Of a stretch of DNA of 64,000 nucleotides, positions 1 through 64,000 are shown in pieces. A model generated the notes under the pieces. The model had not been told where the DNA came from. It saw nothing but the letters and a program-made list of their open reading frames with translations, and searched no databases. Position 1 is the stretch's first letter; the number at the start of each line of letters is the position of its first letter. The position numbers were made by a program, and so were the translations under genes. This DNA comes from Finegoldia magna ATCC 29328 (lineage in GTDB: Bacteria; Bacillota; Clostridia; Tissierellales; Peptoniphilaceae), in assembly GCF_000010185.1 (NCBI RefSeq), contig NC_010376.1, positions 1,559,501 to 1,623,500 of the forward strand, written 5' to 3'.

Positions 1-1231
1 ATACAAAAGAAATAAGTGAAGACAAGTTTTCGAGCGACACATCTTTTGTTTCTACTCTGCCAATTTTAATAGATCCCTTATCTACATTCCAAAATCCAGC
101 AATAAGTTTTGCTATTGTGGACTTGCCTGACCCAGAAGGACCAACGAGGGCTGAAACATTAGATTCTTTTATTTCCATAGAAAGATTATCAATAACTTTC
201 TTTTTCCCATCGTAAGAAAAGTCTACGTCTTGAAGTTCTATATTATAGGATTCTATTTTTTCTCCCTTGTCAACATTTTCTAACTCTCTTGAATTTAAAA
301 TTTTTCCTATTTCAGAAGTTATAGTTGATATTCTTGACATATCATCCATATAGTTCATGATTTTTAAAATGCTAGAAACCGTAGCAAAGGATAAGACGAT
401 TAAGGTAATTAAATTTCCTAAATCAATACTTCCATTTATATAAAATAAAATCCCAAAGGGTATGATGGTAATAATTCCCATAGGAGAAAGTAATCTACCT
501 ATGGCAACCCTATTCATAGATTCACCCATCCAGTTAAAATAAAAGCTTGCATTGTCATAAACTGCATCAGCATATTTTTTATAAGATGATTCGCTTTGAT
601 TAAAGGTCTTTATTACTTCTATACCATTTATATACTCAACAATGGAATTATTCATATGTTGACCAATAGCAACTGACTTTCCAAACATTTCTTTATAATG
701 AGCGTTCATAACAGACATCATAATAGACATTCCTACCACAAATGGAATTAGTGATAATAAAGTTAAACGCCAATCTAATGTAAACATGTAAATAAATAAT
801 AGAATAGGTCCTACTAAATTTGCAGTAAATTCTGGCACTAAGTGTGCAAGGGATGTTTCCATAGAATCAACTTGCTCAACTATAATATTTTTTAATTCTC
901 CAGATGATCTTGATAGTACATCTCCCAATGGCATCTTAAATAATTTTTTGGAAATATCATTTCTAATTTCTCCTAATGAATTAAAGGTTGCCGTATGAGA
1001 AATACTTGTTGATATTCCTGCTGCCACTTCTTTAATAACAAATGTTATTAAAATACTTATACAAAGTGGAGTGTATAAATTCATGTCGCTTACACCATTA
1101 ATCAAATTTACAATGATTTTTGCCATGTATATATATGAAAAAAGCCCAGCAACTACTCCCACTATCGCAAGTAGGACGGATGCAAAATATGATCCTTTTC
1201 TTTTATTTACATATTCTTTTACTAAATTCAC
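1..1231 (-). CDS. ABC transporter, fused permease-ATPase (partial)
   Basis: This is a half-transporter with an N-terminal membrane domain of about six segments followed by an ATPase domain. It starts at GTG (1231-1229) with AGGAGG at 1239-1244. The ATPase domain shows Walker A as GPSGSGKST near residue 370, and the frame then runs off the left edge, so the signature motif and Walker B are not visible. It lies 37 bases after the MATE gene and is probably the last visible gene of the TetR-led operon. Pairs of such exporter-fold ABC proteins (YbtP/YbtQ or IrtA/IrtB-like) sometimes import metal-chelate complexes; here that is only a possibility raised by context. A second half-transporter may lie beyond the edge. 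Membership of the family is clear and the substrate is unknown. Confidence 0.88.
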   Translation of the reverse strand, partial: MNLVKEYVNKRKGSYFASVLLAIVGVVAGLFSYIYMAKIIVNLINGVSDMNLYTPLCISILITFVIKEVAAGISTSISHTATFNSLGEIRNDISKKLFKMPLGDVLSRSSGELKNIIVEQVDSMETSLAHLVPEFTANLVGPILLFIYMFTLDWRLTLLSLIPFVVGMSIMMSVMNAHYKEMFGKSVAIGQHMNNSIVEYINGIEVIKTFNQSESSYKKYADAVYDNASFYFNWMGESMNRVAIGRLLSPMGIITIIPFGILFYINGSIDLGNLITLIVLSFATVSSILKIMNYMDDMSRISTITSEIGKILNSRELENVDKGEKIESYNIELQDVDFSYDGKKKVIDNLSMEIKESNVSALVGPSGSGKSTIAKLIAGFWNVDKGSIKIGRVETKDVSLENLSSLISFV

Positions 1232-1268
1232 TTTAAAACCTCCTTTAGTAATATTTTTAAATAGTTTA

Positions 1269-2621
1269 TTATATTTTTTTTATTTCAGAGGGCATTCTAT
1301 TAAGCTCTCCAATCATCATTGCTATTCCAGCTAAAATCATAATTAAATCTACAAGAGGTTCAGCAAACCATACTGCCTTAACTCCAAATGTCATTGGTAG
1401 AATAATCATGGCAGGAACGAATAAAAATAATTGTCTTAGCATGACGATTATGCCAGCTTTTTTAGCGTTTCCTATTGATTGGAAGAATGTTATAGTCATT
1501 ACCATTACTCCATATAGGATAAAGATAGAATAAAATAGTCTAAAGTTCCCTATTCCCTGAGTTATAATACTTTCTTCTACTCCAAATAAGGAAAGTATAT
1601 TCTTTGAAAATGCTAATGCTGGTATCCAAAATATTGATGCAAGAACTAATCCTCCGATAGAAAATACTTTCATAGCTTCTTTTACTCTGTCGTATTTTTT
1701 CGCTCCAAAATTTGTACCAACTACAGGTTGTAAACCTTGACTCATTCCCCAAAGTGGAATGAATGAAAAGGCATATATTCTAAGTGTTGCTGCCATCAAG
1801 ATAGCATTTGTATCTCCGCCATATTTAAATGACATTTTATATAGCATTGTTTGTTGAATCATAAATAAAATTTGCATCATCATAGCAGATGACCCTACGC
1901 CAAACATTTCTTTTTTTATTTCCTGATCAGGTTTGATTTTATTTATTTTTACTGCTTTACTTTTATATTTGAAGTAATGGAGTGTTATAATCGCTTGAAC
2001 AAATTGTGCTGTAATAGTTGCAAGTGCAGCCCCTTCAATTGCATATTTTCCCATTAATTTCATTAGAATGGGATCAAGAATTATGTTTAAAAAAGCTCCT
2101 AGCCCCATAATGAGCATTGCTTTTTTCATTAATCCTTCTCCACGCATAACCATGTTTGCTGATTGAGTAAAGTTTACAAATAAAGAACCAATGAAAATTA
2201 CTCGTAAATATCTGATACCATATTCTTTAATTTCTCCACTTGCTCCAACCATATCTAAAAAATGTGGTGCAAGTAAAATTCCGCCTATTGTAATAATTGA
2301 TGAGAATAGAATAACCCAAAAGATTAAATTCCCCATAATTTTATCAACTGTTTTTTGGTCGCTCTTTCCTATAGCTCTTGATAAAACCGATGCTGACCCT
2401 ACACCAATTAGGGTAGATACTCCGCTATTGAAAAAAGTAAGTGGCATAGCGACACCACAAGCTGTCATTGCAGTTTGCCCTATAATATTTCCTGCAAAAA
2501 TTCCATCCATAAGTGGATAAAGACCTATTACTATCATTCCTATTACAGCAGGGATAGATAATTGAAAAAGTAGGTCTATAGGTCTTTTGCTTAATAATTG
2601 TTCTTTCATATCTTGTTTCAA
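1269..2621 (-). CDS. MATE family efflux transporter
   Basis: The 450-residue protein has about twelve membrane segments in two similar halves, as expected for a MATE cation- or proton-coupled multidrug antiporter. The start is TTG at 2621: AAGGAG at 2635-2630 lies 8 bases before it, whereas the first ATG (2609) is too far from that site. The AAGGAG overlaps the TAA stop of the upstream ECF ATPase gene, so the two are probably translated in sequence from one mRNA. The second MATE in this window (49234-50628) belongs to a different branch and sits alone. The substrate cannot be read from the sequence. Confidence 0.9.
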   Translation of the reverse strand: MKQDMKEQLLSKRPIDLLFQLSIPAVIGMIVIGLYPLMDGIFAGNIIGQTAMTACGVAMPLTFFNSGVSTLIGVGSASVLSRAIGKSDQKTVDKIMGNLIFWVILFSSIITIGGILLAPHFLDMVGASGEIKEYGIRYLRVIFIGSLFVNFTQSANMVMRGEGLMKKAMLIMGLGAFLNIILDPILMKLMGKYAIEGAALATITAQFVQAIITLHYFKYKSKAVKINKIKPDQEIKKEMFGVGSSAMMMQILFMIQQTMLYKMSFKYGGDTNAILMAATLRIYAFSFIPLWGMSQGLQPVVGTNFGAKKYDRVKEAMKVFSIGGLVLASIFWIPALAFSKNILSLFGVEESIITQGIGNFRLFYSIFILYGVMVMTITFFQSIGNAKKAGIIVMLRQLFLFVPAMIILPMTFGVKAVWFAEPLVDLIMILAGIAMMIGELNRMPSEIKKI

Positions 2622-2633
2622 AAAATCAACTCC

Positions 2634-4082
2634 TTACACAATCAGTCCATCTTTAATAAATTTCAAAATATCTTTTTCATGTCCTTGAACATATACTTTC
2701 TTATATCCATCTTCTTCAAGCATTAACACAGAATTACAAACTTTAAAAATAAGTTCTATATCATGAGTTATTATGGCAAAAGGATATATTTTTGAATATC
2801 TTTTTATTATTTCAGAAATATCATTCATCCTCTTGTAATCTAAACCTGACGTAGGTTCATCAAGAATTATTAGTTTTCTACCACTTAAACAAGCAGTTAA
2901 TAGTGCAAGTCTTTGTTTTTGTCCACCAGATAGATTTTGTGGATGGTCATACCTATTTTCCCAAAGGTCAATATGTTTTAATTCGTTTCTAAGTCTATTT
3001 AAATATTCAACGTCATTAATTCTATCTTTTTGTAAAAGCTCATTTTCCACTGTATCAAAAAATATTTGGTATTCTACATCTTGCATCATATAATAAGCGT
3101 TTCTTAATCTTTCTTTTTTATTTCTCCCAAAGCTTGTCTTGCCTTTAAAGTTTAATAAACCAGCTAAAGATCTTGCAAGAGTCGTTTTACCTACTCCATT
3201 TTTACCTATAATCGCCATTATCTCATTTTCATATAAGCTTATATTTAAATTTTTTATTAATTCTTTTTTACCAATAGAAATACCAGCTCCTCTTATATCC
3301 TCAACTACATTTTTGCAATTATCAATATTTTCAGATAGCAAAAAATTATAGTTAATTGTTCTTAAAGAGTAATTTTTACAATCCTTTTTTGTTAATTCAC
3401 CTTTTTTAAAAACTTTTTCGATTTTACCATCTTTCATATACAAAAAACGATCATATAAATCATTTAAATAGAACAATCTATGCTCAGATATTATTATCGT
3501 TTTTCCTAATGATTTTAATTTTTCAAGAATATTCTTAAGTTCGACTATTCCCCTATAGTCTAAATTTGATGATGGTTCATCAAAGAAAATTATTTTAGTA
3601 TCATAAACAAGAGTAGATGAGATAGCAACTTTTTGCTTTTGTCCACCTGATAAAGAATTGATATTTCTATATTTTAAATTTTCAATTCCCATCACACTCA
3701 AAGAGTCATCAACTCTTTTCTTTAATTCTGAAAGCTCCATTCCTAAATTTTCTCCAACAAAGGCAAGCTCATCCTCAACAATATTTGCGAAAAACTGATC
3801 TGTTGGATTTTGAAAAACATTTCCTATATACTTTGCCAATTCTCCATTGTTATATTGCGAAATATTTTTTCCTAAAATAGATACTTGTCCATATAATTGT
3901 CCTTGATAATGATTCGGAATTAAACCATTTAATATTCTTGTTAGCGTGGTTTTTCCACAACCAGATAAACCACTTATAACAACAAGTTCCCCTTCTTTAA
4001 TATTTAGCTCTATATCTTTTAAAATTACCTTATCATTTCCGTCATAAGAGAATTTTTTAATATCTGCTTCTATTACATTCAT
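2634..4082 (-). CDS. ECF transporter dual ATPase (EcfA-EcfA fusion)
   Basis: Two ABC ATPase domains are fused in one 482-residue chain. The first has Walker A GLSGCGKTT, signature LSGGQKQK and Walker B FFDEPSSNLD. The second has GKNGVGKTT, LSGGQKQR and LDEPTSGLD. Both keep the catalytic glutamate. The fusion replaces the usual EcfA1/EcfA2 pair and energises the neighbouring T and S components. The start is taken as ATG at 4082, with GGAGGT at 4092-4087; an upstream GTG at 4094 lies inside that ribosome site. The ATG overlaps the TGA of ecfT (ATGA), which indicates translational coupling. Confidence 0.92.
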   Translation of the reverse strand: MNVIEADIKKFSYDGNDKVILKDIELNIKEGELVVISGLSGCGKTTLTRILNGLIPNHYQGQLYGQVSILGKNISQYNNGELAKYIGNVFQNPTDQFFANIVEDELAFVGENLGMELSELKKRVDDSLSVMGIENLKYRNINSLSGGQKQKVAISSTLVYDTKIIFFDEPSSNLDYRGIVELKNILEKLKSLGKTIIISEHRLFYLNDLYDRFLYMKDGKIEKVFKKGELTKKDCKNYSLRTINYNFLLSENIDNCKNVVEDIRGAGISIGKKELIKNLNISLYENEIMAIIGKNGVGKTTLARSLAGLLNFKGKTSFGRNKKERLRNAYYMMQDVEYQIFFDTVENELLQKDRINDVEYLNRLRNELKHIDLWENRYDHPQNLSGGQKQRLALLTACLSGRKLIILDEPTSGLDYKRMNDISEIIKRYSKIYPFAIITHDIELIFKVCNSVLMLEEDGYKKVYVQGHEKDILKFIKDGLIV

Positions 4083-4759
4083 ATTGACCTCCACAATAAG
4101 AAAATAGCTAAAAGTAAGAATACGATATCAAAAAATTTAAAAGTTATTTTATGATAATTAGTCCTTTCCCCTCTATATTCTGCTCCTTTAGATATAATAG
4201 ATGAAGTCAAAGTTTCACTCACTTGCAAACATTTATAGATAAGAGGGATGAAGTAAAGTTCAAAAGACCTAACAGGATGGAGGGGACTTAATCTTAGCCC
4301 CCTTACCTTCATGCCATTCTTTATTTCTTTAATCCTTAACCCCATCTCTGATATAAACTTCATTCCTATCACTATGCTTAGAGCAAACACATTTGGAATG
4401 TGTAAAAACTTAAGTGAACTCATCATTTTAAGTGGTGATGTATTCACAAGAATACCGCCAATAATAAATATCGGAAAGAGTTTTAATACGATTTCTACTA
4501 GACCTAAAATTGCATTTCCACCTATTCCTAAGTCTATAATAGTTAATGTTTTGCCAACAATTAACAAGATAAGAACTGTTGCTAGTTGTTTAATAAATTG
4601 TTTTAAGGAAAAAGTTAAGGTTAGAAACATTGATATTCCTATCATAATATAGTAACCAATATCATCTGTTATAAATAATATAATCGAAAACGCTAAAATT
4701 AAAACAAATAAGATTATAGGATTTACAAGACAGTTGTCATCTCTCCTTATGTTTTCCAT
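4079..4759 (-). CDS. ECF transporter T component (EcfT-type)
   Basis: This 226-residue membrane protein has several hydrophobic segments and two charged coupling motifs with Arg-Gly cores (KVRGLRLS and GAEYRGERT) near residues 150 and 195. In EcfT proteins such motifs dock onto the ATPases. It overlaps the S gene by one base (TAATG) and the ATPase gene by four (ATGA), so S, T and A form a tightly coupled dedicated ECF module. The C-terminus ends in a hydrophobic segment and WRSI. Confidence 0.88.
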   Translation of the reverse strand: MENIRRDDNCLVNPIILFVLILAFSIILFITDDIGYYIMIGISMFLTLTFSLKQFIKQLATVLILLIVGKTLTIIDLGIGGNAILGLVEIVLKLFPIFIIGGILVNTSPLKMMSSLKFLHIPNVFALSIVIGMKFISEMGLRIKEIKNGMKVRGLRLSPLHPVRSFELYFIPLIYKCLQVSETLTSSIISKGAEYRGERTNYHKITFKFFDIVFLLLAIFLLWRSI

Positions 4760-5337
4760 TACAATATTCCTGATTTTTTACTCTTTTTAAAAAACTTATT
4801 ATTTATATATAATCCAAATCTTCCTGCTATTAATACCAAGACGATATTAATGCCTATTGAGATTAGCATTGCCTTTGGTGTAAAAAAGGCATCCATAAAG
4901 GCAGCCTGTTCTTTTGTAAATACGCTAAAAACTTCAACAATTTTTTCTGGTCCAAGTAGTCTTACAAATGTCATTGCGTGCATTGAAATAACAAACATTC
5001 CAGCAGATAATGCTAAGGCAACTCTATTATCATTTTTATAGTTACCTATAATTAATTCTGCTACAATAGCTGCGATGGCATTTACTATAAGCATTGGCCA
5101 ATATCCACTTAATGCATAAAATACACCCAGCAACATGAAAAATATAAAAGCTATTCCTCTTTTTTGTAATTTTTTAGCCATAATTATAAATGGCGGAGCT
5201 ACTACAAAGGAAGAAAATCCTGCCGCTATATATAAGGATAAAGTTCCTAACATTCCTGTGGCCGTTGACACAGCCATGTTTAATATAAACGCCACTACTG
5301 TAAAAATTGTAACTTGTACGATATCTTTTAATTTCAT
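4759..5337 (-). CDS. ECF transporter S component, Trep_Strep/MptS-like
   Basis: This is a small substrate-binding membrane subunit of 192 residues with about six hydrophobic segments. The order of segments and the stretch FFMLLGVFYALSGYWPML resemble the Trep_Strep (TIGR02185) group of S components, whose ligand is not established to my knowledge. The start is ATG at 5337 with GGAGG just upstream; a TTG at 5349 overlaps the ribosome site and is rejected. It is the first transporter gene after the TetR regulator. Family assignment is by recall of sequence style. Confidence 0.82.
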   Translation of the reverse strand: MKLKDIVQVTIFTVVAFILNMAVSTATGMLGTLSLYIAAGFSSFVVAPPFIIMAKKLQKRGIAFIFFMLLGVFYALSGYWPMLIVNAIAAIVAELIIGNYKNDNRVALALSAGMFVISMHAMTFVRLLGPEKIVEVFSVFTKEQAAFMDAFFTPKAMLISIGINIVLVLIAGRFGLYINNKFFKKSKKSGIL

Positions 5338-5388
5338 ATAAACCTCCAATTTAAGATATGTTTTTTCTTTCTGAGTAAACCCTAAGAT

Positions 5389-5961
5389 TTACTTAGCATT
5401 ATTATCTAAGATAATTCCTATCATTTTTTTTAATGCAAGTTTGTTCTTCACAAAATTTTCTCTTGCATTTAGAACTTCACAACCTAGAATAAATGTGTTA
5501 ATAAAATCAGTTATTAATTCAATAGCTTCACTTAATTCACCTCTTACATCTTCATCAAATAACATTAAAATACTATCAGATGATGATTTTTTTAGTTTCT
5601 TATATAAGTCTTTTAACTTATCGTCATGATTTAATTCCTGCAAAAACATTGCATAAATTGAAACATAGTCACTCTGATATAGCATTTTTTCTAAAATAAT
5701 CTCAGATAAAACTTCGCTAAAATCCTGACTTGTTTTATTCATCTCATCATAGATTATCTTCTCTCTGTATTTATTTCCTTCTAACATAATGTCGTATAAG
5801 ATTTCATGCGTAGAACCATAATGATGATACAAGCCACCTCTAGAAAGCCCAGTAGCTTCCATAATGTCATTCATAACGGTATTTCTAAATCCCTTATCCA
5901 AAAAAACTTTAATAGCTGCTTGTCTAATCTGCTTTTTTCTTTCATCAGCTTCCATTTTCAT
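5389..5961 (-). CDS. TetR family transcriptional regulator
   Basis: The 190-residue protein has an N-terminal TetR helix-turn-helix (AAIKVFLDKGFRNTVMNDI followed by ATGLSRGGLYHHYGS). The C-terminal ligand domain is not assignable. The chosen start is ATG at 5961, with GGAGG 11 bases upstream. An ATG at 5966 is out of frame and a TTG at 5979 overlaps the ribosome site. The gene is the first of the ECF-MATE-ABC operon, with a perfect palindromic operator just upstream of its ribosome site, so autoregulation and control of the whole operon are likely. Confidence 0.9.
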   Translation of the reverse strand: MKMEADERKKQIRQAAIKVFLDKGFRNTVMNDIMEATGLSRGGLYHHYGSTHEILYDIMLEGNKYREKIIYDEMNKTSQDFSEVLSEIILEKMLYQSDYVSIYAMFLQELNHDDKLKDLYKKLKKSSSDSILMLFDEDVRGELSEAIELITDFINTFILGCEVLNARENFVKNKLALKKMIGIILDNNAK

Positions 5962-5979
5962 TTCATAAATAACCTCCAA

Positions 5980-5997
5980 ACCGACATACTTGTCGGT
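5980..5997. promoter_or_regulatory. TetR-type operator palindrome
   Basis: Arms ACCGACA and TGTCGGT are perfectly complementary around a TACT centre. The site sits between the -10 box (6006-6001) and the ribosome site of the tetR gene. This is the expected place for an autoregulatory TetR operator. Binding is inferred. Confidence 0.7.
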
Positions 5998-6000
5998 ATT

Positions 6001-6029
6001 ATTGTATCAACTCTGATAATCATTGTCAA
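6001..6029 (-). promoter_or_regulatory. Promoter of the tetR-ECF-MATE-ABC operon
   Basis: On the minus strand, TTGACA (6029-6024) is followed after 17 bases by TACAAT (6006-6001). This is close to a consensus sigma-A promoter. The Fur-like box 6014-6028 covers the -35 box and spacer. Confidence 0.7.
6014..6028. promoter_or_regulatory. Fur-like 7-1-7 box
   Basis: TGATAATCATTGTCA matches the Fur consensus TGATAATNATTATCA at 13 of 14 defined positions. It overlaps the promoter, where a repressor would block polymerase. Regulation by iron or another metal is an inference; no fur gene is in the window. Confidence 0.4.
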
Positions 6030-6126
6030 TAGCTTCGCTTATACTTCTTTATTAATTTCTTTAAATGCGGTATAATTAACAGAAATTAATAAACGCTTAA
6101 CGCTTATAACTTTAATAGCAAGCACA

Positions 6127-6146
6127 GTAAGTGAGTACCCACTTAC
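6127..6146. repeat. Inverted repeat upstream of mobC (oriT candidate)
   Basis: Arms GTAAGTG (6127-6133) and CACTTAC (6140-6146) flank a six-base loop. The repeat lies about 110 bases upstream of mobC, the place where oriT elements of MobC/relaxase systems are often found. A second repeat (TTAGGG/CCCTAA, 6206-6221) lies closer to the gene. No nick site can be assigned by eye. Confidence 0.35.
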
Positions 6147-6148
6147 GA

Positions 6149-6199
6149 AAAATTGATGAAGCAGAACCTTTATGGACTGCTTCTTTTTTTATCAATTTT
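6149..6199 (+). terminator. Nested hairpin with T-run upstream of mobC
   Basis: The inner stem GAAGCAG (6158-6164) / CTGCTTC (6177-6183) is followed by seven T (6184-6190), which is a typical intrinsic terminator. Outer arms AAAATTGAT (6149-6157) and ATCAATTTT (6191-6199) enclose it. It may insulate mobC from outside transcription or be part of the transfer origin. Confidence 0.55.
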
Positions 6200-6205
6200 A
6201 CCTTG

Positions 6206-6221
6206 TTAGGGAGAACCCTAA
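6206..6221. repeat. Short inverted repeat before mobC
   Basis: TTAGGG and CCCTAA flank an AGAA loop, 20 bases upstream of the mobC ribosome site (AAGGAG, 6241-6246). It could be a relaxosome protein site or an operator. Confidence 0.3.
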
Positions 6222-6253
6222 GACCCCAATAATTTATGATAAGGAGATATACT

Positions 6254-6610
6254 ATGGATAATAGAAAAAGAAATAATCAACTAAAAATATATTTAACAGA
6301 TGAAGAAAAGGAAATTTTTGAAAAGAAAATGAAACTTGCAAATTGTAAAACTATGTCTCACTTTCTTAGAAAGTGTGTCTTAGAAAAAGAAATTTATGTT
6401 GTGGACTTAGAACCATTTAGAAACCTGCAATGGCTACTTTCAAATGCAACAAATAACATAAACCAGATCGCCAAGGCTACTAATACAACTGGTGTTATTT
6501 ACAAGAATGAAATCGAATCAATGAATAAACAGGTAGAAAAATTATCAAGAGAAATTTGGCAGATCCATTCCCTACTTCTTAATAAATCAAAAGAAAGTTC
6601 TGGTGATTAA
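6254..6610 (+). CDS. MobC-like relaxosome accessory protein
   Basis: The 118-residue protein opens with a basic segment and a ribbon-helix-helix-like region (QLKIYLTDEEKEIFEKKM). The middle (MSHFLRKCVLEKEI) and the helix NNINQIAKATN are typical of MobC proteins of Gram-positive conjugative elements. MobC binds oriT and helps the relaxase. The start is ATG 6254 with AAGGAG seven bases upstream; the upstream ATG at 6236 lacks a ribosome site. It is followed immediately by a relaxase remnant, so its partner is probably gone. Confidence 0.78.
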   Translation: MDNRKRNNQLKIYLTDEEKEIFEKKMKLANCKTMSHFLRKCVLEKEIYVVDLEPFRNLQWLLSNATNNINQIAKATNTTGVIYKNEIESMNKQVEKLSREIWQIHSLLLNKSKESSGD

Positions 6611-6611
6611 T

Positions 6612-6820
6612 ATGGCAATTACAAAAATACATCCTATAAAATCAACTCTAAATTTGGCAATAGACTACATTACTAATAGTGAAAAAACTGATGAAAAAGT
6701 CTTGGTATCTTCATTCAAATGTCATCCAGCTACTGCTCATATACAATTTATGAAAACACGAAAGATCATATTCTATAGCATTTTTTGAAACAAAAACCTG
6801 CTAACAAAAGTCAAGCTTAA
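6612..6820 (+). pseudogene. Relaxase gene with large internal deletion
   Basis: The first 50 or so residues (MAITKIHPIKSTLNLAIDYI onwards) match the beginning of a MobA/VirD2-type relaxase of firmicute conjugative elements. The frame then breaks and stops at 6788 after only 59 residues, whereas such relaxases are usually several hundred residues long. In another frame the following bases read K-D-H-I-L, a TAG, then HFLKQKPANKSQA and a stop at 6818-6820, which looks like a relaxase C-terminal tail. The simplest reading is an internal deletion joining the two ends out of frame. The tail assignment is inference. The element here cannot make its own relaxase. Confidence 0.7.
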
Positions 6821-6848
6821 GCTGAAATTAATTTCAGCTTATTTTTTT
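6818..6848 (+). terminator. Intrinsic terminator after the relaxase remnant
   Basis: A 24-base perfect palindrome (TAAGCTGAAATT and its complement, 6818-6841) is followed by seven T (6842-6848). It begins at the stop codon of the relaxase tail, which supports the view that the tail is the true gene end. Confidence 0.8.
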
Positions 6849-6994
6849 GTGCAAATACTATATAATCTTTGCATATCCAGCTTCCATGCTATTATCAAAA
6901 TTATACTTTAAGGATGTTTTCTTGGTGCTTGAAGCTAAAGCTAATTTCCTCCACATGAATTCTTTCGTTCGCTCAATTCACTAAAGTAAGCAAT

Positions 6995-7027
6995 AAAAAA
7001 AGAATACCCTTTTGCAAGAGTATTCTT
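6995..7027 (-). terminator. Terminator of the Lamassu-like operon
   Basis: On the minus strand AAGAATAC (7027-7020) pairs with GTATTCTT (7007-7000), followed by a run of T (7001-6995). It lies about 95 bases after the stop of the SMC gene. The rest of 6849-7121 shows no gene. Confidence 0.75.
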
Positions 7028-7121
7028 AATAAAAATACAATATCGTTAAACTTTATAAAATAAGAAAAAAATTATTTATTAATGTAGACTAGGATGTAGA
7101 TATATAGGTGATTTTATCTTA

Positions 7122-8816
7122 CTATTTAATCAATTGGGCACTTAAAGCATTTTCTAAAACATATTTATATTTTGAGAAAGTTTCAGAATCAAGCAACTGA
7201 TATTTGTCATTCTTTAGCTCTATAATATTTATTTCGCTTTCAAATTCAAAATTCCTTCTTTCAAACCCAATTGATGAAAAAATCAATTGGGTATAATTTG
7301 ATGAATTATCTAATATATATTCAATTAAGGATTGTGCCTTATCATAATCCATCTCCGCATTCTTAGGGCTATCTAATACCATAGGTAAATTCAAGCATTT
7401 ATTATTAAAAATTTTTTTAATATCATTAAGTATAAAATACCATATAACTGTTGAAATTGGTTTATTACTTCCACTTGCACAAAAAACTCGATTAATTGCT
7501 TTATATTGTGCTTCCTCTAACTCATTTAATCCAAACTTTAAGACTTCCCTATCAATCATATCATAATATTTTTTATTGATATCCGATTTAATTTTAGATA
7601 CTTCCTTCAAGTCTTCCTCAATATTTTCTAGTTTCTCTTTAAGTTCTCCTTGCAAATTAAACTCATTAAATAACTCTAAATTTAAACTATTATATAGTTC
7701 ATTTAGCCCCATATAGCTGCTATAATTTTTTATTTCTGTCTTAGCTATACCAATGTTTTTCTTGTATGATTCCAACTTATCTAAAAACTCTTTATAACTA
7801 CCCTCTATTTGTAAAATTGATTTTGAAATCTTTTCTATATCCTCATATATGCTGTCCTTTATATATAACGAATCCTCAATTGAATTGTATCTTTTACTTC
7901 TAAGATCAGTTGTATCTTTCAAAACTGAATGGCATTCAGGACATATATCTGTATTTAAAATATACTTTATTTCTTTTTCCTTTTTATTCTTAAACCTTTC
8001 AATTTGGTTCAATGCAATTTCAAGCTCATATTTTTCATTTCGTAAATTTGTAAGCTCATACCTAAATTTATTAATAGAATTCAGAATATAATCATATTCC
8101 TTTGTTCTAATAGAAAGCTCCCTTTCAAGCTCTTTTAAATTTTCAGGCACAACAATATTACCTAATAGTTTAGATACTTTTTCTTTCATTCTACTAGTTT
8201 CTCTGTATGCGTCTTCTGAATCATTTATACGTTCCAATAAATTTTGTTTACTTTCAACATGTTCAAAATAATTTTTATCATATATTCCAAATTGTGCATA
8301 TATTACATCAGGTTTAAAATTTTGATATTGTCCTAATCTCTTAAAGGAACTAAAGTATGTTCCATCATAATAATCTTGGTCAATAAAATTCATTACATAT
8401 GTATATGCTGGTGGAGCAATCTCCAGCTTCTCAGTCCTTCTATTCGGTAAAAATATTTCAAAATCCCAAATATTGCTTAAAAAATATGATAACTCAATTA
8501 TAGTTGATGTTTGAAATAATATCTTAAAAACATCATTAAATACTTTGAATAACTTTTTATGGCGATATATAAAATATATATTATCGTTAACCGAAAACTC
8601 TAAAATATATACTTTATCTTCATTTTTCCATTTTTTATCGAAGTGGGCATCAGCACCCAAAGTATGATATAAACTACGTAACAAGACTGACTTCCCTCTA
8701 TCTGTTCCATCAATGTTACTAGAAGTAACAATATTTAAACCTTTTTCAAAACATGTAACAAAAGCCTCTTTAGTTAAAATATCAAAAATATATATTTTAT
8801 TGAAAATAACATCCAT
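7122..8816 (-). CDS. SMC/Rad50-like ATPase, LmuB-like (Lamassu/ABC-3C)
   Basis: The 564-residue protein has an N-terminal Walker A variant GTDRGKS (37-43), long coiled-coil arms, a zinc-hook motif CPEC (292-295) in the middle, a second coiled coil and a C-terminal Walker B/D-loop LPMVLDSPKN (477-486). This layout is that of the ATPase of Lamassu-type and ABC three-component anti-phage systems, where it senses DNA and releases the partner nuclease. It overlaps the nuclease gene by one base (TAATG), with GGGAGGTGAT before its start. The LDSP in place of the LDE of ordinary SMC proteins is, as I recall, usual in this defence group. No separate LmuC-like middle gene is seen. Confidence 0.8.
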   Translation of the reverse strand: MDVIFNKIYIFDILTKEAFVTCFEKGLNIVTSSNIDGTDRGKSVLLRSLYHTLGADAHFDKKWKNEDKVYILEFSVNDNIYFIYRHKKLFKVFNDVFKILFQTSTIIELSYFLSNIWDFEIFLPNRRTEKLEIAPPAYTYVMNFIDQDYYDGTYFSSFKRLGQYQNFKPDVIYAQFGIYDKNYFEHVESKQNLLERINDSEDAYRETSRMKEKVSKLLGNIVVPENLKELERELSIRTKEYDYILNSINKFRYELTNLRNEKYELEIALNQIERFKNKKEKEIKYILNTDICPECHSVLKDTTDLRSKRYNSIEDSLYIKDSIYEDIEKISKSILQIEGSYKEFLDKLESYKKNIGIAKTEIKNYSSYMGLNELYNSLNLELFNEFNLQGELKEKLENIEEDLKEVSKIKSDINKKYYDMIDREVLKFGLNELEEAQYKAINRVFCASGSNKPISTVIWYFILNDIKKIFNNKCLNLPMVLDSPKNAEMDYDKAQSLIEYILDNSSNYTQLIFSSIGFERRNFEFESEINIIELKNDKYQLLDSETFSKYKYVLENALSAQLIK

Positions 8817-9841
8817 TAAATATCACCTCCCTCTGTGTATAAATAAAATACCATTAAATAAAATACTTTTTTCATGTATTTTGTGTATTCTATAGGGAAT
8901 TCACTATCAAATACATTATTTAAAATATTAAAAAGGTCATTTTCGTTTTTTATCTTATCTATATTCCCTTCAATATACTCAAAAATTGATATCTTTAATA
9001 CATTCAACTCATGGCTTTGATCAATTTCCAGTAAATTAGTTAAAGCTTGATTATATAATCTTCTTTCTGATGGGAATAAAGTTTTAATATAATCTTTAAC
9101 CTGCTCAATGCCTGTTATAGATTTTTTCCTATGAGATTCAAGCATTTTATTAAACTCATTTTTAGAAATTCCTTTTAATTCTAGTACATCATTATAATTA
9201 GTGATTGCCATCTCATAAGAAGCTTTTTTCTGAGCTGTATCAGATACTAATCGAAATAAAGCATTAGGATTATTAGGTTCTTCATTTTTTATTTCTTGGA
9301 AAGCTTCAATTAACTTTCCAAGCAAAGCATAATGAGGATTTGTTAAGTCCATACTTTCACATACATAAAAAACATTATCAAGAATGACTTCTGATAACTT
9401 TAGTTCTTCTTGCAATTTATCTTCAATAAAATCTATTACTGTTTTGTCCAACTCACCTAAACAAACTTCTTTCCTTAAATCTTCTTTACTATCAATTTTC
9501 AAATGCTTATTACAAACTACAGCCAGCTTTATATTATGATTTGGGTTGTAAAGAGCATACAATGTTCCCAAAATAGATCTACTATTTCCTTTTCTCTTAG
9601 TTAGTGTTTTAGAACTATGATTACCTCTATTTATTGTTTTCACCTGGTAAAAATCAAGACCATTATCACGATGCAATTCAATATCACATTTGAAATCAAA
9701 CACAATTGTATAGTCATCGTACAGCTTATATGCATCAATTAATTTACCAACTCCCCACAACAATTCAACTCTAAATCTATTTTTCGTTCTACTACCTGCT
9801 AAATCTAATGGTAAATTCATATAATAGTTCGAATATTCCAA
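8816..9841 (-). CDS. Cap4/DUF4297-type nuclease, LmuA-like
   Basis: The N-terminal region contains VFDFKCDIEL and DFYQVKT (about residues 47-69), the D-E-QxK pattern of PD-(D/E)xK nucleases of the DUF4297/Cap4 family. The remaining 250 or so residues are helical and unassigned; they may be the sensor or ATPase-binding part. The start is uncertain: GAGGTGAT fits TTG at 9841 (341 residues), while GTG at 9850 lies within the ribosome site and ATG at 9820 lacks one. Gene order nuclease then SMC, one-base overlap and adjacency to AbiE support a Lamassu-like defence operon in which this is the effector that degrades DNA when the ATPase is triggered. Confidence 0.75.
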   Translation of the reverse strand: MEYSNYYMNLPLDLAGSRTKNRFRVELLWGVGKLIDAYKLYDDYTIVFDFKCDIELHRDNGLDFYQVKTINRGNHSSKTLTKRKGNSRSILGTLYALYNPNHNIKLAVVCNKHLKIDSKEDLRKEVCLGELDKTVIDFIEDKLQEELKLSEVILDNVFYVCESMDLTNPHYALLGKLIEAFQEIKNEEPNNPNALFRLVSDTAQKKASYEMAITNYNDVLELKGISKNEFNKMLESHRKKSITGIEQVKDYIKTLFPSERRLYNQALTNLLEIDQSHELNVLKISIFEYIEGNIDKIKNENDLFNILNNVFDSEFPIEYTKYMKKVFYLMVFYLYTEGGDI

Positions 9842-10267
9842 TATAATCACCTCACTTTTATGTCGTCATTCATTTATAATGTAACCTTTATAATATTTAA
9901 TTAGTTTTTTCAAAAATCACTCTATAATCTTCTGTATGCCTTCTAATTCAAAAATATCAAAAACAGAACATCTGTAATTAAATTTTGTCTGTCTTAATTT
10001 ATAAAATGTAATTTTCCTAATTTTGCTTTTCCATAAATTCACTATTTATAATACCTAATTCTTTTATTTTTGTAATAACATTTTATAATTAAATGATATC
10101 ACTACATCCTACTTAAATCTTTTATTTATTCTATTATACCATTAAATATACGTCAAAAATAAAACGTTCTCCTTGATATAAAATTTATGCTTAAAAAAAT
10201 AAAATCATTTCACTTCTCTAATACTTAATATTTTTTATCTATGATATGCCAGACAGTGTCTGTTAAA
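9842..10267. other. Gene-free AT-rich stretch
   Basis: There is no convincing coding frame. It must contain the minus-strand promoter of the nuclease-SMC operon; TATTATA-like boxes occur near 9885-9895, but no clear -35 can be fixed. A 13-base palindrome CAGACAGTGTCTG lies at 10250-10262 just beyond the toxin stop codon, without a T-run, so it is not a standard terminator. Confidence 0.5.
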
Positions 10268-11110
10268 TTACATCTCATTAATTCTATTTGAAATAATTCT
10301 CACTACGTCAACAACCTTATCAAAGGTCAAATCTCCAATGTATTTATTTTCACTGAGATATACTTCCCACAAGGATCTTAGGTATGAATCTTCTTTTATG
10401 TCCTCGATTATTTCCTCATAATCTTTAATCATCTCCTAACTTTCTCTTTTGTTTGAGGTTCTCTCTATTGCTTCTTTTAAAATTTTATAATCTATCTCAT
10501 CTTTTTTTAGTTTGTAGAGGGTGTATAGGTCGTAAAAGTCTCTCATTCGTGTTGTTGTTATATTTCTTCTGATTATGGTTTCATATTTTTCAGCTACAAT
10601 TGTTTCTAATGGATATGCCATTATTTTTATATTTTCTTTGCTAAAGATACATGGATAGGTGTATTCTATTTCTTTTGGTGTTATTGCATCACCTGTTGTT
10701 AGGTCAAGTTTCATTGGATTTTTAGTTTTCCCAACATTTGCTATTAATGAAATTCTAAAGTTCTCGTACTCATCCTCTTCTCTAATATAGCTAATGTCCT
10801 TTATTTCAAATCTTATTCCATCATCTACATTGATATTTATAATTTCTTGAACTATTTCTTTTATTTTTTCTTCTTTTAAAGCTATGCCTTTAATGGTTGT
10901 GTCCATGTCCATAGTTGTTCTATTTTCAATCCCGATTAAAGATGATATTAGGAATCCTCCTTTTATTACAAAATTATTTTTGTAATTTGATTTGGATAGC
11001 CTTTCTAAAAATCTTTCGAAAAAATATATTTGCAGAACTTCTTGCGACTTTAGATTTTTCTTATCCGCCATGCTTCTTATCTTGCCCTTTATACTCTCGA
11101 TATTAATCAC
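10268..11110 (-). pseudogene. AbiEii-like nucleotidyltransferase toxin with in-frame amber
   Basis: The first open segment (11110-10436, 224 residues, GTG start) has the AbiEii nucleotidyltransferase core: KGG at 50-52, TMDMD with Asp68 and Asp70, and the later RMRDFYDLY helix. It ends at TAG (10438-10436), but the same frame continues without a break for 55 more codons from GAG through EMIKDYEEII to a TAA at 10270-10268. The total of about 280 codons fits the family length. One base change would therefore explain the split. The GTG overlaps the antitoxin TGA (GTGA). The truncated toxin lacks the C-terminal helices and may be inactive. The ATG after the TAG has AGGAG directly against it, too close for efficient initiation. 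Confidence 0.75.
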
Positions 11111-11694
11111 GATAATACCTCCATGTATTTTCTAATTTCATTTTCTATTTTAAATAATCTACTGTATTTTATGAGTCGTCTTAGATTTTTATTTGTTGAT
11201 TTAAAGTATCTTTTTATGGCTTCTGTAAAAATCTGTTTATCTATTTTTTCTCTGTCAATTATAATATCGCAAATTGTTCGATCAATATCATAAACTGGGA
11301 TAAGGTTGCCTTGTGGTGATTTTATTTCTGCCTTTCCTAGTTCGTATAAATCTTTTTTTACATAGTGAACTTGTAGATCCTCATATCTTTTTTTGATATG
11401 GCTGGCATTGTAGCCTTGGGGTACAGATATATGAAATACATTTGGGGTCCTATCTGATAAGTCATGTAGATATAGGGCTGTTTGATGGGAAAATATAATT
11501 CGATTGCTATTGGATGATATTAAAACAAAATCGTCTATTACCTTTCCTTTTAATTGATACAGTCCTGGTCTTAATCTTTCTAATTGTCCGATTTTTGTTA
11601 ATTCTGATAAATTATGCCTAGTATATCCAAGTTCTTCTGCTTCTTTGTTGGTGATTACTAAATTTTCTTTTATATAATTTTTAAGTGTATCCAT
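11107..11694 (-). CDS. AbiEi-type antitoxin and autorepressor
   Basis: The 195-residue protein has the N-terminal winged helix of AbiEi antitoxins (NKEAEELGYTRHNLSEL, then LERLRPGLYQL) and the C-terminal antitoxin region with IFSHQTALYLHDLSDRTP and DIDRTICDII. In type IV systems this protein represses its own operon and neutralises the AbiEii toxin without direct toxin contact. The start is ATG 11694 with GGAGG upstream. It remains intact while its toxin partner is interrupted. Confidence 0.88.
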   Translation of the reverse strand: MDTLKNYIKENLVITNKEAEELGYTRHNLSELTKIGQLERLRPGLYQLKGKVIDDFVLISSNSNRIIFSHQTALYLHDLSDRTPNVFHISVPQGYNASHIKKRYEDLQVHYVKKDLYELGKAEIKSPQGNLIPVYDIDRTICDIIIDREKIDKQIFTEAIKRYFKSTNKNLRRLIKYSRLFKIENEIRKYMEVLS

Positions 11695-11714
11695 AGTCCG
11701 CCTCCTTTCGTTTA

Positions 11715-11740
11715 CGCTTTTATTATATGTTATAAAAGCG
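11715..11740. promoter_or_regulatory. Probable AbiEi operator
   Basis: Arms CGCTTTTA (11715-11722) and TAAAAGCG (11733-11740) form a perfect inverted repeat 20-45 bases upstream of the antitoxin start. AbiEi proteins bind inverted repeats at their own promoters; binding here is inferred. Confidence 0.55.
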
Positions 11741-11810
11741 AATATGTAAAGCTGGGCTATGAGTAATTTATATTTTGAGAAGGATGTAACGAATCCTTAC
11801 TCCCTTCAAT

Positions 11811-11839
11811 AAAAAAGAGCAGCCTTTTAAGCTACTCTT
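11811..11839 (-). terminator. Likely terminator of rlmD
   Basis: On the minus strand AAGAGTAGC pairs imperfectly with GCTGCTCTT and is followed by a T-run (11816-11811). It lies about 180 bases after the rlmD stop. Confidence 0.6.
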
Positions 11840-11889
11840 ATAGAAAGTACAAAATGAGTTTATCTTATTAATTTTTTCTTTGTGTTTCC

Positions 11890-12014
11890 TCATACTAGTT
11901 TTAAAACTACTCTTACATCCATGTAGTTTTTTTGAGTCTTTTTGACGTATCCTTCTTCATCTTTATCAAAGACAAAATGCTTATAAAACTGCTTAAAATG
12001 CAGGATTTCTAAAT
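11890..12014 (-). other. Open fragment without start after rlmD
   Basis: The minus strand keeps one frame open for about 41 codons (EILHFKQFYKHFVFDKDEEG then YVKKTQKNYMDVRVVLKLV) to a TGA at 11892-11890. It has no start codon or ribosome site and begins inside rlmD in another frame. It could be the stump of a gene cut when the island inserted, or chance. I do not recognise it. Confidence 0.25.
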
Positions 12015-13226
12015 TTATATCTTTTGTATCAACGCTACCGTCTCCACATGCATTGTTTTCGCGAACATATCCACCAATTTGACATCCTCAACCCCAAATC
12101 CGTTTTCTGTTAGTGCTTTCAAATCTCTTGCAAGGGTTGCGGGATCGCATGAGATGTAGACGAGTTTTTTTGCGGTGGATTTTATTATTGCGTCGACGAC
12201 TTTCTCGTCCATTCCTTTTCGTGGTGGGTCGACAAGGATTACATCGAAGTGTTCTTGTGTGAGTTTTCCTACGACGTTTTCTGATTTTTCTTCAATAAAC
12301 TGAATGCTTTCCAGATTGTTTAGTTTTTTGTTTTCGTTGGCATCTTTTACTGCATCTTTTACGACTTCGACTCCGATTGTGTTGCCATTTCCAATGTACA
12401 TTGTTGTGGTTCCGATTCCGCAGTAAAGGTCCAATATTCTGTCATTTGCCTCTGCATTCATCATTTGTTTTGCTGTGTCGTAGAGCAAACTTGTGTTGTA
12501 TTTGTTTACTTGGAAGAATGATTTGGGGCTTATTATGAATGATAAATCTCCGATTTTATCGACAAATTGTTTCTTCTTATAAATCAAATCAAAGTTTTTG
12601 TTTTTCTCATAAATTTCTACGATGCTGTCTACTGTTTTTAAGTTTTCTAGTAATTGATCTGATATATAATCCAGTGATATTTGGATTTCGTCGTTGTAAT
12701 TGGATCTTATTTTGATTTCCGACACGCCGTTCAAATCGTGATTTACCAACCAATTTATCATTTCATTTATTGCTGTGGATGCGATTTTGCAAGTGGATAT
12801 TTGTGTTAGGTTATGTGTTTTTCTATTGTAATATCCAATTTTTCCATTTTCCACTTTCAAATCGACTTTGTTTCTATAATAATATTCGGCATTTGTGAGT
12901 ATGTCGACATCTTTTATATCTAGTTTTGCGATTCGTTGCAATTTGTTGAGTACGGAATTTTTTTTGATTTCCAATTCTTTTTCGTATGTAATGTCTTGCA
13001 TGCTGCATCCGTCACATTCGTAGAAATGTGGGCAAAGCGGTTCTTGTTTATGAGGTGATTGTTGTATTGTTTTTGTTTTTGTGGCAAATATCAAATTCTT
13101 TTTTTCTTTTATTTTCTTTGCTTCGATTATTTCTCCGATACTTCCTCCATCTACGAACACTGTTTTTCCTTCGTATTTTGCGACACATCTTCCGTCATCT
13201 ATCATATCTATTATTTCTAATTTCAT
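12015..13226 (-). CDS. rlmD: 23S rRNA (uracil-C5)-methyltransferase, RlmD/RlmCD type
   Basis: The 403-residue enzyme has an N-terminal TRAM RNA-binding domain, four cysteines placed for a [4Fe-4S] cluster (Cys65, Cys71, Cys74, Cys146), SAM-binding LDLYCGIGT and DPPRKG motifs, and the catalytic nucleophile in SCDPATLARD (Cys360). It methylates C5 of uridine in 23S rRNA; whether it modifies U1939 only or also U747 cannot be told. Just downstream of its 3' end lies the accessory region. The 3' end of this gene (coding HVETVAL) is a known integration target of some conjugative elements. The start ATG has GAGGTGAT. Confidence 0.93.
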   Translation of the reverse strand: MKLEIIDMIDDGRCVAKYEGKTVFVDGGSIGEIIEAKKIKEKKNLIFATKTKTIQQSPHKQEPLCPHFYECDGCSMQDITYEKELEIKKNSVLNKLQRIAKLDIKDVDILTNAEYYYRNKVDLKVENGKIGYYNRKTHNLTQISTCKIASTAINEMINWLVNHDLNGVSEIKIRSNYNDEIQISLDYISDQLLENLKTVDSIVEIYEKNKNFDLIYKKKQFVDKIGDLSFIISPKSFFQVNKYNTSLLYDTAKQMMNAEANDRILDLYCGIGTTTMYIGNGNTIGVEVVKDAVKDANENKKLNNLESIQFIEEKSENVVGKLTQEHFDVILVDPPRKGMDEKVVDAIIKSTAKKLVYISCDPATLARDLKALTENGFGVEDVKLVDMFAKTMHVETVALIQKI

Positions 13227-13267
13227 TTAATCACCTCTTTATCTTTTTATTATATCAAATTTGGATG

Positions 13268-13299
13268 AAAAAAAGATTGGGACCAATTAATCCCAATCT
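13268..13299 (-). terminator. Terminator of the MarR-ABC operon
   Basis: Nine-base arms AGATTGGGA/TCCCAATCT with an eight-base loop are followed on the minus strand by seven T (13274-13268). It lies 19 bases after the stop of the second ABC gene. Confidence 0.85.
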
Positions 13300-13317
13300 C
13301 AATTTACAATATTTTCG

Positions 13318-15114
13318 CTATTTTCTTTCAAATTGCGCGTTGTATAATTGTGCGTAGAATCCGTCACGTTTCAATAATTCGTCATGTTTTCCTTTTTCTA
13401 CGATGTCTCCGTCTTTCATTACAAGTATCAAATCCGCGTTTTTGATTGTGGATAATCTGTGTGCGATTACAAATGATGTTCTTCCTTTTGCGAGTTCGTC
13501 CATTGCATCTTGAACGATTATTTCAGTTCTCGTATCCACGGAACTTGTGGCTTCATCTAGTATCAACATTGGCGCGTGACTTACCATCGCACGTGCTATT
13601 GTGAGTAGTTGAAGTTGTCCTTGCGACAATGATTGCTTGTCGTTTAAAATCGTGTCGTATCCTTGTGGAAGTGTTCTGATAAAATGATCTAAGTTTACTC
13701 GTTTGCACACATCAATCAATTCTTCGTCAGTTATATTTTCTTCTCCAAATGTTATGTTTTCTCTGACACTCGCTTCGAAAACCCACGAATCTTGAAGCAC
13801 CATGCAGAATTGGTCTCTCAAATTGTCTCTGGATAATTTTTTCGTATCAATTCCGTCTACCAATATTTGTCCGTCGTTTATTTCGTAAAATCTCATTAAT
13901 AGATTTACAATTGTCGTCTTGCCTGCTCCAGTTGGGCCAACGATGGCGATTTTCTCTCCTGGATTTACTTTGACGCTGAAATCTTTGATGATGATTTTGT
14001 CTGGGTTATATCCAAATCTAACGTCTTTAAATTCGACTTCGCCTTTTGCTCTGTCGAGTTTTTCAGTTACGTTTTCTTCTTCTAATTCTTTTTCGTTCAA
14101 AAATTCGAACACTCTCTCCCCTGCCGCTGCAGCTCTTTGCAAAGTGTTGAAGCTTTGTGCAATGTCTGATAATGGATTGGTAAATAGTCTCACGTATATC
14201 ATAAACGCCACAATTACTCCGAATGATATTTTGCCATTAATCGCCAATGCTCCTCCGACTATGCAGACCATTACGTATGAAAAGTTTCCTGCAAATTGCA
14301 TTACAGGCATCATAAGTCCGGACAGAAATTGCGATTTCCAAGCACTTGTGTAAAGTTTCTTGTTAGTTTCTTCGAATTCATCAATCATCATTTCACCAGC
14401 ATTGTAGGCCTTTATGACGTTGTGACCAGTGTAGACTTCTTCGATTTGGCCGTTAATGTCTCCCAAGTTTTCTTGTTGGGCTTTGAAATGTTTTTGTGAT
14501 TTTTTCATAATTATTATTATAACCACAAATCCCACAAGCGATGACAAAATCGTCGTTACAGTCAAAATTCCCGAGTTGTAAATCATCATTACTACGGTTC
14601 CTACTAACATCACAACACTTGTCAGCAAACTTCCAACAGATTGGTTCAAACTTTGGCTGATTGTGTCGACGTCGTTTGTTACCCTACTTAGAATGTCTCC
14701 AAAAGTTGTGTTGTCGAAATAACTAAATGGTAATTTATTGACTTTATTTGCGATTTTTTCTCGGAATGATTTGGAGATTTTTTGTGTAACATCTGCCATG
14801 ATAAATCTTTGAAGCAAATTCAACAACAAAGATGATCCGTAAAATATAACAAGCATCATCGTGATTGATTTTACATTATCCATGTCAATTGCAGCCATCA
14901 CAGGCTTTCCTTTTACCATTTTAGGAAGTCCTTTGGTGATTTCGTCTGTTATTAGTTTCAATTTATCTGGTCCAATTATTTGCAATATCGTTGCGATTAC
15001 GCTTGCTACAATTGCTATTAATATCAATGGGAAGTAAGGTTTCAAATACCTTGCCATTTCTTTTAATGTTTTTTTGAATTTTTTCGGTTTTTCATTTACA
15101 GCTTGTCTAGGCAT
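13318..15114 (-). CDS. Heterodimeric ABC exporter subunit, catalytic-site half
   Basis: The 598-residue half-transporter has six membrane segments and an ATPase domain. Walker A is GPTGAGKTT, Walker B LILDEATSSVD keeps the catalytic Glu, and the H-loop IAHRLSTI keeps the His. Its signature is LSQGQ instead of LSGGQ. In LmrCD, BmrCD and TM287/288 pairs such a half forms one competent and one degenerate ATP site with its partner; the same pattern is seen here. It overlaps the partner gene by eight bases, with GAGGAG before ATG 15114. The role is probably multidrug or toxic-compound export controlled by the linked MarR. Confidence 0.92.
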   Translation of the reverse strand: MPRQAVNEKPKKFKKTLKEMARYLKPYFPLILIAIVASVIATILQIIGPDKLKLITDEITKGLPKMVKGKPVMAAIDMDNVKSITMMLVIFYGSSLLLNLLQRFIMADVTQKISKSFREKIANKVNKLPFSYFDNTTFGDILSRVTNDVDTISQSLNQSVGSLLTSVVMLVGTVVMMIYNSGILTVTTILSSLVGFVVIIIIMKKSQKHFKAQQENLGDINGQIEEVYTGHNVIKAYNAGEMMIDEFEETNKKLYTSAWKSQFLSGLMMPVMQFAGNFSYVMVCIVGGALAINGKISFGVIVAFMIYVRLFTNPLSDIAQSFNTLQRAAAAGERVFEFLNEKELEEENVTEKLDRAKGEVEFKDVRFGYNPDKIIIKDFSVKVNPGEKIAIVGPTGAGKTTIVNLLMRFYEINDGQILVDGIDTKKLSRDNLRDQFCMVLQDSWVFEASVRENITFGEENITDEELIDVCKRVNLDHFIRTLPQGYDTILNDKQSLSQGQLQLLTIARAMVSHAPMLILDEATSSVDTRTEIIVQDAMDELAKGRTSFVIAHRLSTIKNADLILVMKDGDIVEKGKHDELLKRDGFYAQLYNAQFERK

Positions 15115-16867
15115 TTAATTCCTCCTCTGTTAATTGCGAGTAGGCTATTTCTTTGTAAACTTCACAATTTTTTAATAAATCTTTGTGCTTACCTATCCCA
15201 ACGATTTGGCCATTTTCAAGTACGATTATTTGATCAGAATCCATTATAGATCCCACTCTTTGAGCGACAACTATCGTTGTGGAATCAGGGTTGTTTTCTT
15301 TGAGTTGATGTCTAAGCTCACTGTCTGTCTTGAAATCAAGTGCCGAGAAACTATCGTCAAACAAGAATATATCAGGCTTTCTGTAGATTGCTCTTGCAAT
15401 GGATAGTCTTTGTTTTTGTCCACCAGAAACATTCTTTCCTAATTGTGCAATTTCATGGTCGTATTTGTCGTCAAATTTATCTATAAATTCTATAGATTGT
15501 GAAGTATCCGCTGCTTCTTCTACCATTTTCGTGTCGGTATCTTCATCTCCAAAAGAAATGTTCGATTTAATATCCCCTTTGAAAAGAAATGATTTTTGCA
15601 ACACTGCTGCGATTTTTTCGTACAAGAATTTGAGCTTGTACTGTTTGATATCTACTCCTTGGATTTTGACGACACCTTCAGTCGCATCGTAAAATCTCAA
15701 AAGCAAATTCAAGATAGTACTTTTCCCAGATCCAGTTGATCCGATGATGGCAACTTTCTCTCCTTTTTTGACTTTAAAATCAATATTTTGCAAGATATAT
15801 TGTTCAGAATCTGTATATTTGAAAGACACATCGTCAAATTCAATTTCATATTCGTAATCTTCATTTGAGCTATCAAGATTTCCATCTTTTATAGAAAGTT
15901 CTGTATCCAAAACTTCGTTGATACGTTTGGCAGAAATTTCTGCTCTTGGAACCATGATGAAAATCATGCTCATCATCATAAATGACATGATAACTTGCAT
16001 TGCATACGAACTGAAAACAACCATGTTCGAGAACAAGACGTATTTGTCCATCATTTGCGCAGCATTGATGAGTCCCGCACCGATAAAATAAATCACGAGT
16101 GTCAACATCGACATGCTGAAATTAATCATAGGAAAAAGCATCGACATCGCACGACTTGTGAACAATTGTGTTCTTGTCAAATCGATGTTTGCTTCATCGA
16201 ACTTTCCTTCCCTATAATCTTCGGAGTTGTACGCTCTGATAACCGCAAGTCCTGTCAAATTTTCACGCAAAATCCTGTTGATGTTGTCGGTTAAAGTTTG
16301 CATCATTCTGAATTTCGGCATAACCATAACCATTAGTATTGCAACGAATACAATTAAAACCAAAACAGTCACAGCAGTTGCCATTGTCCATTCAAATCCT
16401 TTGTTGTAGATTTTAGTGATTGCCCAGACTGCCATTATCGGCGCTTTTATCAAAATTTGTAAACCTATAACTATTACCATTTGAATTTGAGTAATATCAT
16501 TTGTAGATCTAGTTATCAAGCTTGCTGTCGAAAACTCGTTGATTTCTTTCATCGAGAAACTTTCCACCTTGGAAAATATTCTAGACCTCAAATTTTTGGA
16601 AAATGACGCCGAAATTTTCGATGCCAAATATCCTACAATTATCGCTGATAAAAGAGAACCAAATGCACACAACAGCATCCATTTGCCCTCTCCAACAATA
16701 TCACTTACAGTGTGACCCGGACTTTCCACATACATCGTAATTTTCGACATATAATCTGGAATTTTCAAATCCAAAAACACTTGAGTTACGATAAACACCA
16801 AACTCAAAAGAATTTGAATCCATTGTTTTTTGTTCAAATATCTAAATATTTTTATCAAAATTATCAT
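15107..16867 (-). CDS. Heterodimeric ABC exporter subunit, degenerate half
   Basis: The 586-residue half-transporter has Walker A GSTGSGKST and a standard signature VSGGQKQR. Its Walker B reads IFLFDDSFSALD, with Asp replacing the catalytic Glu, and its H-loop reads VVAQRVGSI, with Gln replacing His. These losses combine with the LSQGQ signature of the partner in the same composite site, the classical degenerate arrangement of heterodimeric exporters. The start is placed at ATG 16867, 26 bases inside the marR gene, without a clear ribosome site; coupling to marR translation is likely. Confidence 0.9.
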   Translation of the reverse strand: MIILIKIFRYLNKKQWIQILLSLVFIVTQVFLDLKIPDYMSKITMYVESPGHTVSDIVGEGKWMLLCAFGSLLSAIIVGYLASKISASFSKNLRSRIFSKVESFSMKEINEFSTASLITRSTNDITQIQMVIVIGLQILIKAPIMAVWAITKIYNKGFEWTMATAVTVLVLIVFVAILMVMVMPKFRMMQTLTDNINRILRENLTGLAVIRAYNSEDYREGKFDEANIDLTRTQLFTSRAMSMLFPMINFSMSMLTLVIYFIGAGLINAAQMMDKYVLFSNMVVFSSYAMQVIMSFMMMSMIFIMVPRAEISAKRINEVLDTELSIKDGNLDSSNEDYEYEIEFDDVSFKYTDSEQYILQNIDFKVKKGEKVAIIGSTGSGKSTILNLLLRFYDATEGVVKIQGVDIKQYKLKFLYEKIAAVLQKSFLFKGDIKSNISFGDEDTDTKMVEEAADTSQSIEFIDKFDDKYDHEIAQLGKNVSGGQKQRLSIARAIYRKPDIFLFDDSFSALDFKTDSELRHQLKENNPDSTTIVVAQRVGSIMDSDQIIVLENGQIVGIGKHKDLLKNCEVYKEIAYSQLTEEELNA

Positions 16868-17318
16868 CCATTTCTTTAAATTTTTCTTCGCAGTCTTTGC
16901 TAATCTTTGGCAAATTTTTGATAAGCTTGTCGATTATTCTGACGAAATTTTCAGAATCTTCTTCTCCTAAATAATCAAACATTTGACCAAGCGCATACAT
17001 TATTTTCTTTTCAGTTTCAAGGGCTACTTCTTCTCCTTGTTTGGTCAAAGTAACCAAAGTTTTTCTCCTGTCAATTTTGTCATCAGTTCTGATTACAAGA
17101 TTTCGTTGTTCCAATTTTTTGATAATAGCTGCAACTCTTGCACTGGAAATTCCCATCGCAAGTTCAATTTCTTTGGGATAAGTCGAACCGCCTTCTGATT
17201 TTATAAATCCCAAAGCCATGTTTTCTCCTCTAACAGAATCGTTAATTTGTTTGTGAGGATGGTGTTTTCCAATGCTGTGAACGCATCTTATAACTTCTTT
17301 TGCTAATTTTTCATTCAT
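16842..17318 (-). CDS. MarR family transcriptional regulator
   Basis: The 158-residue protein shows the MarR winged helix: KEIELAMGISSARVAAIIKK as recognition region, then TDDKIDRRKTLVTLT as the wing with the conserved D-R-R. The N-terminal region has a histidine-rich stretch (HSIGKHHPHKQ). It is the first gene of the ABC exporter operon and is preceded by a strong promoter with a palindrome at its transcription start region, so it probably represses the pump operon until a ligand binds. Confidence 0.9.
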   Translation of the reverse strand: MNEKLAKEVIRCVHSIGKHHPHKQINDSVRGENMALGFIKSEGGSTYPKEIELAMGISSARVAAIIKKLEQRNLVIRTDDKIDRRKTLVTLTKQGEEVALETEKKIMYALGQMFDYLGEEDSENFVRIIDKLIKNLPKISKDCEEKFKEMDDNFDKNI

Positions 17319-17334
17319 AATATCACCTTTTTAC

Positions 17335-17377
17335 CTAATACTATTAGAATTATACGACTACTAATAACCATTGTCAA
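17335..17377 (-). promoter_or_regulatory. marR operon promoter and operator
   Basis: TTGACA (17377-17372) and TATAAT (17354-17349) are both consensus and 17 bases apart on the minus strand. The palindrome CTAATACTATTAG (17335-17347) lies directly downstream of the -10 box, where MarR would block transcription. Confidence 0.75.
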
Positions 17378-17412
17378 TGATTTTCTCGAATATTTTTCGA
17401 TTTCGTTCAAAT

Positions 17413-17445
17413 AAAAAACAACCACCAAGATATTCTTGATGGTTG
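17413..17445 (-). terminator. Terminator of thiC
   Basis: On the minus strand CAACCATCAAGA pairs with TCTTGGTGGTTG (one G-T pair) and is followed by six T (17418-17413). It lies 38 bases after the thiC stop. Confidence 0.85.
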
Positions 17446-17482
17446 AATTCGCATTTTAAAATAAATTTTTTAATCAAATTTT

Positions 17483-18784
17483 CTAAATTAAATTGACATC
17501 TTCGCCGTTCAATACTTTCTTCACTGTTCTCATTGAACACATTTTTCCGCACATTGTGCAGCTATCTTCTTCGATTGGTTGAGATTCTTTTCTGTATTTT
17601 TTTGGTTTCTCGCTGTCAATTGCAAGTTCGAACATTTTTTCCCAATCTAAGTTGAAGCGAGCTCTACTCATTTCGTCGTCTCTTTCTTTTGCTCCAGGGA
17701 TTTTCTTCGCTATATCTCCAGCATGAGCTGCAATTTTCGTAGCAATGATTCCTTCTTTCATATCTTCCAAGTTAGGTAGTCTCAAATGTTCTGCAGGAGT
17801 TACGTAACACAAGAAATCTGCTCCCGTACTTGCTGCAATGGCACCACCGATTGCTGATGTTATGTGATCGTATCCTGGAGCAATGTCAGTAACCAAAGGT
17901 CCCAACACATAAAATGGAGCGTTGTTACAGATTGTTTTTTCGATTTTCATGTTTGCTTCGATTTGATCGATTGGAACATGGCCTGGTCCTTCAATCATTA
18001 CTTGGACATTTTTTTCGTAGGCTCTTTTTGCCATTCTGGATAGATTGATTAGCTCTTGAATTTGCAAATCATCTGTCGCATCGTTGATGCAACCTGGTCT
18101 CAATGCATCTCCCAAGCTTAGTGTCACGTCGTATTTTTCGCAGATTTCAAGTATATCGTCGTATCTTGTTACAAGTGGGTTTTCTTTGTTGTTCACAATC
18201 ATCCACGCGAATAATAATGATCCACCACGTGACACAATTTTTGTGATTCTATCTGTTGTTTTCAAATGTTGTGCGATATCTCTTGTAAGTCCAACGTGAA
18301 TTGTGATGAAATCCACCCCGTCTTTTGCGTGTTGTTCCACAACTTCCAAGAATTCTTCTTCAGTAATATCCTTCAATTCTTTATCCAACATTCCCACACA
18401 ATCGTACATTGGAACGCTACCAATCATTGCTGGAGAGTAACCGATAAGTTCTTCTCTAAATTTTCTTGTCTTACCGTAATTTGACAAATCCATTATCGCT
18501 TCTGCATCCATGTCGATTGCCACTCTAACTTTTTCCATTTCTTTTTCGATGTTGTAGCAGTCTTTTGAAATACCCAAATTCACGTTAATTTTTGTTTTCA
18601 AACCTTCGCCGACACCGTGTGCATCTAGTGATTTGTGGTTTTTGTTTGCAGGAATAACCACGTATCCTTTTTCAATTTTTTCTCTAAGAATTTCTACGTC
18701 TATATTTTCTTTTTGCGCTACTCTTTTCATTTCTTTTGTAATGATTTTCTTCTTCGCAGCGTCTAATTGAGTTGTATATTCCAT
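17483..18784 (-). CDS. thiC: Phosphomethylpyrimidine synthase ThiC
   Basis: ThiC is a radical-SAM enzyme that rearranges aminoimidazole ribotide to HMP-phosphate for thiamine synthesis. The 433-residue protein is of the short form lacking the long N-terminal extension of E. coli ThiC. Conserved stretches include [26 protein letters not shown] and the C-terminal cluster motif CTMCGKMC. That motif is CX2CX3C, one residue shorter than the CX2CX4C of E. coli and Bacillus; I recall similar spacing in other short-form enzymes. It is a single gene behind a TPP riboswitch. No other thiamine gene is in the window. Confidence 0.95.
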
Positions 18785-18814
18785 AAATACCTCCTAAATT
18801 AATTTGGAGACTGG

Positions 18815-18847
18815 AAAAAAATAACGGATACACAATCCATGTATCCG
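18815..18847 (-). terminator. Riboswitch expression-platform terminator
   Basis: Eight-base arms CGGATACA/TGTATCCG (18847-18840 with 18832-18825) are followed on the minus strand by a T-rich run (18824-18815). It lies between the TPP aptamer and thiC and is the probable off-state of the switch. Confidence 0.8.
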
Positions 18848-18860
18848 CAAAAAACATTCT

Positions 18861-18944
18861 AAGTTCTTCCCTTCGCATGCATTATCATGAGCAGGTTTAA
18901 GGGTTTCTAAAAAGATCTCAGCGTAAAGCACCCCCAGACTCCGA
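18861..18944 (-). promoter_or_regulatory. TPP riboswitch (THI element)
   Basis: Read on the minus strand, the conserved aptamer blocks appear in order: GGGGGTGC, GCTGAGA, ACCCTTAAACCTG, ATAATGC and GCGAAGGGA. This is the standard TPP aptamer. With the downstream hairpin it should end transcription before thiC when thiamine pyrophosphate is plentiful. A TATAAT box lies at 18954-18949. Confidence 0.95.
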
Positions 18945-18964
18945 ATATATTATAACACAAACTT

Positions 18965-19879
18965 TTAATTTAATTCTACAAGCTTGATTTTGTCGTTTTT
19001 CTTAATAATTCCACCCTTTAAAACTTTACAGAAAATTCCTTCCGTTGGCATAATACAATTACCAACTTTCTGTTTAATCGCACAACCTTTGTGACATTCT
19101 TTGCCTATTTGTGTCACCTCAAGCACGCATTCTCCAATCGTCAACACTTGACCGACAGGAAGCGTAAATAGTTCGATGTTTCTCGTCGTGATGTTTTCTG
19201 CGAAATCTCCGTCTTTCAAATCAAGACCCATTTCGCGCATTTTGTTGATGGATTCTTCTGCCAAAAGCGACACTTGTCTGTGCCAGTTTCCAGCATGTGC
19301 ATCTCCAACCAATCCGTGATCCACTTTTAGTTCTGCAAATTCTACAGGAGTTTTCACAGTTCCTTTTTTCTCGCTGATATTTACATCGATTACAATAGCT
19401 TCATCGCTGTCCACACTTCTGTTGTAAACGCCGCTTTTGCCGCCTTCTTTGTGAAGTAATTCCACATTTGTAATTCTCATCGAACGGTCAATTGCCTTGC
19501 ACATATCATAAATCGTAAGAGCCGCTACACTTGCAGCAGTCAAACTTTCCATCTCAATTCCCGTTTTTGATTCTGTGTTTGATTGAACGAAAATATCTAT
19601 AAAATCATCTGCCAATTCAAATTTAACATCAACACCTGTGATGAAAATATTGTGACACATTGGAATAATTTCTGATGTTTTCTTTGCAGCCATAATCGCC
19701 GCCGTTTGTGCGACACTCAAAACGTCGCCTTTTTTGATGGATTTTTCGGTGATTTTTTGCATAGTTTCTTTTTTCATATAAATCCTACTATGAGCCACAG
19801 CTACTCTTTTAGTAGTTTCCTTTTCAGATACATCCACCATTCTTGGCAAACCATCTTCGTTAAAATGAGTTAAATCCAC
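18965..19879 (-). CDS. moaC: MoaC-MOSC fusion, molybdenum cofactor biosynthesis
   Basis: The first 155 or so residues are MoaC (cyclic pyranopterin monophosphate synthase), with MVDVSEKETTKR at the start, PMCHNIFITG and GIEMESLTAAS. The remaining 145 residues are a MOSC domain, with GLVGDAHAGNWHRQVSLLAE and the Cys pair in KECHKGC. MoaC acts after MoaA to close the pyranopterin; MOSC domains bind or transfer sulfur or Moco. The start is GTG 19879, with GGAGGTTAA overlapping the stop of moaA, so the two are coupled. No moaE, moaD, moeA or molybdate transporter lies nearby. The domain fusion is direct sequence evidence; its advantage is unknown. Confidence 0.92.
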   Translation of the reverse strand: MDLTHFNEDGLPRMVDVSEKETTKRVAVAHSRIYMKKETMQKITEKSIKKGDVLSVAQTAAIMAAKKTSEIIPMCHNIFITGVDVKFELADDFIDIFVQSNTESKTGIEMESLTAASVAALTIYDMCKAIDRSMRITNVELLHKEGGKSGVYNRSVDSDEAIVIDVNISEKKGTVKTPVEFAELKVDHGLVGDAHAGNWHRQVSLLAEESINKMREMGLDLKDGDFAENITTRNIELFTLPVGQVLTIGECVLEVTQIGKECHKGCAIKQKVGNCIMPTEGIFCKVLKGGIIKKNDKIKLVELN

Positions 19880-19880
19880 A

Positions 19881-20828
19881 TTAACCTCCTATAGTATTCA
19901 TATCTCTTTTGTTGAAATTACCTTCTTCGAGATAATGTCTTTCTGGTTTATTGTATATTTCTTGCGTGATAATTTGACGGATATCCTCGCCATTTCGAAT
20001 ACAATCTTTCAAATTAATCGACTTATTAGAATGCAAACACATCAACAAATTGCCCTTGCAATCCAACCTAACTCTGTTACATTCTGAACAGAATTTGTGA
20101 GAAATCGGATTGATAAATCCTACAATCGCACCATTCGGATTGGTGTAATATTCTGCGACCTTCGATTTTTGTGAATCGCTGTCAATTTTTTGAAGATTGC
20201 CAATTTTTTTGATAATTTCTTCGTTCGACACGTAATCATCAGATTTTCCAATCGCTTCGCCAATAGGCATCAGCTCGATAAATCTCACAATCACACCATC
20301 CTCTGCGAATTTCACAAAATCTTCAATCTCACCGTAGTTGAAATGTCTCATAACAACGGTGTTGATTTTGATAGGTTTCATATCCATTTGTTTTAATTTA
20401 TCGATGGATTTCAAAACCTTTTTCAAATCTCCACCACGAGTTATGTCGAAAAATTTATACGCATGCAAAGTATCCAATGAAATGTTGAATCTATCCACGC
20501 CATTTTTTCTCAAATCATCAGCCATGTCGTACAATTTGATGGCGTTGGTAGTCATGCAGATTTCTTCAATTCCCATGTCTTTGATGCCTTTTACCAAATC
20601 CAATATTCCGTTTCTAACAAGAGGTTCTCCTCCAGTTAAACGCACTTTTTTTATTCCTAAATCTTTGAAAACTTCAACGATTTTCAAAGTTTCATCTATA
20701 GTCAGAATTTCGTCGTGATTCAAGTGCGTGATTCCTTCTTCTGGCATACAGTATTTGCATCTCAAATTGCACTTGTCAGTCACCGAAATTCTCAAATAAT
20801 CTATTTTTCTTCCGAGAGCATCTTTCAT
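19881..20828 (-). CDS. moaA: GTP 3',8-cyclase MoaA
   Basis: The 315-residue radical-SAM protein has the N-terminal cluster CX3CX2C at Cys20, Cys24 and Cys27, the SAM-binding region RLTGGEPL, and the C-terminal cluster in FCSECNRVRLDCKGNLLMC. It ends in Gly-Gly, which in MoaA reaches the active site. It converts GTP to the cyclic intermediate used by MoaC, encoded next. The start ATG has AAAGGTGG. A TATAAT-like -10 lies about 25 bases upstream. Confidence 0.96.
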   Translation of the reverse strand: MKDALGRKIDYLRISVTDKCNLRCKYCMPEEGITHLNHDEILTIDETLKIVEVFKDLGIKKVRLTGGEPLVRNGILDLVKGIKDMGIEEICMTTNAIKLYDMADDLRKNGVDRFNISLDTLHAYKFFDITRGGDLKKVLKSIDKLKQMDMKPIKINTVVMRHFNYGEIEDFVKFAEDGVIVRFIELMPIGEAIGKSDDYVSNEEIIKKIGNLQKIDSDSQKSKVAEYYTNPNGAIVGFINPISHKFCSECNRVRLDCKGNLLMCLHSNKSINLKDCIRNGEDIRQIITQEIYNKPERHYLEEGNFNKRDMNTIGG

Positions 20829-20868
20829 TTTACCACCTTTATATATTATATCATATAACGCTTAGCGA

Positions 20869-20907
20869 TAAAAAATTCCCCAACTTGATTTCTCAAATTG
20901 GGAAATT
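20869..20907 (-). terminator. Terminator after the GIY-YIG/TPR gene
   Basis: On the minus strand AATTTCCCAATTTGA pairs, with small bulges, with TCAAGTTGGGGAATT and is followed by a T-run (20875-20869). Confidence 0.75.
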
Positions 20908-20915
20908 CGTTCAAA

Positions 20916-22091
20916 TTATTCTTTTAATAAAAGTTCCTTTGCTTTTTCTAATCTTTCTTTCATAGAATTGATGTGAGATTCAGACACATTATCTTGATTG
21001 GACAATCTCTTAATACCTTCTTGCAAAATATCAATTTCGTTATCGTAATCCTTCATGCTTCTATACACACTAGCATAAGAACTGTAAAGTGCAGGAGTAC
21101 ACAATCCGTTTTCACGAGCAGTGTCGTAGTTTTTGATTGCAGATTGGAAATGAGAATCCTTTCTGAATTTTTCTCCTTCGTTCCAATATCTCAAACCTTC
21201 CTTCGCGCCCTTTGCAGGATCGTCCAAGTTTTTGATATCAAATACAGCAACTCTACTGTTGTGTGGGTGAATTACAACTTCTTTTGTAGTCTTGATTTTG
21301 TTGAAAATCTCATCCAAGCTGTCCTTGTTCTTTTCCTTTAATTTCTTCAATACATCCATCATGTGATATACAGGAATTTTCTTGGAAAGTTTTTGTTGTG
21401 CCTTGTCTTCGTATTCATTAACCTTAGCAATGGAATCATCTCCAATGTAGATCCAAGCAGTTACATCATTTGCAAATTGGTCATCAACCATTTTAATATT
21501 TTCGTGTTCCAACAAAGATTTTGTTTGGTTCAAATATTTGTCCAAATCATCCTTGTAAATATTCGCGATAATTTCATCGTCAACACCCTTTTCAACCAAG
21601 AACACTGATTTCAAATTATCCAAGTCAACCTTTTCGAAATCATCATAATCCATATCCAAATAATGTTGTTCATATTCAGAAACATACAACACTGGTGCTT
21701 GTTCAAATCTGTAGTTTGGTGTAGTAACTGACTTTAATAATCCCGATTTTCTAGTAATCATATTAGGAGTCACACGATTGATAATCACATTGTCAGTTTC
21801 TTTCAACACTCTCTTCAACTCTTCTTGTTGCAAATCACGTGCTTCATCTTCTTCCAAATTGTCCTTGATGATTTTACATTCTACGTCTAATTTTTCCTTG
21901 ATTCTTTCTCCATGATAAGTTTCAAATCCGAAAGACTTGGAATCTTCACCATAACCGTAACCAACATAGAAGATTTCTCCAGTATCCTTTACGCTCCATT
22001 CAAAAACATACCAATCATTCTTGTGTGCTTGGCTGTTAGTTTCTTTTTCTTCTGAAGAAAAAACGCTTTTTAATTTATCAAATATACTCAT
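20916..22091 (-). CDS. Putative GIY-YIG domain protein with TPR C-terminus
   Basis: I recognise no named family over the full length of 391 residues. Near residues 25-115, WYVFEWSVKDTGEIFYVGYG followed by R, an EEDEA stretch and INRVTP resembles the GIY-YIG nuclease-like fold, where the second tyrosine pair and a later Glu are catalytic. The centre (130-280) is acidic and unassigned. The C-terminus has two TPR-like helical repeats (GLRYWNEGEKFRKDSHFQSA and YSSYASVYRSMKDYDNEID). The start is ATG 22091 with GGAGG; a TTG at 22103 overlaps that site. It follows a small membrane protein by 15 bases in one operon. Catalytic activity is uncertain. Confidence 0.6.
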   Translation of the reverse strand: MSIFDKLKSVFSSEEKETNSQAHKNDWYVFEWSVKDTGEIFYVGYGYGEDSKSFGFETYHGERIKEKLDVECKIIKDNLEEDEARDLQQEELKRVLKETDNVIINRVTPNMITRKSGLLKSVTTPNYRFEQAPVLYVSEYEQHYLDMDYDDFEKVDLDNLKSVFLVEKGVDDEIIANIYKDDLDKYLNQTKSLLEHENIKMVDDQFANDVTAWIYIGDDSIAKVNEYEDKAQQKLSKKIPVYHMMDVLKKLKEKNKDSLDEIFNKIKTTKEVVIHPHNSRVAVFDIKNLDDPAKGAKEGLRYWNEGEKFRKDSHFQSAIKNYDTARENGLCTPALYSSYASVYRSMKDYDNEIDILQEGIKRLSNQDNVSESHINSMKERLEKAKELLLKE

Positions 22092-22106
22092 AATATCCTC
22101 CAAATT

Positions 22107-22388
22107 TTAAATAATACGATACATCAAATAAAGTCCCACTAAAATGATTAAAATGAAAAACAAAATATCGAAATTTCTGTGTTTAATCGCATTGATCATC
22201 TCCAAAACAATCAAAATCAACACAATAACAATGGCTGCGTAGATGAAAATATTCGATAATGGCGATATCAACGCGCTTACAAGTCTAGGATAATTCGTTG
22301 CAAACTTCAATTCCACGATAAACAGAATTACACCTAAAATCATAGTTATAAATTCGTATTTGTATAATTTATTTCTCAATTTATTCAT
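22107..22388 (-). CDS. Small three-helix membrane protein, unknown
   Basis: The 93-residue protein has three hydrophobic segments (about residues 12-27, 45-63 and 73-92) and a basic N-terminus. No family is recognised. Its ribosome site is a run of eight G (22403-22396) before ATG 22388, unusual in this AT-rich DNA and prone to length change. It is probably co-transcribed with the GIY-YIG/TPR gene. Confidence 0.65.
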   Translation of the reverse strand: MNKLRNKLYKYEFITMILGVILFIVELKFATNYPRLVSALISPLSNIFIYAAIVIVLILIVLEMINAIKHRNFDILFFILIILVGLYLMYRII

Positions 22389-22395
22389 AGTAGTG

Positions 22396-22403
22396 CCCCC
22401 CCC
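22396..22403. repeat. Homopolymeric C8/G8 tract in the leader
   Basis: Eight C on the plus strand give G8 on the mRNA strand at the Shine-Dalgarno position of the small membrane protein gene. It could act as the ribosome site itself or as a slippage tract that changes its spacing. Confidence 0.6.
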
Positions 22404-22528
22404 AAGATGTTCTTTACATTACTTTGAATATTCTTTATCTTATTATACCATATTCAATTAAACCCATTAAAAAAACGCGAAAATTTTTGCAAACTTTCAC
22501 GCTTGATTTTTATTATGACAAATTAAAA

Positions 22529-22600
22529 ATAACAAACCTTGATGACAAAAATATCATGTGCAACAAATTGTCAAGATATTCGTGCATTAAGGTTTGTTAT
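22529..22600. repeat. Structured intergenic repeat, copy A
   Basis: Perfect 12-base outer arms ATAACAAACCTT (22529-22540) and AAGGTTTGTTAT (22589-22600) enclose AATATC (22550-22555) pairing with GATATT (22575-22580). The internal strings AATATCAT, AACAAATTG and AGATATTCGTGC recur in copy B (24862-25035) while the outer arms differ. It lies between two minus-strand genes. A partial repeat of the 3' arm (GCATTAATGGTTTGT) follows at 22613-22627. No T-run follows either strand, so it is not a plain terminator. Confidence 0.6.
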
Positions 22601-22658
22601 CCAGTATTTTTAGCATTAATGGTTTGTCATTAATTACTCAATATTTAATTTTTCTAAT

Positions 22659-23420
22659 TTACTCCAAAACTGGTGCCATCAATACTTTTCCAGTTCCTCT
22701 GTACACATTCACAAGTCCTTCACCACTTGTAGCGGAACCTATCAATGATTTGCCAGCTCTTTCAACTGTAAAGCTCAACGTTCCACTCCAAGCAATCGCC
22801 ATGCTTCCATCTATTTTCAACACGTCATTGTCAAGAGTTATTTCGATCAATTCTTCTCTTGGAACATAAGATTCCAATGCGACAATTCCTGTTCCGTGAA
22901 GTCCAAGGTTAAACAATCCTTCGCCACCTGCAACAGCCGATGAAATACTTGATTGCATGATAGCTTTGTGTTCCAATTCAGAATCGCAAGCCAAGAACAA
23001 TCCATCTTCAATGATGATTTCGTTGTTCCAATCATCTGCATCCAACAAAATAATGTGCTTGTATGTAGGTTCCAATACCAAAAGCCCATCACCTGTGTAT
23101 TCTGGTTTGATTGCACTTTCTCCAGTGACCGAACCACGCAAAGCTTTTTTGAAGAAATCTCCAGCTCCTTTTATTCCAGTAGTTGAATTGACATTTCCAA
23201 CCATCCATTGCATAGCTCCCGCTTGCACAGTTATATTTGATTGGGAAACATCGCAAACCAATTGTCTTCTTCTGACATTCATTTCAGATGCGAAGTAAGA
23301 GCTTTGTGCTTGTTCGTAATCAACCGACAAATCCCTCTTGTATTCTACAACTTTAAACGCTCCATTTTGTTCTTTGATTATTACATCATCATTATCTTCA
23401 AAATTTTTAACTTTAAACAT
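22659..23420 (-). CDS. AIM24 family protein
   Basis: The 253-residue protein matches the AIM24/TIGR00266 family of beta-rich proteins: ARRRQ-like RRRQLVCDVSQSNITVQAGAM near the start, GEG-rich turns such as GGEGLFNLGLHGTG and SGEGLVNVYRGTGKVLMAP at the end. The function in bacteria is unknown; the yeast homologue is mitochondrial. It is a single gene with GAGGTG before ATG and is divergent from the YkvI-like gene. Confidence 0.85.
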   Translation of the reverse strand: MFKVKNFEDNDDVIIKEQNGAFKVVEYKRDLSVDYEQAQSSYFASEMNVRRRQLVCDVSQSNITVQAGAMQWMVGNVNSTTGIKGAGDFFKKALRGSVTGESAIKPEYTGDGLLVLEPTYKHIILLDADDWNNEIIIEDGLFLACDSELEHKAIMQSSISSAVAGGEGLFNLGLHGTGIVALESYVPREELIEITLDNDVLKIDGSMAIAWSGTLSFTVERAGKSLIGSATSGEGLVNVYRGTGKVLMAPVLE

Positions 23421-23553
23421 ATAGCACCTCTTTTCATGAATATTATATCATATTGTTCAATTTTTAAATTTGAATTTTATTGTATTTGTTATATAATAAA
23501 AATTTGGCAATCCGAAAAATTTATTATATAATTTTACAAAAGAAGGAGATATT

Positions 23554-24813
23554 ATGACGAAAAAAATATTAAACACATCCCTTGCATACGTCGCAGTGCT
23601 CACTGGTGCGGGCCTTGCAAGCGGACAAGAAATCTTGCAATATTTCACAGCTTATGGCAAGTCTGGTTTGTGGACCGCGCTATTTGTTTTGTTGTTGCAT
23701 ACATTTATCGGAGCGATTATTTTGGAATTGGGCTCGTATTATTTTGCAGATGAGCACAGCGATGTCTTGGATGAAATTGCATCCAAGAAATTCACGAAAG
23801 TATTCGACATTTTACTTATCTTAACAGGATTTATAATCGGGTTTGTAATGCTATCAGGTGCAGGATCCAACCTCAACCAACAATTTGGACTAGCTCCATG
23901 GATAGGGTCTTTGATTTGCGCACTACTTGTAATTTTCGTAGGAATGATGGATTTTGAAAAAGTTACGAGAATTATCGGAGCCTTCACTCCAATTATCGTG
24001 GCGTTGATTTTAATTGCATCAATCTATACAATCGTGAAATTTGATGGAAGTTTTGACCAATTAGATCCAATCGCAAGAACTATTTCGAAAAATTTCGGCA
24101 ATCCTTGGCTTTCTGTAGTCAATTACTTTTCATTGTGTATGATGGTGGGTTTGAGTACGGCCTTTGCTATCGGTGGTAACCATGTATTATCAGAAGAAGC
24201 CAAAGTCAGTGGACTTTTGGGAGGATTTATCACAGGAACGGTAACATCACTTTTGGCTGTTGTTTTATTCATGAGAGTCGACATTTTAAAAGATTCAGAT
24301 CTTCCAACACAAGTTTTAATCGAAGAAATCAACCCTGTTCTTGGTTTGATAATGAGTTTGGTAATTTTCGGAATGATTTTTAACACAGCAATCGGCTTGT
24401 ATTATTCATTGGCAAAAAGATTTTCAAAAAATAGTCCTGGAAAGTACAAAATGTATTTAATAGGATTCGTAACTGTGGGATTTTTCCTAAGCTTTTTAGG
24501 ATTCAAGAAACTTATCAGCATCACCTACCCAATCATAGGTTACGCTGGAATTATATTGATACTATTCTTGATTTACGCATACATCAGAGATTTTAAGAAA
24601 ATCAAGAAAGAATCCAAAAGAAGATTCAAAATCTTGGATTTGTTGGAAAAGAAGTACGACGACGATCAACATTACAGCAAAAAAGATGCCAGCAAAGTAA
24701 AATCCATGATTGAAGATTCAAACTTGGACAACAAAGTTTTGAAAGAAGAAATGGAAACAATGGCAGAAGAAAATCAATCAGACGATAATGATGAAGAAAA
24801 TACTGAAGAATAA
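23554..24813 (+). CDS. YkvI-like membrane transporter
   Basis: This 419-residue protein has about ten membrane segments up to residue 340, beginning with AYVAVLTGAGLASGQEILQYF, which has the unwound-helix glycine pattern of the LeuT/APC fold seen in YkvI (COG3949). The last 80 residues are a charged cytoplasmic tail rich in Lys, then Asp and Glu, ending EENTEE. The substrate is unknown. GAAGGAG precedes ATG 23554. Confidence 0.82.
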   Translation: MTKKILNTSLAYVAVLTGAGLASGQEILQYFTAYGKSGLWTALFVLLLHTFIGAIILELGSYYFADEHSDVLDEIASKKFTKVFDILLILTGFIIGFVMLSGAGSNLNQQFGLAPWIGSLICALLVIFVGMMDFEKVTRIIGAFTPIIVALILIASIYTIVKFDGSFDQLDPIARTISKNFGNPWLSVVNYFSLCMMVGLSTAFAIGGNHVLSEEAKVSGLLGGFITGTVTSLLAVVLFMRVDILKDSDLPTQVLIEEINPVLGLIMSLVIFGMIFNTAIGLYYSLAKRFSKNSPGKYKMYLIGFVTVGFFLSFLGFKKLISITYPIIGYAGIILILFLIYAYIRDFKKIKKESKRRFKILDLLEKKYDDDQHYSKKDASKVKSMIEDSNLDNKVLKEEMETMAEENQSDDNDEENTEE

Positions 24814-24819
24814 TTAATT

Positions 24820-24844
24820 GGCTGCACTACTAGCAGCCTTTTTG
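24820..24844 (+). terminator. Terminator of the YkvI-like gene
   Basis: GGCTGC/GCAGCC with a seven-base loop is followed by TTTTT. Confidence 0.85.
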
Positions 24845-24861
24845 TTTGAGATTTTGTAGAT

Positions 24862-25035
24862 TAGAAAATCCTCTGGCTAAGAATATCATACGAAACAAAT
24901 TGTTTGATTTCAAATCGAAAAAATCCGTCAAAAATCGTACCGCGTAAGCGTTAGCGTGCTTACGATTTTAGGATTTTGAGATTTAGAAATCTTCAATTTG
25001 TGTAGTCTAGATATTCGTGCTAGAGGATTTTTCTA
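24862..25035. repeat. Structured intergenic repeat, copy B
   Basis: Four nested stems can be drawn: TAGAAAATCCTCT with AGAGGATTTTTCTA (one bulge), AATATC (24882-24887) with GATATT (25010-25015), ACAAATTG (24895-24902) with CAATTTGT (24994-25001), and AAAATCGTA (24931-24939) with TACGATTTT (24961-24969), capped by TAAGC/GCTTA. It shares AATATCAT, AACAAATTG and AGATATTCGTGC with copy A but has different outer arms and about 100 extra bases inside. Degenerate copies of its 3' arm follow near 25046 and 25070. It fills the gap before the YjiH-like gene. Confidence 0.6.
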
Positions 25036-25174
25036 ATTTTAATACCAGAAGATTTTTAAATTTATTACACCAAAGGATCTCTCACTTCTTCTCAGTAATT
25101 TTATTTGTTATTTTCTTGCATCATCTTTTTATTAATGATATACTAGTTGAAATATTTTAAAGCGAGGAGATAAT

Positions 25175-26536
25175 ATGAAAACCAACAAGAAATCATTACT
25201 TAAATTTCTGATTCCATCGATTATTGGGATAACTATCTTCATGATTCCCGTAAAATTCGATGGCAATTGGACAATAATAGTCAAAATTTTCGCTGATTTT
25301 ATCGCCAAAACCATCGGCGATTATCTACCAGCACTTTGCACAATAATAATCACGATATCATTTGTCATGAGCGTCTTGGCAAGTTTCAATGTCAAATTCA
25401 TCAAAGAAAACAAACTTTTGGATCAGACATTTTCCGTAACAGGCGTGTGGCTAGTTCTAAGAATTCTAGGATTTATCGTCGTGTGGATGGTCGTGTTGAA
25501 AGACAAGCTACACTTTGGAAAATTTTACGACATGATAGTCGCAGATGAATCTGCCACATTTATCCTCAACGATTTATTGACATCACTTGTAATTATTTTC
25601 GTAATCGCCAGCATGCTACTACCACTTTTGTTGGATTTTGGACTTTTGGAATTTATCGGTGCGATTTTTACCAAAATAATGCGACCAGTATTTTTGATTC
25701 CTGGACGTGCAGCAGTAGATTGCATCACAAGTTGGATTGGAGATGGAACATTAGGAGTCATGCTGACTTCAAACCAATACGAATCTGGATATTATTCTGC
25801 AAAAGAAGCCGCAATTATTTCTACGAATTTCTCTGCAGTTTCCATCACATTCAGTCTGATTGTCTTGTCCCAAGTTGACATGGTCGACTACTTTGGAGTG
25901 TACTACTTATTGGTATGCTTAGTTGGAATCGTGTGCGCAATTATCGTACCAAGAATTCCACCATTGTCACTTAAAAAAGATGAATATTTTGTAGAATCTA
26001 ATCAAGCAAATGAAGATATATCGAAAAATTATTCTTCATCCGTACAATACGGATTAGATTTGGCAATCAAACGAGCAGAATCTCACAAAGGAATCGGAGA
26101 ATTTTTGAAAAATGGAATCGAAAACGCATTTGGAATGTGGTTTTCAGTAATGCCTATAGTTATGATCATCGGAACGGCATCGCTTGTACTTGCCAATAAC
26201 ACGCAAGTATTTGAAATCCTTGGAAAGCCATTCTTGCCACTGTTGAACTTCTTGAAAGTTCCAGAAAGCTTGGAAGCATCCAAGACAATGATCGTCGGAT
26301 TCAGTGACATGTTCACACCATCCATTATAGCCGCAAGCACAATTCAATCGCAAATGACCAAATTCATCGTGGCGACAATCTCCGTAACACAATTAATCTA
26401 TCTATCAGAAGTCGGAGGACTTATCCTCGCATCGTCAATCCCTGTTAATTTGTTCGAATTATTCGTCATATTTATAGAACGAACAATAATCTCACTTTTG
26501 ATAGTAGTCCCAATCGCACATTTGATATTTATGTAA
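25175..26536 (+). CDS. YjiH-like membrane protein with nucleoside-recognition (Gate) domains
   Basis: The 453-residue protein has around ten membrane segments. The stretches VDCITSWIGDGTLGVMLTSNQYESGYYSAKEAAI and GFSDMFTPSIIA are typical of the YjiH family, whose Gate domains are also found in nucleoside transporters and spore proteins. Transport is assumed; the substrate is unknown. GAGGAG precedes ATG 25175. It ends in a shared terminator with the convergent hydrolase gene. Confidence 0.83.
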   Translation: MKTNKKSLLKFLIPSIIGITIFMIPVKFDGNWTIIVKIFADFIAKTIGDYLPALCTIIITISFVMSVLASFNVKFIKENKLLDQTFSVTGVWLVLRILGFIVVWMVVLKDKLHFGKFYDMIVADESATFILNDLLTSLVIIFVIASMLLPLLLDFGLLEFIGAIFTKIMRPVFLIPGRAAVDCITSWIGDGTLGVMLTSNQYESGYYSAKEAAIISTNFSAVSITFSLIVLSQVDMVDYFGVYYLLVCLVGIVCAIIVPRIPPLSLKKDEYFVESNQANEDISKNYSSSVQYGLDLAIKRAESHKGIGEFLKNGIENAFGMWFSVMPIVMIIGTASLVLANNTQVFEILGKPFLPLLNFLKVPESLEASKTMIVGFSDMFTPSIIAASTIQSQMTKFIVATISVTQLIYLSEVGGLILASSIPVNLFELFVIFIERTIISLLIVVPIAHLIFM

Positions 26537-26540
26537 ACAA

Positions 26541-26569
26541 AAACCAGAGAAACATTCTCTGGTTTTTTT
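26541..26569. terminator. Bidirectional terminator
   Basis: Ten-base arms AAACCAGAGA/TCTCTGGTTT flank a five-base loop; T-rich runs lie on both sides (26563-26569 on plus, the A-rich side 26538-26543 on minus). It serves the convergent YjiH-like and hydrolase genes. Confidence 0.85.
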
Positions 26570-26572
26570 GAT

Positions 26573-27226
26573 TTATTCTATTAAAAATTCACCAATACAT
26601 TCAGCTATTTCAACTGGCTTTTCAGTGTGAAAATCATGTGATGTATTTGGGACAAATAGTGATTTTATATTTTCTTGATTATTATTTTTCTCTACCTTGT
26701 TTTTCTTATATTCATATAAATCATCTGGTGTATCGGCTAATAATAACAGCGTTTTTACTTTTATATCCATATCAAAAATATCCACATCTTCTTTGAACTT
26801 TATATAAAGCAAATTAGAAATTGTGTCAGCATTCATCTCAAGACTATTTTCTTTTATATACCTTCTACTAAATTCAACTTCTTTTTCCACTGTTGTTTTC
26901 GTGAAATCATTCGTAATAATTGCGCCATCTAAAATAATTAATTTATCTGGTTTTATCCTTTCAATATTTCTAACCAATAAATCTGCACCTAGTGAATATC
27001 CAATAACTATTGAATTTTTTGGTATCTGAGTTTCTATCCATTTTTCAAAATCTTCTTCGTTTTCTACGTTCACATCTATATTTGAAAATTGTCCTGGTAA
27101 ATTGATATATTCAATAGTATAACTGTACTTATTTAATTCGATTTCAAGATTATTTACGTTTGATTTGTCACATCCCAAACCAGATAACATATATATTTTT
27201 TTTGCTACTTCTTTTGTATGATTCAT
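26573..27226 (-). CDS. Alpha/beta hydrolase
   Basis: The 217-residue protein starts IYMLSGLGCDKS (oxyanion loop), has the nucleophile elbow GYSLGA near residue 85, an acid in LLLLADTPDD, and the catalytic His in NTSHDFH. This is a compact alpha/beta hydrolase without signal peptide; the substrate is unknown. The start is uncertain: ATG 27226 follows the upstream stop by two bases and has no clear ribosome site, and GTG 27244 lies inside the upstream gene. Translation probably depends on the SIMPL gene. Confidence 0.75.
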   Translation of the reverse strand: MNHTKEVAKKIYMLSGLGCDKSNVNNLEIELNKYSYTIEYINLPGQFSNIDVNVENEEDFEKWIETQIPKNSIVIGYSLGADLLVRNIERIKPDKLIILDGAIITNDFTKTTVEKEVEFSRRYIKENSLEMNADTISNLLYIKFKEDVDIFDMDIKVKTLLLLADTPDDLYEYKKNKVEKNNNQENIKSLFVPNTSHDFHTEKPVEIAECIGEFLIE

Positions 27227-27228
27227 AT

Positions 27229-27876
27229 TTATTCTATTGTCCACGTAATTGTAACAGTGTCTTGCACATCAATGTCATCAGCCTCGATGTCTATGTCATA
27301 GCTCGATGCCGCTTCACAAACCATCAAATCATCCATAGGTTCTGAATATATCTCAATTTCTCCCCACGAATAATCTATGTTAAGTATTTCCTTCAACTTC
27401 ACACCAGAAGCCTTCGCCAACACCTTTGCCTTAGTTGTGGAATCTTCTACAGCTTTTTCTAGCAAATCATTCTTGACCTTTTCCTTGTCCTTCACAGTGT
27501 GATTAATTTCAAACTTCACTTTTACATTGCAATTCGCCAATTCGTACAAAACTTTTCCAAGTATCTTATTGTCATTTTCAAACTCAATGTATGTGCGATG
27601 CTCGTATTTGTATCCTACGAATCTGTCCTTATAGTCGTCATTTTTGTCATGATATCTCTCGTATTTCGAATCAATCGAAAAATGAGTTGTCTTCAAATTC
27701 TTCGGATCAAGCCCTGCCTTTTCCAAAGCATCTCGCAACATTTTCGTGTCATATGTCGATTGTTCAATAGTTTCGTCATAATTCCAGCGCAAACCCTCAG
27801 CTTTTATCGTAACCTTGATAGTGTCAGGCTTCACCGAAATCTTTCCCTTACCCTTTACGCGAATAGTTCTTTCCAT
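27229..27876 (-). CDS. SIMPL domain (DUF541) protein
   Basis: The 215-residue protein begins with RTIRVKGKGKISVKPDTIKV, the hallmark of the SIMPL/DUF541 family (YggE, BP26), which has a channel-like oligomeric fold and poorly defined functions including stress tolerance. The family members I know are often exported; this one lacks a signal peptide. AAGGAG precedes ATG 27876. It is probably co-transcribed with the hydrolase. Confidence 0.82.
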   Translation of the reverse strand: MERTIRVKGKGKISVKPDTIKVTIKAEGLRWNYDETIEQSTYDTKMLRDALEKAGLDPKNLKTTHFSIDSKYERYHDKNDDYKDRFVGYKYEHRTYIEFENDNKILGKVLYELANCNVKVKFEINHTVKDKEKVKNDLLEKAVEDSTTKAKVLAKASGVKLKEILNIDYSWGEIEIYSEPMDDLMVCEAASSYDIDIEADDIDVQDTVTITWTIE

Positions 27877-27988
27877 AATAATCTCCTTTTGATGATAAAT
27901 TTATCCTACAACCTCGTCGATGTACTCTGCTTGTTCCACGATAAAATAGATGATTTTTTACAAATTTGGCAATTAATTGCTTAAAAAA

Positions 27989-28835
27989 TTATTTCTTCTC
28001 CTCTAATTTTTTAATACCACTATCTCCAAGTTTTTCAAGTGACATCAATTGTGTTCTTGCAAGTTTTCTAAGTTCAATCATTCTCTCTTTTTGATTCACA
28101 CCTTTTCCAATAAGGATTGCATTATAGCTTTCCATATTTGCAAGCACAAGTAATTCATTCAAACCTGCATAGTCTCTCATATTGCCTTTTAAATCTGGAT
28201 TTTCTTCACGCCACTGTTTTGCTCTCTTATTAAATAAGGCAACATTCAGCATATCTGCTTCACTTGCGTATTTATAAGATAATTGTTCATTAGTTAGGTC
28301 TTTTAAGAGATATTCTTTTATTGCATCTGTATGAATTTTATAATTAATCTTGGAAATTTCTCTATGAAGATTCCAAGTCAATGATAGCTTTGAGGTTTCA
28401 TCTTCCTTCAATCTTTGATAATCTTTTATAATATATAATTCAAACTCTGCCGATATCCAGGACGCAAATTTGAAGGCGATATCTTTATGTGCGAAAGTTC
28501 CTCCTCCTCTTCCAAGTTTTACAAATAATCCTATAGCATTTGTTTGTCTTCTGCCATTTTTGAGGAGATAATGTAAAAGCATTACTGCCTGCTTCTTTTA
28601 AATACCCCTCGAATTCGAGGGGGTTAAATTCTGGATTATTTAATTGCTCCCAAATTCCTAAATATTCTATAGTATTGTAATTTCTCATCCAGTTAGCTAC
28701 AACTACATTTGGTTCTTCTGTATTTTTATATTTTGCTATATCCGTTAAGCTTATATAATCATTTTTAAAATCTTCGGTATATACTTGAATTGAAAATCCC
28801 TTAGCAGAAATTTGCTCTTTCTTCATTTTAGACAA
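27989..28835 (-). pseudogene. KilA-N domain protein, frameshifted
   Basis: The first part (28835-28485 frame, TTG start with AAGGAG eight bases upstream) carries the KilA-N beginning: DYISLTDIAKYKN, VVANWMRNYNTIEYLGIWE, EAGSNAFTLSPQKW. The second part (to 27989) resumes in another frame with QTNAIGLFVKLGRGGGTFAH, KDIAFKFASWISAEFELYII and a 130-residue helical tail. The frame change falls within 28544-28554 and needs one base. Joined, they give about 280 residues, the usual size of such single-gene KilA-N proteins, which are phage- or element-derived DNA-binding proteins. It is either inactivated or a sequencing error; no slippery site is evident. Confidence 0.8.
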
Positions 28836-28847
28836 TTTACACTCTCC

Positions 28848-28907
28848 TTATGCTGGTGTACTCTTTACAATTTCAAATCCAAGGTTAGATCCTGTTATGT
28901 TGTCCAT
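28848..28907 (-). CDS. Possible 19-residue leader peptide before kilA-N
   Basis: ATG 28907 with AGGTGATT upstream opens a 19-codon frame (MDNITGSNLGFEIVKSTPA) that stops where the AAGGAG of the KilA-N gene begins (TAAGGAG). The arrangement looks like a translated leader or the stump of a former upstream gene. There is no family evidence. Confidence 0.3.
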   Translation of the reverse strand: MDNITGSNLGFEIVKSTPA

Positions 28908-29008
28908 GTAATCACCTGCTATATTTTTATTGCTTTTTATTAATTATTCTTAAATATTATTATATCAAAATGAGTTTGTTAATTCAGCATTGTAGCTTTT
29001 CTCTACGC

Positions 29009-29048
29009 AAAAAACAGAGCGAAAGTTATTTCTTTCGCTCTGTTTTTT
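29009..29048. terminator. Strong bidirectional terminator
   Basis: Perfect 17-base arms AAAAAACAGAGCGAAAG/CTTTCGCTCTGTTTTTT with a six-base loop. On the minus strand it ends the ASCH gene transcript, 20 bases after its stop. Confidence 0.9.
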
Positions 29049-29067
29049 AAATTTTTTTAGAATTAAA

Positions 29068-29529
29068 TTATTCTTCTCCAAATATATCCAAGTTTTCTAT
29101 GAACCCATTTTCTTTCCACCACGTTGCGACATCTACATCGTATTGTTTTGTGTCGTAATCTATGTCGATTGCTTCGAGGTCATCTAGTTCACGTTCCACT
29201 TCGAACAAGTGGAGTTTGCCTTTTACCGGAAATGGCACGATTGGAATTACGCGGTTGAATATCCACGAATATCCCTCAAATGTTTCGTCATCATATAAAA
29301 ATGCATCTGCTCTGTCAGTTTCGTCGTTGTATTTTCGAATGTCGGCCAATTCTGCTATTGCTATTGCGTGTCCATTCATGAGTGATGTTCTTTCGAATTT
29401 ATTTCTGGCAGTGGATGCACAAATCAATATCCATCCTCGATAATCTGTCTTCCAACTGCGAAGTTCGATCCATTTGCATCCCATAGCTATCATTGTTGCG
29501 TAGAATGGTTGTATACTTAGTGCTTTCAT
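29068..29529 (-). CDS. ASCH domain protein
   Basis: The 153-residue protein opens with LSIQPFYATMIAMGCKWIEL followed by RSW, the ASCH signature (a PUA-like beta barrel with a G-x-K-x-I-E-x-R motif). ASCH proteins bind RNA or act as small amidohydrolases; the role here is not determined. A long acidic loop follows residue 60. It has a GAGG ribosome site and its own terminator. Confidence 0.82.
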   Translation of the reverse strand: MKALSIQPFYATMIAMGCKWIELRSWKTDYRGWILICASTARNKFERTSLMNGHAIAIAELADIRKYNDETDRADAFLYDDETFEGYSWIFNRVIPIVPFPVKGKLHLFEVERELDDLEAIDIDYDTKQYDVDVATWWKENGFIENLDIFGEE

Positions 29530-29561
29530 TTATGTTTCCTCTTTTAAAATTTCTTATGTAG

Positions 29562-29588
29562 AAAAACCGGGTTTGATTGCCAAACCCG
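29562..29588 (-). terminator. Terminator of the C69 dipeptidase gene
   Basis: Eight-base arms CGGGTTTG/CAAACCCG with a five-base loop, followed on the minus strand by five T. It lies 14 bases after the stop. Confidence 0.85.
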
Positions 29589-29602
29589 ATTTTAGTTTAA
29601 TA

Positions 29603-31069
29603 TTAGTTGTCACTTCTTGCGAATCCGTTTTTCATTTCGCAGCTTGCTGTGAATAAAACGTCGTGAAGTAATTTGTCTGTTTTTTCTTTTAAGAAATCTG
29701 CCATTTCTTGGTTTGCTTTTTCAAGTAATTCATGAACGTTACCTGAGTTTTTAGCAAATTCTTCGTCGTATTTGTTGATGATTTCGTTGGATTTGGATTG
29801 AACTGCTCCTTGGTATCTTTCGATGAAGATTGCTGTTTTATTGAAGTGTGCATCGCAAAGTGCTGCTATGATTCTGTTAGCCCAGTAGAAGTTTTCTGAT
29901 GTTGCTTTTACTACTTGATCTGCTACATAGCTTGGTGTTGTTTCTACGTTTGCGTAGAATGCAACTGCTGCGTTGAATGCGTTGCTACCGAATGACAACC
30001 ATTGAATTGCTCTGATTTCTTCTGGAGCGTATGGTCTTATTTGTGTGAAATGTGTTACGTTGTCACGGCTAATTCCCAATGGACGATACATTCCACGGTA
30101 GTTTGGATCTCCGTGTTTTGCATAGCAATCGTAAGGTGTTCCTTCGTAGTGGCTAGACAATATTGTCTTCATATCTTCAACTGTGATTTTTCTTTCTGGT
30201 ACCATTGCCCATGGCAAATCATCAGATTCTGGTGTAAAATCAGCATCTTCTCCATCCCAAATCAAAGTGTTAGGATTGAAATATCTAAGCATAATCCATG
30301 CTCTTGGTGTATTGTATGTGTGATCTGAATGATCATGAGATCCGTATGCTAATCTTGGATTTACATAATCTTCTTGATCTAAGAATAAGTGATGTTTTTC
30401 TGACCATTCTTTCAAATCTTTTGAGCACATGAATTCTTTTTGTTCACCATAAGCATCGTCGAAATCAAAATAATCAATTCCCAATTGGTTTGGCATTACA
30501 ACGTATGCATCATCAGGAACTCTTCTTGCCATCCAGTGATGTCCGCCGATTGTTTCCAACCACCAAATTTCGTCAACATCTTGGAATGCGATTCCGTTTG
30601 ATTCGTAAGTTCCGTGTTCTTCTAATAATTTTCCTAATCTTTCAACGCCTTCTCTTGCAGAGTTGATGTATGGAAGAACAAGAGTTACGAAATCTTCTTC
30701 GCCAATACCGCCACATTTTTCTTCTTTTGTTGGATATTGAATCAAAGGATCTGCTCCTTGAACTCTTGCGTTTGTAGTGATAGTTTCAGTTGCGCTCATT
30801 GAAATATTTTTTTCGTTAACGCCTGATGCTGCCCAATCTCCTTCGAATGTGTCAGAGTTTGGAAGTGCTGTATATCTCATAGGATTATCCGGTAAATCTA
30901 CCTTGCATCCTGATAAAACTGATTCGTATTTTCTTGGTTGATCTTCTGGTTTTACAACGATAAATCTTTTTGCTGTAAAAATTCCAGAAGGAGAATCTTC
31001 ACTTCTTGAAATAATTGTTGAGCCGTCAAAGCTCGCTTCTTTACCTACTAATAGTGTAGTACATGCCAT
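29603..31069 (-). CDS. C69 family dipeptidase
   Basis: The 488-residue enzyme starts MACTTLLVGKEASFDGSTII, placing Cys3 as the N-terminal nucleophile, with RSED shortly after; this is the pattern of peptidase family C69 (PepDA of lactobacilli). Later conserved blocks include GIGEEDFVTLVLPYINSARE and YGSHDHSDHTYNTPRAW. It hydrolyses dipeptides in the cytoplasm; no export signal is present. AGGAGGT precedes the ATG. With the M20 dipeptidase at 56181 it suggests peptide-based nutrition. Confidence 0.92.
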   Translation of the reverse strand: MACTTLLVGKEASFDGSTIISRSEDSPSGIFTAKRFIVVKPEDQPRKYESVLSGCKVDLPDNPMRYTALPNSDTFEGDWAASGVNEKNISMSATETITTNARVQGADPLIQYPTKEEKCGGIGEEDFVTLVLPYINSAREGVERLGKLLEEHGTYESNGIAFQDVDEIWWLETIGGHHWMARRVPDDAYVVMPNQLGIDYFDFDDAYGEQKEFMCSKDLKEWSEKHHLFLDQEDYVNPRLAYGSHDHSDHTYNTPRAWIMLRYFNPNTLIWDGEDADFTPESDDLPWAMVPERKITVEDMKTILSSHYEGTPYDCYAKHGDPNYRGMYRPLGISRDNVTHFTQIRPYAPEEIRAIQWLSFGSNAFNAAVAFYANVETTPSYVADQVVKATSENFYWANRIIAALCDAHFNKTAIFIERYQGAVQSKSNEIINKYDEEFAKNSGNVHELLEKANQEMADFLKEKTDKLLHDVLFTASCEMKNGFARSDN

Positions 31070-31152
31070 AATTTTCTACCTCCTAAATGTGATATCCTTT
31101 TCTAATATCCAATATCATTATACCCCTTTTTCTATATTTTTACACCACAAAT

Positions 31153-31180
31153 AAAAAAAACTCCGAGATATTCTCGGAGT
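31153..31180 (-). terminator. Terminator of the ECF-nucleoside hydrolase operon
   Basis: Nine-base arms ACTCCGAGA/TCTCGGAGT with a three-base loop, followed on the minus strand by eight T (31160-31153). Confidence 0.88.
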
Positions 31181-31185
31181 CAAAT

Positions 31186-32088
31186 TTAATCTGTAAGAGC
31201 TTGCATCAATATTTCTCTAAATTTATCGATATTGATTTTAGTGATTACTTTGCAATTGAATTCGCCATTTTCTTCTTTTATTAAATCTCTGTAGCTCATT
31301 CCTCTTGTTTCGTCGTTTTGCACATCGATTTTGATGTACATGTCTTCCGTTTCGAAAACTTCTGGATTATCAAGAACGATTACTGAACAAGGATCGTGAA
31401 TTCCTGCATCGTTTGATGCGTAGTATTTCAAAATTCTGTGTGCAAATTTGGTTCTTTTCGTATCAATTGTGTCCAAGAATTGGATTTGCTCATCAGTTAT
31501 GCTGGCTTTTTGTGTAATATTAAGTCCTGCCATGATGAGTTTCACGCCACTTTCAAACACGATTTTTGCAGCTTCTGGATCTACGAAGAAATTAAATTCG
31601 CTGAGACTTGTTACATTTCCTCTTGTAATTGAGCCACCCATGATGCTAATTTGTTCGATTTTTTCCTTGTCTTCTGGAAAAGTTCGAAGCAATAGCGCGA
31701 TGTTTGTAAGTGGTCCTACTGCGATGATTGTGATTTTTCCAGTCGATTTTTGAATGATTTCGTGCATCATTGTAACTGAATTTTCGCTTGAAAGTTCTCC
31801 TACATCGTCTGATTCAATCATATCTCTGAATCCTGCAATTCCATCATCTCCGTGAACTGTCGCAAAGAAAGGCTCTCTTACAAGTGGCACTTCTTGGCCT
31901 TTTCCCATCGGTACATTTATATCCAATAATTTTGCCAAGCATTGCATGTTTCTTGTTGTGTGCTCAATTGACACGTTACCACTCACCGATGAAAGCGCCA
32001 ACAAATTTAAATTTTTTGCTTTTTTAATTGCAAATAATGCCGCTGCATCATCTACTCCTGGATCAAAATCCAATATACAATTAATCAT
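31186..32088 (-). CDS. Inosine/uridine-preferring nucleoside hydrolase family protein
   Basis: The 300-residue protein has the metal-binding DFDPGVDDA near its start, ITIIAVGPLTNIALLL in the middle and DAGIHDPCSV near residue 235, all marks of the IUNH fold that cleaves nucleosides to base and ribose with Ca2+. Base preference is not evident. The start is ATG 32088 with GGAGG; a TTG at 32100 lies in the ribosome site. It overlaps the end of the second ECF ATPase gene by eight bases, so it is the last gene of the ECF operon and probably acts on the imported compound. Confidence 0.9.
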   Translation of the reverse strand: MINCILDFDPGVDDAAALFAIKKAKNLNLLALSSVSGNVSIEHTTRNMQCLAKLLDINVPMGKGQEVPLVREPFFATVHGDDGIAGFRDMIESDDVGELSSENSVTMMHEIIQKSTGKITIIAVGPLTNIALLLRTFPEDKEKIEQISIMGGSITRGNVTSLSEFNFFVDPEAAKIVFESGVKLIMAGLNITQKASITDEQIQFLDTIDTKRTKFAHRILKYYASNDAGIHDPCSVIVLDNPEVFETEDMYIKIDVQNDETRGMSYRDLIKEENGEFNCKVITKINIDKFREILMQALTD

Positions 32089-32899
32089 TGTGTCCTCCAA
32101 AATCTTTGATGTAATCTACAAAATCATCAACCGACAACAATTTTTCGTTCAAATTAATCGAATTGCAAAGTCTTTTGATAACAGGCGGTTGGATGTATGC
32201 TTTTTGTAGTATTTCGTCTTCGTCAAAAACTTCCTTCTTATCTGCGTCTTTGATGATTTCCTTGTTGGACATTACGACAACTCTGTTGAAGTTTTCAACG
32301 ACAAATTCCATATCGTGCGTTATTGTTATGATTGTTTTGTTCAAATCGTGCAAATGATCGATGACTCTTTTCAAGCAACTCATCGAATATGCGTCTTGTC
32401 CTGCAGTTGGTTCATCAAATATGAAAATATCGCAGTCGTTTGCGATTGTAATTGCAATCGTGATGAATTTTCTAGTACTAAATGGCAAATCGTATGGATG
32501 ATCGTCCAAATATTCTGAAAGTTCGCAAATTTCGCACGCTTGTCTGACACGTCTATCCATTTCATCTTCGTCGACTTTCAATGCTCTCAACGAAAATGCG
32601 ACTTCATCGTAAACTGTTGAGTTGAAGATTTGATCGTTAGGATTTTGGAATACGTAGCCAACTTTTCTGGAGATTTGTGCTGTTGTCATGTCTTTTGTGT
32701 TTTTGCCCTCTAACAAGATTTCTCCAGAACTTGGTCTCAATAATCCATTCATTAATTTGGCGCAAGTTGATTTGCCGGCTCCGTTTTGTCCTACGATTGC
32801 AACTTTTTCTGAAGGATACACAACAAAATTCAAATCGTTAATCGCTTTGAATCCGTTAGGATAAGTAAAGCTTACATTGTTAAATTCTAATTCGCTCAT
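32081..32899 (-). CDS. ECF transporter ATPase EcfA (second)
   Basis: This 272-residue ATPase has Walker A GQNGAGKST and Walker B IFIFDEPTAGQD with the catalytic Glu. The signature reads LPFSTRKF in place of LSGGQ-type, so its ATP site is unusual; the partner ATPase has a normal LSGGQ. The start is ATG 32899 with GGAGG, overlapping the stop of the partner gene by one base (TAATG). Together they form the ATPase pair of the ECF module. Confidence 0.9.
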   Translation of the reverse strand: MSELEFNNVSFTYPNGFKAINDLNFVVYPSEKVAIVGQNGAGKSTCAKLMNGLLRPSSGEILLEGKNTKDMTTAQISRKVGYVFQNPNDQIFNSTVYDEVAFSLRALKVDEDEMDRRVRQACEICELSEYLDDHPYDLPFSTRKFITIAITIANDCDIFIFDEPTAGQDAYSMSCLKRVIDHLHDLNKTIITITHDMEFVVENFNRVVVMSNKEIIKDADKKEVFDEDEILQKAYIQPPVIKRLCNSINLNEKLLSVDDFVDYIKDFGGHND

Positions 32900-33735
32900 T
32901 AATCTTCCTCCAATTCTTTCTTGCATTCATCCAAAGTAATAGGAACTTTTTTGAAAAATCCCGGTTTTACAGTGTTCATCTTGTAGGCAAGTTTTGAAAC
33001 TATTGGCATAGATACATTACTTTCTTCGATTTTGTCATTTGATAAAACTTCGTGAGTTTCACCGTTGAAGATAATTTCTCCATCGTCCATCACGACAACT
33101 CGATCTGCATATTCTGCTATCAAATCAATTTTGTGTTCAACCAAGATTATAGTTTTGTTTTGTGATTTCAAAAGTTTTAAAATGTCGAATATTTCTTCCG
33201 TTCCCAGTGGGTCTAGCTGACTTGTAGGCTCGTCAAATATTAGCACTTTCGGATTCATGACGATGATTGAAGCTATCGCAACTCTTTGCGATTGTCCACC
33301 TGATAATTCATTCGGATTTTTATCTTGTAAATCTTCTATTTTAAGTAATTTAATTACATCAGTTACTCTTTGTTTGATTTCTTCTCTTGGAACTCCCAAG
33401 TTTTCGAGTCCGTAGGCTATTTCTTCGAATACAGTTTTCTTGATTCCAGAAATTTGACTGAATGGGTTTTGGAATACAAATCCAACTAATTCCGCCATTT
33501 CTCCACGTTCGATATCGTCGATGTTTTTGTTGTCAATTATTATGTCGCCTGAGATTTCTCCTTGAACGAAATCCGGAATTATTCCTCTAATAATGTTGCA
33601 CAAAGTCGTCTTGCCGGAACCATTTTTGCCGATAATTCCTATGAATTCTCCTTGTTGAACGTACAAATCCAAATTTTTTATCGTTTTTTCTTGTTGAAGT
33701 TCATATTTGAACGAAACATTTTTAAGTTCTATCAT
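32899..33735 (-). CDS. ECF transporter ATPase EcfA (first)
   Basis: The 278-residue ATPase has Walker A GKNGSGKTT, Q-loop VFQNPFSQ, signature LSGGQSQR and Walker B VLIFDEPTSQLD, followed by an H-loop LVEHKID. All catalytic residues are present. ATG 33735 overlaps the stop of the EcfT gene (TAATG). It pairs with the second ATPase, whose signature is altered. Confidence 0.92.
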   Translation of the reverse strand: MIELKNVSFKYELQQEKTIKNLDLYVQQGEFIGIIGKNGSGKTTLCNIIRGIIPDFVQGEISGDIIIDNKNIDDIERGEMAELVGFVFQNPFSQISGIKKTVFEEIAYGLENLGVPREEIKQRVTDVIKLLKIEDLQDKNPNELSGGQSQRVAIASIIVMNPKVLIFDEPTSQLDPLGTEEIFDILKLLKSQNKTIILVEHKIDLIAEYADRVVVMDDGEIIFNGETHEVLSNDKIEESNVSMPIVSKLAYKMNTVKPGFFKKVPITLDECKKELEED

Positions 33736-34466
33736 TATTTAAACCTCCACACCAATGCCAACACAACCAAGGCAATGAATACGTAGAAAATTATTCTGTC
33801 TGTAGTTGTTTTCTTGATTTCTTTGAGGCATGTTTTCTCGTTTTCGGATGCAAATCCACGTGCTTCTAGTGTAATCGTCTTTTCGTCGATTTCTGAAAGT
33901 GAAGATATAATCAAAGGTCCAAGTGAAGGGAAGAACGCCTTCGCTCTGTTTTTCAAAGAGCCTGTAGTTTCAATTCCACGCGCTTCTTGGGCTTTGATGA
34001 TTTTGGAACTTTTCTTAATCATTTCAGGAATCATTGTCATTGTTGCCATGATAACATAACTTGTAACGTGGCTTACATTTTTTTCTTGAAGTGATATCAT
34101 CAAGTCTTCGATATCTGTAGTTTCGAAGAATAATAAAAACAATGTTATAAGTGTAAGAATGAATTTAGTTTGTTCCAAACCATTTAATATCCCGTTAAGT
34201 GTCACTCTCATAAATCCTAAATTCAAATAAACGTGTTCTGTAGATTTGTCCAATAACAATTGGAATAAAAACATTATTAGTAATACGAATAATAAAACTA
34301 TCCACAATTTTTTGAAATATGGTTTGAATTTATTGTCCAGTAAAGCCAATATCAAACTTAATGGAAGTACGAAAAGATACGCAAATTGCCATGGCAAAAC
34401 CAACGAAATAATAACTGTAACTATCACTATAAAAAGTTTTGTTGTTGGGAAAATTTTAGATATCAT
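33735..34466 (-). CDS. ECF transporter T component
   Basis: The 243-residue membrane protein has hydrophobic segments at both ends and the two coupling motifs KAQEARGIET and TLEARGFAS with the Ala-Arg-Gly core that contacts ECF ATPases. It overlaps the S gene (ATGA) and the first ATPase gene (TAATG), giving S-T-A-A order, a complete dedicated ECF transporter. Confidence 0.9.
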   Translation of the reverse strand: MISKIFPTTKLFIVIVTVIISLVLPWQFAYLFVLPLSLILALLDNKFKPYFKKLWIVLLFVLLIMFLFQLLLDKSTEHVYLNLGFMRVTLNGILNGLEQTKFILTLITLFLLFFETTDIEDLMISLQEKNVSHVTSYVIMATMTMIPEMIKKSSKIIKAQEARGIETTGSLKNRAKAFFPSLGPLIISSLSEIDEKTITLEARGFASENEKTCLKEIKKTTTDRIIFYVFIALVVLALVWRFK

Positions 34467-35086
34467 TTTGCACCTCTCACGTATTTGTTCTTCTTTTCTT
34501 TTATGTATTCTAGTCCGTTAGGATATCTCAACAAGTTTCTGTTCGGAATGGATTTGATTAGAAAATACACTGCAAAAGAAGTCAAGAATTTGTCCAAAGT
34601 TTCTGTAAGAACTGTTGAACCAAGCACTGATTGCCATAATCCTTTTCCTGTTGCAACCAAAAACGTCGTTATTGCACTTGATCCACTTGCACCAGTAACA
34701 CCACCGAAAACCAACACAGTGATTGGCGCAGATGTAATCATCGCCACAAGCCAAATAATAATGGCTACTACAAATGTTTTCTGTGGAGTTTTGAACATTC
34801 CTCTCTTACCGCAAAAACCTGCCACCAAGCCAATCGCACCACTTACAATCATGTATGGAAGTTGTGTTGGATTTGTAACAGATGTCACGATATTTGTGAC
34901 AACACCTGTAAGAAAACCAATCCATGGTCCGCACAACACACCTGTGAATACAGTTCCAATAACATCCAAATAAACGGGCAATTTTAATGCTGCAGTTAAA
35001 TTTGCACCAACAAAATTGATAGCTATACCAAGTGGAATAAGTAAAATTACCGACAAATTATAGCTAGTCTTAGATTTAGATTTCAT
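34463..35086 (-). CDS. ECF transporter S component, unknown substrate
   Basis: The 207-residue protein has about six membrane segments, with LPVYLDVIGTVFTGVLCGPW near residue 35 and GVVTNIVTSVTNP, typical of ECF S components. The subfamily is not fixed by eye. Because the operon ends in a nucleoside hydrolase, a nucleoside or a nucleoside-like compound is the likeliest ligand; this is inference. AGGAGG precedes ATG 35086. The leader carries a GC-rich hairpin (35107-35124). Confidence 0.85.
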   Translation of the reverse strand: MKSKSKTSYNLSVILLIPLGIAINFVGANLTAALKLPVYLDVIGTVFTGVLCGPWIGFLTGVVTNIVTSVTNPTQLPYMIVSGAIGLVAGFCGKRGMFKTPQKTFVVAIIIWLVAMITSAPITVLVFGGVTGASGSSAITTFLVATGKGLWQSVLGSTVLTETLDKFLTSFAVYFLIKSIPNRNLLRYPNGLEYIKEKKNKYVRGAK

Positions 35087-35106
35087 AAATTCCTCCTATA
35101 AATTTT

Positions 35107-35124
35107 GCGGAAAATATTTCCCGC
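35107..35124 (-). promoter_or_regulatory. Leader hairpin of the ECF operon
   Basis: GCGGGAAA and TTTTCCGC (minus strand) form a stem just upstream of the S gene ribosome site, without a T-run. It could influence translation. No known riboswitch class was recognised in 35087-35222. Confidence 0.3.
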
Positions 35125-35222
35125 TGAGTAAATTCTATCATAAATTGATTAATTAATAAATCATTTATCGTTAAAAACATTAACAAAAATTTTGTATCAC
35201 TAAATTGTTTACTATAAATTTT

Positions 35223-35630
35223 TTAAACTCTTAGCATGCCCTTTTTATTTGGAAATTCTTTGAAGTTAAATTTTTCGTAAAATTTGTCATAAGGAGTGTT
35301 TGCCAACAAAATAATGTAGCTATCTTCATCGTAATTTTCGTCCAAGTATTTGCTAACCTCATTCATCAAAACTCTTCCCAAACCATTTTTCTGATAGCTT
35401 GAATCTACCATCACATCAGTAACCACAAGACTAATCGCTCCATCTCCGACAACTCTTGCCATCGCAATTAACCTGTCATCATCATAAATTGCTGTAATGA
35501 AAAGAGAATTTTCGATTGCAACCTTCGCATTCTTTTTCGATTTTCTATTTCCAATACCAGATTTTTCACGCAAATCGTTGTAATTATCTGGACTAACCGC
35601 TGCATTTTTTATAACGTATTTTGTATTCAT
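35223..35630 (-). CDS. GNAT family N-acetyltransferase
   Basis: The 135-residue protein contains the acetyl-CoA binding motif A (VMVDSSYQKNGLGRVLMNEV, with QKNGLG as the pyrophosphate loop) and a C-terminal ANTPYDKFYEKFNF block usual in small GNAT enzymes. The acceptor substrate is unknown. GAGGTGAG precedes ATG. It lies just after tex and its terminator. Confidence 0.88.
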   Translation of the reverse strand: MNTKYVIKNAAVSPDNYNDLREKSGIGNRKSKKNAKVAIENSLFITAIYDDDRLIAMARVVGDGAISLVVTDVMVDSSYQKNGLGRVLMNEVSKYLDENYDEDSYIILLANTPYDKFYEKFNFKEFPNKKGMLRV

Positions 35631-35642
35631 AACTCACCTCAC

Positions 35643-35665
35643 AAAAATAAGCGCTATTACAGCGC
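35643..35665 (-). terminator. Terminator of tex
   Basis: GCGCT/AGCGC with a five-base loop, followed on the minus strand by TTATTTTTG. It lies six bases after the tex stop. Confidence 0.7.
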
Positions 35666-35670
35666 CCATT

Positions 35671-37764
35671 TTATAACTTCATTGACAGAGAAACCAATCC
35701 TCTTTCTTTATCAATTCCAATTATTTTTACTTTTACGGTGTCACTTACTTCGCACACTTCTCTTGGGTTTTTGATGTAGGAGTTGCTCATTTTGGATATG
35801 TGGCAAAGTCCATCTTCTTTTATTCCAATGTCTATGAATGCGCCGAAGTCCACGACATTTCTTACAGTTCCTGTGACTATCATTCCTTCTTCCAAATCGT
35901 CAATTGACAATACATCTTGTCGAAGAACTGGTTTTGGCATTTCGTCACGTGGATCTCTGCCTGGTTTTTTGAGTTCTTCAATTATATCACGCAAAGTAGG
36001 CTCTCCTACTTCCAATTCCTCTGAAAGTTTTTTAACATCGATATCATTCAAATCGTATTTCATAATTTGTTTTGCGATTTCGTAGCTTTCTGGGTGAACT
36101 TCTGTATTGTCCAATATTTCTTCGCTTTCAGGAATTCTCAAAAATCCTGCACATTGTACGAATGCTTTTGGTCCAATTCCTTTTACTTTCAATATTTCTT
36201 GACGATTAGTGAATGGTCCGTTTTCTATTTTGTAATCCACGATGTTTTTCGCAGTTGTTTTCGTAATTCCAGATACGTAATTCAAAAGTGCAGAGCTTGC
36301 TGTGTTGATGTTGACACCAACTGTGTTTACGCAATCTTCCACTACTTCTTCGAGTGATGATTTTAATTTTTTTTGGTTGACGTCGTGTTGATATTGTCCA
36401 ACTCCGATTGATTGTGGAGAGATTTTAACCAATTCTGCAAGTGGGTCTTGTATACGACGTGCGATTGAGATTGCTCCTCTGATTGTTACATCCAAATCAG
36501 GGAATTCTTCGATTGCAAGCTTGGATGCAGAGTAAATACTAGCTCCCGCTTCGTTGACAATTGCATAGAAGATTTCCTCGTCAATTTGCGCCAACAAATC
36601 AGATACGTATTTTTCTGTTTCACGAGAAGCTGTTCCGTTACCGATTGCGATTAACTTCACGTTGTATTTTTTAATAAATTCCTTCAAAGTTTCGTCTGCT
36701 CTTTGGATTTGTTTTCTGGCATCAGTGACATATATTACTGCACTGTCCAAGAAATCTCCGTATTCAGAAATTACAGCAACTTTGCAACCAGTTCTAAATC
36801 CAGGGTCAAGTCCAATGATTGCAGTTTCTTTGATAGGTGGCTGCATCAAATAAGGTTTCAAATTGCTTTTGAATACGCCGATTGATTCGTCATCTGCCAT
36901 TTCTTTCATGCTTTGACGCACTTCTGTTTCGATTGATGGAACAATCAATCTCTTGTAGCTGTCTTTGACTGCCTTTTCAATCAAATCGTAAGTTTCAAAA
37001 TCATTTTTCCTAGCGATTTTTCTCATAATTTTGAAAATATTGTAATCGTCATTTAATACGAATGAAACTTTCAAGAATCCTTCCTTTTCTCCTCTGAAGA
37101 TTGCAAGAATTCTGTGGGCTTTTATATCTTTTACTTTCTCGGAAAAATCGTAGTACATCTTGTATGTGCCGGATTCGTCTTCGTTTTTCTCTTCAGTTTT
37201 CAAAATAGCCTCTGTAACGAAAGAATTACGAACGATATCTCTGAATACTTTTTGTTCCGATACGAATTCTGCTATTATATCCAAACTTTTCGCTACGGCA
37301 TCATCAACTGTTTTGATTTCTTCTCCGTTGACAAATTCCGAAGCTTTTTTCTCGATTTCTGCTAGTGAATGAGTCTTTTCCATTATCATATCTGCTACTG
37401 GTTGAAGTCCCAATTCTACAGCGATCGATCCACGAGTTCTTTTCTTAGGCTTAAATGGAAGATAAATATCTTCTAATTCTGTCAAAATAGCCGCTTCGTC
37501 GATTTGTTTTTTCAAATCTTCTGTTAGTTTTCCTTGCTCATCGATAAGACGTGTGATATCGTCTTTTCTTTCTTGCAAGTTTCTCAAATATGTAAGCCTA
37601 TCGTTTAATTGTCTCAACGTTTCGTCAGTCAAATTTCCAGTGATTTCTTTTCTATATCTGGCGATAAATGGAATTGTGTTTCCCTCATCTAACAATTCAA
37701 CCGTCTTAACAACGTTATCATATTTTATGTCTAATTCTTCTGATAATTTTTGTAGTATATCCAT
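35671..37764 (-). CDS. tex: Tex family RNA-binding transcription accessory protein
   Basis: The 697-residue protein shows the full Tex layout: N-terminal helical region with EGNTIPFIARYRKEITGNLT, YqgF/RNase H-like domain beginning IIGLDPGFRTGCKVAVI near residue 320, helix-hairpin-helix region (ALLNYVSGITKTTAKNI and ILKVKGIGPKAFVQCAGFLR), and a C-terminal S1 domain (GMIVTGTVRNVVDFGAFIDI). Tex binds nucleic acid and affects transcription and RNA turnover. The length is normal for the family. It is a single gene. Confidence 0.96.
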   Translation of the reverse strand: MDILQKLSEELDIKYDNVVKTVELLDEGNTIPFIARYRKEITGNLTDETLRQLNDRLTYLRNLQERKDDITRLIDEQGKLTEDLKKQIDEAAILTELEDIYLPFKPKKRTRGSIAVELGLQPVADMIMEKTHSLAEIEKKASEFVNGEEIKTVDDAVAKSLDIIAEFVSEQKVFRDIVRNSFVTEAILKTEEKNEDESGTYKMYYDFSEKVKDIKAHRILAIFRGEKEGFLKVSFVLNDDYNIFKIMRKIARKNDFETYDLIEKAVKDSYKRLIVPSIETEVRQSMKEMADDESIGVFKSNLKPYLMQPPIKETAIIGLDPGFRTGCKVAVISEYGDFLDSAVIYVTDARKQIQRADETLKEFIKKYNVKLIAIGNGTASRETEKYVSDLLAQIDEEIFYAIVNEAGASIYSASKLAIEEFPDLDVTIRGAISIARRIQDPLAELVKISPQSIGVGQYQHDVNQKKLKSSLEEVVEDCVNTVGVNINTASSALLNYVSGITKTTAKNIVDYKIENGPFTNRQEILKVKGIGPKAFVQCAGFLRIPESEEILDNTEVHPESYEIAKQIMKYDLNDIDVKKLSEELEVGEPTLRDIIEELKKPGRDPRDEMPKPVLRQDVLSIDDLEEGMIVTGTVRNVVDFGAFIDIGIKEDGLCHISKMSNSYIKNPREVCEVSDTVKVKIIGIDKERGLVSLSMKL

Positions 37765-37854
37765 TCTCTTCCTTCTCTTTTAATAAACTATAATCTATAT
37801 TTTAACATTATTTTATTTATTTTTCCAGATTAAAGCATTTTGAGGTAAAATTTT

Positions 37855-37884
37855 AAAAACCACCAAGCGTACACTTGATGGTTT
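37855..37884 (-). terminator. Probable terminator of the small membrane protein gene
   Basis: AACCATCAAG/CTTGGTGGTT with a six-base loop and a short T-run on the minus strand. It closely resembles the thiC terminator stem. Confidence 0.65.
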
Positions 37885-37890
37885 GGTTGA

Positions 37891-38298
37891 TTATTTTTTA
37901 AATAACTTGGCGTTTTTTTCTTTTTCTAATTGTTCCAAGAAAATCTCTTTTTGAATCATGTGAGTTTTTCTGATGGATCCTGCAATGTCAGCTACTAACA
38001 TGAAAATCGTAGCCGCCGACACGTAATAAAAGTCGATAAATGAGTATTCGATGAATCCTCTTGATGGAGGTGTCATTTGTCCGATGAAAAGCATCATAAA
38101 TATCGCTACGAATACAATCGTAAAATTGAATTTGAAAATAAATCCATGAAAATATCCAAGTAACGCTGCGATTGCCAAGAATATCATCAAGCAATGGTCA
38201 ATCAAAAATCCATGCGCATGAGACAATGTGTATCTGATGATTATCATGAACAATATGTAAATCAACGAGTAAATAATAAGTTTGGTGTTTTTTGACAT
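37891..38298 (-). CDS. Four-helix membrane protein, unknown
   Basis: The 135-residue protein has four hydrophobic segments and a charged C-terminus (EKEKNAKLFKK). No family is recognised. The start is ATG 38298 with AGGAG; the ATG at 38343 lacks a ribosome site. A 15-base palindrome upstream may be its operator. Confidence 0.7.
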   Translation of the reverse strand: MSKNTKLIIYSLIYILFMIIIRYTLSHAHGFLIDHCLMIFLAIAALLGYFHGFIFKFNFTIVFVAIFMMLFIGQMTPPSRGFIEYSFIDFYYVSAATIFMLVADIAGSIRKTHMIQKEIFLEQLEKEKNAKLFKK

Positions 38299-38342
38299 TT
38301 CAAATCTCCTTTTGTAAAAACATTTTCCAAATAATTTTACCA

Positions 38343-38357
38343 ATCACAATTTGTGAT
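38343..38357. promoter_or_regulatory. Palindrome upstream of the four-helix membrane protein
   Basis: ATCACAA-T-TTGTGAT is a perfect 7-1-7 inverted repeat 45-59 bases before ATG 38298, in the divergent gap to udk. It is a candidate operator with no regulator assigned. Confidence 0.4.
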
Positions 38358-38479
38358 AGTTTACTATTATTTTACCATATTTTTTTCATTTTTGAAAAGT
38401 CCTTTTGAAATGTTGTCTTGCTTTTTCTTGAAAAATTGTAAAATTTATATTAAAATTAACTAATAACTAGGAGGCTATT

Positions 38480-39088
38480 ATGAAACCGTATATTGTGGGA
38501 GTCGCAGGTGGAAGTGCTTCGGGTAAGACTGAAATCGTGAAGACTTTGAAAAAACATTTTGAAGATAAAATAGAAATTATTGAACACGACAATTATTATT
38601 TCGCTCATGATGATTTGACAATGGAAGAACGTGCGAGTTTGAATTACGATCATCCGCAATCTTTTGAAACGGATTTGTTGATTGAACACGTTAAAAAAAT
38701 TATTAATAATGAAGAAATCAACATTCCAACTTACGATTTTACAATTCACACTAGAAGCTCTGATACTTTGAAAAAAGTTCCTAAACCAATTGTGATTGTC
38801 GAAGGAATTTTGGTCTTGGAAAACGAAGAACTTCGAAATTTGATGGATATGAAAGTTTTCGTTGACTGTGACGGAGATGTCAGACTCAAAAGAAGAATTA
38901 CAAGAGATGTTGTGGAACGTGACAGAACTATTGAATCGATTTTGACTCAATATATGGAAACTGTAAAGCCAATGCATGAACTTTTCGTCGAACCTAGTAA
39001 GAAATTTGCTGATTTGATTGTGCCAAAAGGCGGCAAGAATAAGGTTGCGATTGAGGTGCTTATCAATCATTTGGCTACGAAATTATAA
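38480..39088 (+). CDS. udk: Uridine kinase
   Basis: The 202-residue kinase has a P-loop GGSASGKTEI at residues 10-19, EHDNYYFAHDDLTMEER with the substrate-binding residues, PTYDFTIHTRSS, and VEGILVLENEELR. It phosphorylates uridine and cytidine to UMP and CMP in pyrimidine salvage. AGGAGG precedes the ATG. It is separated from tyrS by the T-box leader. Confidence 0.93.
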   Translation: MKPYIVGVAGGSASGKTEIVKTLKKHFEDKIEIIEHDNYYFAHDDLTMEERASLNYDHPQSFETDLLIEHVKKIINNEEINIPTYDFTIHTRSSDTLKKVPKPIVIVEGILVLENEELRNLMDMKVFVDCDGDVRLKRRITRDVVERDRTIESILTQYMETVKPMHELFVEPSKKFADLIVPKGGKNKVAIEVLINHLATKL

Positions 39089-39102
39089 AAAAAACATTTT
39101 GC

Positions 39103-39131
39103 TATTGACTAGAATTGGATTCTAGTATAAA
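39103..39131 (+). promoter_or_regulatory. tyrS promoter with palindrome filling the spacer
   Basis: TATTGA (39103-39108) and TATAAA (39126-39131) are separated by exactly the 17-base palindrome CTAGAATTGGATTCTAG (39109-39125). The overlap suggests a repressor or a MerR-like activator site in addition to T-box control. The -35 assignment is tentative. Confidence 0.5.
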
Positions 39132-39144
39132 ATTTTAATAACTT

Positions 39145-39296
39145 AATAGAAAATTATGATTGTGACCAGTACCGATTATTCGGGAATTACAACACATGAG
39201 TTTTCAAGGTAGTTTCATACTTTGCATGGAACATGAGCTTTTGATGAGAAAGGTGGTACCGCGTAGATTCGCCCTTTCGTGTCAAGAGTTTTTTTA
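39145..39296 (+). promoter_or_regulatory. T-box leader of tyrS
   Basis: The T-box sequence AAGGTGGTACCGCG is at 39250-39263. The terminator stem pairs the region around TGATGAGAAAGG with CCTTTCGTGTCAAGAG and ends in seven T (39289-39295). Uncharged tRNA-Tyr should favour the antiterminator. TAC triplets that could be the specifier occur in the stem I region near 39167 and 39187. Confidence 0.92.
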
Positions 39297-39313
39297 TTTT
39301 ATAGGAGGAGTTT

Positions 39314-40561
39314 ATGATTAATTACAAATTTGAACACGAAAATGTGTTCGACGAATTAGTAGCGCGTGGATATTTTGAACAAGCTACTTATGAGGATGAA
39401 TTGAGAGATTTACTTGGAAAAGAAAGAGTTCCATTTTATATCGGATTCGATGCGACTGCAGATAGTTTGACTATTGGCCATTTTATTCAACTTATGGTTA
39501 TGATGAGAATGCAAGCTCACGGTCACATTCCGATTTGTCTTTTGGGTGGTGGAACAACTATGATTGGTGATCCTTCCGGTCGTAACGATATGAGAAGTAT
39601 CATGACTAAGGAAGTTATCGACGAAAATGCCAGAAGATTTTATTCCCAAATGACAAGATTCATCGATTTTGGTGATGACAAGGCTTACATTGAAAACAAC
39701 AAGGATTGGTTGTTGAATTTGAATTTCTTGGATTTCATGAGAGAAATCGGCGTTCATTTTTCTGTAAATCAAATGTTGACTTTGGAAAGTTACAAGAACA
39801 GAATGAAACAAGGTCTAACATTTTTCGAATTTAGTTACATGTTGATGCAATCATACGATTATTTGGTATTGTACAGAAAATACGGTTGTAAATTACAAAT
39901 GGGCGGCTCTGATCAATGGTCAAATATTTTGGGCGGATACGATTTGGTTAGAAAATTGGAAAACGACAAAGTTTATGCGATGACTTTCAAGCTTTTAACA
40001 ACTGCTGACGGAGTGAAAATGGGTAAATCACAAAAAGGTGCTGTGTGGTTGGACGAAAACAAGACAACTCCTTACGATTTATTCCAATACATGAGAAATG
40101 TTGACGACAGAGATGTGGAAAAATTCTTGTTGATGTTGACATTCTTGCCAACTGATGAATGCAAGAGACTTGGTAGCTTAGAAGGAAGCGAAATCAACAA
40201 AGCTAAGGAAGTTTTGGCTTTTGAGGTGTGCAAATTAGTTCACGGCGAAGAAAAAGCAGAAGAAGCTCGCCAAACAGCAAATGCGTTGTTCAATTCAAAT
40301 GTTGTTGATGAAAATATGCCAACAACTGAAATGAAAGCTTTGGATTTTGAAAATGGAATTGGTTTGTTGAATTTGTTGACAATGACAGGCCTTACTCAAT
40401 CAAACAGCGAAGCACGTAGACTTGTAACTCAAAACGGTATTTCTGTTAATGACAACAAGGAAGCTGATCCTAAAAGAGTTATCACAATTCACGATTTTAA
40501 CGACGATGAACTTATTATCAAAAAAGGTAAGAAAGTATATCACAGAGTAAAATTAGTATAA
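39314..40561 (+). CDS. tyrS: Tyrosyl-tRNA synthetase
   Basis: The 415-residue class I synthetase has the HIGH-type motif TIGHF (53-57), GGSDQWSNI for tyrosine binding, the KMSKS-type motif KMGKS near residue 235, and a C-terminal S4 RNA-binding domain (SNSEARRLVTQNGISVN). It is of the TyrS form usual in firmicutes. AGGAGGAG precedes ATG 39314 and a T-box controls it. Confidence 0.97.
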   Translation: MINYKFEHENVFDELVARGYFEQATYEDELRDLLGKERVPFYIGFDATADSLTIGHFIQLMVMMRMQAHGHIPICLLGGGTTMIGDPSGRNDMRSIMTKEVIDENARRFYSQMTRFIDFGDDKAYIENNKDWLLNLNFLDFMREIGVHFSVNQMLTLESYKNRMKQGLTFFEFSYMLMQSYDYLVLYRKYGCKLQMGGSDQWSNILGGYDLVRKLENDKVYAMTFKLLTTADGVKMGKSQKGAVWLDENKTTPYDLFQYMRNVDDRDVEKFLLMLTFLPTDECKRLGSLEGSEINKAKEVLAFEVCKLVHGEEKAEEARQTANALFNSNVVDENMPTTEMKALDFENGIGLLNLLTMTGLTQSNSEARRLVTQNGISVNDNKEADPKRVITIHDFNDDELIIKKGKKVYHRVKLV

Positions 40562-40580
40562 TATAATAATATAAAAGAAG

Positions 40581-40627
40581 AAAACCTCGGCGATTTTGAA
40601 TTGATTTTCAAAGTCTGCTGAGGTTTT
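40581..40627 (+). terminator. Terminator of tyrS
   Basis: AAAACCTCGGC pairs with GCTGAGGTTTT, one mismatch, across a 25-base loop that can fold further. The T-run is short. Confidence 0.65.
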
Positions 40628-40670
40628 GTGTTATAATTAAGTAAATTTAAAAATATTTGTGGAGGTGCAA

Positions 40671-42194
40671 ATGAAAAAATTATTCAAATTTTTAACTAGT
40701 AGAATAATGCTTCTGGCAATTGTATTTATCATTCAAATTTCTCTATTAGTTTATTTGATTTTAAGTTTTCAAAGAAATTTTGTGTACGTGTACACATTAA
40801 ACATTATAATATCCTTCGCTTTTACGATAATGGTGGTCAACACCGATGTAAACCCGAGTTTCAAACTAGGATGGCTTATTCCTATATGGATATTTCCGTT
40901 GTTTGGAGCGGTGTTCTATTTGTTTTTCAGAAGAAACAGATTCGTTCGTGCACAACAAAGACGAATGGACACGATAAGTTCAACATTTAACAACCATATC
41001 TTGTCAAATGGTAATGTAATTGACGAGCTTGAAGGAGACTCCAAGTCAATCGCAACTTACATAAACACAACAGCTCACGCTCCAGTTTTTTCGAAAACGA
41101 GTTCGAAATATTTGAAAAACGGCGAAGTTTTCTTCGAGTATTTGATGGAAGATTTAAAAAACGCAAAGGATTATATTTTCTTGGAGTTTTTTATAATCGA
41201 AGAAGGCTACATGTTCAATAATATTTTGGAAGTTTTGGAACAAAAAGTAAAAGAAGGAGTCGACGTCAGGATTTTGTACGACGATTTCGGTTGCATGACG
41301 AAACTTTCGCGTAGATATTACAACAAGCTAGAAAAAAAAGGTATAAAAGTTCAAGTTTTCAATCCGATTCGAGTTCTACCAATGCCTCGTCACAACAACA
41401 GAGATCACAGAAAAATCATCGTTATAGATGGAAAAGTCGCTTACACTGGCGGATTTAATTTGGCGGATGAATACATGAACAAAATCCAAAAATTTGGATA
41501 TTGGAAGGACACAGGAATCAGAGTTACAGGTGATGGTGTGTGGTCATTTACGATAATGTTCTTGTCAATTTGGGAATTGTACGATGACAATGAGCTTGAC
41601 TACAAATATTATTTCGAAAAAACTGTCCCAGATGTTTCCGAAAACGAAGGTTATTGCCAACCTTATACGGATTCTCCATTAGACGATGTTCCTGTTGGAA
41701 AGGGTGCGTACATGCAATTGGTGTCTCGTTCCAGAAAATATTTCTACATTACAACTCCGTATTTGATTCCATCAGATGACATGATAGATTCCCTAAGAGA
41801 TGCGGCGTTAAGCGGTGTCGATGTCAGAATCATGACTCCTGGAATTCCCGACAAAAAATTGGTGTATATGGTTACAAGAACATACTACAAGTCGCTTTTG
41901 GAAGCGGGTGTTAGAATTTTCGAATACTCACCAGGATTTTTGCACGCAAAAAGTTGTATTAGTGATGACAAATACTGTGTCATTGGCTCTATCAATCTCG
42001 ATTTTAGATCATTGTATCTACACTTTGAAAACGGAGCAATGTACTACGATTCACACATTATTTCCGATTTAAAGGAAGATTTCTTGGAAATGCAATCCCA
42101 ATCACGAGAAATTTTCTCCAGACAATTGGAAAGCCAAAGCGTGTTTAGAAAAATTATATCCGTAATACTAAAAGTATTCTCACCAATGATATGA
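40671..42194 (+). CDS. cls: Cardiolipin synthase
   Basis: Two N-terminal membrane segments are followed by two phospholipase D-type HKD motifs: HRKIIVIDGKVAYTGGFN in the first half and HAKSCISDDKYCVIGSINLD near residue 420. This is a bacterial Cls that joins two phosphatidylglycerol molecules to cardiolipin. The start is ATG 40671 with GGAGGTG; a GTG at 40659 lies in the ribosome site. It overlaps the next gene by four bases. Confidence 0.94.
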   Translation: MKKLFKFLTSRIMLLAIVFIIQISLLVYLILSFQRNFVYVYTLNIIISFAFTIMVVNTDVNPSFKLGWLIPIWIFPLFGAVFYLFFRRNRFVRAQQRRMDTISSTFNNHILSNGNVIDELEGDSKSIATYINTTAHAPVFSKTSSKYLKNGEVFFEYLMEDLKNAKDYIFLEFFIIEEGYMFNNILEVLEQKVKEGVDVRILYDDFGCMTKLSRRYYNKLEKKGIKVQVFNPIRVLPMPRHNNRDHRKIIVIDGKVAYTGGFNLADEYMNKIQKFGYWKDTGIRVTGDGVWSFTIMFLSIWELYDDNELDYKYYFEKTVPDVSENEGYCQPYTDSPLDDVPVGKGAYMQLVSRSRKYFYITTPYLIPSDDMIDSLRDAALSGVDVRIMTPGIPDKKLVYMVTRTYYKSLLEAGVRIFEYSPGFLHAKSCISDDKYCVIGSINLDFRSLYLHFENGAMYYDSHIISDLKEDFLEMQSQSREIFSRQLESQSVFRKIISVILKVFSPMI

Positions 42195-42880
42195 TGAAAC
42201 GAAATAATCTAATCGATACGTTAAGGGGATTTGCGATTGTAAACATGGTGATTTATCATTTGCTGTTCGATCTTGTTTACATGGAAAATTTCAAAATCGA
42301 ATGGTTTGTAAATACGCCTGGAATGATTTGGGAGAGATTCATCTGCATTAGCTTTATTTTAATATCGGGCTATTGCTTCAATTTGTCCCACAATCACAAG
42401 AAACACACATTGACGCTTTTTATCGTCTCAATGATTTTGAGTGTTACGACGTATTTTTTCGCTAATGAGTTTTTCATAGTTTTTGGGATAATTCATCTAT
42501 TGTGTGCAGCATCTTTCTTAACGACTTTTGTCGACAAATTAACCCTTAACAAAAAAATATTATGTGACCTATCTTTTGTGTTGTTTATTTTAACTTACAA
42601 AATAAGTGCTCATCCTGTGAATATAAGTAGCAATCTGTTTAGTTTCGTTGGATTTTACAACGACAAATTCTACAGCGGCGATTATTTCCCATTACTACCT
42701 TGGTATTTCATGTATCTAGTTGGTTATTGCGCACACGATTTTTTAGATATAAAATTAAATGTAAGAGAAAATGTATTATCAAAAATGGGCAAAAAAAGTT
42801 TGATGATTTATTTAATTCACCAACCTATCATAATGATAATTGTACAAATCGTAAAATTTTTAGGAGGACTCAATGAATAA
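42191..42880 (+). CDS. DUF1624 / heparan-alpha-glucosaminide N-acetyltransferase-like membrane protein
   Basis: The 229-residue protein has about seven membrane segments. The N-terminus NLIDTLRGFAIVNMVIYHLL with conserved RG and H, and the end SLMIYLIHQPIIM, match DUF1624 proteins, which resemble acyl or acetyl transferases of the membrane. The acceptor is unknown. It overlaps cls by four bases and the lipid kinase gene by eight, so it probably modifies a lipid or cell-envelope compound. Confidence 0.78.
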   Translation: MMKRNNLIDTLRGFAIVNMVIYHLLFDLVYMENFKIEWFVNTPGMIWERFICISFILISGYCFNLSHNHKKHTLTLFIVSMILSVTTYFFANEFFIVFGIIHLLCAASFLTTFVDKLTLNKKILCDLSFVLFILTYKISAHPVNISSNLFSFVGFYNDKFYSGDYFPLLPWYFMYLVGYCAHDFLDIKLNVRENVLSKMGKKSLMIYLIHQPIIMIIVQIVKFLGGLNE

Positions 42881-43772
42881 ATTCAAAAAATCAATCGTAA
42901 TGTATCACAATAATTCAGGACAACAAGACATATTTGAATTATTGTCTCAATGTAGCTCTAATATATTAAAATTATCAAATGAAACAGTGTTTTTCCAAAG
43001 CGAAGAACAAGGTGATTTTTACAAAAAATGTGAAGAATTAAAAGATTTTGATTTGGTAATAGTAGTCGGAGGCGATGGAACAATAAACGAAGTCATCAAT
43101 GGATTATATGATTACGACATGAACCCTGTCATAGGAATTATTCCAGGCGGATCATTCAACGATTTCTCACGAACTGTGAATATTGGAGCAAATCCAATAG
43201 AAGCAAGTGAAAATTTATTGGATGCAGAAGTCAAAGAATACGACTGCATATTAAATGACGACAAAATCGCTCTGAATTTCTGGACAGTGGGAATGGCATC
43301 AGAAAACGCACAAAAAATGCAAGATGCCGACAAATCAACTTTTGGTGTTTTGACATATATTCCAAAAATTTTTGAAACATTAACACAAGATAATTCATTT
43401 GATTACGAAATGGAAATAGATGGCAAAACTTTAAAAGGAAATGCCGTTATGGTATTTGTCGTTAATGGTTTGTATTCCGGTGGAGTTGAAATTCCAATAT
43501 CTGACATCAGCCCAAGCGATGGAATATTGAACGTATTTGTAGTTGAAGAATCCAACCTAGCTTCCTTCAAAGCAATGTTTGGACAATCAAACAGCCTTGA
43601 TTTTAACGAACAAAACGAAGGCGTTCAGACATTCAAAGCAAAAGAAATAAAGTTCATCTCACCTGAAGGATTAGTAGCAGATACTGACGGAGAATTGTAC
43701 CAAAAAACACCATCAAACATCAAAGTAATAGAAAAAAGATTCAAATTCTTATCGAAACCATTTGAACAATAA
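42873..43772 (+). CDS. Diacylglycerol/lipid kinase family protein (YegS/DgkB-like)
   Basis: The 299-residue protein has the nucleotide-binding VVVGGDGTINEVINGL near residue 65, PGGSFNDFSR, and the C-terminal DTDGELYQKTP, all typical of the DAGK catalytic family including DgkB and YegS. It phosphorylates diacylglycerol or a related lipid. AGGAGG precedes its ATG inside the preceding gene. It is the last gene of a three-gene membrane-lipid operon. Confidence 0.9.
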   Translation: MNKFKKSIVMYHNNSGQQDIFELLSQCSSNILKLSNETVFFQSEEQGDFYKKCEELKDFDLVIVVGGDGTINEVINGLYDYDMNPVIGIIPGGSFNDFSRTVNIGANPIEASENLLDAEVKEYDCILNDDKIALNFWTVGMASENAQKMQDADKSTFGVLTYIPKIFETLTQDNSFDYEMEIDGKTLKGNAVMVFVVNGLYSGGVEIPISDISPSDGILNVFVVEESNLASFKAMFGQSNSLDFNEQNEGVQTFKAKEIKFISPEGLVADTDGELYQKTPSNIKVIEKRFKFLSKPFEQ

Positions 43773-43782
43773 ATTATAGTAG

Positions 43783-43814
43783 AAAAGCTAACTCAAACGA
43801 GTTAGCTTTTTTTT
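43783..43814 (+). terminator. Terminator of the lipid operon
   Basis: Twelve-base arms AAAAGCTAACTC/GAGTTAGCTTTT with a four-base loop and a T-run to 43814. Confidence 0.9.
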
Positions 43815-43832
43815 AGGTTAAAATTTTAATAT

Positions 43833-43920
43833 AAAAAAGAGACCATCTAAATGGTCTCCAGTTTAATCTAAGGTTAAAACAATATTAAGGGAGGAGATTG
43901 TTTCTTGAGATTAAACTTAC
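43833..43920 (-). ncRNA. Candidate small RNA with C-rich loop
   Basis: Read on the minus strand: AGTTTAATCT (43917-43908) pairs with AGATTAAACT (43869-43860); inside it AAACAAT (43903-43897) pairs with ATTGTTT (43883-43877), exposing the loop CTCCTCCCTTAAT; after it comes the terminator GAGACCAT/ATGGTCTC (43858-43839) with six T (43838-43833). The C-rich loop is complementary to Shine-Dalgarno sequences, as in several regulatory RNAs of firmicutes. The promoter is unclear. On the plus strand the same loop is AGGGAGGAG, so a short plus-strand leader is an alternative. Confidence 0.4.
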
Positions 43921-43994
43921 TTTGTTTATACCTATATAATAAACTATGAATGTGTACTAATTATGTTCAAATTAGTAGAGATTATGTTTTTTGT

Positions 43995-44031
43995 AAAAAC
44001 GCAGCACAATATTTTTATGTGCTGCGTTTTT
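43995..44031. terminator. Terminator of the surface protein gene
   Basis: Perfect 14-base arms AAAAACGCAGCACA/TGTGCTGCGTTTTT flank a nine-base loop, immediately after the stop of the minus-strand gene. T-runs exist in both directions. Confidence 0.9.
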
Positions 44032-44034
44032 ATT

Positions 44035-47000
44035 TTATTTAATCAATTCTTTTACGACTGATTCATCTATTGAGTTTTCTCCACCAAATACATTAACTTT
44101 TTCAAATTTTGAGTCTTTGATAGCTTGTTTTGTGCTTTCTGGTACTTCGTTTGATTCTGCTAATAATATTGGGCAATCAATGGAGCCTATTACTAAGCTG
44201 TCTGCAAAGTTTGTTCCGTTTGCGATGTTAACTTCTGATCTATCTTTGAAGCCGTATTCGTAAATTTTCTTTGCTGTTTCGTAACGGTTTGCTCCGGCAA
44301 TTCTTGTAGCGTTTGGTAGTTTGTTTGCTACTTCTTTGGAGATTGTCTTTTCTCCTCCTACAATTATTGCTTTATTGATTTGTTTCAATACTTCTTGTGT
44401 TGCTTTTGGTATGTTGTTTGGTTGTACAAGTAGTATTGGCATGTTGTTTTTGTTTGCTAGTGGTGCTACTGTCAATGCGTCTGCGAATGTTTCTCCGCTT
44501 GCGATGACCGCTTGTGTTGTTCCTGTGCGTTTGATTATTTCTTGTGCAATCTTAGCGCTTGTTTCGTATCTGTCAGATCCAGCTATTGTTTGTACGTTGT
44601 ATTTTGATAGGCTGTTTTTAGCTTCATCTACTGATTGTTCTCCACCTATTACAACTACATTTTTTGCTCCTAATCTCTTGATTTCTTGTGCTACTACTGA
44701 GTCTAATTGATCTTTTTTAACTAGCAAGATTGGTGCTTTTAATGCTTTTGATAATGCTGATGCTGATAAGCTGTCTGCGAATTTTTCGTAGTTTGCTATG
44801 ATTACTGTTTCAGCAGATTTGTAGTATTTCTTGGATACTTCTACTGCTGTGTTGATTCTGTCAGCTCCTGCAACTCTTGTTGTTTCTTTTGTTGTTTCTT
44901 TTGTTGTTTGAGCTGGTGTTTCTGGTGTTGTTGTTCCAGGTACACTTGGTGTTACTGTTCCAGGGTTACTTGGTGTTGTTGTTCCTGGGTTACTTGGTGT
45001 TGTTGTTCCTGGGTTAGCTGGGTTTTCCTTGCCAGGTTTTGTTGGATCTTCTTTGCCAGGTTTTGCTGGATCTTCCTTGCCAGGTTTTTCTGGTTTTGTT
45101 GGGTTTTTCTTGCCAGGTTTTGTTATATTTTCCTTTTCAAAATCTTTGCAAGCATCTTTTATTGCTTCAAAAATTCCTTCCCTATGATATTTTGCTCTAT
45201 CATCAACTTTTCTGATTTTTCCAAGACTATCTACATTTGATTTCAAAATATCTGAGTAATTTAGCCCTTCATAATCATCCAAAGTCTCCAAGGCTAACAT
45301 ATGATAACCTTCATTATCTTCATCAACATTCAAAATCTCATTTCCGTACTCGTCTTTTTGTCCTTTCCCAATAGTATAAGACATATCTAACACATATAAG
45401 ATTTTGCCGTTTTTGTCAAAATACACATTCATTCCAATATGATAGGACGGAATTGGAAGTGGAGTTTTAAGTTCAAAATGGCCTTGTTTCATTATTGAAT
45501 CTGCCATATTTCCTTTGTTTTCAACAATATTAATAAGATTTTGTAATTCTTTTGTTAAACGAGTTAATTTATTATCCACAACAGCTGAATTGTTATAAGA
45601 TTTTTTTGCGTATTCAAGTTTATCTTTCAAAATCTCAGTATTCTGTGGATTATTTTTAATAGTTAGTTCTCCTTTTTTAATTAATGAGTCTAACTTATAG
45701 CGATTTATAAAAAACTGAGTATCATGGATGTACTTTAACTTCGCACCCTCAGATAATTTATCTTGTTTTAACAGTTTTTCACCTTCAGCCTTCATATCTT
45801 CAAATTGCTTTTGAGTATCATCTCTGAGTTCTGTTAAATCTAACTTGTTTAATTCATCCAAAACTTTTTTCAAATCATCTTTATTTTTCGTAGTTTCTTC
45901 AGGATTAACAACAAAATTGTTTCCATCAGCTAATGTTTTTCCTTTTATTTTAACTAAAACTTTTTTGTAGTTATCCCCAACTTTGTTATCGTCAAATGCG
46001 TTAAATTTTATTTCTTTGATTTTATTCGAAAAATCAATCTCTTTTAAATTATTGTATCTGAATGCTTCTTCTTTTACACTTTCCAAATTTTCGGGCATTG
46101 TAACCTTTGTAATGCTATTTTTGTAAAAAGCTTGAACAGGGATTTCTTTTAGTTTTGTTAATAAACTCAAATCCAATTCATCTATTTTATTGTTACAAAA
46201 AGCCATTTCTCCTATTTTTTCAACTTTATCGCCCATAAACATTACATTTTGTGCATCGTTATTTCTAAAAGCTGAAATTCCAATTTCTCTAACATTTGGA
46301 TAAATCACAATCGCAAATAATTTATTAATATGAAACGCACTACTTCCAATTATTTCAGTCTTTTCGCTTAATTCAAGCGTTTCTATCTTGTTATTCATGA
46401 ATGCTCCGTCTCCAATTATTTTAAGAGCTTCTGGAGCTTCAAAGTCTGTCAAATAATTAGACTGGAATGCAAATTTCCCGATTTTTTTCACAGTTTTTGG
46501 AAGTTTAATGCTTTTCAAATCGTATTTGTTTAAACTACTACCTTCAAAATCCACATTTCTAAATGCATCATCTCCTATTTCATCAATAGGATATTTCCCA
46601 TTCTTTTCAGGAATTACAAGATCCTTATTCTTACGAACTTTTAATTTCCCGATACCAGAAAATCCAAGAACCTTGCCCTTATCAAACACAAAATCTTTTT
46701 CATCCCATTTTGAACTATCCACATCTACTGAAGTTGTCTTGTCTTCTTCTGTCGGATTAACAATGGAAGAAGAATCTTTGTTGTCCACATTTCCATTTGA
46801 GAAAAGCACAACTTTCATTGCGTAGTTTTCATCACCAAGGTTTCCATTAAATGCACCAATCTCAATTTTTTTCACACTATCTGGAAGTTTCGCTTGCTTA
46901 ATTTTATTATCTTCAAAAGCTTGTTCTTTTATAATTTCCAATTTTTCACAATTAAATTCTAATTCTGTAATTTGATTAGATTTAAATGATCTTTCTCCTA

Positions 47001-47607
47001 AATTTGTTAAATTTTTAGGTAAAATAAGTTTGCCTTCTATTTGATTATAAAAAAATACTTGATCTCCCAAAAATTCCAAATTATCTGGTAATTTTATAGT
47101 CTTTAAACTTAGATCTGCAAATGCATAATCACTAATTTTAATTATGCTGTTTGGTAAATTAACGCTTTTAATATTTTTATTTTCTCGAAAAGCATCTTGT
47201 CCAATATAAGTATATCCTTTAGGAATCTCTACAGATTCTATGTCTAATTGCCCGAAATCTTCTCCAAGCTTTTTAATTTCGTTTCCATCAACATCTAAGT
47301 TGTTAATCTCTCCATTTTCGCCTTCTCTTTGAGTATACTCGTCAATCTCACTACTCTTATCGTGCACAAAAGCAAAACTTGCTATTTTTTTCAAATCTAC
47401 ATTTTCTTTGCTTTTTGTTGGTAGCACAACATTTCGATTTCTTTTTAGCTTTTGTACTCCGCTTTTTGAAAAACCGTATACAGTATCTCCCACAATCACA
47501 AAATCATCCGCTGTATATTTGTCATCCGCTGCTTTGGAATTAATATTTAATCCAAAAATCAAAGCAAATACAAAAACCAAAGAAAAAATAATCTTCTTTT
47601 TGTTCAT
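44035..47607 (-). CDS. BspA-like leucine-rich surface protein with CW_binding_2 repeats
   Basis: The 1190-residue precursor has a signal peptide (cleavage near SKA-AD, residue 26), then two blocks of BspA/LRR_5 repeats (about 110-275 and 340-580) with units such as IGDGAFMNNKIETLEL. A helical charged region follows (about 600-720), then an unassigned globular part, a Pro-rich linker of PGKEDP and PGTTTPSN units (828-910), and three cell-wall-binding-2 repeats (911-1190) of the form RVAGADRINTAVEVS. Such repeats hold proteins to the wall non-covalently, as in clostridial Cwp proteins. An adhesin or host-contact role is likely. Two Fur-like palindromes flank its promoter. Confidence 0.92.
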   Translation of the reverse strand: MNKKKIIFSLVFVFALIFGLNINSKAADDKYTADDFVIVGDTVYGFSKSGVQKLKRNRNVVLPTKSKENVDLKKIASFAFVHDKSSEIDEYTQREGENGEINNLDVDGNEIKKLGEDFGQLDIESVEIPKGYTYIGQDAFRENKNIKSVNLPNSIIKISDYAFADLSLKTIKLPDNLEFLGDQVFFYNQIEGKLILPKNLTNLGERSFKSNQITELEFNCEKLEIIKEQAFEDNKIKQAKLPDSVKKIEIGAFNGNLGDENYAMKVVLFSNGNVDNKDSSSIVNPTEEDKTTSVDVDSSKWDEKDFVFDKGKVLGFSGIGKLKVRKNKDLVIPEKNGKYPIDEIGDDAFRNVDFEGSSLNKYDLKSIKLPKTVKKIGKFAFQSNYLTDFEAPEALKIIGDGAFMNNKIETLELSEKTEIIGSSAFHINKLFAIVIYPNVREIGISAFRNNDAQNVMFMGDKVEKIGEMAFCNNKIDELDLSLLTKLKEIPVQAFYKNSITKVTMPENLESVKEEAFRYNNLKEIDFSNKIKEIKFNAFDDNKVGDNYKKVLVKIKGKTLADGNNFVVNPEETTKNKDDLKKVLDELNKLDLTELRDDTQKQFEDMKAEGEKLLKQDKLSEGAKLKYIHDTQFFINRYKLDSLIKKGELTIKNNPQNTEILKDKLEYAKKSYNNSAVVDNKLTRLTKELQNLINIVENKGNMADSIMKQGHFELKTPLPIPSYHIGMNVYFDKNGKILYVLDMSYTIGKGQKDEYGNEILNVDEDNEGYHMLALETLDDYEGLNYSDILKSNVDSLGKIRKVDDRAKYHREGIFEAIKDACKDFEKENITKPGKKNPTKPEKPGKEDPAKPGKEDPTKPGKENPANPGTTTPSNPGTTTPSNPGTVTPSVPGTTTPETPAQTTKETTKETTRVAGADRINTAVEVSKKYYKSAETVIIANYEKFADSLSASALSKALKAPILLVKKDQLDSVVAQEIKRLGAKNVVVIGGEQSVDEAKNSLSKYNVQTIAGSDRYETSAKIAQEIIKRTGTTQAVIASGETFADALTVAPLANKNNMPILLVQPNNIPKATQEVLKQINKAIIVGGEKTISKEVANKLPNATRIAGANRYETAKKIYEYGFKDRSEVNIANGTNFADSLVIGSIDCPILLAESNEVPESTKQAIKDSKFEKVNVFGGENSIDESVVKELIK
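44945..45115. repeat. Tandem repeats coding the Pro-rich linker
   Basis: Imperfect direct repeats of 18-24 bases encode PGKEDPxK and NPGTTTPS units of the surface protein linker. Their number could vary between strains by recombination. Confidence 0.6.
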
Positions 47608-47631
47608 AAGAACCTCCTATTAAATTATTAA

Positions 47632-47646
47632 TGATATTCTTTATCA
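47632..47646. promoter_or_regulatory. Fur-like palindrome downstream of the surface protein promoter
   Basis: TGATATTCTTTATCA matches the Fur 7-1-7 consensus at 12 of 14 positions. It lies between the likely transcription start (near 47656) and the ribosome site. Confidence 0.4.
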
Positions 47647-47662
47647 TCTAAAGAACTTTTTC

Positions 47663-47691
47663 ATTTTACTATAATTTCAAATTCTATTCAA
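47663..47691 (-). promoter_or_regulatory. Promoter of the surface protein gene
   Basis: On the minus strand TTGAAT (47691-47686) and TAAAAT (47668-47663) are separated by 17 bases. Confidence 0.6.
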
Positions 47692-47706
47692 TGATATTTG
47701 TTATCA
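47692..47706. promoter_or_regulatory. Fur-like palindrome upstream of the surface protein promoter
   Basis: TGATATTTGTTATCA matches the Fur consensus at 12 of 14 positions and abuts the -35 box. Its centre is 60 bases from that of the first palindrome. Confidence 0.4.
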
Positions 47707-47803
47707 AATTAATTCTTACAAGAATTTCCTGTGCTTCATTTTTTCTAATTAAATTATCTTGAAATAGCTAAAATAAAGTTCGTTATTTCTTCTATTTTCC
47801 AAT

Positions 47804-47834
47804 AAAAAAACAGCTCTTAATAAATTAAAAGCTG
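47804..47834 (-). terminator. Terminator of the glycosyltransferase gene
   Basis: CAGCT/AGCTG plus partial pairing of the AT-rich interior, followed on the minus strand by seven T (47810-47804). Confidence 0.65.
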
Positions 47835-47856
47835 CATTCAGTAAAATTTTCTTAAA

Positions 47857-49080
47857 TTATTTCTCCACTATCTCCATCAACTCATTCTCGATTTCAAGCA
47901 TAATATGATCCCAAGAATGATTCAATACTAATTCGTGGATTTTTTCTGGTATTGGTTCTTGGTTTTGAACTCTGATTATTTGTGTTTCAATAGCCTGTGC
48001 CAATCTGTCGACGAATGGTTCGATTTCTGATTCGTAAGGCCTGTCGATTGTTTTGAGTCGTGGCATTTTGACAAATTCGATGGCTGTACTGTTATTTATT
48101 TCGTCATCTAGTGTTTGGATGAGTCCTTCTATTTCTGTTACAACGACTCTCATTCCACAACCCAATGCTTCGATTGCAATGAGTCCCAATCCTTCGTAGT
48201 AGCTTGGAAGCACATATATGTCCGATGCTCTCATTTTGTTGGAGAGGTTTTTCTGACAAGATGTGTTGTGCAAATCGAAGTGAAGCGAGTTTGCCGTTTG
48301 GTCCCACAACTCAATTTTTGTTTCTATGTCGACATCTCCGACTAATGTCAATTCCAAATTATCGTATTTTTCTTCTAGCTTTTTGAATGCTTTGCAAAGT
48401 TCGTACACTCCTTTTGCGTGCGATAATTTCCCTGCAAACAATAGTGTAATTCTTTCGTTGTGTGGGTCTTCTTTTCTTCTGTAGAAAATATTGCTGTTGT
48501 AACCACCACCCATTACGACGATTTTTTCTTTGTCGATTTCAAATATATCAGAAATTGGTTCTACGTCTTTTTTGCTTAATGCGAGAACTTTTTTTGCACG
48601 GTTCAGATTATTCACACATGTCATGAACAATTCTGGGTTGAGGTTGGTTTGTCTGATGTCTGTTCCGTGATTTAGTAATAAAACAGGAGTTTCATCGAAA
48701 ATATCTAACACGAGACTGCTTAACATCCAACAATGATGAGATACGATGACATCTGGCTTGAATTCTTGTTTTGCTTTTTTCAATTGTTTCGTGAATTCAT
48801 TTGTCCAATCTTCAATCATATTGTGTGTCATGTCGCTGTATTTTGTTGAATCGTAAGGCATTTCATCGCTCATTCCAACTATTGGGAAGTTCAATTTTTC
48901 GCTTTTAAATTCCACCGGATATGTTTTAATTGATTCATCCAAGTTTAATTTTATATCATCTTGTATTCCAAAAACAGCAGCATTTTCGTGGTTTTGTTGC
49001 ATATACTGAATTACATTTGTAAAATAAACGCCACTTCCAGTTTGCTTCGGTAGTTGTGCGATTACGTGTAGTATTTTCAT
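47857..49080 (-). CDS. GT4-type glycosyltransferase
   Basis: The 407-residue protein has a GT-B fold: N-terminal MKILHVIAQLPKQTGSGVYF with the acceptor loop, and the C-terminal donor domain with LLFAGKLSHAKGVYELCKAF and the E-x7-E motif YYEGLGLIAIEALGCG. It is a retaining family 4 glycosyltransferase using a nucleotide sugar. The acceptor is unknown; cell-envelope or glycolipid synthesis is probable. It stands alone, upstream of and in the same direction as the surface protein gene. Confidence 0.88.
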   Translation of the reverse strand: MKILHVIAQLPKQTGSGVYFTNVIQYMQQNHENAAVFGIQDDIKLNLDESIKTYPVEFKSEKLNFPIVGMSDEMPYDSTKYSDMTHNMIEDWTNEFTKQLKKAKQEFKPDVIVSHHCWMLSSLVLDIFDETPVLLLNHGTDIRQTNLNPELFMTCVNNLNRAKKVLALSKKDVEPISDIFEIDKEKIVVMGGGYNSNIFYRRKEDPHNERITLLFAGKLSHAKGVYELCKAFKKLEEKYDNLELTLVGDVDIETKIELWDQTANSLHFDLHNTSCQKNLSNKMRASDIYVLPSYYEGLGLIAIEALGCGMRVVVTEIEGLIQTLDDEINNSTAIEFVKMPRLKTIDRPYESEIEPFVDRLAQAIETQIIRVQNQEPIPEKIHELVLNHSWDHIMLEIENELMEIVEK

Positions 49081-49233
49081 GTGATCATCCTTTTTATTAT
49101 TATTCTACATCTATATTATCATAATGGCATTTTAATTTCTTTAGTTATTTATTGAAAGTTTTTATAAATCATTGATTATGTTTGTTGTTTAATGTATAAT
49201 AGCATGTATTATTTTGATTAGGGGGCGATTATT

Positions 49234-50628
49234 ATAGAAAATTTAAACGAACAACGATCAAATCTTCTCGGCAATGAATCCATTCCAAAATTAATCTGGA
49301 AATTTTCAGTTCCAGCGACTGTAGGAATGTTGGTTCAAGCTTTGTACAATGTTGTAGATAGAATTTTCCTTGGTGCCGGTGTAAATCAAATGTCCATTGG
49401 TGGCGTTTATTTGATTTTCCCGATTTTTTTATTTTTGATGGCATTCGGAATGTTGATTGGTGTGGGTGGCAATTCACTTTCTTCAATTAAATTCGGTGAA
49501 GGCAAGAAAACAGAATCAGAAATAATCCTCGGCACGTCTATGGTTTTATCTATTATTTTTGGGGTTTTGATATCAGGGATTTTTCTTTTAAATTTAAAAT
49601 GGTTTTTGAAGATTTTCGGCGCAAGTGACACTTTGATGCCTTACGCTTACGATTATGGAAAAATTATTTTGTATGGTGCGCCTTTTCAAATGGTTGGTTT
49701 TGCGATGAACAATTTCATTCGTGGAGAAGGCAATCCTAGAGCTGCGATGGTAACGATGTTTATCGGTGCGATTTCCAATATTATTTTGGATTATATATTC
49801 ATCTTCCCAATGCAAATGGGAGTTAAAGGTGCTGCTTGGGCGACAATTATCGGTCAAGTTTTATCTAGTATTTGGGTTGTGAGATATTTCCTTTCAGATC
49901 GTGCGTTATTGCGTTTGACTAAGGAAACTTTCAGACTCGATTTTCATTTTTGCAAGCAAATTTTCGCACTAGGAGTGTCACCATTTGCGATGCAACTTGT
50001 AGCTAGTGGTATTAATATTATTTTCAACAATTCCCTTAAAATTTACGGTGGAGATTTGGCGACATCATCTATGAGTGTTATCTACAGTGTCTCACAAATT
50101 GCATTCATGCCGATTTTCGGTATTAACCAAGGTATCCAACCAATTTTAGGATTTAATTTTGGAGCGCACAAATACAGACGTGTTCAGCACACTCTAAGAA
50201 TTGCAGTTGTTGCAGGAACTGTGTACATGGTTTTGAATTGGGCATTCACAATGATTAGACCAGATTTGTTGGTGAAAATTTTTATTTCAAGACCTGAAGA
50301 TTATGCAGTCATCAAGGACATCGCAATTCCTGGACTTAGAATTTACAATTCGATGATTTTCATGCTTGGATATTCCATAATTGGATCGTCATTGTTCCAA
50401 GCAATCGGCAAACCAAAAATTGGTTTCATATTGACAATGACAAGACAACTTATTTATTTGTTGCCGTTGATGTTGATTTTCCCAAAACTTTTCGGACTAA
50501 CAGGCGTGTGGTCAGCGATGCCAGTGTCTGATGTTTTATCCACATTAACTACGACTTATTTCTTGGTTAAATCTGGATTTTTGGTTAAAACAATTCACAA
50601 CGACGACGAATTTGTTCTCGGAATTTAA
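49234..50628 (+). CDS. MATE family efflux transporter with non-standard start
   Basis: Homology to MATE proteins clearly begins before the first ATG (49327): the open frame from 49222 encodes NLNEQRSNLLGNESIPKLIW then KFSVPATVG, the usual cytoplasmic N-terminus and first membrane helix. The only well-placed ribosome site is AGGGGG (49220-49225), 8 bases before ATA 49234 and 5 before ATT 49231; no ATG, GTG or TTG stands there. Translation must start at AUA or AUU, or be lost. With ATA the protein has 464 residues and about twelve membrane segments. An ATG to ATA change is the simplest origin. Confidence 0.82.
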   Translation: MENLNEQRSNLLGNESIPKLIWKFSVPATVGMLVQALYNVVDRIFLGAGVNQMSIGGVYLIFPIFLFLMAFGMLIGVGGNSLSSIKFGEGKKTESEIILGTSMVLSIIFGVLISGIFLLNLKWFLKIFGASDTLMPYAYDYGKIILYGAPFQMVGFAMNNFIRGEGNPRAAMVTMFIGAISNIILDYIFIFPMQMGVKGAAWATIIGQVLSSIWVVRYFLSDRALLRLTKETFRLDFHFCKQIFALGVSPFAMQLVASGINIIFNNSLKIYGGDLATSSMSVIYSVSQIAFMPIFGINQGIQPILGFNFGAHKYRRVQHTLRIAVVAGTVYMVLNWAFTMIRPDLLVKIFISRPEDYAVIKDIAIPGLRIYNSMIFMLGYSIIGSSLFQAIGKPKIGFILTMTRQLIYLLPLMLIFPKLFGLTGVWSAMPVSDVLSTLTTTYFLVKSGFLVKTIHNDDEFVLGI

Positions 50629-50629
50629 A

Positions 50630-50675
50630 AAAGGTTTGAATATTGGGTTTCCAATGTTCAAACCTTTGTTTTTTT
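50630..50675. terminator. Bidirectional terminator
   Basis: Eleven-base arms AAAGGTTTGAA/TTCAAACCTTT with a 16-base loop that can pair further and a T-run on the plus strand. It separates the convergent MATE and small membrane protein genes. Confidence 0.82.
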
Positions 50676-50943
50676 AGAATATAAATACTGAAACAAGAAT
50701 AGACACTACAGCCGTTATCATTATCATAGGTAATTTGTAATCAGAAGATGTTTTCTTGAATGATCCTTTATTGAAAATCGCAAACGTAGCCGATGCTACT
50801 ACAAAAATTGTAGCTGCTATTTTCAAAAATCCCACAGCATCAAACTCATTTGTCCTGAAAAATCTGTAGATTGTTATCAACAAAACATATCCAATACAAT
50901 ACGCATATAATTCCAACACTCCAAATATATTTTTTTGTTTCAA
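50674..50943 (-). CDS. Small three-helix membrane protein, unknown
   Basis: The start is TTG 50943 with AAGGAGG five bases upstream, giving 89 residues (LKQKNIFGVLELYAYCIGYV). The ATG at 50967 lies within the tldE-like gene and lacks a ribosome site. Three hydrophobic segments are seen. It follows the tldE-like gene by ten bases and is probably in the same operon. No family is recognised. Confidence 0.7.
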   Translation of the reverse strand: MKQKNIFGVLELYAYCIGYVLLITIYRFFRTNEFDAVGFLKIAATIFVVASATFAIFNKGSFKKTSSDYKLPMIMITAVVSILVSVFIF

Positions 50944-50953
50944 TTTTACCTCC

Positions 50954-52243
50954 TTATTTTCCTGCAACTGTTACATTATCGAATGCAATAACTGCTGGTG
51001 CTAAGCTGTTCTTTCGAGATTTCAATTCTTTTGAGAAAATCATAGAATCTTGTATGTCTTTTACATTTAATGAAATTGATCCACCTGTTATGAATGATTC
51101 CACACCATCTTTTACAAGTCTTGCAAGTCTGAATTCTCCACCGAAATCTCCTGTAGCGCTGTCCATCAAAAATGATGAGAACGCCAACACTTCAATGTAG
51201 TCTTGTGATTTTAATTCTTCGACAGAAATATCTCCACCACACACCTCGAAAACTGGCGATTGTCCCATGTTTTTAACATTCAAATAGTAACTGAACTTTG
51301 CGTTAGTAACTAAATTTTCAACAACTCCATTTTTGTACAAATCATACTCTATAAGTTTTTTACCTTCTGAATCGACAGGTCTTTTGTTGATTGATGTTTC
51401 TAAAATCGGATTGATTTTCATGTTGAAGTTTACTTTTGGGTTTTCTCCGAAGAATCTCTCGCCTAATTTTGCCGAGCTGATTTGTTGATAAATCATCGCA
51501 TCTCTCGCTTGGTCGTAATAGTAATACAAGAATTCTTCGACAGCTTCGTTTGATAAAAGTACTCTCATATTTTCCATTTTTTCATTTCTAACGGCGCTTG
51601 ATCTTTTTTCAGTTTCCAAAAGTTGTTTGTCGACAATTTCTTCGATTTTCGAATAATCAATACTTGTCAAATCATAACCGTTGAATATTTCGACAGGTTC
51701 ATCACCAATGTTACAATCAGTTACGATTTCAAACGTAAATTTGTTGGATGGATATTCTACATCCACACCCTTTGATGTAACGACATGCTTGTGATTTTCG
51801 TAGGCGAAAATTTCGCAGGAATTTACTTTTGATTGGTAGCCGTAATCTTTGTAGATAACATCGTGAACTTTTTTGAAATTATCTGTCAAATCTTCGCACA
51901 CTTTGATGTCTTTTAATGTAGCATATCCTTCTTCTTTTTCTGGAAGTTCATAGTATTTGTTCTTGACAAACTTCGCTGCAAAAGCAGTTCTGTCGATTTT
52001 TTCTTTGATTTCGTCTTCACTGTCATTTAAGTTCAACACAACTGTGCTGTCACCTTTGAATTTGTCTCCGTTTTCTTCAAAATCAACGAACACCCTCACA
52101 GATGTTTCGTTAGTCACGCAACTTCTATTCATGTCCACCTTGTCTTTTATCAAAAAAACTTCGTTAGATTTGGACACAGTGTTGACAACTATCCAGTCGG
52201 TAATTTTTTCGTTTTGTTTTAATATATTAATTAATCTTTCCAT
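50954..52243 (-). CDS. TldE/PmbA-like subunit of modulator protease
   Basis: The 429-residue protein has the TldD/PmbA fold, with a C-terminal GDFGGEFRLARLVKDGVESF followed by ITGGSISLNVKDI, but lacks the HExxxH zinc motif. In TldD/TldE pairs this is the non-catalytic partner of a metalloprotease that degrades unfolded or leader peptides. It overlaps tldD by one base (TAATG). Confidence 0.86.
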   Translation of the reverse strand: MERLINILKQNEKITDWIVVNTVSKSNEVFLIKDKVDMNRSCVTNETSVRVFVDFEENGDKFKGDSTVVLNLNDSEDEIKEKIDRTAFAAKFVKNKYYELPEKEEGYATLKDIKVCEDLTDNFKKVHDVIYKDYGYQSKVNSCEIFAYENHKHVVTSKGVDVEYPSNKFTFEIVTDCNIGDEPVEIFNGYDLTSIDYSKIEEIVDKQLLETEKRSSAVRNEKMENMRVLLSNEAVEEFLYYYYDQARDAMIYQQISSAKLGERFFGENPKVNFNMKINPILETSINKRPVDSEGKKLIEYDLYKNGVVENLVTNAKFSYYLNVKNMGQSPVFEVCGGDISVEELKSQDYIEVLAFSSFLMDSATGDFGGEFRLARLVKDGVESFITGGSISLNVKDIQDSMIFSKELKSRKNSLAPAVIAFDNVTVAGK

Positions 52244-53667
52244 TAACTTAAAATCCCCTTTGCCTTAATGTATGATCCACCAGTCGATGTCTTAACCCAT
52301 TCTTTCCAGCCTTTTCCACAATATCCTCCACCAGAAAGTACAAGTCCATTGGAAACTTGTGTGATTGATTGCAATAAATCTGGAACATATCCTGTCAAAT
52401 AAACTGGGCTTACGATTTTGCCTGTTAATTTGCCATCTATAATTTCACGGCCTTTCATTGCAACGCATTGAATTCCCCAGTTTTTCGGATCTTCCATTCC
52501 TGATGAGAAACCTTCCAACAAATATCCTTTGTCAACAGATTTAATCATATCCTCAACAGAATCTTCGCCCGCTTCAAAGAAAGTATTAGTCATACGAGTG
52601 TATACTTTTCTCTTGAAAGATTCTCTCTTGCCATTTCCTGTGGATTCTTGTCCCAACAAAATCGCAGACAATTCATCGCACATTCCATGACGCAAAATTC
52701 CCTTGTCAATAATCACAGTATCTCTTCCCAAGTTTCCTTCGTCATCGAATAAATAGCTTGACACTTCGTCGAAAGCTGTTGCACCGTCGTGCATGATTAT
52801 CTTGTCGCTTGCAACTCTCTTGTCTTGGTATTCTTTTCCTTTTGCACGTTCTTTTACATACATATCCATTTCAGCTCCGTGGCCGAAAGCTTCGTGAGCG
52901 ATAAGTCCTGTAAAATCAGGATCGCAAATTATGTCGTATTCTCCAGGAACAACTCTGTCTGCTGTAAGTAATTCTTCAGTTCTTCTGCAAGCATCATCCG
53001 CTGCTTTTTCGAATTCAGAAATCAATTCACTTCCACACAATCCAGAACTAGAAATAAAATCTAATTTAGTATTCTTTCCATCAGTTGCTGCTGCCATTGC
53101 AAATCCTGTTGAATAAGCGTAAGATTGGTACAAATCTTTATTCTTGGATAAGAAAATTTTATTAACTTGCGTAATATTCAATCTCAAAGAAAGTTGAACG
53201 ATTTTTTCGTATTTTGATTTAACTTCGTCGTGAATTTTTTGTAACGTAGTGATAATTTTTTCAGGATTATCTTGTTCTGGTAAGTTTTCAACTTCAGTGA
53301 TTTTTTCTTTTACGATTTCGTCGTCATTTGGAAGTCTGTCGTAAGTTACTCTGTCCAAGCCTTCGACGATTTTTTTACGATCTTCAAGTGCGATTTTGCG
53401 GACATTTTCGCATACTTCATCTACATTTACTTCGTTAAATGAATACTCACTAAATCCCAAATCAGTGTACACTCTGATTACGAATCCTCTTTGGTAATCA
53501 GGAGATGGATTTAATGAAATTGCTGATGTAGTCACAGAATAACTTGCCCCATCAACATCGCAACCCAAAATAGAAACGTATTTGAAATCAGTTTCCAAAT
53601 TTTTTATAATTTCTTGTAATTTAGATTTATTATCTAATAAAAATTTTGATGTAGTTAGTTTTTTCAT
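52243..53667 (-). CDS. tldD: TldD-like zinc metalloprotease
   Basis: The 474-residue protein carries HEAFGHGAEMD near residue 260, the HExxxH zinc site of TldD, and the C-terminal SSGMEDPKNWGIQC region with a Cys that can supply the third ligand side. With the TldE-like partner it forms a heterodimeric protease that cleaves peptides inside its central cavity, known in microcin and CcdA processing. Both genes form an operon with a small membrane protein. Confidence 0.92.
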   Translation of the reverse strand: MKKLTTSKFLLDNKSKLQEIIKNLETDFKYVSILGCDVDGASYSVTTSAISLNPSPDYQRGFVIRVYTDLGFSEYSFNEVNVDEVCENVRKIALEDRKKIVEGLDRVTYDRLPNDDEIVKEKITEVENLPEQDNPEKIITTLQKIHDEVKSKYEKIVQLSLRLNITQVNKIFLSKNKDLYQSYAYSTGFAMAAATDGKNTKLDFISSSGLCGSELISEFEKAADDACRRTEELLTADRVVPGEYDIICDPDFTGLIAHEAFGHGAEMDMYVKERAKGKEYQDKRVASDKIIMHDGATAFDEVSSYLFDDEGNLGRDTVIIDKGILRHGMCDELSAILLGQESTGNGKRESFKRKVYTRMTNTFFEAGEDSVEDMIKSVDKGYLLEGFSSGMEDPKNWGIQCVAMKGREIIDGKLTGKIVSPVYLTGYVPDLLQSITQVSNGLVLSGGGYCGKGWKEWVKTSTGGSYIKAKGILS

Positions 53668-53741
53668 TTTCTACCCCTTTCATTAATAATTATAGTAAAT
53701 ACTTCTAGCTATTACAATAAATTTAAAGAAAATGATATCAC

Positions 53742-53769
53742 AAAAAATAGCTACCAATTTTCAGGTAGC
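53742..53769 (-). terminator. Terminator of pdxS
   Basis: GCTACC/GGTAGC with an eight-base loop, followed on the minus strand by ATTTTTT. Confidence 0.8.
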
Positions 53770-53790
53770 CTTTGTTTAGTTTATTTCGTT

Positions 53791-54633
53791 TTATCTATTA
53801 GCCATAATTACTTTTATCTCATCTGGATTAATTCCCACCATTGCTTCTCCCAAATCTTTGCTAACTTCAAGCAATACATCAGGATTATTGTAATTTTCCA
53901 CAGCTTTTACGATAGCTTTGGCGCGTTTTTCTGGATTTCCACTTTTGAAAATTCCACTACCAACAAACACACCTTCAGCTCCCAATTGTCTCATCAATGC
54001 CGCATCAGCAGGAGTTGCAACTCCACCTGCAGAAAAATTAAGTACAGGTAATTTTCCATTTTCGTGAACGTATTTCAATAATTCAAAGCAAACTCCCATT
54101 TCTTTTGCTTTGTCGTACAATTCATCTTCCTTCAAAGACTTCACCAATGAAATTTCGCCCATGATTTGTCTCATATGTGTAACAGCTTGGACAACATCTC
54201 CCGTTCCAGCTTCACCTTTTGTTCTAATCATCTTGGCGCCTTCTTTGATTCTTCGTAAAGCTTCCGATAAATTTCTCGCTCCACAAACAAAAGGAGTGTT
54301 AAATTTTGATTTGTCGATATGATATTTGTCATCTGCCGGAGACAAAACTTCTGATTCATCAATGTAATCAATTCCCAACGATTCCAAGATTTGCGCCTCA
54401 ACAAAATGACCAATTCTAACTTTTGCCATCACAGGAATTTTGACAGCTTTCATAATTTCTTCAATCATTTTAGGATCGCTCATTCTGCTAACTCCTCCAG
54501 CAGCTCTAATATCTGCAGGAACTCTTTCAAGTGCCATTACACTTACTGCTCCTGCTGCTTCTGCAATCCTCGCTTGTTCAGCATTGATTACATCCATTAT
54601 TACTCCACCCTTTAATTTTTCATTTATATCCAT
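53791..54633 (-). CDS. pdxS: Pyridoxal 5'-phosphate synthase subunit PdxS
   Basis: The 280-residue TIM-barrel enzyme shows [55 protein letters not shown] with the catalytic Lys, and [20 protein letters not shown]. It makes PLP from ribose 5-phosphate, glyceraldehyde 3-phosphate and ammonia. The glutaminase partner gene pdxT, usually adjacent, is absent here. The gene is divergent from a MocR regulator. Confidence 0.96.
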
Positions 54634-54658
54634 TCAAATCACCTCGCCTTTATAATAC

Positions 54659-54671
54659 ATGCAAATTGCAT
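54659..54671. promoter_or_regulatory. Palindrome in the pdxS-mocR gap
   Basis: ATGCAA-A-TTGCAT is a perfect 13-base inverted repeat overlapping the pdxS promoter region (a TATTAT-type -10 lies next to it). It is a candidate operator for the divergent MocR regulator. Confidence 0.45.
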
Positions 54672-54742
54672 CTAATTATAGTAGCAAAACAAAATAATTT
54701 TATGGGTACAGATGTGTTATACTTAATCCAACGGAGGATTTT

Positions 54743-56122
54743 ATGTTCATAAATTTAAACGACAAAGATTATTTGTATAATCAAATTTACGATTCTATAA
54801 AAGAAAAGATTAACATGAAACAATTGAAAACCAATGACAAGCTTCCTTCTATTAGAAAATTATCTAATGAGCTGAATATTTCAATAAACACTGTGTCCAA
54901 TGCGTATTATCAATTGGAAAAGGAAGGCTACATTCGTTCCAGTGAGAGAAGTGGATTTTTTGTAGAAAAATCTGGTCACATTTTGCGAAACGATGCAAAC
55001 TTTGATGATGAGGATATGATTGTAGAAGAGAAGAATACTTTCAAGTATGATTTTTCATTTTCTGGTGTGGATAAATCGTGTTTCAAATACAAGCAGATCA
55101 GAAAAGCTTTCAGGGATTCAATTAACGAAGATGATGATGCTATTTTGGGAAAGGTCGATGGACTTGGACTATTTTCTTTGAGGTGTTCTATTTCAAATTA
55201 TCTGAAGGATTTCAGGGAAATTATCGTGAATCCCAACCAAATCGTCGTGAGTTCCGGCAGCAACGAGTTGTTGATTTTGATTAAAAATCTTCTTAACAAT
55301 CCCATTTTTGGTTTCGAAAATCCTGGATATGCATATCACGGAATTGGTTTCTACAATAATTTCGACAGCACGCCGATTAATGTGAATGAGGATGGGATTG
55401 ATATAGATTTTCTCAAACAAACAGATGCGAATGTTGTAAGCGTGACTCCTTCTCATCAGTTTCCTACTTCTGCGATTATGCCTATTAATAAAAGGATTGA
55501 TTTGTTGAATTGGGCTTACGAAAAAAATAATCGCTACATAATTGAGGATGACTACGATGCAGAATTCAAATACAAGCTTCGTCCTATCGCCCCATTAAAA
55601 ACTTTGGATGTGAATGATAAGGTGATTTACATTGGGAATTTTTCACGTACGGTAACTCCTGCGATGCGTGTGAGTTTTATGGTTTTGCCTAAAAATTTGA
55701 TGAATAAATTTTATTCTGTATTAAAATCTGAGAGATGTCCTGTGTCGATTTTCGTTCAATCTGCGTTGTCCAAGTTTATCGACAGCGGAGATTTTGAAAA
55801 GCAGGTCAATCAAATGAAAAAGGTGTACGCAAAAAAATACGAAATTATTTTTTCAAAAATTAACGGCTGCAAATACATTGATTTTGAAAAAACCGATTGT
55901 GGCACATCTGTCGTAATCAAGGTCGATAAGAGAATTGACAGGGATGTTTTGTTGAAAACTTTGAAAGAAAATTCCGTTTATGTAATTGCCATCGATGATT
56001 TTTATTTGGATAAAAACGTGGACACTAATGTGTTTTTGATTGGGTTTGCGAAGATGAGCTACGATGATATCTCCAATGGTATGGATATTATCGTAAATGT
56101 TGTAAATAATCTTGTCAATTAG
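54743..56122 (+). CDS. pdxR: MocR/PdxR-like regulator (GntR HTH plus aminotransferase-like domain)
   Basis: Residues 1-75 are a GntR winged helix (KLPSIRKLSNELNISINTVS). From about residue 100 an aspartate-aminotransferase-like domain follows, with VVSSGSNELL, FGFENPGYAYHG and EDDYDAEFKY. In MocR proteins of this type PLP usually binds a Lys in an FSKxxxPxxR motif; here it reads FSRTVTPAMR, with Arg302 (codon CGT at 55646-55648). PLP could still bind non-covalently. Divergence from pdxS suggests control of vitamin B6 synthesis. The symbol is by function and context. Confidence 0.85.
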   Translation: MFINLNDKDYLYNQIYDSIKEKINMKQLKTNDKLPSIRKLSNELNISINTVSNAYYQLEKEGYIRSSERSGFFVEKSGHILRNDANFDDEDMIVEEKNTFKYDFSFSGVDKSCFKYKQIRKAFRDSINEDDDAILGKVDGLGLFSLRCSISNYLKDFREIIVNPNQIVVSSGSNELLILIKNLLNNPIFGFENPGYAYHGIGFYNNFDSTPINVNEDGIDIDFLKQTDANVVSVTPSHQFPTSAIMPINKRIDLLNWAYEKNNRYIIEDDYDAEFKYKLRPIAPLKTLDVNDKVIYIGNFSRTVTPAMRVSFMVLPKNLMNKFYSVLKSERCPVSIFVQSALSKFIDSGDFEKQVNQMKKVYAKKYEIIFSKINGCKYIDFEKTDCGTSVVIKVDKRIDRDVLLKTLKENSVYVIAIDDFYLDKNVDTNVFLIGFAKMSYDDISNGMDIIVNVVNNLVN

Positions 56123-56180
56123 ATTACAAAATATTGTAAAAGAGTTATAATAAAGGAAGAATATAAATAGGAGGTTACTC

Positions 56181-57620
56181 ATGCAAAGATATGAAGATTT
56201 AGAACCAAAGAATGTGTTTCATTGGTTCAAACAATTAAACGATATTCCTCGTGGTTCAGGAAATGAAAAAGGCGTTTCAGATTTTTTGGTTAGTTTTGCA
56301 AAGGAAAGAGGATTGGAAGTATACCAAGATCATCTTAACAATGTAATTATCAAAAAAGAAGCTACAAAAGGTTACGAAAATTCAGAGCCAGTTATTTTGC
56401 AAGGACACATGGACATGGTTTGCGAAAAGACTGATGATTCAGACCACGATTTCTTAAAAGATCCTATCTCAATGCACGTTAAGGACGGATATGTTTATGC
56501 AGATAACACAACTTTGGGAGCAGATGACGGAATCGCTGTTGCGTTTTGCTTAGCTATTTTGGATTCTGATAATGTTTCTCATCCAAAATTGGAAGTTCTT
56601 GTAACAATTGATGAAGAACGTGGAATGGACGGAGCAAACGGTGTGACTGCTGAACATTTGAGTGGAACTCGTTTGTTAAACATTGACACTGAAACCGAAG
56701 GAGAATTCATTGTAAGCTGTTCTGGTGGAGCAAATGCTATCACTACTTTCAAGAGCGAAAAATCAGAAGGTTTGTCAAAAGCTATTGAAATTTCTCTTTC
56801 TGGTTTGAATGGTGGTCACTCTGGTCTTGAAATTCAAAAACAAAACAAAAATGCCATCAAAGTTATGGCAAGACTTTTGAACAAAGTTGCTTTGGAAATG
56901 GATTTTAGATTGCAAGAAATCTCCGGTGGATCAAAACACAATGCCATCGCAAAGAATGCTCACGCTATCATCACTGTTGATGATTTGGACAAAGCAATGA
57001 ATATTTTAAACGAAATTGGAGAATACGTTCGTCACGAAGGTAGAAAAACAGATCCTAACTTGGTTTTGGATATTAAAGAAACAGAAAAAACAGAATTTTC
57101 TTATTCAAAAGAAACTTCTCAATCTATCGTTAAATTCTTGTATTTGTTAATCAACGATGTTATTTCAACTTCACAAGACATCGAAGGTTTGGTTCAAACA
57201 AGTTCAAACGTTGGTGTTGTTGAAGCAGACGACGAACAAATCAAGGTTACTTGTTGTGTAAGAAGTTCTGTAGAAAGCGAACTTCACAATATGTTCGACA
57301 AGATCAAATCATTAGCTTATTTGACTCACGGAACTACTGTTATCGAAAAAGAATATCCAGCATGGGAATTCAACACTGATGGAGAATTGGCAAAGGTTGC
57401 TCCAGCATTGTACGAAGAAATGACTGGCAAGAAAGCTAATGTAACTGCAATCCACGCAGGTTTGGAATGTGGTTTGTTGAAAGGCGTTCTTCCTGATTGC
57501 GATATGATTAGTTTCGGTCCAGATATTTTCGGAGCTCACACTCCATTGGAACATTTGGGAATTGAATCTACTCAAAGAATGTACGATTACACATTAAAAT
57601 TATTAGAAAAATTAAAATAA
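56181..57620 (+). CDS. pepD: Aminoacyl-histidine (Xaa-His) dipeptidase PepD
   Basis: The 479-residue M20 metallopeptidase has ILQGHMDMVCEKTDDSDHDF with the first zinc His and Asp, the bridging Asp and general-base Glu in DDGIAVAFCLA and TIDEERGMDGAN, and a late FGPDIFGAHTPLEHL His. It cleaves beta-Ala-His and other dipeptides in the cytoplasm. AGGAGG precedes ATG 56181. It is a single gene 58 bases after the MocR gene. Confidence 0.94.
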   Translation: MQRYEDLEPKNVFHWFKQLNDIPRGSGNEKGVSDFLVSFAKERGLEVYQDHLNNVIIKKEATKGYENSEPVILQGHMDMVCEKTDDSDHDFLKDPISMHVKDGYVYADNTTLGADDGIAVAFCLAILDSDNVSHPKLEVLVTIDEERGMDGANGVTAEHLSGTRLLNIDTETEGEFIVSCSGGANAITTFKSEKSEGLSKAIEISLSGLNGGHSGLEIQKQNKNAIKVMARLLNKVALEMDFRLQEISGGSKHNAIAKNAHAIITVDDLDKAMNILNEIGEYVRHEGRKTDPNLVLDIKETEKTEFSYSKETSQSIVKFLYLLINDVISTSQDIEGLVQTSSNVGVVEADDEQIKVTCCVRSSVESELHNMFDKIKSLAYLTHGTTVIEKEYPAWEFNTDGELAKVAPALYEEMTGKKANVTAIHAGLECGLLKGVLPDCDMISFGPDIFGAHTPLEHLGIESTQRMYDYTLKLLEKLK

Positions 57621-57621
57621 C

Positions 57622-57661
57622 AAAAAATTAAGGAAAGTTCTTTTTATGAACTTTCCTTTTT
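57622..57661. terminator. Bidirectional terminator
   Basis: Eleven-base arms AAGGAAAGTTC/GAACTTTCCTT with a seven-base loop; T-run on plus (57655-57661), A-run on the other side for the minus-strand lipoprotein gene. Confidence 0.85.
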
Positions 57662-57664
57662 GAA

Positions 57665-58354
57665 TTATTTGTATTCGTGATTTTCTAAAACATGGATTAA
57701 ATCTTCATTAGTTTCTTTACTTTTTTGAACTTCAAACATTCCAATATATGAGTAAAAATTGAACAAATCAAAATCTTTTATATTCTTATCTATCTCTGAA
57801 TCCGATAAATTATCTCCATTCATTACCAACGATTTTTTAATGTAATTTTTTATATCTTTTTGGGATAGTTTAGTTTGATAATTTGCTGATTCTATCATAT
57901 CTTCACAAACTTCTTTTTCTACAATATATCCTTTATTATCCTTGTACAATAAAATTCTTATAATTGCGCCTTCTCCAGATTTCTTATCCCTAGTAGAAAT
58001 CAATGTCTTCACTAAAACTATAATTTTGTCTTTACTTTTATACTTATCCAATATTTTCAACTCGGATAATTCATAATACTTATTATCAGGTTTTTTAGCT
58101 AAAAATTTTTCAAGGCTTTCACTCAATCTAATTTTATTTGTATCTTTTTCCAGCTTGTAGTATTTTTGCGTAAAAAACACTTTTATTGTTTCATTTATAT
58201 TAGCTTTATCTTTTTCATCAATAGCAACTTTTACTGTCTCGTTTTGATTTGCTTTTTGCTCGTCGTTTTTAATTTCCTTTTTTTGACAAGATGATAAAAG
58301 TAACAACATAATAATAACAAGTGTGATTGTTTTTTTTAATTTACCTATAGCCAT
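57665..58354 (-). CDS. Lipoprotein, unknown function
   Basis: The 229-residue protein has a basic N-terminus, a hydrophobic segment and the lipobox LLSSC with Cys23 as the lipid-modified residue, then a Lys/Asn-rich spacer. The mature part is mixed alpha/beta with no recognised domain. AGGGG precedes ATG. Convergent to pepD. Confidence 0.78.
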   Translation of the reverse strand: MAIGKLKKTITLVIIMLLLLSSCQKKEIKNDEQKANQNETVKVAIDEKDKANINETIKVFFTQKYYKLEKDTNKIRLSESLEKFLAKKPDNKYYELSELKILDKYKSKDKIIVLVKTLISTRDKKSGEGAIIRILLYKDNKGYIVEKEVCEDMIESANYQTKLSQKDIKNYIKKSLVMNGDNLSDSEIDKNIKDFDLFNFYSYIGMFEVQKSKETNEDLIHVLENHEYK

Positions 58355-58541
58355 ATGAACCCCTAATATTTTTCAAATTTATTATCTCAATTTAATTATA
58401 ATCCAACATTTCTATTTTTCAACTATTTATTTGTCATTTTATACTTCAAAATTCAACATTTTATTACAATAAGTCTACAATTGTGAAATGTTTAAAATCA
58501 TTTGCCCAAATCTGTTATAATAATATAGTCAGGGGGAATTT

Positions 58542-59513
58542 ATGAAAAAGAAATTTACATTAGTGTTATTATCACTACTTATGGTAATAACTTTAAGCGC
58601 TTGCTCTCAAACAAAAGAAAAAGTGAGCCTATTAAACGATTTTAGAAAAACAACTGAATGGAAGAACCAATCTTATGAATTTAAAAACGAAACTTCCAAG
58701 CTAAAAGAAATCAAAGTCACTGCAACACAAGACAAGAAAACAGGAGTTGCAATGGCAACTGTTACAAGTGATATCGCACAATTAGCTGGCCAAGGCAATA
58801 ATTTGGGGGAACTTCACTTCGCAATCCAAGATGGAAAAGCGTATTTGAATTACGATGCATTCGCTAACAATCTTCCAGGAAAAATGAAGGAAGCTTTGAT
58901 TAAAAAGAATTTGTACTTCAATGTTACAGAAATTTTGCAAAAATTAACACAACAAAACTTTCAAGCTACAACTGTAAGAGACTTCACAATTTTCATGCCA
59001 CTTTTATCATCTAATACACAATTCCAAATCAAAATCGCAAAAGATTTCGTGATTGACAACAAAGAATTGAAAGTTACTGATGATGGTAACCACAAATATT
59101 CTGTCAATTTGACAGGTGAACAATGGGCAAAAGTTATGGAGTATTCAAGAAAAACTTTATTGAAAAACTTCAAAGAATACGCCAAACTTGCCAAGGGAAG
59201 TGAGCTTACAGACCAAGAACAACAAAAACTTCAAGAAATTGAAAACAATCTTAAATCAGAACAATCACAAAAAGAATTCGAAGACAAAATCAACACTTTG
59301 AAAACAACTAACAAAGAAGATATGTTCAATTTGTCATTCGAATTCAAAGATAAATCATATGATGTCCATTTGAAGTCCACTCCTAAATCAAAGGATGCTG
59401 AAAAAATGAACATTTCATTAAATTCAAAAGAAGACACATCCATCAACAACCCAAAAGTACAAGTGGATAATGGTCCTTTCGAATTTATGCAACAATTTTT
59501 GAATATAAAATAA
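58542..59513 (+). CDS. Lipoprotein, unknown function
   Basis: The 323-residue protein has a signal sequence ending in the lipobox LSAC (Cys21). The mature part (DFRKTTEWKNQSYEFKNETS onwards) is Lys-rich and seems beta-rich with a helical insert around residues 215-265; it vaguely recalls LolA-like or YceI-like lipid-binding folds, but I assign no family. AGGGGG precedes ATG 58542. It has its own terminator. Confidence 0.78.
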   Translation: MKKKFTLVLLSLLMVITLSACSQTKEKVSLLNDFRKTTEWKNQSYEFKNETSKLKEIKVTATQDKKTGVAMATVTSDIAQLAGQGNNLGELHFAIQDGKAYLNYDAFANNLPGKMKEALIKKNLYFNVTEILQKLTQQNFQATTVRDFTIFMPLLSSNTQFQIKIAKDFVIDNKELKVTDDGNHKYSVNLTGEQWAKVMEYSRKTLLKNFKEYAKLAKGSELTDQEQQKLQEIENNLKSEQSQKEFEDKINTLKTTNKEDMFNLSFEFKDKSYDVHLKSTPKSKDAEKMNISLNSKEDTSINNPKVQVDNGPFEFMQQFLNIK

Positions 59514-59521
59514 TCGAAAAC

Positions 59522-59563
59522 AAAAAAAATCCCGAAATTCAAACGAGTTTCGGGAAATTTTTT
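59522..59563. terminator. Bidirectional terminator
   Basis: TCCCGAAA/TTTCGGGA with a ten-base loop; A-run before and T-run after serve the converging lipoprotein and aminotransferase genes. Confidence 0.88.
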
Positions 59564-59565
59564 GT

Positions 59566-60753
59566 TTATTTGTATATTTCTTGTAGTAAATTGTCCAAAC
59601 GAGCTAGTGCATCTTTGATCAAATGTGTTGGAGCTGCAACGTTAAATCTCACAAATCCGTCGCATTCACCGAAGAATCTTCCGTCAGTAAACACCAAATC
59701 AGCCTTGTCTACCAAAGTTTGCATCAACTCATCTCCACTTAATCCCAAACATCTGAAATCCATCCACATAACATAAGTTGCTTGAAGATGATTTACGATA
59801 ATTTTAGGATATTTTTCTTTGAAGAAATCGTAGACGATTTTTTGGTTAGTGTCGATGACTTTGATCATTTCATTTAGCCAATCTTCTGCATTATCAAAAG
59901 CCAATTGTGTAGCTTCAAGTCCCATAACATTGACAGCATTGCTTCTCATAACATCCAAAGTCTTCTTGTATTGTTCCATCATTTCAGGATCGGAGATAAT
60001 TGTGTAACCACAGCAAAGTCCTGCCAAGTTAAAAGATTTCGTAGCAGATTGGCAGACAACAGCTTTTTCGACTAATTTTCTATCCAATGAAAGCACAGAT
60101 GTATGAGTGTTTCCAGGCATAACAATATCTTGCCAAATCTCATCAACAACTACAACCACATCATTTTCGTTTGCAATCTTGATTACTTTTTCCAAATCAT
60201 CCTTGCTCCACAAAATTCCGCCCGGATTGTGAGGATTGCAAAGAATAACCATCTTGTTTTCATCTTTTTTACATTCTAATTCAAACTTTTCAAAATCAAT
60301 TGAGTAATTGTTGCGCTCATCAGAAATCAAGGCAACATCTGTCATTACCCTGTCGTTCATTTCAATTGCTAATCTGAATGGGCCATACACTGGTCTCATA
60401 ATCATTACAGAATCACCTTTTTTCGTAAAGGCACTTACTGCAGCGAAAAATCCATTAACAACAGTTGGTACTTCAACAATCCATTCTTTTTTTATATCTG
60501 CATTGTGGCGTTTTTTGTCCCAATTGATAATACTGTTGAAAAATCTGTCAGTAGGAGCACAATATCCCAAAACCAAATTATCTAAGCGTTTTTTCAAACC
60601 ATCGATAATTTCCGGTGCATTTTTAAATTCCATATCAGCTGAACTAAATGGAACAACATCTTTTTTCAAATTTGGAAATTGTTCGCTTCTAATTTCCCAT
60701 TTTCTAGAACCCATTTCGTTTCTGTCACTAATCGTTTCAAAATCGTATCTCAT
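59566..60753 (-). CDS. MalY/PatB-type PLP-dependent C-S lyase/aminotransferase
   Basis: The 395-residue fold-type I enzyme has the PLP Lys in SATKSFNLAGL, the phosphate-contact and Asp motifs in CNPHNPGGILWSKDDL and VVVVDEIWQDI, and an N-terminal PFSSADMEF typical of MalY/PatB. Such enzymes cleave cystathionine or cysteine conjugates, releasing H2S or thiols. The start is ATG 60753 with AAGGAG; an upstream ATG at 60822 lacks a ribosome site and would add a spurious hydrophobic peptide. It is a single gene. Confidence 0.92.
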   Translation of the reverse strand: MRYDFETISDRNEMGSRKWEIRSEQFPNLKKDVVPFSSADMEFKNAPEIIDGLKKRLDNLVLGYCAPTDRFFNSIINWDKKRHNADIKKEWIVEVPTVVNGFFAAVSAFTKKGDSVMIMRPVYGPFRLAIEMNDRVMTDVALISDERNNYSIDFEKFELECKKDENKMVILCNPHNPGGILWSKDDLEKVIKIANENDVVVVVDEIWQDIVMPGNTHTSVLSLDRKLVEKAVVCQSATKSFNLAGLCCGYTIISDPEMMEQYKKTLDVMRSNAVNVMGLEATQLAFDNAEDWLNEMIKVIDTNQKIVYDFFKEKYPKIIVNHLQATYVMWMDFRCLGLSGDELMQTLVDKADLVFTDGRFFGECDGFVRFNVAAPTHLIKDALARLDNLLQEIYK

Positions 60754-60805
60754 TTCTATCTCCTTATTATAAATTATTATGTCTTCAGTATAACACAAAA
60801 CCAAC

Positions 60806-60834
60806 AAAAAAAGAGGATGCAATTATCCTCTTTT
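60806..60834 (-). terminator. Terminator of mscL
   Basis: AAGAGGAT/ATCCTCTT with a six-base loop, followed by a T-run on the minus strand (60812-60806). Confidence 0.85.
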
Positions 60835-60842
60835 GAATTAAA

Positions 60843-61244
60843 TTATTCTGTTAATTCAGATGTACAGTGTGGACATCTAGTAGCAGTAATGTCTATTTCG
60901 CTCTTGCAATATGGGCAAGTTTTTGTTGTTGGTTCTGGCGCCGGTTCTTTATGCAAAGCATCACGGCCCTTGTTAACGGCTTTGACCATAATGAAAACTA
61001 CAAATGCAATTATAATAAATTTAACCAACGCATCCAAGAACAAACCGTATTGTAACTTAACTCCTGCAAGTGTAACAGCCAATTCCTTCATGTTAACACC
61101 AGCTGTTGCAGCCCCAATCAAAGGAGCGATAAGACCATTGATAAGTCCATCCACCATTTCCTTAACAGCAGCACCCATGATAACGGCAACTGCCAAATCC
61201 ATTACATTACCTTCAGTAATGAATTTCTTAAATTCTTTTAACAT
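60843..61244 (-). CDS. mscL: Large-conductance mechanosensitive channel MscL with zinc ribbon
   Basis: Residues 1-100 are MscL: the amphipathic N-terminus, the pore helix MDLAVAVIMGAAVKEMVDGL and the second helix ALVKFIIIAFVVFIMVKAVN. The C-terminus carries two Cys pairs, CPYC (110-113) and CPHC (124-127), forming a probable zinc ribbon in the cytoplasm. The channel releases solutes on hypo-osmotic shock. It is 17 bases after an unknown gene, probably in one operon. Confidence 0.95.
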   Translation of the reverse strand: MLKEFKKFITEGNVMDLAVAVIMGAAVKEMVDGLINGLIAPLIGAATAGVNMKELAVTLAGVKLQYGLFLDALVKFIIIAFVVFIMVKAVNKGRDALHKEPAPEPTTKTCPYCKSEIDITATRCPHCTSELTE

Positions 61245-61261
61245 AAATCCCCCTTGTAAAA

Positions 61262-61708
61262 TTATTCATTCATCAAATACATTTTTTCCTTTTGCAAATT
61301 ATACACTTCTTTTTTCAATTGTTTAATCGCATTTTCGCAATTTTTCTTGTTAGATAAAATTTGCATTTGAATAACAGAATCGAAAAACTTGTTATCAAAA
61401 TAATCCGCCAAGAAAAATGTCTTTTTATATCTGAAACCAGCGCTTGGTTTCTTGTCCAAATCAATCATAATATTGTTGAACTTTCTAATCGCCAAATCAG
61501 CCTTCTTCGCTTGATTCTTCGCTTTTTTCAAATTCGACCTTTTAATCATAGTAGTAATAGTCTTACCCTTGAAAATATCGAAAATCCCCCATCCTGAAGC
61601 TGTACCCAAATAAGATTGTACCTCATTCAAGCTAGCTATCGCGATTTCTCCAAGCTTAATAGCTTCGTTTACATTATATAATCTAGATCCTACTTTTGTT
61701 CTTAACAT
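61262..61708 (-). CDS. Conserved-looking helical protein, unknown
   Basis: The 148-residue protein is basic and mostly helical, without signal or membrane helices strong enough to call; a Gly-rich loop (YLGTASGWGIFDIFKGK) lies near residue 40 and the C-terminus looks like a coiled coil. No family is recognised. AAGGAAG precedes ATG. It is followed by mscL in the same operon, so a link to osmotic or envelope stress is possible. Confidence 0.65.
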   Translation of the reverse strand: MLRTKVGSRLYNVNEAIKLGEIAIASLNEVQSYLGTASGWGIFDIFKGKTITTMIKRSNLKKAKNQAKKADLAIRKFNNIMIDLDKKPSAGFRYKKTFFLADYFDNKFFDSVIQMQILSNKKNCENAIKQLKKEVYNLQKEKMYLMNE

Positions 61709-61793
61709 AATAATCTTCCTTTCCTTAATTATTTATACCCTTAAATAATATTTTTAAGCAAGTGATTCAATTTAAATTTTATTTGATACAAGC

Positions 61794-62459
61794 TTATTTT
61801 TTGAATAAATTTATTATCTTTCTAATATAATCATTAAACATCGAAATACCCTTGTCTATGTCCAAAACTCCAGAATTAACTCTTCTAAGTAGTCCTTCGT
61901 AAGTAAAAATAATAATATTATTAATATCGTACAAATCTTTCTCGTCAATTATGCCTTCAGCAACAAAATCCTTCATGATATATATATTTCTTGTAAAAAT
62001 CGCACTAGAATTCAGCATATCAACAACATCATCTGGATAATCTTCAGTATTCAATTCCATCGGAAAAATCTTGTAATATTGCTCAATATAATACTCTATT
62101 TGATTTTCCAAATTTGAAAAAAACAATCTCATATACGCATCGGAACTATTAAAAGAATATTTTACGAAGCAATCCCATATAGCGTAGAACTTATCTAATG
62201 AATTATCACAATCTTTGATAGCATCTGGCAATGCTTTAATATAATCTTCTAATTGATCCATTATTGAAAATATAATAAGATGATCCAAATTTTCGAAATA
62301 ATTATAAATTGTAGCGCTATTCATCATACTGCACTCAGCTACTTTTCGTATGGTAACAGCATCAATTCCTTGTTCACGAATAATTTTTTTCGTGCAATTC
62401 ATAAATCCATTGATCATATTTATTTTGTGTTTCGTTAATTTTTTCTTAGTATCGAGCAT
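61794..62459 (-). CDS. TetR family transcriptional regulator
   Basis: The 221-residue protein has an N-terminal HTH (IREQGIDAVTIRKVAECSMM then NSATIYNYFENLDHLI) of the TetR type and a helical ligand domain. GGGAGG precedes ATG 62459. It lies 110 bases downstream of the BCCT gene in the same direction but behind a terminator, so it has its own promoter. Control of the osmoprotectant transporter is plausible and untested. Confidence 0.87.
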   Translation of the reverse strand: MLDTKKKLTKHKINMINGFMNCTKKIIREQGIDAVTIRKVAECSMMNSATIYNYFENLDHLIIFSIMDQLEDYIKALPDAIKDCDNSLDKFYAIWDCFVKYSFNSSDAYMRLFFSNLENQIEYYIEQYYKIFPMELNTEDYPDDVVDMLNSSAIFTRNIYIMKDFVAEGIIDEKDLYDINNIIIFTYEGLLRRVNSGVLDIDKGISMFNDYIRKIINLFKK

Positions 62460-62526
62460 CAGTATCCTCCCGTTATTTTATAAATATAATTATATCATTT
62501 ATGTAGTTGTTTATTAAGTGTCAAAC

Positions 62527-62552
62527 AAAAAAGCTTGCCAATAAGACAAGCT
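62527..62552 (-). terminator. Terminator of the BCCT gene
   Basis: AGCTTG/CAAGCT with a nine-base loop, followed by a T-run on the minus strand (62532-62527). Confidence 0.75.
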
Positions 62553-62569
62553 ATTTTAAAAATTTATAA

Positions 62570-64000
62570 CTATAATTTTTCTGTTCTGAATGCTTTTATA
62601 ATCGCAACGCAAATCAAAAGCATTATAAATATAAATGGGAATGCTGCTGCAACAGACGCTGTTTGTAATGCTTTAAGTCCACCTGAAAGTAGTAGTGCAT
62701 ATGCAATAACTGCTTGCAAAACTCCCCATACTAATTTTTTGCTGCTGGCTGGATTCAAATCACCATCTTGACTAAGCATACTCAATACGAAAGTTGCTGA
62801 GTTTGCTGATGTGATAAAGAATGTGCACAACAAAACTACTGTTACAATTGAAAGGAAGGTTCCCATTGGATATTCTGCAAATACTTTAAACAAAGCTAAT
62901 TCTGAATTTGCAGCCAACTCTTTTACTTTATCAAATGGCATCTTTTGCGCTAAGTTCAATCCCAATGGTCCAAAAACTGAAAACCATACTATTGATGCGA
63001 ATGCTGGTGCAACTGAAACTCCTAGTATAAATTCACGAACAGTTCTTCCTTTGGAAATTCTCGCAATAAAAGTTCCAACAAATGGAGCCCATGCAAGCCA
63101 CCATGCCCAATAGAATATTCTCCATCCTAATAGCCAATCATTTTTTCCAAATGGATTAATAGCAAGTGAATCTGTGAAGAAATTGTTCAGATAAGCTCCA
63201 ATACCACTTGTAAATGAATTTAGCATCAAAATTTTAGGTCCTACAATAAATGATACCAAAAGAACAGTTCCTGCAAGTACTAAATTGATGTTAGAAATCA
63301 AATTAATTCCTTTGTCTATCCCTGATACAGCAGTCCAAATATATATAACTGCAATTATTACTATAATGATCAACCAAGTCATTTGATTATTTGGAATGTT
63401 GAATAAATGAGTTAATCCTGAATTGATTTGTAAAGTTCCCATTCCTAGAGATGTTGCAACTCCCGCAATAGTTGCGATAACTGCAAATATATCTATAGTT
63501 TTTCCAATAGGTCCATTAACTTTTTCTTCTCCAACTAATGGGATGAAAAGTGTAGAAATCAAACCTGGTTTATTTTTTCTAAATTGGAAATATGCAAGTC
63601 CAAGCCCTATTATCGAATAGTTGGCCCATGGATGAATTCCCCAGTGCATGAATGACGCTCTCATTGCGAAATTCGCAGCATCCGCACTTCCTGCTTTTAT
63701 CGATTCAATCGGAGCAACGAAGTGTGCCATTGGCTCTGCAACCCCATAAAATACAAGTCCTATTCCCATACCAGCACCAAACAACATTCCAAACCAAGAA
63801 AGCGTAGAATATTCTGGCTTTGAATCATCAGGTCCCAATTTTATGTTACCGTATTTTGAAAATGCTACTATTAATGCAAAAACTACAAATGTAAGCATTG
63901 CTATTAAATATAGCCATCCCATATTAACTGTTACTGCTTTCATCAAAGCGTTTGCAGCATTTTCGAAACTTTTTGATCCCAAAATTCCCCATGCAGCTAT
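62570..64000 (-). CDS. BCCT family betaine/choline/carnitine transporter (partial)
   Basis: The frame stays open to the right edge (upstream codons read IAAWGILGSKSFENAANALM), so the true start is outside; a TTG at 63982 is not the start. Visible are about ten membrane segments with the Na+-site stretch AGMGIGLVFYGVAEPMAHF, the Trp-rich segment RIFYWAWWLAWAPFVGTFIA and FITSANSATFVLSML. The AGMGIGL form resembles BetP and OpuD rather than CaiT. It imports compatible solutes with Na+. Its nearness to mscL and a TetR gene suggests an osmotic-response neighbourhood. Confidence 0.93.
   Translation of the reverse strand: MAAWGILGSKSFENAANALMKAVTVNMGWLYLIAMLTFVVFALIVAFSKYGNIKLGPDDSKPEYSTLSWFGMLFGAGMGIGLVFYGVAEPMAHFVAPIESIKAGSADAANFAMRASFMHWGIHPWANYSIIGLGLAYFQFRKNKPGLISTLFIPLVGEEKVNGPIGKTIDIFAVIATIAGVATSLGMGTLQINSGLTHLFNIPNNQMTWLIIIVIIAVIYIWTAVSGIDKGINLISNINLVLAGTVLLVSFIVGPKILMLNSFTSGIGAYLNNFFTDSLAINPFGKNDWLLGWRIFYWAWWLAWAPFVGTFIARISKGRTVREFILGVSVAPAFASIVWFSVFGPLGLNLAQKMPFDKVKELAANSELALFKVFAEYPMGTFLSIVTVVLLCTFFITSANSATFVLSMLSQDGDLNPASSKKLVWGVLQAVIAYALLLSGGLKALQTASVAAAFPFIFIMLLICVAIIKAFRTEKL

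Follow-up and report, generated by a model that had tools for sequence, protein, structure and literature searches.

The analyzed window (64,000 nucleotides from Finegoldia magna ATCC 29328, part of a chromosome of 1,797,577 bp) contains, between the end of one gene and the start of a gene for a membrane protein, a stretch of about 175 bases for which a first-pass annotation predicted a large multi-stem fold. Two readings of this stretch were offered, i.e. a cis-regulatory RNA or a member of a repeat family that had received an internal insertion. The locus raises the question of what kind of element lies here, and how it came to occupy its place.

Structure and conservation of the element in the window

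Folding of the sequence confirmed the predicted structure. At positions 24862-25034/25035 of the window, a single rod of stacked helices (one long imperfect hairpin) is formed with an energy of -66.6 kcal/mol, compared with -31.1 ± 3.8 kcal/mol for dinucleotide shuffles (z -9.4; 0 of 200 as good); the reverse strand folds at -53.7 kcal/mol. The 5′ arm of the outer stem (24864-24877, plus strand) pairs with a 3′ arm at 25019-25032 (plus strand), the latter identified by both the fold and covariation. The core common to the best genomic copies, GCTAAGAATATC...GATATTCGTGC, spans positions 24876-25020 of the plus strand (query positions 15-159) and encloses an inner domain (24920-24977, plus strand). 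This domain is comprised of (i) a helix formed by 24920-24926 and 24971-24977, (ii) an asymmetric internal loop, with GTCA on its 5′ side and A on its 3′ side, (iii) a second helix (24931-24939/24961-24969), whose arms, AAAATCGTA and TACGATTTT, had been proposed as an extra hairpin and are a genuine helix of the rod, and (iv) an apical head, which is the part of the domain that recurs in other phyla.

The surroundings of the rod were also described correctly. The upstream gene ends at 24813 and is followed by a terminator-like sequence, GGCTGCACTACTAGCAGCC plus TTTTT (24820-24843, plus strand; stem at 24820-24838, T run to 24843), which is the intrinsic terminator of this gene and the presumed original target of the element. 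At the same position the second Finegoldia genome analyzed (G001) carries a different hairpin with compensating changes. The membrane protein is encoded by an ORF at 25175-26536 (Pfam Gate, PF07670), which starts 140 bp beyond the rod, and a weak promoter-like site was found downstream of the rod, at 25147-25174. Degenerate repeats of the 3′ arm, reported further downstream (about 25041-25095), are present but weak. In this region G001 lacks 24 bp and reads TTCGTGCCATATGATTTC, like the remnant 3′ end of another copy.

Comparison of the homologous loci revealed that the element stays with the same gene in both Finegoldia. The two rods are identical at 170 of 173 positions (98.3%), compared with 88% identity for the 700-bp flanks and 79-84% for the nearest 90 bp, while the identity of other orthologous pairs of element copies ranges from 80% to 97%. 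Either selection on the structure or conversion between copies could account for the conservation of the rod at this locus. Given its retention there in both Finegoldia, this old copy may have acquired a local role.

A dispersed family with covarying helices

The suggestion that the element belongs to a repeat family was borne out by about 29 dispersed matches in its own genome (G000) and 43 in G001. A covariance model of the family, R1, matches the structured rod (24862-25034, plus strand) from end to end (model positions 1-173) with a score of 181.5 bits, the window copy itself being included in the source alignment of the model. When 120 genomes of the same bacterial family were searched with R1, 38 proved to carry the element, representing 8 of 39 genera, with up to 22 or more copies per genome; Anaerococcus and Peptoniphilus species are among the carriers in the matches listed from a head-motif scan of named genomes. 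A search of plasmids for the element gave no match.

No Rfam 15 covariance model matched the window at the gathering threshold, scans of the window region and seven other copies at a lax E-value returned nothing credible, and a literature search with sequence fragments of the element yielded no relevant paper among the matches listed. Judged against Rfam 15 and the literature searched, the family is apparently undescribed.

A second member located in the window, element A (22530-22599, plus strand), had been reported to share its core with the larger element. It retains the outer stem and matches both ends of R1, with the middle missing (28.5 bits, E 6e-4). Its ortholog in G001 is of full length (L032:12125-12297, minus strand), and the full-length form is the one common to the genera, so that the supposed insertion in the larger element is most simply read as an internal deletion in element A.

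Several arrangements of copies were observed in addition to single ones. Tandem arrays, with a period of about 223-274 bp and variable linkers, are present at L018:6042-6437 (adjoining an apparent 5S rRNA gene), L019:5332-5703, and L042:3621-4529 and 8169-8887. Clusters of related hairpins, which comprise several other outer-stem families, shorter derivatives and mosaic copies with halves from different subfamilies, occupy L012:2231-4824 and 14568-17833. Copies found in genus g15 (L080-L083, L137-L142) have different outer ends (AGAAAAGTGATTTTCACGAGCGCAG...), which suggests that the core is not confined to a single kind of mobile unit.

The alignment of 57 near full-length copies contains 47 base pairs, of which 34 show two-sided changes. 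Pairing was observed in 95.4% of the pairing cells (78.8% in shuffled and 27-52% in slid controls), with a covariation score of 0.484; the shuffled controls scored 0.19 and the slid ones no more than 0.11. Covariation within the family is thus very strong. The outer stem differs in sequence from copy to copy and keeps its complementarity (helix 1 has two-sided changes in 5 of 5 pairs), and the unpaired positions of the purine-rich internal loops are among the most constant columns.

Such a pattern could reflect a structured RNA with a function in cis or in trans (e.g. a rod bound by a protein or a small RNA released by processing), which is mobile by chance and for which the ends shared with insertion sequences (ISs) serve only as a vehicle. 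Selection on its transcript would then preserve both the pairing of the helices and the constancy of the internal loops. We regard this as a possible, rather doubtful explanation. Besides the covariation and the constancy of the purine-rich loops, it is favored by the near identity of the window copy between the two Finegoldia within less conserved flanks, by the more stable fold of the plus strand in most copies examined, and by an excess of GU over AC mismatches in Finegoldia (68 versus 31 in a strand-neutral count). This excess is weak in other genera (130 versus 112), so that the count lends RNA weak support and the data fit an RNA rod as well as a DNA hairpin. On pairs chosen by RNAalifold the excess is stronger, but such pairs are biased towards GU; the polarity of these mismatches, clear only on the biased pairs, was rejected as proof of RNA. 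Moreover, the orientation of the copies is mixed: in other genera, 44 of 48 copies located between tandem genes are oriented against those genes, so that read-through would yield the other strand, and promoter evidence is lacking.

It is improbable that the palindromes are kept alike by DNA processes alone, such as quasi-palindrome template switching and gene conversion, with no transposase involved. Template switching can yield compensating changes, and both the tandem arrays and the mosaic copies with unmatched halves (e.g. L012:17661-17833) would fit such processes, but it should erase mismatched internal loops, yet these are among the most constant parts of the element. Nor would it duplicate unique terminators, in direct orientation and at fixed offsets, as observed around many copies; this requires insertion.

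Insertion at terminators and the candidate transposase

No copy lies inside an ORF of at least 120 codons, and only 3 of 124 are located between divergent genes, whereas 34 of the 164 intergenic gaps at the same Finegoldia loci are divergent. Two sites that are filled in G001 (C7:46930 and C7:20776) are empty at the orthologous positions of G000, and copies of opposite orientation, accompanied by remnants, are found at the 3′ end of secA in the two Finegoldia. Since the copies never occur in ORFs, rarely separate divergent genes and have empty orthologous sites, the family is mobile.

The neighboring genes are unrelated, and the copies adjoin mostly their 3′ ends, in either orientation. The idea of a cis-regulatory leader of the membrane protein gene is consequently not supported, and we consider it very improbable. 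Its strong conservation and its constant place ahead of this gene in the two Finegoldia would suit a leader, but the element occurs at dozens of unrelated genes and in tandem arrays, other loci have empty sites, the promoter-like site lies downstream of the element, and the copies have no constant sense-orientation link to one gene class.

Copies in related genera are bordered on both sides by direct copies of the terminator hairpin specific to the locus, e.g. TGAGCCTTTCTAGGCTCA-unit-TGAGCCTTTCTAGGCCCATTTT. Flank-to-flank direct repeats with a score of at least 12 were detected in 41 of 142 copies (a count that includes a few tandem-array and other repeats away from the expected offset), compared with 1.0% of randomly re-paired flanks. 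A repeat was present at the expected offset in 27 copies; 26 of these show plausible target duplications, with a mean length of 20 bp (15-26 bp), and in 23 of the 27 the repeat folds below -3 kcal/mol (5% of shuffles). The sequence before the duplicated repeats is rich in A and that after them rich in T, and the unit between them is 193-204 bp long, mostly 197 bp. Terminator duplication was likewise found for the Finegoldia copies L034 and L036, and the G001 copy at C7:46930 lies between 23-bp direct repeats (two mismatches) that correspond to a terminator hairpin present once in G000. An earlier proposal, suggested by one empty site, that the outer stem of each copy repeats the local flank in inverted form was dropped in view of these direct duplications at fixed offsets. 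Very long bidirectional terminators that arose in place would share the location at gene ends and the outer arms, A-rich on the 5′ and T-rich on the 3′ side, but they are very improbable, given the separate ordinary terminator beside many copies (the window copy included), the core common to different loci and genera, and the empty orthologous sites with an ordinary terminator alone.

Like MITEs, the family is short, gene-less, multi-copy and dispersed between genes, and it generates target site duplications, which are visible for the family and not around the window copy. In the flanks of the latter no second terminator copy was seen and the ends of the element are not recognizable; because both are gone, we consider this copy to be old and decayed. 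By analogy with the ~197-bp unit of related copies, the whole element would extend approximately from 24845 to 25041 (plus strand), since the offsets of duplicated terminators elsewhere place the ends 12-19 bases before and 4-13 bases after the 173-position model; the end sequences themselves are decayed here.

The small units of the related genera begin with CAGACTGTTGACAAAG and end with TTTGTCTACGCTCTG. Matching ends were identified in IS units of 1.54-1.59 kb, which begin with CAGACTGWTGACAAAG (with variants in some) and end with TTTGTCTNCARTCTG or a close sequence. The body of the small unit has no counterpart in the IS. Among 13 DUF772 (PF05598) transposase loci examined, from the same bacterial family, seven (L156, L157, L158, L160, L162, L167 and L172) display duplication of a whole terminator around the IS. 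The transposase of L158 belongs to the IS1182 family according to NCBIfam NF033551 (438.6 bits, cut-off 270) and contains PF05598 and PF13751. The candidate partner IS combines a transposase of the IS1182 family with insertion at palindromes or terminators, both characteristic of that family. The terminal inverted repeats are common to the IS and the Anaerococcus/Peptoniphilus-type copies, while the ends of the Finegoldia copies differ or are decayed. In G000 and G001 no IS with matching ends was found; the sole DUF772 transposase of G000 is frameshifted, represents another subgroup and is located on a plasmid (C1, L182), and G001 has none. PF05598 transposases are encoded in 15 of the 38 element-bearing genomes and in 21 of the 82 others, i.e. 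there is a mild co-occurrence.

Two other candidate movers were rejected. Three IS200/IS605-type Y1 transposase genes (L051-L053) are all located on plasmid C1 of G000, while the copies of the element are chromosomal, and no match to a reverse transcriptase (RVT_1) was found in the genome.

Insertion at the hairpins of terminators has been reported for IS1272, a member of the IS1182 family, which is described as deleting the hairpin and leaving no duplicated copy (PMC4923244, PMC5678879). A pathway duplicating the whole terminator was sketched there as a mere possibility (PMC5678879, Fig. 13), and the elements described here would represent this targeting variant. Given the matching ends, the same terminator duplication around both kinds of unit and the precedent of IS1272, an IS1182-type transposase supplied in trans is the most likely mover. 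The other or decayed ends of the Finegoldia copies, the failure to find a matching IS in G000 and G001, and the only mild co-occurrence of transposase and element keep this assignment short of certain.

Judging from the sequences compared, it is probable that the element is a non-autonomous, MITE-like unit of ~197 bp, moved in trans by a DDE transposase of the IS1182 family and inserted at terminators, which become duplicated. In the proposed mechanism, (i) the ends of the unit, whose body is the covarying hairpin rod, would be recognized by the transposase supplied in trans, (ii) insertion would occur at the hairpin of an intrinsic terminator, possibly recognized as hairpin or cruciform DNA, and (iii) repair of the cut target would leave one complete terminator copy on each side. 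We propose that, with a terminator on each side, the host gene would still end properly, and insertion would therefore be cheap and tolerable. The window copy would be an old, decayed member of the family that settled immediately after the terminator of the upstream gene, whose end lies at 24813. The system offers a clear example of mobile DNA that inserts at transcription terminators and duplicates them, which would be a cheap way of persisting in compact genomes. It also puts a name to a repeat family, missing from Rfam and not found in the literature searched, of the Peptoniphilaceae, a bacterial family comprising commensals and opportunists of humans.

The apical head in other phyla and relation to known elements

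The head pattern, CTGTTTGAGCGN{1,4}AGCGAGTTTGCG, was scanned over 84,980 species genomes (257 billion bases), which revealed at least 120 stretches, compared with a rough chance expectation of well below one. The matches listed include Gastranaerophilales, Nitrospirales, Burkholderiales, Desulfatitalea, Lachnospiraceae, Oscillospiraceae, Bacteroidota and Zambryskibacteria. Within the phylum of the window, the exact head motif was found in 1 of 398 genomes (its own) and a control pattern in none; viral contigs contained no exact head. In nearly all cases inspected, L219 being an exception, the head caps a long palindrome or lies close to its tip. The long palindromes with the head TGTTTGAGCG-n-AGCGAGTTT, seen in many phyla (L185-L264, L313-L326), are often located near contig ends.

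Some of these hairpins are matched by R1 from end to end (e.g. L204, 59.7 bits), with E-values that are biased by the selection of the loci on their head. A class-level search with R1, free of such selection, found hairpins of this kind outside the bacterial family in 9 further genomes of 196; the locus L317 in this set does not fold as a rod. No target duplication above chance was detected around the hairpins of other phyla, and Rfam identified at these loci only an unrelated 6S RNA. The idea of a gene linked to the head was discarded, as only spurious frames of the repeat itself recur in the six-frame translations (e.g. LFERSEF and RANSLRSNS).

The sporadic recurrence of the head in other phyla is a lead rather than a conclusion. 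Tentatively, it might indicate an ancient or widely transferred hairpin family with diverging arms, in which the head TGTTTGAGCG-n-AGCGAGTTT, set over a helix and an asymmetric GTYA/A loop, would be recognized by a conserved cellular factor, and which in Peptoniphilaceae could have been captured between IS1182-type ends. Why bacteria so far apart retain the same hairpin head thereby becomes a testable question.

The MITE-like family described here is apparently new, and its insertion habit is unusual. ERIC, Correia (CREE), RUP and BOX elements are likewise intergenic palindromic repeats of 100-200 bp, present in multiple copies and devoid of ORFs; some are thought to be MITEs, and some have internal deletions or insertions. 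Unlike these, the present family has an outer stem that differs between copies and duplicates terminators, and no sequence relation was seen, short of a systematic comparison. Group IIC introns also insert at terminator hairpins. They differ from the present unit, for which we found no RVT_1 in the genome, a direct target duplication, and a rod instead of an intron fold. With REP/REPIN sequences and their RAYT (Y1) transposases the family shares the form of dispersed extragenic hairpins, but the flanking target duplications favor a DDE mechanism, and no Y1 partner is encoded with the repeats, the plasmid bearing the Y1 genes being free of element copies. The family also resembles IS1272: a transposase of the IS1182 family is present in related genomes, and the targets are terminator hairpins with no sequence consensus. 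Unlike IS1272, which is reported to delete or replace the target hairpin without duplication, the present unit has no gene and duplicates the whole terminator, and its mechanism must therefore differ in that step.
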